Shown here piece after piece: positions 1-28,302 of a stretch of DNA of 28,302 bases. Origin of the DNA: a virus; IMG/VR virus record IMGVR_UViG_3300044535_001882, positions 1-28,302 of that record, one strand, 5' to 3'. The translations under genes were made by a program, and so were the position numbers. The notes below the pieces were generated by a model. It was not told where the DNA came from and did no database searches. It saw nothing but the letters and a program-made list of their open reading frames with translations. How positions within the stretch are numbered: the stretch's first letter is position 1; every line of letters begins with the position of its first letter.

Positions 1-743
1 TGTGCAGGTGTGTTGCCGACTTTGCCAATCAAGTCTTTGGTGTTGTTGCTGTAAGCAGATGTGTCATGATGTCCACCTTCGGCTGCACCAGTGTGTACTG
101 GACGGCTGGCCATGCCTGCTTGTCCGCTGTTGGCTGCATAGGTAGACTTCTTGTTTACGCCGCCTTCTTCACTGGTCACTGGCTTTGGGGCTGCTTTCAA
201 ACTCACAGCTTCCATCATGCCTGGTTCCATTTCGTCAGTGTCGTCCATTTCGATGGCATCACCACCTTCGTCAGGACCAAATCCATCGCCGTCGCCCATG
301 TCGTCACCACCCATGAGGTCTTCAAACTCGGCCATCAATTGGTCCAGTTTGTCTTCTAAATTCATGATGTCGTCTTTGGTTGCAGGCTCGTTGCTGCTGC
401 CTTCTTCGGCACCCATGCTAAATTCTGCTTCTTCGCCATCGTCCATGGACATGTCCATTTCTTCGTCGCCTTCGGCTTCCATGTTCATGTCAGATTCTTC
501 TTCCATTTCCACGTCGTCGATTAGGTCGTCGGCAGCGTCGCCGCCCATGCCTTCGTCTAGCTCTTCTTCAGCTTCGTCTAGCTCTTCGTCTTTGGCTTCT
601 TCGATATCTTCTTCGGCTTCTTCGGCCATGATATCTTCATAGATTTGACGGCTTTTCTCCACAACAATGTCGTGGAAAAGTTCGCGGGCTTTCGCCTCTT
701 CGTCATTGATTACATATTCAATCAATTGTTCAAAACGGTTCAT
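1..743 (-). CDS. Acidic prohead core/scaffold-type protein (gp68 position), partial
   Basis: The reading frame starts at ATG 743-741 and is still open at the left window edge, so about 247 codons are visible and the C-terminus is missing. The N-terminus (MNRFEQLIEYVINDEEAKAR) is followed by an extremely Glu/Asp/Met-rich stretch at roughly residues 38-180, with a short coiled-coil-like segment near residue 130 and then a Gly/Ser/Ala-rich tail. A good Shine-Dalgarno sequence (AGGAGT) precedes the start. In T4 the order is 20-67-68-21, and this is the second gene after the portal, so it sits in the gp68 prohead-core position. The N-terminus resembles prohead core proteins of aquatic T4-like phages as I remember them. 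Its role as an internal scaffold component of the prohead is inferred from position and acidity. Confidence 0.7.
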   Translation of the reverse strand, partial: MNRFEQLIEYVINDEEAKARELFHDIVVEKSRQIYEDIMAEEAEEDIEEAKDEELDEAEEELDEGMGGDAADDLIDDVEMEEESDMNMEAEGDEEMDMSMDDGEEAEFSMGAEEGSSNEPATKDDIMNLEDKLDQLMAEFEDLMGGDDMGDGDGFGPDEGGDAIEMDDTDEMEPGMMEAVSLKAAPKPVTSEEGGVNKKSTYAANSGQAGMASRPVHTGAAEGGHHDTSAYSNNTKDLIGKVGNTPA

Positions 744-774
744 ATGGGAAACTCCTATAGGTAAAGTGTGCTGT

Positions 775-782
775 TATTTACG
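775..782 (-). promoter_or_regulatory. Late promoter-like element before the acidic core protein
   Basis: The minus strand reads CGTAAATA, matching the last six bases of the T4 late consensus TATAAATA. It lies 31 bases upstream of the start at 743 and leaves room for a leader carrying the AGGAGT ribosome site. Confidence 0.45.
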
Positions 783-840
783 ATGTAGGAGAAAAACACC
801 AGGTTTAAGGTGTCGAAAAGGCCAATAAATTACGAGTTTA

Positions 841-1059
841 TTACATTGGCGGGGCAGGAGGAGGTGCGTACTGTTTCTTGACCAGTTTGAGTTTCTCCTT
901 GAACTCATACATTCTCACGTCATTCATCTTTCTCAACTTGTTGAGTTGACGCAGTGTGAGGCGGGTTTTTCGCAAATCACTTTCTTGCGGCTGACTGTTG
1001 TCTTGAGACAGGTCCTGATACGCACTGGGTTCTTTGTGAAAAAATTCGTTTAACAGCAT
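841..1059 (-). CDS. Small basic protein in the gp67 position downstream of the portal
   Basis: This encodes 72 residues, starting MLLNEFFHKEP, with a Lys/Arg-rich middle (RKTRLTLRQLNKLRKMNDV, residues about 30-48) that should form an amphipathic helix, and a Pro-rich end (APPPAPPM). Small proteins with this MLLNEFF start and the LRQLNKLRK core occur next to the portal in other aquatic T4-like phages, as I recall. T4 gp67 itself is acidic, so this is a positional rather than a proven sequence equivalent. It may act in prohead assembly. Its ATG lies only 5 bases after a perfect TATAAATA, with no Shine-Dalgarno sequence in between. Confidence 0.65.
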   Translation of the reverse strand: MLLNEFFHKEPSAYQDLSQDNSQPQESDLRKTRLTLRQLNKLRKMNDVRMYEFKEKLKLVKKQYAPPPAPPM

Positions 1060-1064
1060 GTTGT

Positions 1065-1072
1065 TATTTATA
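1065..1072 (-). promoter_or_regulatory. Perfect T4-type late promoter TATAAATA
   Basis: The minus strand reads TATAAATA exactly. The portal stop codon (TAA, 1070-1068) lies inside the element. The next ATG begins 5 bases downstream, so a transcript started here would have almost no leader. Confidence 0.55.
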
Positions 1073-2861
1073 CACCAGGTGCGGCTGCACCACCAGCGGG
1101 CATTACACCGCCAGGAGCAGCAGGGCCTGCGCCAGGAGTCACAGGAGGTGCCCCGCCCACTTGCGCGGTCATTCCTGCCATGTCTTCACCAGTTTGAATG
1201 TCACCTTCTAGTCCACCTGGAGTGATACCCACACTGCGCAGGTCTTGTCCTGCATTGGTAGCCATTTCAGGATCGTCGCGTTCTTCACGCCACAACTCTT
1301 CGTTTTCTTGAATTTCTTCTTCAGTCAGTCCCAAGAAACGTTGCAACAAGAAACGCTTGCTCATGTAAGGCAATGCTTCCAGCTGTGTAAATGCGCCAAT
1401 ACGTGTGGTATCCAGCTCGCTTTGGCGATAGCTGGCAAAGTTTTGAGGTGCATTAAACTTCAAAGAGAACAGGCTTGAGTCTATGTTAAACCCACGCCAT
1501 TTCATAAACATCTTGAATTCGTCGTCAAGTTTTTGCACAATTAGAGACTGCAGTCGTTCGCAATACTGATTAAATCTGTACTCTTGTATCAAGGCTGTGC
1601 CCACTTTGCCGTCACTCATGGCACGGTCTGAATCGTCAGGACCTGTGGGCAAATAGCTTGACGGCACACGCAGACCACGAGCCATTTTGTTGTTGAAATA
1701 TTTCAAGTCATCAATTTCGCCCAGATTCTGTCCGCCAGGTAGTGTTTCTACTGAGCTGCCACGTCCGTCTTGACCTTGGGGGAAGAAATAGTCTTCGTTG
1801 ATTGAAAGTGGATTGTACGAAGCATCCATCATGTTGTTGCCCCCACCGGTCATGGTGGGAATTCTGCGTTGATGCATTTCGTTTTTCACACGTTCCACAA
1901 AGGCCATGGCCAAGTGGCTGGGCATGTTGCCCACGTCAATCTTGAAGATTCTGCGCTCTGGAGCACGGCTCACACGATAGATTAGGATAGCGTCTTCCAG
2001 CAGTTCTTTTTGTTTGAACACTTTGTAGATCTGCTCTAGTATGCTACGTCCAAATGGCCAGAACACATCCAGGCCTTCGTTCAGGCTGATATGAACCACG
2101 TGCTTGGCATCCAGACAAACTTCGTTCATGGCAGTCATAAATCTTGAATTACCCACACCGCCACCTGTGCCGCCGTTGGGCATGGTGTAGTTGGCATTGC
2201 CTGATATGGTGCCGGTCACAGGGTTGGTCATGTAGTCTGTGGTGGTCTTGGCTGCCACAGTCATGTTTTGAAAGTTGGGATTGATGTCACGGATCACATA
2301 CTGCTCGGGACGCTTGCCTTCGCTTTCGTTCACAATCACACGGGCCAATTTGCTCATGTCCACCCACATCATTTCAAATGTTTCTGGGTCACGCACAAAC
2401 ACTTGATCGCCATACTTGATGGTGTTGCGGAACAGTTTGAAGATGCGTTGATCCAGCTTGTTCAGCTTGATCCACTGTTGCAGTTGTTTCTTGATGATTG
2501 AAACTTCGTTGTCTGTGGGCTTGTCACGATAATCAACTTCGAACGGTGTGCCGTTTTGTTCATTCATCTGCGTGCTGAACTCAGCAATGATGTCCAAGCA
2601 AGCATTGATCTCACTATCCATGTCCATGTTCTCGTACTGATTGTAGCGTTCAATACGGTTGGGGTGGCCTGAATAAACTTCAGGCAGTCTTGACGCATAA
2701 TTGCGGAACACAAAGTCTGCAGGCATGCCTGTGTCGTTGCCGTCATTTTTGGCATATCCAGGTAGGCCAAATTGGTTCCTGCCCGAAATTGGGCTCATCA
2801 CACCTGAAGTGTCTGCCACTTTGAAATACTTTCGCCAGCCGGGTTGTTTGGGTTCTGCCAT
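1068..2861 (-). CDS. 20: Portal vertex protein (T4 gp20 family)
   Basis: This 597-residue protein matches the T4 gp20 portal family, whose dodecamer forms the unique capsid vertex for DNA entry, packaging motor docking and neck attachment. Recognisable family stretches include YASRLPEVYSGHPNRIERY near residue 55, the MDMDSEINACLDIIAEF helix near residue 80, and the region around IYRVSRAPERRIFKIDVGN near residue 295. The last ~60 residues are Gly/Ala/Pro-rich, which looks like a flexible end. The start follows an AATAAATA late element by 7 bases with no clear Shine-Dalgarno sequence. It lies downstream of the tape measure gene and upstream of the gp67- and gp68-position genes. Confidence 0.95.
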   Translation of the reverse strand: MAEPKQPGWRKYFKVADTSGVMSPISGRNQFGLPGYAKNDGNDTGMPADFVFRNYASRLPEVYSGHPNRIERYNQYENMDMDSEINACLDIIAEFSTQMNEQNGTPFEVDYRDKPTDNEVSIIKKQLQQWIKLNKLDQRIFKLFRNTIKYGDQVFVRDPETFEMMWVDMSKLARVIVNESEGKRPEQYVIRDINPNFQNMTVAAKTTTDYMTNPVTGTISGNANYTMPNGGTGGGVGNSRFMTAMNEVCLDAKHVVHISLNEGLDVFWPFGRSILEQIYKVFKQKELLEDAILIYRVSRAPERRIFKIDVGNMPSHLAMAFVERVKNEMHQRRIPTMTGGGNNMMDASYNPLSINEDYFFPQGQDGRGSSVETLPGGQNLGEIDDLKYFNNKMARGLRVPSSYLPTGPDDSDRAMSDGKVGTALIQEYRFNQYCERLQSLIVQKLDDEFKMFMKWRGFNIDSSLFSLKFNAPQNFASYRQSELDTTRIGAFTQLEALPYMSKRFLLQRFLGLTEEEIQENEELWREERDDPEMATNAGQDLRSVGITPGGLEGDIQTGEDMAGMTAQVGGAPPVTPGAGPAAPGGVMPAGGAAAPGV

Positions 2862-2868
2862 AGTGTAT

Positions 2869-2876
2869 TATTTATT
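2869..2876 (-). promoter_or_regulatory. Late promoter-like element AATAAATA before the portal
   Basis: The minus strand reads AATAAATA, one mismatch from the T4 late consensus, 7 bases before the portal ATG. It sits in the 16-base gap between the tape measure stop and the portal start. Confidence 0.5.
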
Positions 2877-2877
2877 G

Positions 2878-5757
2878 TTAGTTGCTGGCCACTGCTGCCA
2901 TTCGCTCACTAGCAGTAGCAGTGCTGGCTGTGCCACGGCTGATTGCAGCCAGGTGTTCAACCATTTGTGCTTGCAGCTCAGGATCTTTTTGTTGCTGCAT
3001 TTGTGTGACAATCTGCAACATGGCATCTTTGAATTCTTTGGCAGTCTGTGTCAATGCTGTGTTGACATCAACTTTGTTCATTTCCATGACTTCTTTGACT
3101 CGCTCGCCCAGTATGTTACCCGCGTCATCACCTATCATGCGACTGCCAATGTTGGCCATACCAACATCATAGTTCTGCAACATGCCTGACTTGATAATAT
3201 CTTTCCAGGTGTTGGGATTGGTGATGATTTCATTCTGTGCATCATACGCCCCCAGTTTGGCTGCTATGTCTTTGAGTGCAGCCATGTCTGTGGTGAGTGG
3301 ACCCATTTGCGGACCAGTAAACTCATTGCCTGTGCCAAACATGTTGGCACCAAATGTGGCATCTTTCAAACTGATGCTGACATTTTGTTTGCGAGCAGCT
3401 TCTTGATTTTTAAACGCCCTCTCCATGGAGTCCAGCACAGAGTCTATGTCGGTGGTTTTCTTGGCATTGTCGTTGCCCAAGTTGATACTCACAGGTATGC
3501 TGCCGCCTTTGAGTGGCACATGTGCTTCAGGTCCTTTTTCGCCCACAATGGCCAGTTCAGGCTGTGTGCTTATACCGCCATCACCAAATTTAGGTATTTC
3601 AACGTGAAAGTGCCCACCTGTGGCCTTGGCACTGGGAGAATTGTATTCGTCATATGCTTTTGATGCGCCTAGGCTCTTGAGCAAGTCTACAATGTGCTCT
3701 CCTTCTTCTTTGGAGGGTTTTTTTCCTAACACAAAGTCCGCGGCCAGCCCTTGAGTGTGCAAACTGCGCGGAGACTTTTCATTATGAAACTGATCATTGA
3801 ATCCTGAAAAATAATTGAATCCAGGCACACTCTTTTGAATTTTTTTGGCTAGTTCAATCAAAGCAGGACTTACTTCTTGGCCCGGTGCTTGAACATCACC
3901 ATGGCCTCTAATCTGCAATCCTTCACGTGCTAAATCTTGTGCTGTCATGCCACCACTGGGTGCGCCTGCAGGTGCTGAGGTTGTGCCAGCACTGGGCATG
4001 CCGGCTGCGGCTGCCGACTGCTTTGTTGTCCCGTACTTTTCATTCATTTTTGCACGAGTTCGGTCAGCTTCCATTTGTGCCATTGCCAATTCTCGATCAG
4101 CTGCATCTTGTTCTTTTGAGCTGCCAATGCGAAATCTTTTTGGATCAAACATGCCCACGCCTGCAAACGCTTTTTCATATGCTACTTTTGCAGCTTCTAC
4201 CCGTTGTTGCGCTTCTTTTTCTTCTGAGGTTTTGTCTCTATCGTTGGCTCCTGTGAAATATTTTACAACACTAGAGTTTGTTATATCGTCTACCAACTTT
4301 AATATTGTATCAACCAGTTTGTTCAATGCACTCACTGTGTTGTCAGTTGCATTGGCCATTTTAATAGCTGCATAAGTGGCCGGCAACATACCCTTGGACA
4401 CAAAGTCCTGGGCACTTTGCATGGCCTTGAGTTGTTCCAATCGCAGATCAGTTTGTGCCTGTTGCAGTTTGTCTGCTGCCTTGCCACCGTCTACGCCTTG
4501 TTTTGCGCTGTCTTCTTTGATTTTTTTAAGTTCAGCAGCAAGATCCTTGTTAGCAAACAGTCCCATTTCAACAGCTTGGGCAAAATCAATACCAATCTCG
4601 TTGAACACTCCAGCTTGTGCCAGCATGTTCATGTCTTTGGCAAATGCACCTAATGAACGACCTGTTATCTGCGTGGCTTCCACTGCAGACATTTCCCCTT
4701 TGATCACAGCTTGAGAAACTCGCATGAGTTCGCCGTTGCTGCTGATCAGGCCTTTTTGTGCTGCTTCGGTGGTGATCATGCCAGTGCTGAGATCTCTAAA
4801 GGCCTGTCCTGCTTCTTTGCTGCGACTGGAAATCAAAAGATTAGCTTCTATCAGTCGTTCAGCTGCTGCCTCTCCTTGTGTGGCTCTGACTTCTTCTACC
4901 TTGGCACGAAAACGTTGTTCGCTGAGTGCAGCTTCTCTTTCTTTTTCGCGATCTTGACGACTTTGCCCTGTGAGCTTGGTCAGTGCATCCTGTTCAATCA
5001 AGTATTTTTTAGCACCTTCAGCCAGCTGCTGATTGGTCATGTTTTGTGCCTGTCCCAATCGTGTCTGCAGTCGTAAAAAACCCATGGTGCCAGCGTTGAG
5101 TTCTTCCTGAGTCAAACCTGCATTGTACAACTGTTCACGAAACGGTTCCATGGCCTTGCCGATGTCAGCAAAGGCCTTGCGTCCTGCAAACACCGAACCA
5201 CCAAACAGGGCCAGATCTCGACTGCTGTCGTTGATCATGCTCACATAGCCATCGAGATCCTGAACACCCAATCCCAGTTTTTGCAAGTCGCCGTAGATGC
5301 CCATGAGTCCATCGCTGGCTGCACCGCCACTCTTGCTGAGTTTCTGGAAACCAGTATTCAACGAATCGGCCATTTCTGCCGAGGCCTTGTACATCTTGGC
5401 TATGCCGCCCACTGCCAAGGTCATGCCTGCTACAAAAGCCTTGATAATAGGTCCGCCGGGAATCATCAGGGTCAATGCTGCACCTGCTGCCATAGCAGCG
5501 TCAGCCATGCTGTCTACACTGCTGTTGAATGCTGCTGCGCCTTTTTTACCTTCGTACATGGCACCAGCAGCTTCCATGCCTGCCTTGGCCAGCGAGGTCA
5601 CAGCTTGGCCGCCCAGCGCCAATTTCTTGTTATAATCCGCCTGAGCTTGTTCCAGTCTTTTTAGTTCGTCTGTGGTTTCTTTGGTCACATAGCCGTGTTC
5701 TTTCAAGTCTTTGTAGACTTGATCTATAATTGCATCCATTTCGTTTTTGTCAGCCAT
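2878..5757 (-). CDS. Tail tape measure protein with embedded M15-type peptidase domain
   Basis: This 959-residue protein is read from MADKNEMDAI; an upstream in-frame extension to 6045 would run through the divergent gp26 gene and is rejected. Residues 86-120 are a hydrophobic Ala/Gly-rich segment and much of the first 560 residues is helical, as in tape measures. Residues ~660-720 carry zinc peptidase M15-type signatures: S-x-H-x-x-G-x-A-x-D with H667 and D674, and an H-F-H pair at 716-718. Just after comes a GDGGISTQPELAIVGEKGPEA stretch with the GEKGPE motif common in tape measure C-termini. The expected role is to set tail length and, through the peptidase, to cut peptidoglycan cross-links during DNA entry. 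A TATAAATA late element lies 25 bases upstream. The peptidase call rests on motifs only. Confidence 0.85.
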   Translation of the reverse strand: MADKNEMDAIIDQVYKDLKEHGYVTKETTDELKRLEQAQADYNKKLALGGQAVTSLAKAGMEAAGAMYEGKKGAAAFNSSVDSMADAAMAAGAALTLMIPGGPIIKAFVAGMTLAVGGIAKMYKASAEMADSLNTGFQKLSKSGGAASDGLMGIYGDLQKLGLGVQDLDGYVSMINDSSRDLALFGGSVFAGRKAFADIGKAMEPFREQLYNAGLTQEELNAGTMGFLRLQTRLGQAQNMTNQQLAEGAKKYLIEQDALTKLTGQSRQDREKEREAALSEQRFRAKVEEVRATQGEAAAERLIEANLLISSRSKEAGQAFRDLSTGMITTEAAQKGLISSNGELMRVSQAVIKGEMSAVEATQITGRSLGAFAKDMNMLAQAGVFNEIGIDFAQAVEMGLFANKDLAAELKKIKEDSAKQGVDGGKAADKLQQAQTDLRLEQLKAMQSAQDFVSKGMLPATYAAIKMANATDNTVSALNKLVDTILKLVDDITNSSVVKYFTGANDRDKTSEEKEAQQRVEAAKVAYEKAFAGVGMFDPKRFRIGSSKEQDAADRELAMAQMEADRTRAKMNEKYGTTKQSAAAAGMPSAGTTSAPAGAPSGGMTAQDLAREGLQIRGHGDVQAPGQEVSPALIELAKKIQKSVPGFNYFSGFNDQFHNEKSPRSLHTQGLAADFVLGKKPSKEEGEHIVDLLKSLGASKAYDEYNSPSAKATGGHFHVEIPKFGDGGISTQPELAIVGEKGPEAHVPLKGGSIPVSINLGNDNAKKTTDIDSVLDSMERAFKNQEAARKQNVSISLKDATFGANMFGTGNEFTGPQMGPLTTDMAALKDIAAKLGAYDAQNEIITNPNTWKDIIKSGMLQNYDVGMANIGSRMIGDDAGNILGERVKEVMEMNKVDVNTALTQTAKEFKDAMLQIVTQMQQQKDPELQAQMVEHLAAISRGTASTATASERMAAVASN

Positions 5758-5768
5758 GTTTAGATACC

Positions 5769-5776
5769 TATAAGTA
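5769..5776 (+). promoter_or_regulatory. Late promoter-like element TATAAGTA for the gp26-like operon
   Basis: It has one mismatch from TATAAATA and lies 23 bases before the ATG at 5800. An AGGTGA ribosome site (5790-5795) follows within the predicted leader. Confidence 0.45.
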
Positions 5777-5782
5777 GAAGTA

Positions 5783-5790
5783 TATTTATA
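5783..5790 (-). promoter_or_regulatory. Perfect late promoter TATAAATA for the tape measure gene
   Basis: The minus strand reads TATAAATA exactly, 25 bases before the tape measure ATG. It overlaps the mirror-image plus-strand element through the inverted repeat. Confidence 0.6.
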
Positions 5791-5799
5791 GGTGAACTC

Positions 5800-6642
5800 A
5801 TGACCCAATCTGCCAATCCGCTGAAAGCATTTTTTAGACAACCTGCCATCTACTTGAAGCTGCCCAGTGACGGTGCTTACTGGCCCGAAGATGCCATTGA
5901 ATTTCCGGCCAACCGCGAACTGCCAGTTTATCCCATGACTGCTGTGGACGAAATCACTTATCGCACACCAGACGCACTGTTCAGCGGACAAAGTGTGGTC
6001 AACGTGATCGAGAGCTGTGTGCCTGCTGTGAAAAACGCCTGGCAAACTCCTTTTATTGATGTCAACAGCATACTAATTGGCATACGCATTGCCAGCTATG
6101 GACACAACATGGAAGTTAGCACTCAGTGTACCAATTGTGAAAACGAAGATGATTTTGAACTGGATCTACGCCAGGTTCTGGACCAAATGCAGTTGCCCGA
6201 CTATCAACAGCAGGTCAGCATTGGAGATCTTGAAATTGTGTTTCGTCCCATGACTTACCAAGAACAAAACGCCAGCAACATGCAGCAGTTTGAACAACAA
6301 CGCATGATCCGCATGATTCCTGGAGCTGACATTCCTGAAGAAGAAAAAATTCAACGCATGGCCGAAGTCATGCGCAGCATCACTGCACTCACAGTCAAGG
6401 CCATTACCATGAGTATTGCCATGATACGCACACCTGGTGCCATAGTGACCGACAGCGAGCATATTGAAGAATTTTTAAACAACTGTGATCGCACTGCATT
6501 TGCTGTGATACGTGATCATGCCATTTCATTGAGACAAAACAGTGAACTCAAACCAGTGCAGTTGAAATGCACTGCCTGTGAAACCGAATACGAACAACAG
6601 CTGACCCTGGACATGGCAAATTTTTTCGCACCCGCCTCCTGA
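5800..6642 (+). CDS. 26: T4 gp26-like baseplate/tail assembly protein, probable short form of a frameshifted chaperone
   Basis: This 280-residue protein belongs to the T4 gp26 baseplate family. The conserved core is at residues ~66-105 (VVNVIESCVPAVKNAW, then ILIGIRIASYGHNM). Two CxxC pairs, C110/C113 and C257/C260, look like the halves of a zinc ribbon. A clear AGGTGA ribosome site precedes the start. T4 gp26 is shorter (208 residues). The gene lies back to back with the tape measure, where lambda-type phages carry their tail assembly chaperone. Just before the stop, a slippery heptamer and a perfect downstream stem predict a -1 shift that would extend the protein into the next frame (see 6618-6694). 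The family call is secure; its role as tail assembly chaperone is inference. Confidence 0.9.
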   Translation: MTQSANPLKAFFRQPAIYLKLPSDGAYWPEDAIEFPANRELPVYPMTAVDEITYRTPDALFSGQSVVNVIESCVPAVKNAWQTPFIDVNSILIGIRIASYGHNMEVSTQCTNCENEDDFELDLRQVLDQMQLPDYQQQVSIGDLEIVFRPMTYQEQNASNMQQFEQQRMIRMIPGADIPEEEKIQRMAEVMRSITALTVKAITMSIAMIRTPGAIVTDSEHIEEFLNNCDRTAFAVIRDHAISLRQNSELKPVQLKCTACETEYEQQLTLDMANFFAPAS

Positions 6643-6694
6643 GTCTGGACAACGAGCAAATTTCCAAGTACATAGACAAATTGGATCAGGAGGC
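6618..6694 (+). promoter_or_regulatory. Programmed -1 ribosomal frameshift signal (slippery heptamer plus stem)
   Basis: A_AAT_TTT (6618-6624) is in the zero frame of the gp26-like gene and fits X_XXY_YYZ. Nine bases later GCCTCCTGA (6634-6642) pairs perfectly with TCAGGAGGC (6686-6694), with a 43-base loop. The zero-frame stop TGA (6640-6642) lies inside the 5' arm. Spacing and geometry are typical of -1 frameshift sites. Confidence 0.75.
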
Positions 6695-6857
6695 CGCACA
6701 AATCAAACAAGAAAGTTTCAAATTGGCCTGGTACATGCGAGGCGGCATCAGTTATCACGAAGTGCTGCATCTTAGCAATGCTGAACGCCAGGCCATTAGC
6801 GATTTGGCCAAAGAAAATATCGAAACCACAAAGAAAACCAATTTACCATGGTTCTAG
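6624..6857 (+). CDS. -1 frame extension of the gp26-like protein (gp51 position)
   Basis: Read after a -1 slip at 6624, this frame adds 77 residues to the first 275 of the gp26-like protein, giving a 352-residue fusion. The added piece is helical and ends with ...MRGGISYHEVLHLSNAER... and TTKKTNLPWF. Short proteins with this MRGG...TTKKT pattern follow gp26 in related phages, as I recall, and T4 places gene 51 directly after 26. The frame is open from 6582, and no ATG precedes the domain. The first ATG (6735) would give only 40 residues and lacks a ribosome site; a TTG at 6681 also lacks one. This supports synthesis by frameshift over independent initiation. The stop overlaps the next gene's start by 10 bases. 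Confidence 0.75.
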   Translation, partial: FRTRLLSLDNEQISKYIDKLDQEAAQIKQESFKLAWYMRGGISYHEVLHLSNAERQAISDLAKENIETTKKTNLPWF

Positions 6858-7354
6858 ACACCCAAACAGTCACCGCAGATATTCTGTCATGGAGCGAAAC
6901 TTTTGTAGAAGTTCCGCATCCAGCACTAGGCGGTTGGCCGCCTTGCCCGTTTGCACGACAAGCACGTCTTAATCAAACCATACAAGTGCTAACCGGTGCT
7001 GATCCGTACTTTGATCTAAGGAACCGAGCACGTTGGGGCATGGGACAATATGAAGTTATTGTGTATGCATACGATCCTGAGGACTGGCCTTATGCTCGTT
7101 TTCACTCAGCAATTGAATCAGCCAACCAGGAATTTTTGTTAGCACGTGACATCTTGGCCTTGGAAGATCATCCTGAGGATGTGGAAGATGTCAACGGTGT
7201 GATAATGAATCAAGGCAAATATGCCCTGGTGCTGGTACAAAGCCTCAGCAAACTAAACACAGCCGCCCGGCAAATGGGTTCAAAAGGTTTCTACCATACC
7301 TGGCCAGAAGAATACCTAACAGGGTTGTTTAATCATAGACAGGACCCAAGATGA
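6848..7354 (+). CDS. Conserved unknown protein with PHPxLGGWPPCPFA motif
   Basis: This 168-residue protein has no function I recognise. Near residues 23-36 it has a striking PHPALGGWPPCPFARQAR block, whose single conserved-looking Cys between prolines could bind a metal or act as a nucleophile. The middle is rich in aromatic and acidic residues (DPEDWPYARFHSAIE). I have an impression of similar His-Pro/Cys-Pro motifs in other phage and bacterial unknowns but cannot name a family. The ATG overlaps the end of the -1 extension and the stop overlaps the next start as ATGA, so it is cotranslated within the plus-strand unit. Confidence 0.75.
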   Translation: MVLDTQTVTADILSWSETFVEVPHPALGGWPPCPFARQARLNQTIQVLTGADPYFDLRNRARWGMGQYEVIVYAYDPEDWPYARFHSAIESANQEFLLARDILALEDHPEDVEDVNGVIMNQGKYALVLVQSLSKLNTAARQMGSKGFYHTWPEEYLTGLFNHRQDPR

Positions 7355-7788
7355 GCAGTTATCAGTTTGCCAGAATTGACCTCAGCAAAACCAACTACAG
7401 CATAGACATAGAATGGATGTACATGACCCGGCCAGACATTCCTGCACTCAACGCCATCTATCGTGATTACTGCGTGTACAAAAAGTTTTCAAGTGTGATG
7501 CCCATATTTGACAGCAGATACACTGACCCTATGACCGATGTTATTGGTTACTACGACCAGGCAAAATTAGTAGCGTTTTCACTTATCCGACGCTATGACG
7601 AACACAATGCCTTGTGCGATCAGTTTGCATGGACTTATCACAACCCCAAGCTACGCATGGGCATTGAAACAATGAAAGCCGAGTGTGCCATATACAAATC
7701 TCGAGGTTTCCGGTACCTGTATCTTGAACAAGCACACTCTTACAAATCTGAGATAGACGGATTCGAAATACTAGGACCACTGGAGTAA
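7351..7788 (+). CDS. GNAT-like acyltransferase-fold protein
   Basis: This 145-residue protein ends with a pattern seen in a GNAT-like group: the strand DVIGYYDQAKLVAFSLIRRY (residues ~61-80), the QFAWTYHNPKLRMGIETM block (~93-110), then ECAIYKSRGFRYLYLEQAHSYKS. This recalls GNAT proteins related to aminoacyl-tRNA-protein transferases, in which a long helix follows the acyl-CoA site. The classical pyrophosphate loop is not clear, so catalysis is uncertain. It overlaps the upstream gene by ATGA, has an AGGA ribosome site, and is followed after 2 bases by the amidinotransferase-like gene. The substrate is unknown. Confidence 0.65.
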   Translation: MSSYQFARIDLSKTNYSIDIEWMYMTRPDIPALNAIYRDYCVYKKFSSVMPIFDSRYTDPMTDVIGYYDQAKLVAFSLIRRYDEHNALCDQFAWTYHNPKLRMGIETMKAECAIYKSRGFRYLYLEQAHSYKSEIDGFEILGPLE

Positions 7789-7790
7789 AA

Positions 7791-8933
7791 ATGTATTCAG
7801 TATATCAACCCTGGGATCCACTTAAAGTTTGTATTGTAGGGCGCAGTTATCCACCCGAATTTTATTCTTGGATCACTGTGCCTCACGTGAGAAATCTATT
7901 TGAAAAAATTGCAATTGAGACCGAAGAAGACTATCAGAATATAATAAAAAAATTACAAAATTTTGGAGTTGAAGTATTACGTCCAGACTTACCTGTTGCA
8001 ACATTTGTTAACAATATACATGTTCCTCCTCCTATGACTCCCCGGGACACTACTTTAATAATTGGCAACAAATTTCATACAATATACGGCAATGTTGATC
8101 ACACAGTAAAACTTTTTTATAAAAATGTAAAAGATGATTCTTGGCCAGAATGTAACAATCTTGATGATTTTTACAATCTCCCAATTCATATTCAACACGA
8201 ATGCAAAGATCAACACAACTTTGACCAACACATCACGTCACACAACCCGTATACCAATATTGTAAACCATGTTAAAAAACAAGGTAATCAGATTATAACT
8301 CCAGAAAATCAACATATCAACATCAACGGAGCTATGGTAACAAGAATAGGCAAAGATCTTTATTTTGGAACAGAATCCTACCACAACAAACTTGAGGATA
8401 TTGAAAAATCAGTAAGCAACCAATTTCCTGATTATCGAACTCATGTCATCAACACCAATGGGCACAACGATGGTGTATATTGCCCGGTTTGTCCAGGATT
8501 GATAATTAGTCTACGAGATATTCCCACATATAAACACACTTTTCCAAACTGGGAAGTAGTCTATCTACCAAATCAAAGCTGGGCCAAAGTAAAACCTTTT
8601 CTAGAGCTTAAAGAAAAAAACAAAGGTCGTTGGTGGATACCAGGATTTGAACATGACCATGATGTAATCAATGTTGTCGAACAATGGATGAGTCACTGGA
8701 CTGGATATGTTGAAGAAACTGTGTTTGATGTCAACATGTTGGTAGTTGATCCAAAAAATGTCATGGTATTCAATTACAATAAACAGGTGTTTGATGCATT
8801 GGATCGCTACGGCATCACTCCACACATTGTGCCTTTTAGACACAGATATTTCTGGGATGGCGGTATACACTGTGTAACCAGTGACTTACATCGACAAGGC
8901 ACCATGCAAGATTATTTTCCACAGAGAGGTTGA
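7791..8933 (+). CDS. Glycine amidinotransferase-like enzyme (pentein superfamily)
   Basis: The 380 residues follow the pentein pattern of arginine:glycine amidinotransferases, which move the amidino group of arginine to an amine through a Cys intermediate. Visible marks are the opening WDPLKVCIVGR (residues 8-18), the MTPRDTTLIIGN strand (82-93), the H-x-D pair H225/D227 in NGHNDGVYCPVCPG, and the C-terminal FWDGGIHCVTSDLHR with the likely nucleophile C361. Length fits the family. D189 in RIGKDLYFG is a candidate acidic partner. A GGAG ribosome site precedes the start. The DNA is more AT-rich than the structural genes, suggesting later acquisition. The acceptor amine is unknown; deimination or hydrolysis, as in other penteins, remains possible. 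Confidence 0.8.
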   Translation: MYSVYQPWDPLKVCIVGRSYPPEFYSWITVPHVRNLFEKIAIETEEDYQNIIKKLQNFGVEVLRPDLPVATFVNNIHVPPPMTPRDTTLIIGNKFHTIYGNVDHTVKLFYKNVKDDSWPECNNLDDFYNLPIHIQHECKDQHNFDQHITSHNPYTNIVNHVKKQGNQIITPENQHININGAMVTRIGKDLYFGTESYHNKLEDIEKSVSNQFPDYRTHVINTNGHNDGVYCPVCPGLIISLRDIPTYKHTFPNWEVVYLPNQSWAKVKPFLELKEKNKGRWWIPGFEHDHDVINVVEQWMSHWTGYVEETVFDVNMLVVDPKNVMVFNYNKQVFDALDRYGITPHIVPFRHRYFWDGGIHCVTSDLHRQGTMQDYFPQRG

Positions 8934-8934
8934 T

Positions 8935-9276
8935 ATGGATTTATACACAATTTGGGCAGACAAAGAAGGAGACATCTCGGACATTGACTGGGTCAACGGA
9001 ATGAAAAGTTTCTTTGATCATTTGGTCGACGAAGGCCGGATGGAAACTTACAGAATCACACGTTGCAAGATGGGGTTCCGTAGCATTGCAGACATGCCAG
9101 AATGGATGATCATCATGGAGTTCAAGGACATGGGTCAAATGGACTCAGCATTCCGACGTGTGGCACCTCAAAAGGGCGAACTCGAAATCAAGCACAAAAG
9201 TTTCAATCAGTTTGTTAGTGGCAACATTCAACATGCATTGTTTAGAGATTGGCCAGATCAAAATCTACATGACTAA
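8935..9276 (+). CDS. DUF6614-like small protein
   Basis: The start at 8935 follows an AGAGAGG ribosome site and lies one base after the amidinotransferase stop; the longer in-frame form from 8881 would lie inside that gene. The 113 residues (MDLYTIWADKEGD..., then FFDHLVDEGRMETYRITRCKMG and FKDMGQMDSAFRRVAPQ) match from memory a family of about 115 residues, mostly bacterial, that reads MDxYxIW...HL...G.I..WR..R.K.G and ends RDFPD (here RDWPD). The fold resembles a small ferredoxin-like alpha/beta domain. No function is established. Tight coupling to the amidinotransferase suggests a shared role. Confidence 0.7.
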   Translation: MDLYTIWADKEGDISDIDWVNGMKSFFDHLVDEGRMETYRITRCKMGFRSIADMPEWMIIMEFKDMGQMDSAFRRVAPQKGELEIKHKSFNQFVSGNIQHALFRDWPDQNLHD

Positions 9277-10273
9277 CTTGTTGTTTATTCCATATCATAA
9301 CACCGGTGGGCATTTTATTGATTGGTCATTGTATTTTGTCACTGGACAACAACAGTATGCAAAAAAAACCGGTCAGCTGGTTTCTATAGTACAAGATTTT
9401 AATGTAGTTGCCAAGAACTGGCATCAGCATCAGCCGGTCATAATTTATGGTTTTGATGATCTAAAAACCACACTGAAAATGCTAGATGATAGCAATACTA
9501 ACTTGTACGTATCATTGCTGCCACTACCAACAGCGGTAAAATTATTGTTTGGTGTGGATCTAACCAGTGCCACACCTGATCAAATGACTACCGCACACTC
9601 ATACGTGCAACAAGACTTTGAAAAAATGCTGCAATGGACACAAAATCAAGGGTTAATACCTGTTATTTTTGATTACTGCAAATCAGACTTTATGAGTATG
9701 ATTTACAACGATAGATACCCGGTGGATTGGACCAATCAACCACTTAACGATTCTTTTGGATTGCAAGAAATATATGAACGCACATTTTTTAGCAAAATCA
9801 CTGCAAAATTTGACCAACAAATATGGGATCAAAGAGAAAAGGCCTCTTTGATAGGGTACCACCCGATGGATTTTAAAGTACATCAGTTAATCAATCACTC
9901 GTTGGCACATCTTTATTACACCACTGATGATATATGGAATAATATGCCAAACATACTGTATGAAATTTGCACAGTGTTGCAGCTATCAATAGATCCAGAG
10001 AAGTTTGGCGTTTGGGAAAAAATATATGCACAATGGCGTACTGTTCACGATCCGTATTTTGGAAGACATTTTGATCGCATTATTGACAGCATTGTCAACG
10101 GGAATTACATGAGACTAGATCGATTCAAGTTAAATTTTTTCCAAGAAGTACTGATTCAAAACGCATTAATTACTCGACATAATTTAAATTTGAAAACTTG
10201 GAATCTGACTAAGTTTCCTAATAACACACAAGAATTACATAGTTTGTTAGAATCCAACATACACGTTCTCTAA
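9269..10273 (+). CDS. Unknown protein, possibly sulfotransferase-like
   Basis: The start is taken at 9269 (MTNLLFIPYHNTGGHFIDW), overlapping the upstream stop by 8 bases; a longer in-frame form would extend into the previous gene. The 334-residue protein opens with a hydrophobic strand followed by a Gly/His turn and helix (NTGGHFIDWSLYFVTGQ), which could be a nucleotide- or sulfonate-binding loop. Its C-terminal third (NILYEICTVLQLSIDPEKF, then WEKIYAQW) recalls the last helices of sulfotransferase-like proteins. These hints are weak and I do not assign a function. The stop overlaps the oxygenase start (TAATG). Confidence 0.6.
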   Translation: MTNLLFIPYHNTGGHFIDWSLYFVTGQQQYAKKTGQLVSIVQDFNVVAKNWHQHQPVIIYGFDDLKTTLKMLDDSNTNLYVSLLPLPTAVKLLFGVDLTSATPDQMTTAHSYVQQDFEKMLQWTQNQGLIPVIFDYCKSDFMSMIYNDRYPVDWTNQPLNDSFGLQEIYERTFFSKITAKFDQQIWDQREKASLIGYHPMDFKVHQLINHSLAHLYYTTDDIWNNMPNILYEICTVLQLSIDPEKFGVWEKIYAQWRTVHDPYFGRHFDRIIDSIVNGNYMRLDRFKLNFFQEVLIQNALITRHNLNLKTWNLTKFPNNTQELHSLLESNIHVL

Positions 10274-10818
10274 TGATTGAATCAACACACCATAGTTTTA
10301 TCAACAAAGACTGGTTGCAATCGTTGTCTGACGAATTGCTAAATGCTAACGGCTGGGTGTTTAGACAAAAATTTTGGCGGTATTATCTAGCACAAGGATT
10401 ACAGCCTTATGTGGAAAGCAATGCAGCAACTTGGTATCACAACCAGACTGATGCATTATACTACACCATGACATCACAGTGGCGCAAGTTGTTTGACAAA
10501 GTATATGATCTGGCAGGTTCCAACTTTCAACTCATGAGATATGCCTTGACTGGACAAACTCAAAATCAACAACCAGTATTGCACACTGATGTTAGTGAAA
10601 ATCTCAACGGCTGTTATAAAAGTTATTTGATATATCTCAACAACGTTGCCACACAAGGCTCTACAGATTTTGTAGTAGATAACAAATTAATACATCAAGA
10701 ACCGCCCGAACCAGGCAAACTGATTGTGTTTGACAGTAAAATTTTACACTGCGGTAATCCACCAACACAACCAGATTTTTTGCGATTAAGTATTGTATTA
10801 CACGGAATACACACATGA
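10273..10818 (+). CDS. 2-oxoglutarate/Fe(II)-dependent dioxygenase-like protein
   Basis: The 181-residue protein shows the double-stranded beta-helix metal site: H104 and D106 (PVLHTDVSEN), distal H159 (SKILHCGN), and R171 for 2-oxoglutarate (FLRLSIVLHG). A GSTDF strand near 129-133 and the turn PEPGKLIVFDS at ~146-155 fit the prolyl-hydroxylase-type layout found often in aquatic phages. Such enzymes hydroxylate peptides, nucleobases or small molecules; the substrate here cannot be read from sequence. It is the last gene of the plus-strand accessory row and is followed by the hairpin-rich noncoding stretch. Confidence 0.8.
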   Translation: MIESTHHSFINKDWLQSLSDELLNANGWVFRQKFWRYYLAQGLQPYVESNAATWYHNQTDALYYTMTSQWRKLFDKVYDLAGSNFQLMRYALTGQTQNQQPVLHTDVSENLNGCYKSYLIYLNNVATQGSTDFVVDNKLIHQEPPEPGKLIVFDSKILHCGNPPTQPDFLRLSIVLHGIHT

Positions 10819-11212
10819 AAGAACTGCTACGCAGTTCTGTTGATTTCACTTCGTTCATCAACGTGTTGTCTTTTTCAGTATCATCTAGATTAACTGGTCA
10901 TTATTCACCGTATGCACGGTGAATATGAGAGAACATCATCTGAGTAGTCCAGTCATCTATTCTAAAGAGATTGTTGTTTCCAACACGGAGGCGGTTGACC
11001 GGTACCCCCTACTCTAGCTTCACATATCAACGGAACCCTAGTGACCCGAAATAGATCCAAGTCCTATAAGCATGGGGTGTATCTTTTTCACAGAGCCCAA
11101 ACCATTTGCTGCCTTAAGTTAACAGTTGCCTTTGACGCCCAAGTCCAGACCGGGTATTGCACCGTTCCTCAATGGGGTTGGATCATGCATCCAACACAGA
11201 GTCGTGATTAAA
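10819..11212. other. Gene-free, hairpin-rich stretch between converging operons; possible structured RNA
   Basis: No plausible reading frame is seen on either strand in these 394 bases, an exception in an otherwise packed genome. Perfect inverted repeats are 10820-10827/10831-10838, 10839-10844/10857-10862, 10902-10911/10916-10925, and 11177-11183/11189-11195. A further 5-bp hairpin (10972-10976/10981-10985) has the loop GAAA, a stable GNRA tetraloop, when read on the minus strand. TTGGATC (11178-11184) could pair either locally or with GATCCAA (11054-11060), giving an alternative fold. I find no tRNA, tmRNA or RNase P landmarks. The stretch could be a phage noncoding RNA, a set of bidirectional terminators or a replication element. 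No hairpin is directly followed by a long T run. Confidence 0.5.
10902..10925. repeat. Perfect 10-bp hairpin with 4-base loop
   Basis: TATTCACCGT pairs with ACGGTGAATA around the loop ATGC. Flanking CAT/ATG and ACTGG/CCAGT stretches could lengthen the stem. No T run follows, so it is not a classic intrinsic terminator. Confidence 0.7.
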
Positions 11213-11605
11213 TTAAAGTTTAATATGATTATGATAATGCAATAGAAACGAAGTAAAATCTTTATCAAATAAGTCAATTGTTACAATTCCGTTGAATTTC
11301 CAAACAGTAGTAAAATTCATCGTGCCTGACTGACCTGGATTGTATTCGCACATTTGCAATAGTGTTTGTTGATTAATTTCTATATTGCCTAACCATAAAT
11401 TAGAAAGTTTAACAAATTTATTATTTTGATTATTGAGTATGATTGAAATTTTGTTTGGTAATTTTATTTTACAATTTATTTTTACAGGGAGATGGTGTAG
11501 TTGTTTTATATCGGCTAAAATTGTTTCATTCCTGTCTTGTACGATTATATCAACAGATTTGATATCTTGTTCAAATTCTAGATACAAACTCAGATCTGTA
11601 TTCAT
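11213..11605 (-). CDS. Small unknown AT-rich protein
   Basis: The 130 residues are mostly beta-strand-like, with alternating hydrophobic residues (VKINCKIKLPNKISIIL, then LSNLWLGNIEI) and an aromatic end (WKFNGIVTIDLF, LLHYHNHIKL). No catalytic motif or family is recognised. The DNA is strongly AT-rich. The ATG overlaps the stop of the B12-type radical SAM gene as ATGA, so it is translationally coupled and is the last gene of the long minus-strand operon. It might be a partner or binding module of that enzyme, which is inference from coupling only. Confidence 0.6.
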   Translation of the reverse strand: MNTDLSLYLEFEQDIKSVDIIVQDRNETILADIKQLHHLPVKINCKIKLPNKISIILNNQNNKFVKLSNLWLGNIEINQQTLLQMCEYNPGQSGTMNFTTVWKFNGIVTIDLFDKDFTSFLLHYHNHIKL

Positions 11606-12960
11606 ACTACTAAAAAGTTACATTCTTCGGTGCATACTTTTGTAAGTTCGTCATAATATGTTTTTCTTTCTGCTGGAGATATGTTTAACTCTTGATTAAC
11701 CCAATTGGTGCCAACTCCAACCTCTGAATCTATCTTTATAATATTATATTTGTTAGCATTGCGATATAATTGTGTACTAGGTAATAAACTCAACGGCGAT
11801 ATATTTAATTGTTTGATAGGGTTATTTGCAAAATGTTTTCGATCCCTAAACCATTGTTTAATAGTTTCGTAGTCTTCAAACGTTTCTGATGGATATCCAG
11901 AGATCATCAATAAGTTCACTGGTATATTATATTTTTGTGCCATTTGTAAATGATAATCAAGATCAGAGTTTTCAAAATGTTTTCCAAGAAGGTGGCGTAC
12001 TCGGGGTATTACACTTTCAACACCAAAAAATAATTGGGCATTATTTTGTTGAAGATGAGCCCACATTTCTTCAGGATGGTTGGTATGAGGACGCACAATA
12101 AACGACCCCTCCCAACTTATTTGTTCGCTTCTAAATTTTGTTTGATTATAATCTGCAATCTTAGATATTAACTTTCTGAACTCTTTGAGATTACCATTGG
12201 TTATACTGCTTCTAAAATCAAAATGATGAATATTGTATTTGTTGATCTGAAAAATTATCTCATCAAAAATAGAATCGGCTGTTTTATATTGAAACTTTTT
12301 CCATAATTCAATTACATCGCAAAATTCACAATTCCTAACACACCCTCGACTGTCAATTAATGGTATAGACGGTTCGCCGTACCAGTATAGATTGTAATCA
12401 GAATAATCAGGATATGGCAATTCATTTAAATTGTCAACTGGTTGCCAACTTGTAGTATTAATTCCTGGGTAATCTGTATTGCCCTGAATATACTTTACAA
12501 AAGATATTTCTCCGTCACCGCTAATATAGTCGTTAATTAACTTTGCTTTTTTTATTTTTTCAGCGTAGTTGAAATTAACTATGCCCGGTCCACCTATTAC
12601 AATTATAGTGTCCGGAACCATCTGTTTTAACAACGCACATAACCAAGTTGTAAATACTTGACAGTTATCGGCAAACAAACTAAGTCCAATAACTGTGGGG
12701 TTAAATTTAACAATTTGGGTCGCACAGTAATTCAACATTAAATTAATTTCGTCAATAATCTCATCATGTATGATTTGTTCGTAAAAAAAATCTCTTAGAT
12801 AAGGTTGATTCGTACTATTTTGAAATTTTAAAAAAATATCTACATTAAGATCTAATGCTATACTAGAAATGCCATGTAATGCCAGTGCAGATTTAAGCAC
12901 AGCCGGACCGGCTAATACTCGATTTGTTTCAATCAATGGCATTGATGCAATGACTATCAT
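11602..12960 (-). CDS. B12-binding-type radical SAM enzyme
   Basis: The 452-residue protein has the two-domain plan of class B radical SAM enzymes. An N-terminal Rossmann-like domain contains GGPG (residues 123-126) and SGDGE (147-151), both usual in cobalamin-binding radical SAM proteins. The radical SAM core has the cluster ligands C207, C211 and C214 in SRGCVRNCEFCDV, then the barrel with FFGVES and MISGYPSET. The classical base-off DxHxxG motif is not visible, so cobalamin may bind base-on or not at all. Relatives methylate or rearrange unactivated carbons in natural products, lipids and cofactors. The DNA is much richer in A/T than neighbouring phage genes (bases 12781-12840 contain 12 G/C), suggesting acquisition from another source. 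Confidence 0.85.
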   Translation of the reverse strand: MIVIASMPLIETNRVLAGPAVLKSALALHGISSIALDLNVDIFLKFQNSTNQPYLRDFFYEQIIHDEIIDEINLMLNYCATQIVKFNPTVIGLSLFADNCQVFTTWLCALLKQMVPDTIIVIGGPGIVNFNYAEKIKKAKLINDYISGDGEISFVKYIQGNTDYPGINTTSWQPVDNLNELPYPDYSDYNLYWYGEPSIPLIDSRGCVRNCEFCDVIELWKKFQYKTADSIFDEIIFQINKYNIHHFDFRSSITNGNLKEFRKLISKIADYNQTKFRSEQISWEGSFIVRPHTNHPEEMWAHLQQNNAQLFFGVESVIPRVRHLLGKHFENSDLDYHLQMAQKYNIPVNLLMISGYPSETFEDYETIKQWFRDRKHFANNPIKQLNISPLSLLPSTQLYRNANKYNIIKIDSEVGVGTNWVNQELNISPAERKTYYDELTKVCTEECNFLVV

Positions 12961-12965
12961 TTTAA

Positions 12966-13394
12966 TTAAATTTTATCTTTGATGTGTGATCCATGCACAC
13001 GTACTTGTATATGGCCGTTGTAATAATCTGCTGATTCCAATACTCGCCTTGCAAACTGTTCTCGGGCCTCAATGTAACTGCATTCACTCTTGCTTTTACA
13101 GTAGTAAAGTATTTCTCTGGAGAAGTTTTCAGTGCCTAAAGTGATTACGTCTGCGGTTAATTCTGGGCTTGACCCGTAGTACTCACGCCAGTCTGAGTCG
13201 ACCTTGGTGCGTATCTTTTTCCGCTTTTTGATGCCGTTTTTTTGTTTTACTGTCTTGTACGTTGTTTTTGAAAATTTTGCTAATTTTTTGCCTATGTACT
13301 TGCGTCCAGATAGATTATTTGTGATCTGATAAACAAATCCCACACATTCTTCGGGCAGTGTCTCAACTGGGGTGTCTTGATATCGCCATGTCAT
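12966..13394 (-). CDS. GIY-YIG family endonuclease-like protein
   Basis: The 142 residues carry the GIY-YIG signature: GFVYQITN at 19-26 and KYIGKK at 32-37 correspond to the GIY and YIG strands. Downstream come DWREYYGSS and an acidic residue in SYIEAREQFA that matches the catalytic Glu position. A Lys/Arg-rich insertion (KNGIKKRKKIRTK) could bind DNA. Free-standing GIY-YIG proteins of this form are common in T4-like phages, some acting as homing nucleases. It lies 5 bases upstream of the B12-type radical SAM gene and could have mobilised the surrounding accessory block, though that is not shown. Confidence 0.85.
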   Translation of the reverse strand: MTWRYQDTPVETLPEECVGFVYQITNNLSGRKYIGKKLAKFSKTTYKTVKQKNGIKKRKKIRTKVDSDWREYYGSSPELTADVITLGTENFSREILYYCKSKSECSYIEAREQFARRVLESADYYNGHIQVRVHGSHIKDKI

Positions 13395-13427
13395 GTGAGT
13401 TTTGGGGATTTGCCTTTTGTGTTATAG

Positions 13428-14018
13428 TTATGCCTTGTGTTCAAAGTTCACGTAAAAAGTTGCCTCTTCTATCACAGTGTTTGGGGACACTGCGGTAGCG
13501 TATCTTATAAAATTGCTGATATCTGTTAATGCTATACCGTTTCCAGTCCAGGTGGGTCTGCTACGGCTTAATTCTGTGTCCAAGCGATCGGGCGTGATCA
13601 GTGTGGTTCGGAACTGCACTAGATTTTGTTTAAATGACTGTGTGCCCTGCCTGCTGGCATGTGCTAGTGCAGCCTTGGCCACACGGTAGGTTTCAAATCT
13701 GGGTTCAGCAGCAACAATATGGTGCTCGCCCACTGATCCAATGTTGAAAATATGTCCGCTCTTGCCGGCGTCTTTCCACTTGTCGTATACTGCCATGTAC
13801 AAGTTTGTTTGCGCAAAGTTAGCCCAGGCCTCCTGCGGAGGACCATCAAATGCATTGTTAACAAACACATCATAATTCAAACTTTGTTGAGCAATGAGTT
13901 TGACAGCTTGTTCGTCGGTGATGTCCAAGTTTGTGGCCCTGCTGACACTGTCTGCACCAAATACATCCACTAGGTGTTTGCCTAGTCCTCGGTTACCGCC
14001 TGTTACTAACATTTTCAT
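13428..14018 (-). CDS. Short-chain dehydrogenase/reductase
   Basis: The start is taken at 14018 because it forms an ATGA overlap with the upstream stop; an alternative start at 14033 adds MGSIT. The 196-residue Rossmann protein has the nucleotide loop TGGNRGLG (residues 6-13), an NNA motif (VNNAFDG), the catalytic-type Ser in NIGSVG, and YRVAK as the Y-x-x-x-K pair. It is shorter than the usual ~250 residues but shows all active-site elements. It likely reduces or oxidises a small carbonyl/alcohol substrate with NAD(P). It sits directly after the SPASM-type radical SAM gene, suggesting steps in one pathway. Confidence 0.85.
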   Translation of the reverse strand: MKMLVTGGNRGLGKHLVDVFGADSVSRATNLDITDEQAVKLIAQQSLNYDVFVNNAFDGPPQEAWANFAQTNLYMAVYDKWKDAGKSGHIFNIGSVGEHHIVAAEPRFETYRVAKAALAHASRQGTQSFKQNLVQFRTTLITPDRLDTELSRSRPTWTGNGIALTDISNFIRYATAVSPNTVIEEATFYVNFEHKA

Positions 14019-15109
14019 CGTGATTGATCCCATACTTTTGTAAACTTTTCACCGCAGGTCATTGCACATTCAAACAGTCTGTTGCTGTTGTTGAATGATG
14101 CTGTAAGATCCTGCCAAAATTCATTGGCAAATATTTCTGGCAGTGTGTTGTGATTTATGTTCAAATTGTCTAGTCCATACCGTTCTAAAAATTCACGCAC
14201 TTGATTTTTACCATTCACGGTACTCAACGGGTTTGCGCCAGGCAATGTGCCATCTCTAAATCTTGCGTCATACAAGTTGTGATTGAAAAAATTACAAGGC
14301 AACACAACACCTTCGGCATTGATGGCCACTTTTTTACCCATCAACGCATCACACTTTATTAACGTGGTATTAAAATATTCTCCAACATCTTGATATTGCT
14401 GTTTGAGGTCAGGCAATGATTGCATGCTACGATTTTGATATTTTTCATCTCGCGGTGGCTCTAACACATAGTCAGCACCTGCTACAGGCCAAGAGTTCAT
14501 CTTGTTCATAGTGGTATGATTTAAAAATCTACCAGTCTTGCGGATCAACACATTGTGAAAGCCCAGAGCCTTGCCATACTGCTGAACTAGATCAACTTGA
14601 TATTCGTTATGCCGGAACACAATAAAATTCCACTGTGCTCGCCCACCTGCGTTGATAAATGCTCTTGCATTATCAATGACCTTGTTGTATTTTACATTCT
14701 TTCTGTACAAATGTAAAGTGTCTGCCAGTCCGTCAATACCAAAGTCTATCTGTCCATATCTGTTCATGATTCTGGCTATCTCTGCCCAGTAGTCAGGATC
14801 ATGTACTCCGCCATTGGTGTGTATGTACAACCATAGAGTGGGGTTCTTGCGTCTAAAGTCACGCAAGATGTCCAAGAAGTCTGGATGCATTATGGGGTCA
14901 CCATAGCTGCCACAGAAAAATACTTGTCGCAGGCGTTGACATAATTCTGCATCAAATGCCTGATCAATTGTTGCTCGTGGCAAGTGTGTAAGTGGCATAT
15001 AGGAATTGATACCTGTGCCCAAGTTGTTGCGTGGACATTGCGGACATGCGGCATTACAATATGTTGTAATCTCAATCTGATATTCATCTATGTTTGCAAA
15101 ATCAAGCAA
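14015..15109 (-). CDS. Radical SAM enzyme with SPASM/twitch-type C-terminus
   Basis: The 364-residue protein carries C18, C22 and C25 in YCNAACPQCPR, the C-x3-C-x2-C ligands of the radical SAM cluster, at the N-terminus as in SPASM proteins. The barrel has GSYGDPIMHPDF and IHTNGG. Further cysteines at C253, C272 (GVVLPCNFFN), C348 and C352 (FECAMTCGEKF) could ligate an auxiliary iron-sulfur cluster. SPASM enzymes often modify peptides or proteins, for example in RiPP pathways, but no precursor peptide gene is seen nearby. It overlaps gp46 by 8 bases and is coupled to the SDR gene, within the operon started upstream of gp55. Confidence 0.88.
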   Translation of the reverse strand: MLDFANIDEYQIEITTYCNAACPQCPRNNLGTGINSYMPLTHLPRATIDQAFDAELCQRLRQVFFCGSYGDPIMHPDFLDILRDFRRKNPTLWLYIHTNGGVHDPDYWAEIARIMNRYGQIDFGIDGLADTLHLYRKNVKYNKVIDNARAFINAGGRAQWNFIVFRHNEYQVDLVQQYGKALGFHNVLIRKTGRFLNHTTMNKMNSWPVAGADYVLEPPRDEKYQNRSMQSLPDLKQQYQDVGEYFNTTLIKCDALMGKKVAINAEGVVLPCNFFNHNLYDARFRDGTLPGANPLSTVNGKNQVREFLERYGLDNLNINHNTLPEIFANEFWQDLTASFNNSNRLFECAMTCGEKFTKVWDQSR

Positions 15110-17183
15110 TGTCTACATCCGTGTTGTAACTGGTAAAGCCGTTTTCTTTCACAACTTTGAGAATATTCTCCACACGGCCGGCCAGTTCATCTCTATGACT
15201 CACAAGCCAAATACTCTTGTGACGCTCACGAGTCATCTTCTTCAACAAGGCCAAACTGGCTTCAACACCTTGTGTGTCCAGCCCAGAGTCAATCATTTCG
15301 TCAATGAATAGTATGTTGATAGGGTGATACAAACTTTCCCACACATCACGGAACGCCCAACTCATACTTAATATCAAGCGATTGCGTTCACCACGACTCA
15401 GGTTGTCAAAGTCCAGTTCACGTCCCAGTTCTTCAATGCTCACACTTAGATCGTTTTGGAACTTCACAGTGTGCGGCAGCCCAATGCGATCCAGGTAGTG
15501 CGTGAGTCTTGCGTTCAGATAACTCAAGTTTTGGTCGATGATCTTTTTACGAACAAACGAGTCTTTACTTGTGAGCAGTTTGAGCAAGAACTCTTGATGA
15601 TCTTGTACTTTGGTCAGCTCGTTGATTTTATCGTAGTCAACTGTCTGCAAGGCTTGTTGTTGCATGTCCTCAATCTGTTCGCTGTAGGGATCAGTTTCGG
15701 CATGCTTGCTGGTGATCTGTTGTAGTAAATTGTTGACTTGTGTGGAGTGTTTGATGGCCTGTGCTTCTGTGTCGTAGTGTGTGACAGGTGGTGCGCCCAG
15801 TTCTACAGGCACGTAACCTGCAAGTTGCTCAACATAAGGATTGATTTCTGCTTGCTTGTCTGCAATTTTTTGCTGTATATTTTCTATTTCACTGCTGTGT
15901 CGAATGGCTTCGGCTTCGGTTCGATAATGTGTTGTGGGCTGGGTGCCCAATTCGCCTAATTTTAACAATGCGTCTGTGTTTTCTATCCACTGGCCGTTGG
16001 TGGCCAAGTACTGCAATGCGGATTCTTGTAGCAGTTTACGCTTGGCTTCCAACACACTTTCATGAGCACCGTCGTGGAACTCTTGACCACAAGCATAACA
16101 TTTGTGTGCTTCTAGTTCAGCAATTTCTGCCCGGAGTTTGTCAGAAGTTTTTAGTTCTCGGGCTTCGTCTGCTACACATCTTGCAATGAGTTTTTCAAGT
16201 TCAGCAATGTCCTTGGCCTGTTGATTGTATGCTGCCAAGTCTTGGTGTGCTTGTAGTTCTGCCACAATATCAATGTGACTGAGTTTGTTGTAACTGTCTT
16301 GTAACGCAGAGATTTCTTTAGTTTGTGTTTGCTGCCACGCAGTTTGATATGCCAGCAGTCGATCATGTGCATCTGCTTGCTTTTTGCGCTCGTTCCACAA
16401 GGCAAGTTCTTTGTGAGCCAACAACTCTACTTCAATGTTGACTCGTGTCAAGTCATCGTATTGCCCCACTAGATAAGCCAAATCGCTATCGTATTTCTTT
16501 TGCCACAGGCCTTGACGTCTACGCAGGCTTTCAATTTGTTCTTCAATACGTTTGTTGGCTTCTTGCACAGCACGTACTCTAAACTCTTCTGCTGTGATTG
16601 AATCCTTGGTCACCTTGTTGAGTTCTTTGATGCGTTCAGCACGTTCGCTCAGCATGGTAATGCCTAGCAACTGTTCAATTATGGTGCGTTGCTCATTGGC
16701 TTTCAAACTTAGAAAAGGTTCTGTGTAAGTGTTCAAGGCCAAGATATGTTTGAACATGTCATGGCTCATGCCAAACACTGATTCAATAGCATCTTGTGTT
16801 TCACGGCTGTCACCTTGTGCATCGTCTGTGGCAGTTTGTTGTTCGCTGTCCACATAGAATCGCAACACGTTAGGCTTGCGCCCACGTTCAATTTTGTATG
16901 TTTTACCATTGACGGAGAAATCCAGGCTGACCAACATGCCTTTGGCATTGGTCTTGTTTACCAGATTGTCCTTGCGAATGTTGCTGAGTGCTTGTCCATA
17001 CATGGCATAACTCAAGGCATTAATAATGGTGGTCTTGCCTGTGCCATTGCGGCTGCCGTCTCCGCCCAGGTCCAAGTTTTCGCCCAATACCAGGGTAAGA
17101 TCTTGACGGTCAAAGTCAATGCCTTGTGTGGCGTTGCCCACACTCATAAAGTTCTTGACAGTGAGATTTTTAATTCGTATCAT
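15102..17183 (-). CDS. 46: Recombination endonuclease subunit gp46 (Rad50/SbcC type)
   Basis: The 693-residue SMC-like ATPase is the partner of gp47 in resecting DNA ends for recombination-dependent replication. Walker A is at 41-52 (GDGSRNGTGKTT), the zinc hook is C362-x-x-C365 (KCYACGQ), the ABC signature is LSRGERNR (595-602), and Walker B is ILFIDEM (624-630). The long coiled coil lies between. It holds internal duplications: residues ~411-453 recur at ~461-503 with a 50-residue period (both contain HY.TEA.AI.HS and end .PY.EQ), and on the other arm ~248-268 recurs at ~304-324. The start overlaps the SGNH-like gene by 14 bases. Confidence 0.95.
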   Translation of the reverse strand: MIRIKNLTVKNFMSVGNATQGIDFDRQDLTLVLGENLDLGGDGSRNGTGKTTIINALSYAMYGQALSNIRKDNLVNKTNAKGMLVSLDFSVNGKTYKIERGRKPNVLRFYVDSEQQTATDDAQGDSRETQDAIESVFGMSHDMFKHILALNTYTEPFLSLKANEQRTIIEQLLGITMLSERAERIKELNKVTKDSITAEEFRVRAVQEANKRIEEQIESLRRRQGLWQKKYDSDLAYLVGQYDDLTRVNIEVELLAHKELALWNERKKQADAHDRLLAYQTAWQQTQTKEISALQDSYNKLSHIDIVAELQAHQDLAAYNQQAKDIAELEKLIARCVADEARELKTSDKLRAEIAELEAHKCYACGQEFHDGAHESVLEAKRKLLQESALQYLATNGQWIENTDALLKLGELGTQPTTHYRTEAEAIRHSSEIENIQQKIADKQAEINPYVEQLAGYVPVELGAPPVTHYDTEAQAIKHSTQVNNLLQQITSKHAETDPYSEQIEDMQQQALQTVDYDKINELTKVQDHQEFLLKLLTSKDSFVRKKIIDQNLSYLNARLTHYLDRIGLPHTVKFQNDLSVSIEELGRELDFDNLSRGERNRLILSMSWAFRDVWESLYHPINILFIDEMIDSGLDTQGVEASLALLKKMTRERHKSIWLVSHRDELAGRVENILKVVKENGFTSYNTDVDIA

Positions 17184-17880
17184 GTTCTAAAATGTATTTT
17201 GCAATGTGTTTGTGACCTTGGGACAAATAGTGCCCAGTGGCACCAGTAGCAAATGAATCTTTGGTAAGCCACCAGGTATTCCAGCCAATATAATGATCAA
17301 AATTTATTTGAGTCACTAACTGTTGAATTTCTTTGTGTTCTTGATACAATTGATCATCATTCATAAGATCAAAGCACAACAGTGATTGTACACTAGAAAC
17401 AAAGTCGGGCCAAGAAGTGGTCCACCGATCAATCTGATTGTTGCTGGCATTGACCATTATGTATGGTTTCTTTATAGACTCCAAATATCGTTGCACCATG
17501 ATCATGTTTTGTAACCACAATTTAAAACTGTACAAGTCGTTGTGCCACACAGCATAATGCATTTTTCCATAGTTGACAAAATTTGAATCATTGCCATAAA
17601 GACTGTTGATCAAATTGGAATTGAAATTCACAACATAATTGTTGTCAGCTCGATATCGTGTAAATCTTTCGATATAAGTCCAAGCAATATAAATTTTATC
17701 AAACTCATGAGCATTTTTTATTGTTCTGTAGACAATGTGATCATTTGCGTTTCCGCTCACAGCATCGTTCAAAAAGTCACAACCAATCTTGTTGGACAAC
17801 ACGGCAGGCCATGCTTGAGATTCGGGCTGGGTTAAATCATCGCCATATGTGTGACTGCATCCGTTGAAATACAATCTCAT
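17170..17880 (-). CDS. SGNH-hydrolase-like protein between gp47 and gp46
   Basis: The 236-residue protein shows SGNH-type blocks: GCSHTYGD (residues 7-14) with S9 as candidate nucleophile, SGNAND (42-47), and a C-terminal GHYLSQGHKHIA (from 216) supplying candidate histidines. SGNH enzymes are esterases, deacylases or acyltransferases on sugars and lipids. It is a relative of the gene at 18874-19647; residues 103-142 align without gaps to 113-152 of that protein (Y.K.HY...., WL, PY). It is embedded between the two nuclease subunits with an ATGA overlap to gp47 and 14 bases into gp46. The substrate is unknown. Confidence 0.7.
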   Translation of the reverse strand: MRLYFNGCSHTYGDDLTQPESQAWPAVLSNKIGCDFLNDAVSGNANDHIVYRTIKNAHEFDKIYIAWTYIERFTRYRADNNYVVNFNSNLINSLYGNDSNFVNYGKMHYAVWHNDLYSFKLWLQNMIMVQRYLESIKKPYIMVNASNNQIDRWTTSWPDFVSSVQSLLCFDLMNDDQLYQEHKEIQQLVTQINFDHYIGWNTWWLTKDSFATGATGHYLSQGHKHIAKYILEHDTN

Positions 17881-18893
17881 AAGTTTTGGTATATTTGCAA
17901 CAGCAGTTTGTTGTCGTAGAATTCTGATTCAATGTTGGTGAGTTGGTCAGTAACAATTTGATCCACTGACTCAAATTTTACATCACCTGGCGCAAGGTCC
18001 ACATCCACACCCGAAGTCTTGTTAGGTATTAGTGCCATTTCACGCAGGTTATAATCTCGAATAAATGTTTCTTTGATAAAGTTGGCTTCTTCGTATGAGA
18101 TCTCAATGTCCAAGTTCACACGTACATGCATTTTGGGCGCCAGTAATGTGGCTGCATTGTCAATTAAATTGGCCAAGCCATGTACTCGGTATCTGGGTTG
18201 ATCAGGCCAGGCATGATACTCGGGCTCCTTGCCCCATTCCAAGATCATCATGCCACGTGCATCATCTCCAGCGTCGGCATAGTTGTGCGGAAAGCAGTTG
18301 CCAATATATGTAATGTTGTTGGCAGTTTGACGTTTGTGAAAATGTCCAGTGAACACATGGTCAAATCCGCCAAAGTCTCCACGCTGTATGGTGCCATGAT
18401 CCGGCATCTGCACCATGGCATTCATGTAGTAGCCAGGCAGTTCAAAGTGCCCAAACATGTACCGACCTTTTAGTTTGGGTATGCGTTTGTGGTCATCGCC
18501 GCACAGCCAAGGAGCAATAACAACGTCACCGCTACTGAACCAATCATTGCAAATTTGAACTTTCGGCAAATGTTTGGCCCACTCCACACTTTGAATATCG
18601 CGCTTGTCTCGATAATAAAGATCGTGATTGCCAGGAATAAAATATACCCGATCAAAGTTGTCATTCATGTGCTCCAGGGCCCGGAGACTGTAACTCAGGG
18701 TAACAATATTTAAGCTGGCCCGGTTGTTGTGCCAGTCGCCTAGGAACATGCAAGTTTCGCAACCCTGTTCTCGTGCCGTAGCAGTGGCCCATTTCACAAA
18801 ATCCAAACAGTCGTCATTGTGTGTTTGACTGTTGCTTTTGAGCCCAAAATGTATGTCTGTAAAGACCGCGGCTTTACGAAATAGATTGCTCAT
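17877..18893 (-). CDS. 47: Recombination endonuclease subunit gp47 (Mre11/SbcD type)
   Basis: The start at 18893 (MSNLFRKAAVFTDIHFG) has an AAGG ribosome site; an in-frame extension to 18947 lies inside the upstream gene. The 338 residues contain the calcineurin-like phosphoesterase motifs in order: D13-x-H15, GDWHNN with D53, GNHD with N89/H90, H149, and GHFH with H184/H186. These bind two metals for nuclease action on DNA ends with gp46. In T4 genes 46 and 47 are close neighbours; here an SGNH-like gene separates them and another precedes gp47. The 20-base overlap with the upstream gene suggests coupled translation. Confidence 0.95.
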   Translation of the reverse strand: MSNLFRKAAVFTDIHFGLKSNSQTHNDDCLDFVKWATATAREQGCETCMFLGDWHNNRASLNIVTLSYSLRALEHMNDNFDRVYFIPGNHDLYYRDKRDIQSVEWAKHLPKVQICNDWFSSGDVVIAPWLCGDDHKRIPKLKGRYMFGHFELPGYYMNAMVQMPDHGTIQRGDFGGFDHVFTGHFHKRQTANNITYIGNCFPHNYADAGDDARGMMILEWGKEPEYHAWPDQPRYRVHGLANLIDNAATLLAPKMHVRVNLDIEISYEEANFIKETFIRDYNLREMALIPNKTSGVDVDLAPGDVKFESVDQIVTDQLTNIESEFYDNKLLLQIYQNL

Positions 18894-19647
18894 TAAGACC
18901 TTTGAAAAATTCAACAAGATTATCTGACAATTTTCTATTAGATTCACGACCTGGGTGTGCTAAATCGTCGGCAAGATCAGTTTGCATATCAGAAAACGAT
19001 GAAGTTGTTAGATTCAACCAATGTGTTTGATCCAGGGCACCTACTAATTGCTTCAAAACATTAAGTTTTGTTAAGATGTAGTCGTCTGGTCGATTATCAA
19101 AATCTAACATTGATTTCAATGCATCTATACTATAGAATCCATTGCAGTATGATGCACTATTAAGAGCTGTGATGTTGTTGTCAAATCCCTTGATAAACAA
19201 GTACGGAATGTTTTTATATTGTAGCATGCTTTCTAGCGCCAGGCACTTTAGTAACCAATGCTTTGTATTAACATAACTGTTGTCAAAAAATGAGTAATGC
19301 AATTTGGCATAAGTTTTTGTATACTCTGAGTTGTTTTGAAACCCTTTCGGAACACCTCCGTTTATTATAGTGAAATCATCAACATTTTTTTCGGATTCAT
19401 ACACCCAACAGCGACCTATACTGCTCCACATCACGACAACTAAATCAAATTGATCAACAATTATTGCCTCACTGGTTCTACAAAAAATCTCGTCGTTAGA
19501 CATTCCACCAATGGCGTAATTTATAAGTCGATACCCAGTTTGTTGACAAAACAGATGTGGCCAATGGTGCTTTGGCTGATTCTCGGGAGTAAATCCAGAA
19601 TTAGCTGTAAACGAACACCCAACAAATAGTGCTTTTTTGCTACTCAT
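18874..19647 (-). CDS. Second SGNH-hydrolase-like protein, upstream of gp47
   Basis: The 257-residue protein has FVGCSFTANSG with S12, GGMSNDEI (47-54) and a late DDLAHPGRESNRKL with H231, in the layout expected for an SGNH fold (Ser, Gly/Asn, late His). Its middle aligns gap-free with the SGNH-like protein at 17170-17880, so the two are diverged paralogues. Codon use is AT-rich compared with gp47. Its ATG lies within a 10-base direct repeat shared with the end of gp55, and a TATAAT sits between the two copies. The substrate is unknown. Confidence 0.65.
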   Translation of the reverse strand: MSSKKALFVGCSFTANSGFTPENQPKHHWPHLFCQQTGYRLINYAIGGMSNDEIFCRTSEAIIVDQFDLVVVMWSSIGRCWVYESEKNVDDFTIINGGVPKGFQNNSEYTKTYAKLHYSFFDNSYVNTKHWLLKCLALESMLQYKNIPYLFIKGFDNNITALNSASYCNGFYSIDALKSMLDFDNRPDDYILTKLNVLKQLVGALDQTHWLNLTTSSFSDMQTDLADDLAHPGRESNRKLSDNLVEFFKGLNEQSIS

Positions 19648-19670
19648 CTACCTATTATACTACTCATCTA
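19641..19670. repeat. 10-base direct repeat TACTCATCTA at the gp55/SGNH junction
   Basis: Identical copies lie at 19641-19650 and 19661-19670, separated by 10 bases. One copy contains the SGNH gene start, the other the last codons and stop of gp55. This could be a footprint of the event that joined the two genes. Confidence 0.6.
19654..19659 (-). promoter_or_regulatory. Possible sigma70 -10 box before the second SGNH-like gene
   Basis: The minus strand reads TATAAT 6 bases before the ATG at 19647, with only a weak TTGTAT 17 bases further upstream. The short distance to the start makes a functional promoter uncertain. Confidence 0.2.
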
Positions 19671-20556
19671 GGCTAGATACAACCGGTCCGGACATGGCCG
19701 CCATGCTGGCTTTGCCAGAATTCTGTCGTGTCCATGAAGGATTCAAGCCGTTCATTTCAAGAATGTCATCACGAATGTTTTGATTTTTCTTTTCAATGTT
19801 TAGGATGCGAGTAAAGCTATTAGTGATAGCGGCAGTATAATACGCAAAAGGGTTCTGCGATTTTGACTCATCGAATTGCAATCCAATTTGACTGAGTTGT
19901 AACAGGGCTTGTCCGCGCATTTCTTCATTGTAAGTGTATCCTCTCCAGTTGGATCTTGTGGCATAGCGTTCGCACAGTTTCATAAACATAGTGGCCAGTT
20001 TGCGAGTCATGTTGCCATGATCCTTTGAAAACTCGCCTGAGTCCAAATCGCCCTTCCAGTGACTTTTGCCCACCAGCACAGGGTTTTTGTCCTCGTCTAG
20101 TCGGTAATGCCAGAACGGGGGAAAGTTCACTCGCATGTGAGTAGGATCCAGCACAACATCCTCAATCAAGTCTGCTAGTGGGTCTTCCACTACATCATCC
20201 AGGTCTAGTATGTCTTCAATTTTTTTCTTTTTGGCAGCAGTTTTGGGCACTTTCTTGGGCGCCATGGGTATGTGTTCCCAAGTCATGATGCGGAAAACCA
20301 CTTCCGTATTGGGTATTTTTTTGGGATCAATCACTTCACCAGTTTCACGTTTGTGACGGTCAGCACGATTGCGGCGTGCTTCTGCCACAGTCTTTTGATT
20401 GATTTTGCTCACTGACGGCAGGATCATGTCAAACTGATGATCGGTTGCTCGATCTCGGAAACTACAGTAGGTGTTTTTGCTGAGATGTATTTCTTTCAAG
20501 ATGTCACGATTGTTAAGGTAGTTGACCTTGGCTGCGGGTTTTGCAATTAACGTCAT
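19660..20556 (-). CDS. 55: Late transcription sigma factor gp55
   Basis: The start is set at 20556 (MTLIAKPAAK), giving 298 residues; the longer in-frame form adds 16 residues upstream with no support. The N-terminus NYLNNRDILKEI matches T4 gp55 NYVNNKELLQAI. Residues ~182-262, with RSNWRGYTYNEEM and LQFDESKSQNPFAYYTAAITNSF, match the T4 sigma region 2-like core that recognises TATAAATA. A roughly 150-residue Lys-rich then acidic insertion (about 25-180) separates the two parts; T4 gp55 is only 185 residues. The C-terminus is short (SSLDE). As first gene behind a sigma70 promoter it would be made by host polymerase before late transcription. Confidence 0.88.
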   Translation of the reverse strand: MTLIAKPAAKVNYLNNRDILKEIHLSKNTYCSFRDRATDHQFDMILPSVSKINQKTVAEARRNRADRHKRETGEVIDPKKIPNTEVVFRIMTWEHIPMAPKKVPKTAAKKKKIEDILDLDDVVEDPLADLIEDVVLDPTHMRVNFPPFWHYRLDEDKNPVLVGKSHWKGDLDSGEFSKDHGNMTRKLATMFMKLCERYATRSNWRGYTYNEEMRGQALLQLSQIGLQFDESKSQNPFAYYTAAITNSFTRILNIEKKNQNIRDDILEMNGLNPSWTRQNSGKASMAAMSGPVVSSLDE

Positions 20557-20583
20557 TGGTGGGGGTTCTCCAGATATGTACTT

Positions 20584-20611
20584 ATTGTAGCACATATACA
20601 ACATTTGTCAA
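20584..20611 (-). promoter_or_regulatory. Near-consensus sigma70 promoter for the gp55 operon
   Basis: On the minus strand TTGACA (20611-20606) is followed after 16 bases by TACAAT (20589-20584). It lies 28 bases upstream of the gp55 start and points into the long operon down to 11213, which has no other convincing promoter. Confidence 0.75.
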
Positions 20612-20642
20612 CCGGTTCTTTAACTGCGTGGTTAAAAAATTG

Positions 20643-20650
20643 GGTAAATA
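20643..20650 (+). promoter_or_regulatory. Late promoter-like element GGTAAATA for the baseplate operon
   Basis: It shares TAAATA with the T4 late consensus and lies 17 bases before the ATG at 20668, with AGGA (20657-20660) as ribosome site in the leader. Confidence 0.45.
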
Positions 20651-20667
20651 AGGCATAGGAACAAGAA

Positions 20668-21774
20668 ATGGTCACACGAGTCCCAGCCCCACTAAACCCT
20701 AATATAGATCCTGAACTGCCGCAACCTGCTGAGCCGCAGCGCACAACAACGCCAGCCGCTGGTGAGGTGTTTGTGGGTCAAACCAACACCAATGTACTGA
20801 ACGCCATTGGCGCAAGTCAGCCAGCCCCAGTTGATCCCAATGTGAATCCTGGCAATGGCAGTTCTTACAATCCTTCCAACACTGCCACACCAAGTGCAAA
20901 TTCTTTTGCAGCAGGGGCAGGGCAGTTTGCAGGGGGAGAAGCAGCGTATCTAGCACAACTAGCACGAGAACAAGCAGCTATTCAAGCACAGTTTCAAACG
21001 CCTGCTGATGGAGATTGGCGTGTGCGACTTGCACTGGCAAAAAACGCCACGTATTTGTACAACGACTCAACCAACGCTGTGCTAAAACCATTGGCAGGCA
21101 CCAGTGGCGTGGTATTCCCATACATGCCCAAGATTGAAACATCCTACACTGCCAATTATTCAGACACAGCTCTCACACACAGCAACTACAAAGGTTATTT
21201 TTACAACAGCAGCTTTGTGGGCGACATCAACATCACAGGCACATTCACTGCACAAGACACCCGTGAAGCCAACTATCTCTTGGCAGTGATACATTTCTTT
21301 AGATCAGTGACCAAGATGTTCTACGGGCAAGATCCTCAGCGAGGCTCGCCGCCGCCCTTGGTGTATCTGTCAGGCCTGGGCAACTATCAGTTCAACAATC
21401 ATCCTTGTGTGGTCAAAACTTTTCAGTACAGCCTGCCCAATGATGTGGATTACATTCGTACCAAGCCCAACAACTACAACCTCAATTTCAACCAAAACTT
21501 GAACAAAACACAGGCCAGCCCGTCGCCGGGCATTGGCAGTGTGTTGTCAAGAATACTCAACAGTGGCTTGAGAAAAGGTGCCTTGCCTGGCACTGGCAGT
21601 CAAGAGCTGGTGGTACAACAAAGCGTGACCAACCTGGCTGACAGCACTTATGTGCCTACCAAGATAGAGATTCAAATCACACTGCTGCCCATTCAAACAC
21701 GCAGTCAACAGAGTCAGCAGTTTAGTGTGAAAGATTACAGTTCAGGCAAACTCTTAGCTGGAGGATTCTGGTAA
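20668..21774 (+). CDS. Baseplate tail tube cap/initiator protein (gp48/gp54 type)
   Basis: The 368-residue protein opens with ~110 residues of Pro/Asn/Ala-rich low complexity, then a tube-like domain. Key stretches are VVFPYMPKIETSYTANYSDT (~residue 150), the HFFRSVTKMFYGQ helix (~209-221), PPPLVYLSGLG and LPNDVDYIR. This matches gp48/gp54-type proteins of T4-like phages, which sit on the baseplate and start tail tube polymerisation. I cannot separate gp48 from gp54 by eye. AGGA precedes the start and a GGTAAATA late element precedes that. The stop overlaps gp53 as TAATG. Confidence 0.8.
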   Translation: MVTRVPAPLNPNIDPELPQPAEPQRTTTPAAGEVFVGQTNTNVLNAIGASQPAPVDPNVNPGNGSSYNPSNTATPSANSFAAGAGQFAGGEAAYLAQLAREQAAIQAQFQTPADGDWRVRLALAKNATYLYNDSTNAVLKPLAGTSGVVFPYMPKIETSYTANYSDTALTHSNYKGYFYNSSFVGDINITGTFTAQDTREANYLLAVIHFFRSVTKMFYGQDPQRGSPPPLVYLSGLGNYQFNNHPCVVKTFQYSLPNDVDYIRTKPNNYNLNFNQNLNKTQASPSPGIGSVLSRILNSGLRKGALPGTGSQELVVQQSVTNLADSTYVPTKIEIQITLLPIQTRSQQSQQFSVKDYSSGKLLAGGFW

Positions 21775-22073
21775 TGGCCAACTATGATGCTACCAGTCCG
21801 TATTTTGACACTGGCTACAGTCAGTACTATCTTGATGTCATGGTCAACAGACCGTTTCCACACGAGTCAGATGACCTGTCGTTTACCATAAACCTCACCT
21901 ATCAATATCGACCAGATATGCTGGCCTATGACCTCTACGACGATGCCAGACTGTGGTGGGTGTTTTATCAACGAAACCCCAACACACTGACCAAACCGCC
22001 CTTGGACTTTGCAGCCAACACTGTGATACTGTTGCCCAAGATTACCACACTCAAATCTGCGCTGGGATTTTAA
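21774..22073 (+). CDS. 53: Baseplate wedge subunit gp53
   Basis: This 99-residue protein matches the T4 gp53 wedge family, which clamps neighbouring wedges around the hub. Visible features are YFDTGYSQYYLDVMVNRP and DARLWWVFYQRNPNT, typical of the family's N-terminal part, and a LysM-like end (DFAANTVILLPK). T4 gp53 is about twice as long, so this is a compact version. It is coupled to the tube cap gene upstream and separated by 3 bases from the large hub-type gene downstream. Confidence 0.85.
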   Translation: MANYDATSPYFDTGYSQYYLDVMVNRPFPHESDDLSFTINLTYQYRPDMLAYDLYDDARLWWVFYQRNPNTLTKPPLDFAANTVILLPKITTLKSALGF

Positions 22074-22076
22074 TAT

Positions 22077-24989
22077 ATGGCCACCTACGGACCCTTTCCG
22101 CCACCAGTGCTGCCAGACAATGCTGAACAGCAACGCAGACAAATCACTGATTATCAAAGCAGTGTGGGTGTCAATGCTGGGACTGGGCAAGGGTTCGTCA
22201 ATCAAACCAACACTGATATTCGCAGTTCGCCTGCGTTCAATCTCAACAAGGAAGACAAAACACGAACGCAGAACTTTGGGGCAGATGCAACCGGCCCCAA
22301 CGGACCTAACAACACTGCCCCAGGCAGTCAGATATCCGGCACACTCAATACCAGCACTGACATCGTGCCACAGCCCAATGTGCTGGATAGATTTGCCAGC
22401 TACACCTACAGCGCCAGTGTGTATCTAATGAGTACCAAACAGTACACCCAGTTGTTGCGCAGCAAGAAAAAAACCATCAACGGCTATAACCTGCTGTTTC
22501 AAAGCGGCGGAGCACCGCCCAACAACGGCGGCTTCCAAGGGGCACTGGGCACTGGGCAACAAAACAGCACCGGTGGCGATGGTACCAACAGCACCACACC
22601 TCCTGGCGGCATCCTGGGCACCAACGATGTGGATGCTGGACGCAATCCAGCTTTTCCCTTGGATTTTTACATTGACTCTATCACCATAGACAATGCCCTG
22701 CCCGGCCGACAAACACAGAGTCCGCACATGGTCACCAGTTTGAAATTCACAGTGGTTGAACCGGGTAATATTTCATTGTTGGATCGACTGTACGAAGCTG
22801 TGCAAGACATGGCACAGACCATTGGCGATACCACTCAAACCATCAACTACACTGCGGCTGCTTATCTCATGGTCATACGCTGGTACGGCTATGACATCAA
22901 CGGCAACTTGGTGGCAGTGGGCGCAGCCGACCCCAACACAGGACTGACTGATCCCAATGCAGTGGTGGAAAAATTTATTCCATTCTTGATACGAAAAATC
23001 AACTGGCAGGTCAGCAGCAAACTGGTCACTTATGAATTTGACTGTGCGCCCATCAATCAAAAGGTAGCCGGCGGCACACGTCGTGGTACCATACCATACG
23101 ATGTGCAACTGACTGACAGCAATGTGGGCAAATTGCTGGGAGGTGATCTTGTGTATGCATCACAATCGCCACCAACCGCATCAGCTGCCAACCCTGGAGA
23201 GCGCACAGCCAACAACAAAACTCCAAAATCCAGGGCTGGACAAAATGCTCGAGATCTTGCAGTCAACAACACCAGCAGTGGTTATTATAATCCGCCCAAG
23301 GCTAACTCAGCTGCATCAGCCAAGCAAACTGTCAAAGACGGCCTGATGGGGGCCATGAATGCCTATCAGCAACAACTGGTCAAGGACGGCATATACACAG
23401 CAGCAGACACTTATGAAATTGTGTTTGTGGCTGATGCCAAAGGCAATCAGCCAATTCGTGATGCCAGAATAACCTTGCCAGCCGACCGAATCGTGGAACA
23501 AAATCAGACTCCTGTGAGTCCTGGTCCCACTCAAGCAGGTGGATCAGCCTTGAATCAAGCCACCCTTTCAGCAGACTTTAGCAATCGCAACTACAGCATC
23601 ACAGCCGGCATGCAGCTGATTCAAGCCATTGATCTGGCCATTCGCAACAGCACCTACATCACTGATCAGGCCCTGACAGTGTACAGCAACGGAGTGGAAG
23701 TGCCCAATGAGAAAACAACAGTGAATGCACAGTCTCCAATGAAGTGGTTTCAGATCAGCATGGAAGCACAGCAAGGTGACTATGATACGGCCAGAAATGA
23801 TCATGTGTATCACATCAAGTACATCATCAGTCCTTATGAACTGTTCAATTTTGACAGCAAGTATTTTCCACTGACCAAATTTCGCGGCTTGCACAAAAGT
23901 TATCCCTACTGGTTCACTGGTCAAAACACAGCAGTGATAGAGTACACAGCCAACTTCAACAGCTTGTACAACATCACCGTGACCGGCAATCATGCTGATC
24001 AAAGTGAAGCCGCCAAACTACGCAAACTCTACACATCCAGCATGCGTGACATTCCCATGTACACTTACATGCCGGCCAGCAATGCCAGTCGTCATGGTGC
24101 TGATGGCAACAGCAACGAAATCCCTGCCAACGCCAGTGAATATCTCTACAGTCCCGGTGACCTAGGCCAGGCCAAACTGCGCATCATCGGTGATCCGGCC
24201 TGGATTCAACAAGGCAGCCTGGCTGGCGGAGTCAACACACAAGAATTTGGATACTCAGCTTTTTTGCCTGACGGCACTATAAATTTTGACGCCAGCCAGG
24301 TGATGTTTGAAATTGCCTGGCAACGGCCTGAAGACTACAATCTCAGCACTGGCCTGGCTGACCCCTATGCCAGACCTAACAATGAGGCACGACAGCCACA
24401 ACAAAGCAATGTGTATCATTGTGTGAGAGTTGTCAGTGAATTCAAAGCCGGCAAGTTTGAACAAACACTGGAAGGCGCACTGTTTATGTTTCCTATCCCG
24501 TCAGGCAAAAACACAGCAGCCACCGCTGGCAATCCTAATGGTGCACAAAACGGTGACCAAGGCCCTCCTGCGCCAGTATTGGATACCAAAGGTAGACAAA
24601 AGGCTGTGACAGATCCCAGAACTTTTGCCAATCAAAATCAACGAGCTGCGGCCATAAACAACAACAATGGTGCTGGTTCGGCCAGTGCTCGTCAAACAGA
24701 TGCCTTGCGCAACAGATCGAGAAGTGCCGCAGCGGCGGCCGGAAAATCTGGCACCCCTGTGGCTCCTGCTGCAACCACAAGTCAAAGCTCACTACAAAGT
24801 GCACCAACTGCCACAGCCACCGCTGCATCACTGACGCCTTTGCCACCAGCCCGGCCAGTGGTCAGCAATGGTCAAACATTTCTGGGCTCGCTGAACACAG
24901 CCGTGGCATCACGATTGCCGCCCAATGTGGCAGCACGCACTCAGAGTGCAGCACCCAGTGTGCCTCAACAAGGACAGCGTGATTTTTAA
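22077..24989 (+). CDS. Large baseplate hub-associated structural protein
   Basis: The 970-residue protein is rich in Asn, Thr, Gly, Pro and Ala, with disordered stretches at both ends (the last ~140 residues are Ala/Ser/Pro-rich). Ordered parts include FASYTYSASVYLMSTKQY (~residue 105), LKFTVVEPGNISLLDRLYEAV (~225), YLMVIRWYGYD, and HIKYIISPYELFNFDSKYF (~585). In T4-like phages of aquatic bacteria a large structural protein often stands here between gp53 and gp5, and the beta-rich core could correspond to a gp27-type hub. I do not recognise the family securely. No good ribosome site is seen before the ATG, so it may rely on coupling with gp53. Confidence 0.65.
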   Translation: MATYGPFPPPVLPDNAEQQRRQITDYQSSVGVNAGTGQGFVNQTNTDIRSSPAFNLNKEDKTRTQNFGADATGPNGPNNTAPGSQISGTLNTSTDIVPQPNVLDRFASYTYSASVYLMSTKQYTQLLRSKKKTINGYNLLFQSGGAPPNNGGFQGALGTGQQNSTGGDGTNSTTPPGGILGTNDVDAGRNPAFPLDFYIDSITIDNALPGRQTQSPHMVTSLKFTVVEPGNISLLDRLYEAVQDMAQTIGDTTQTINYTAAAYLMVIRWYGYDINGNLVAVGAADPNTGLTDPNAVVEKFIPFLIRKINWQVSSKLVTYEFDCAPINQKVAGGTRRGTIPYDVQLTDSNVGKLLGGDLVYASQSPPTASAANPGERTANNKTPKSRAGQNARDLAVNNTSSGYYNPPKANSAASAKQTVKDGLMGAMNAYQQQLVKDGIYTAADTYEIVFVADAKGNQPIRDARITLPADRIVEQNQTPVSPGPTQAGGSALNQATLSADFSNRNYSITAGMQLIQAIDLAIRNSTYITDQALTVYSNGVEVPNEKTTVNAQSPMKWFQISMEAQQGDYDTARNDHVYHIKYIISPYELFNFDSKYFPLTKFRGLHKSYPYWFTGQNTAVIEYTANFNSLYNITVTGNHADQSEAAKLRKLYTSSMRDIPMYTYMPASNASRHGADGNSNEIPANASEYLYSPGDLGQAKLRIIGDPAWIQQGSLAGGVNTQEFGYSAFLPDGTINFDASQVMFEIAWQRPEDYNLSTGLADPYARPNNEARQPQQSNVYHCVRVVSEFKAGKFEQTLEGALFMFPIPSGKNTAATAGNPNGAQNGDQGPPAPVLDTKGRQKAVTDPRTFANQNQRAAAINNNNGAGSASARQTDALRNRSRSAAAAAGKSGTPVAPAATTSQSSLQSAPTATATAASLTPLPPARPVVSNGQTFLGSLNTAVASRLPPNVAARTQSAAPSVPQQGQRDF

Positions 24990-24997
24990 GGAAACAA

Positions 24998-26500
24998 ATG
25001 TCAGAAGAAATACAACGCAGCACAGGTAGACCCGGCAATTTCAAACAAGATCGCGGCGGGGTGGCCGCAGAATTTGGGCCATTTGTTGGCATAGTGAAAA
25101 ACAACGTGGATCCCACTCGTGCTGGCCGCCTGCAGGTGTACATTGAAACGTTTGCTGGTGGTGACGAAAATGACCCCACCAAATGGACCACAGTGCGATA
25201 CCTGCCAGGATTTTATGGCTACACTCCTGCAGGTATTACAGCCGCTGACAACGACGGACAATATCCAGGCAATCAAAACAGCTATGGCATGTGGTTTACA
25301 CCACCAGACATTGGCATCACAGTGTTGTGTGTGTTTGCCAACGGTGATCGTCAACTGGGCTATTACCTTGGTGTGGTGCCTGACAATGGCATAGGACACA
25401 TGGTTCCAGCCATTGGCGCGGCCTTCAACTATGTGCCACAAAACAAAAATCAAGAAACTTATTTTACTGATGCCGCCTTGTTGCCAGTGACAGAAATCAA
25501 CACCAACAACACTGCGTTGATCAATTCGTCACGTTTTTTCCAACAGAAAAAACCTGTGCAAAGTGTGGTGGCGCAGGCCATGTTTCAGCAAGGACTCATT
25601 GCTGACGGTGAACGTGGGCCCATACGCTCAAGCAGTCAACGTGAAACACCCAGTGCTGTGTTTGGTATTTCAACTCCTGGCATACCTGTGTATCAAGGCG
25701 GCATGAAACCCAACGACATTCGTAAAAAAATTCAGAACAATGAAATCAAGCCCGAAGATGCACAGGTAATCAGTCGCGCAGGCGGACATACCTTGGTCAT
25801 GGATGACGGTGACCTTGAAGGCGACAATGCTTTGTTTCGATTGCGCACACCCAAAGGTCATCAAATCATGATGAATGACTCTGGCAACTTCTTTTACATA
25901 ATTCATGCCAATGGTCAGACTTGGCTGGAATTTGGGCAAGAAGGCACTGTGGATGTATTTTCCACCAACTCAATCAACCTGCGATCGCAAGGTGACATAA
26001 ATTTACACGCAGACCGTGACATCAACATGTATGCAGGGCGCAATATGAAAATGAAAGCTCTGTCAGATGTCAAAATTGAAGCTGATGCTGATTTGTCTGT
26101 TGCTGTGAAGAAAAATATCACAGTTTACAGCAAGGCCAAGATTGGCATCAAAGCTGACGGTGCCATGGCCTTGCAAAGTGCCGGAGGATCCTGGGCTGGC
26201 GGCGAATCCCTGCAGTTCACAGCCGGCGGCATAGACTTGAATGGTCCAGCAGCTCCTGCTGTGACTGCACCCAAACCCATACAAAAAACCATCTTGGACG
26301 ATGTGTCATTTGACAGCAGCCGTGGCTGGATTGTGAACAAGGACAAATTGCAAAGCATTGTGACTCGAGCACCCACACACGAACCATACCCTTATCACAA
26401 CAAAGGTGTGGCTGTGGAAACCAAATTTGAACCAGGAAAACCCAAACCTCCGCCAGGCGCAGCACCTGTTCCAGCAGGAGTGGAGGTTTCAGTGAAATGA
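24998..26500 (+). CDS. 5: Baseplate spike/hub protein, gp5-like without lysozyme domain
   Basis: The 500 residues begin with a gp5-type OB-fold domain (~25-135; FGPFVGIVKNNVDPTRAGRLQVYI region and PDIGITVLCVFANGD). A linker region follows, then a strand-rich C-terminus at ~324-398 with repeating hydrophobic/Gly patterns (INLRSQGDINLHADRDINM and following) that should form the trimeric beta-helix needle. The T4 gp5 lysozyme domain with its Glu-Asp-Thr site is not seen. The protein likely pierces the outer membrane as the central spike. AAGGAA precedes the start, and the stop overlaps the next gene as ATGA. Confidence 0.85.
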   Translation: MSEEIQRSTGRPGNFKQDRGGVAAEFGPFVGIVKNNVDPTRAGRLQVYIETFAGGDENDPTKWTTVRYLPGFYGYTPAGITAADNDGQYPGNQNSYGMWFTPPDIGITVLCVFANGDRQLGYYLGVVPDNGIGHMVPAIGAAFNYVPQNKNQETYFTDAALLPVTEINTNNTALINSSRFFQQKKPVQSVVAQAMFQQGLIADGERGPIRSSSQRETPSAVFGISTPGIPVYQGGMKPNDIRKKIQNNEIKPEDAQVISRAGGHTLVMDDGDLEGDNALFRLRTPKGHQIMMNDSGNFFYIIHANGQTWLEFGQEGTVDVFSTNSINLRSQGDINLHADRDINMYAGRNMKMKALSDVKIEADADLSVAVKKNITVYSKAKIGIKADGAMALQSAGGSWAGGESLQFTAGGIDLNGPAAPAVTAPKPIQKTILDDVSFDSSRGWIVNKDKLQSIVTRAPTHEPYPYHNKGVAVETKFEPGKPKPPPGAAPVPAGVEVSVK

Positions 26501-27900
26501 GTATTTTCAAGTTTACCAATCCGGTGACTGGACAACAGGTCGAAATAAAAGGTGCACCTACCCTGACCTCAGCACAGGCCAAGGCCATTTTTGATCAACA
26601 GCTCAAGGCCGGCAGTCTAGTAGGATTGACCACTGGCGATGTGATTAGTGCTGCCACGCAAGCAGCAGACGGCTTGCCAGGTGCGTCGGCTCAGGCTGCA
26701 CAGGCCATCAGCGGTAGAGGCGGCAGCACACTAGGAGCACTGCAAAGCACTCCTGCAGTTGGTGACTTGACACCACAGACATCAACAGCGTTTGCCCGTT
26801 TGCAAACCACTGGGTTGAGATCAGGGGCTTTGCCAGTGACCAACGGCATTAATATTGCTGACTTTGCTCGTCAAGAGCCGGCCTTGGTGCCCATACAACG
26901 ATTGAGTGTGCCCGATGTGACAGCTGCCATGAGCAGTGCCAGCAAACTGGTTGGCCAAGACGCCACTGCTCTCTCTGATAATTTGGGGTTGGGAAAATTT
27001 GGATTGAATGCACAACAACTGGAATCAGCTGGCATTATCAAACCAGGCACTGCTGCCACCTTGTTGAATCAAGGGCAAAACACATTGACTGATGTGTTAA
27101 AAAGTCCTGCAGTATGGACCGGCAAAGATGGCATCAACAATCTTGACAGTTTGTTGAGTTCGGTGCCCAAGCAAGACGAAATTCAACAACAATTGATGAG
27201 TCAAGGATTGAATTCTGTCAAGCAGCTGGGCATACCCACAGACAAACTCAGTGTGGCCTCGCTCACTGGACTGGCCAACACTGCTGCCAAAAGTGTGCCT
27301 GACACCTTGGCCTGGGCTCAGGGACTGCCGCTGCCGGCCAACGTTCAAGCCAGTCTTGACACCGCAGCAAGAGACGGTGCATTTGCTGCAGAGTTTGCAA
27401 CTTTCAAAGTGGATGATGACATGAAAGCTGAAATCACGCCGCTGCCAGCTGAAAACACTGCGGATCGACAGACTGTGGATGCTGCCAGCAAACGCATTGT
27501 GGGCAACGACAAGGTGCCTGAATTTTCCTACGGTGCCGCACAACCTCTCAACGTAAAAGACACAGTGCTGGTGCTTGAAAGCAAGATTGCATTGACCAGT
27601 GCGCAACAAACTGTGATTGAACAGCAGTTCTTAGAAATTCGCAAAACAGTGACAGCGTCCACAGCCAGCGAAGGTATTAGCATACTTGATAAAGAGCTGG
27701 GCAAAATACTTCTAGTTGACAGTCAATACTTGGAGTATCAACGCCAGGCCACCCAGTTGAACAAGATTCAACCAGGCTCAGGTGATGCAATCTTGGCCAA
27801 GATTGCAAGTGAATTGGCTGAAGTAGCAGGCATTAGAAAACGCATTGAATCAACCCTGGCCAAATTACGTGAACTAGCTGGCCAAACTGCTGCCAGTTAA
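26497..27900 (+). CDS. Baseplate/tail structural protein of unknown role
   Basis: The 467-residue protein is Ala/Gln/Leu-rich and mostly helical. It includes NAQQLESAGIIKPGTAATLL and SPAVWTGKDGINNLDSLLSSV (residues ~170-230), repeat-like short helical units found in tail-associated proteins of other aquatic T4-like phages, as I recall. The C-terminus (~345-465) is a predicted coiled coil. Position between the gp5-like spike and gp25, with an ATGA start overlap, makes it a baseplate or tail component. No enzymatic motif is visible. Confidence 0.7.
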   Translation: MSIFKFTNPVTGQQVEIKGAPTLTSAQAKAIFDQQLKAGSLVGLTTGDVISAATQAADGLPGASAQAAQAISGRGGSTLGALQSTPAVGDLTPQTSTAFARLQTTGLRSGALPVTNGINIADFARQEPALVPIQRLSVPDVTAAMSSASKLVGQDATALSDNLGLGKFGLNAQQLESAGIIKPGTAATLLNQGQNTLTDVLKSPAVWTGKDGINNLDSLLSSVPKQDEIQQQLMSQGLNSVKQLGIPTDKLSVASLTGLANTAAKSVPDTLAWAQGLPLPANVQASLDTAARDGAFAAEFATFKVDDDMKAEITPLPAENTADRQTVDAASKRIVGNDKVPEFSYGAAQPLNVKDTVLVLESKIALTSAQQTVIEQQFLEIRKTVTASTASEGISILDKELGKILLVDSQYLEYQRQATQLNKIQPGSGDAILAKIASELAEVAGIRKRIESTLAKLRELAGQTAAS

Positions 27901-27904
27901 CACC

Positions 27905-27912
27905 CATAAATA
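27905..27912 (+). promoter_or_regulatory. Late promoter CATAAATA directly before gp25
   Basis: It has one mismatch to TATAAATA and ends 5 bases before the gp25 ATG. No Shine-Dalgarno sequence fits in the gap. Confidence 0.55.
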
Positions 27913-27917
27913 TTGTC

Positions 27918-28292
27918 ATGACCACATTCATCGGCTTCAACACTATCAATCAAAACAAAAAATTCACACTGACAGATTTTGCATTGATTCAGCGTGATCT
28001 CTTGAATGCTTTCAACATTCGCCAAGGTGAACTGCCAGGCCGCCCGGGCTATGGCACAGTGCTGTATGAATATGTGTTTGAAAATCAAGTTGAACAACTG
28101 CAACAGCAGATACGCGACGAAGTGCAACGTGTGGCCGGTGGCGATCCCAGATTGATTATCAATGACATTCAGGTGTTTCCCCAAGAAAATGGCATTTTGA
28201 TTCAGTTGGAAATCACCATTGTAAACACCACCAATGCCGAAATACTCAGCATATTTTTTGACGAGCAGACTCGCAACGCCAGCTATGTATAA
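27918..28292 (+). CDS. 25: Baseplate wedge subunit gp25
   Basis: The 124-residue protein matches the gp25 wedge family, which links sheath and baseplate. The family hallmarks are IGFNTINQNKKFTLTDFALI, LNAFNIRQGELPGRPGYGT (residues ~30-50), then EYVFEN and a C-terminal strand pair. Length is typical. It follows a CATAAATA element by 5 bases with no ribosome site, so it may be translated from a nearly leaderless late mRNA or by read-through from the upstream gene. The stop is 10 bases from the right edge. Confidence 0.93.
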   Translation: MTTFIGFNTINQNKKFTLTDFALIQRDLLNAFNIRQGELPGRPGYGTVLYEYVFENQVEQLQQQIRDEVQRVAGGDPRLIINDIQVFPQENGILIQLEITIVNTTNAEILSIFFDEQTRNASYV

Positions 28293-28302
28293 CTGAGCCG
28301 TT

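Follow-up and report, generated by a model that had tools for sequence, protein, structure and literature searches.

A predicted programmed −1 frameshift at a conserved T_TTT_TTY site in the gp26-family tail assembly chaperone gene of a T4-superfamily phage related to jumbo phages

The gp26-family gene of the 28 302-nucleotide virus fragment analysed here (IMG/VR record IMGVR_UViG_3300044535_001882, hereafter the window) very probably gives rise to two tail assembly chaperones (TACs), a short form (TAC-N) and a long form of 352 aa (TAC-NC), by −1 programmed frameshifting beside a probable tape-measure gene. Comparison with other phages identifies the locus, with high confidence, as the TAC pair of a phage that belongs to the T4 superfamily and has Atu_ph07, Phosso and RaK2 among its jumbo-phage relatives. 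A frameshift yielding such a pair had been proposed in a preliminary description of this DNA, and it is supported by the conservation of the slip site and its spacing and by the lack of a conserved start with a Shine–Dalgarno (SD) sequence for the second domain. The features of the locus are as follows.

1068–2861, minus strand: portal protein (T4 gp20 family), used as synteny anchor; PF07230, 3.5e-103
2878–5757, minus strand: probable tape measure protein, 959 aa, divergent neighbour of TAC-N; synteny with RaK2 and a motif
5800–6642, plus strand: zero-frame gene TAC-N (T4 gp26/PF12322 family), 280 aa; matches to PF12322 and phrog_150
6621–6627, plus strand: slippery heptamer T_TTT_TTC, in frame and classical; read directly, invariant in 61 of 61 distinct rows
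6628–6633, plus strand: spacer of 6 nt between heptamer and stem; read directly
6627–6857, plus strand: −1 extension with the TAC-C domain, 76 codons past the slip and then the stop, predicted fusion of 352 aa; open frame, 146 IMG/VR relatives
6634–6642, plus strand: 5′ stem arm GCCTCCTGA, holding the zero-frame TGA (6640–6642); pairs 9/9 with 6686–6694
6686–6694, plus strand: 3′ stem arm TCAGGAGGC; pairs 9/9 with 6634–6642

Frameshifting at poly-T sites in TAC genes of T4-like phages is already known, and this locus adds another case. The TAC genes of T4-like phages were identified by Vladimirov, Gautam & Davidson (2022, Virology 566:9–15); citing this work, PMC12846349 reports poly-T −1 signals in their TAC-N genes, and PMC10885494 reports separate short and long genes in some T4-like phages. 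The preliminary description, which knew of no frameshift in gp26 of T4-like phages, is therefore wrong on this point. The present analysis adds the extent of conservation, the correction of the heptamer, a direct contrast with the T4 sequence, and a clade-specific stem with a shifting 3′ partner; TAC frameshifting is thereby extended across a large, mostly uncultured clade related to jumbo phages.

The zero-frame protein exceeds the curated cut-off of PF12322 in a profile search (1.1e-13, 51.8 bits, cut-off 24.5) and matches phrog_150 at 5.3e-16. It carries two CxxC pairs, C110/C113 and C257/C260; these cysteine positions are invariant in alignments A2 and A5, except C260 in A5, where it is kept in at least 90% of the rows. 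The AlphaFold model of TAC-N has a pLDDT of 87, and its best fold matches in the viral library are entries of T4-like phages named ‘baseplate hub assembly protein’; fold and sequence searches of the PDB gave no match. The neighbourhood is T4-like (gp20 portal, gp25 and gp46/47-like genes), with genes for a gp20 portal, GPW_gp25, SMC/AAA and Metallophos proteins in the 28.3-kb fragment. By TAC-N, the closest named phages are the jumbo phages Phosso and Atu_ph07 (30–34% identity), followed by the 121Q/Munch/RaK2/GAP32/CBB group and by Pseudomonas phages such as MIJ3. Most of the jumbo phages fetched have a portal gene, a large divergent structural gene, gp26 and a short ORF in this order; the upstream gene order differs in Vibrio 2.275.O, XacN1, RAS14 and Atu_ph07.

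The 2878–5757 gene occupies the same position as a RaK2 ‘virion structural protein’ annotated as similar to tape measure protein, and its 959-aa translation contains the stretch ELAIVGEKGPEAHVPL, which we take to be a tape-measure-type motif. No Pfam or PHROG family matches this protein, and its BLASTP comparison with the RaK2 and Phosso counterparts is not significant; the predicted short and long forms are encoded beside a gene whose probable tape-measure identity comes from synteny and motif. Another part of this protein, SLHTQGLAADF ... GGHFHVEIP, is similar to an M15-type peptidase motif, which Pfam does not report.

The end of the zero-frame gene reads GAC ATG GCA AAT TTT TTC GCA CCC GCC TCC TGA. 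The in-frame A_AAT_TTT (6618–6624) named in the preliminary description, the perfect 9-bp stem burying the zero-frame stop and the open −1 frame are all present in this direct reading. A_AAT_TTT overlaps T_TTT_TTC, and a slip on either heptamer would give the identical fusion (...MANFFRTRLL..., 352 aa). In relatives, A_AAT_TTT is not conserved (AAG/CAG TTT, CAT TTT, CGT TTT and GAT TTT occur) and T_TTT_TTY is kept instead. The codon before TTT varies (AAT, AGT, CAT, CGT, TAT, GAT, GCT), and A_AAT_TTT was therefore rejected as the operative heptamer; the conserved signal is T_TTT_TTY. The 9-base spacer given previously holds when counted from A_AAT_TTT, but becomes 6 nt when counted from T_TTT_TTC.

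There are 146 IMG/VR relatives of the −1 product, the best 80 of which were used; all 80 listed rows have the TTTTTTC run at the same place. In the 61 distinct aligned close IMG/VR relatives, T_TTT_TTC never varies, and the zero-frame stop falls at the same codon throughout. From phenylalanine codon usage alone, TTT TTC is expected with p = 0.23 per sequence; the rows are related and no joint probability is claimed. The in-frame T_TTT_TTY followed by an open −1 frame is also found in all 12 named jumbo phages, despite only 22–34% TAC-N identity to the window. These phages were picked by the zero-frame protein alone, and their selection is therefore unbiased by the C domain. The motif is further kept in P-SSM2, Syn9, S-PM2, HTVC008M, phiM12, phiW-14, KVP40 and Aeh1. 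A mechanical screen of 105 loci for an in-frame TTTTTTY, a zero-frame stop within 40 codons and a −1 frame open for 50–130 codons found a single site in 99 loci, an extra chance site in one locus and none in T4. For distant scans of viral contigs, alignments A1 and A2 offered no sufficiently conserved stretch. An in-frame heptamer of the X_XXY_YYZ type is thus conserved among relatives, as is its spacing across the related phages, a comparison that the preliminary description had proposed.

In nearly all of the phages checked, gp26 carries T_TTT_TTY at its end; the exception is T4, in which the slip site was lost and the gene duplicated. T4 gene 26 reads GAG TTC TTT GAG, with both phenylalanines retained and the slip site gone. 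Frameshifting is reportedly conserved in several T4-like groups, T4 being said to use genes 26 and 51. Single-sequence comparisons with T4 gp26 and gp51 gave weak scores, and a PF12322 search of whole records was used instead. In T4 it finds, besides gene 26, gene 51 on the other strand, which is also a full-length PF12322 gene; the other T4-superfamily records that matched have one match each, and SCTP-2 has none over the threshold. T4 gp51 consists of another complete gp26-type domain followed by a C-terminal tail. The SYxxxxxLSxxER segment of TAC-C aligns by hhalign with gp51 222–246 as a weak match (probability 1.5%, E 0.033). From these comparisons, the counterpart of the −1 domain in gp51 is most likely just the C-terminal tail. 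The earlier proposal that gp26 plus a domain in the position of gp51 is the T4-type counterpart is inexact as to gp51, itself a full-length PF12322 copy that carries this tail.

From 6582, the −1 frame runs uninterrupted up to its stop codon at 6855–6857. Over the 61 rows, stops are absent from the −1 frame and present in 57 rows in the +1 frame, and variation in the −1 frame is biased to its third positions. In the stretch from the zero-frame stop to the 3′ arm, the −1 frame has a pN/pS of 0.57 (0.59 after thinning), and the other two frames have values of 0.94 and 1.28. Judged from these substitution patterns, purifying selection acts on the −1 frame immediately past the zero-frame stop, ahead of any usable start. 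The AlphaFold model of TAC-C is helical (pLDDT 85), and a viral fold search with it gave no match. The −1 domain is missed or truncated in the public annotations of RaK2 (L098, 4849–5214), MIJ3 (L099, 4852–5076) and Atu_ph07 (L094, 4843–4945), and is entered in other phage records as a hypothetical protein of its own; the long form is often cut short or absent in public annotations.

The fold of the downstream 78 nt was compared with 200 shuffles of synonymous codons in which the −1 protein and its codon set were fixed. The window has z = −2.74, only 0.5% of the codon-preserving shuffles being as good, and the mean over 85 sequences, which are related and hence non-independent, is z = −2.05. 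With a spacer of 6 nt, this structure lies within the range of 5–9 nt downstream of the heptamer, its pairing partner not being fixed across clades. RNAalifold found no single consensus structure in the 61-row alignment, and pairs were therefore counted on named stems within clades. In the clade of the window, a 7-bp core (columns 14–20/68–74) is mostly kept, and double changes in the 9-bp helix replace C-G by U-A and A-U by G-C. The 9-bp helix surpasses every 3′ shuffle on cells paired and covariation score; a control slid by +1 has a slightly higher covariation (0.157 versus 0.137 for the helix), but far fewer cells paired. The relatives L088, L092, L078, Atu_ph07 and Phosso have the 5′ arm in an unchanged position, but its partner lies about 7–10 columns further on; one pair of this related stem occurs as A-U, G-C and U-A. 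A sizeable minority of sequences (L020, L032, L061, L071, L074, L077, L085) has a weak stem or another one, and in some rows it has no clear counterpart.

The window and its near relatives thus give good support for a predicted stimulatory stem, the details of which turn over. The 9-bp stem of the preliminary description is perfect in the window but not universal: most close relatives share the 7-bp core, and other clades have different stems in this position. A tentative reading is that this stem with its 43-nt loop, whose 5′ arm is fixed and whose 3′ arm is rebuilt at differing downstream positions in sister clades, might be a fast-evolving stimulator tuned to the ratio of short to long chaperone, a device undescribed for T4-like phages.

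We infer the occurrence of the shift, its efficiency and the chaperone function along the following lines. Most ribosomes would terminate at 6640–6642 and produce TAC-N. A minority would slip by −1 at T_TTT_TTC, aided by the stem 6 nt downstream, and would read the −1 frame to 6857, yielding TAC-NC. If the pair works like lambda G/GT, coating of the tape measure protein would fall to the N domain and recruitment of tail tube subunits to the C domain, and the virion would contain neither form.

The downstream domain might instead be a gene in its own right, whose translation would begin by reinitiation or internal initiation, either at the overlap CTGA or at a start behind the AGGAGG of the 3′ arm. 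In the window, CTG does overlap the TGA, and AGGAGG stands 8 nt ahead of an ATC codon; yet the CTG codon is CTA in many relatives, and the domain is kept in relatives that lack AGGAGG. An ATG overlaps the stop as ATGA in Phosso, where a separate ORF is annotated, and in Atu_ph07, but these are only two of the 12 named jumbo phages. Ahead of any usable start, the −1 codons (FFRxRLL) are conserved and show purifying selection. The preliminary description held that the second domain has no usable start of its own, and no conserved start with an SD sequence was found in the 61 rows, the best candidate, a conserved ATG at codon 39, lacking an SD in all 61. Purifying selection in the −1 frame, together with the lack of a conserved start with an SD, disfavours an independent gene, which we consider highly improbable. 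The ATGA of Phosso (L093, about 4828–4834) and Atu_ph07 (L094, about 4837–4843) is in the −1 frame at the TAC-N stop, and translational coupling there could supplement frameshifting.

Slippage of RNA polymerase, rather than of the ribosome, could also join the two frames, since all copies have a run of six T (eight in HTVC008M). Six T is, however, a short run for efficient polymerase slippage, and the conserved register T_TTT_TTY with a stem at ribosomal spacing suits ribosomal slippage better, which makes the transcriptional route extremely improbable. A further reading takes PF12322 at its family name, as a baseplate hub component in accordance with the name of gp26 in the T4 literature, and the −1 domain as a minor variant, structural or for hub assembly, and not as a chaperone of the lambda type. 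The gene nevertheless adjoins a probable tape measure gene and has short and long forms, and T4-like genes of this kind have been reassigned as TACs in print (Vladimirov 2022, as cited in PMC10885494 and PMC12846349); we consider the hub reading unlikely.

The predicted ribosomal frameshifting in a TAC gene places the locus next to several known systems. It shares with the T4-like TAC genes (26/51) the gp26 family as TAC-N, the short and long forms and the poly-T −1 site (PMC12846349), and differs from them in that its jumbo-related clade is uncultured and has a downstream stem of its own. T4 itself is unlike this locus in having two genes and no shift, with TTC TTT in gene 26; a 2016 review likewise describes G–T frameshifting as widely conserved ‘except T4’ (PMC5009743). 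Lambda gpG/gpGT resembles the locus in that its TAC gene adjoins the tape measure gene and undergoes a −1 shift close to its end, giving short and long forms (PMC5009743), but belongs to another protein family, with another downstream RNA, and the tape measure gene is divergent here. The TAC genes of Vandenendeviridae and Andersonviridae, as in phage Adele (PMC12846349), also have a −1 shift at a poly-T site ending TAC-N, and their downstream part is often annotated as a separate hypothetical gene, as in relatives of this locus; in contrast, they use a GTTTTT motif and occur in different phage families.

Rfam and tRNA scans of the 28.3-kb window were empty. Elsewhere in the window, there are a 2OG-Fe(II) oxygenase-like gene (phrog_61/81; under the Pfam cut-off) and two radical-SAM genes, at 10273–10818, 11602–12960 and 14015–15109, one of the radical-SAM genes having a weak match to a B12-binding domain. 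A gene for a SegE-type GIY-YIG endonuclease (PF19835) lies at 12966–13394 on the minus strand. A metallophosphatase gene is flanked by two genes of the unknown family PF19547 (DUF6071), at 17170–17880 and 18874–19647 (minus strand), the match of the former being below the curated cut-off.
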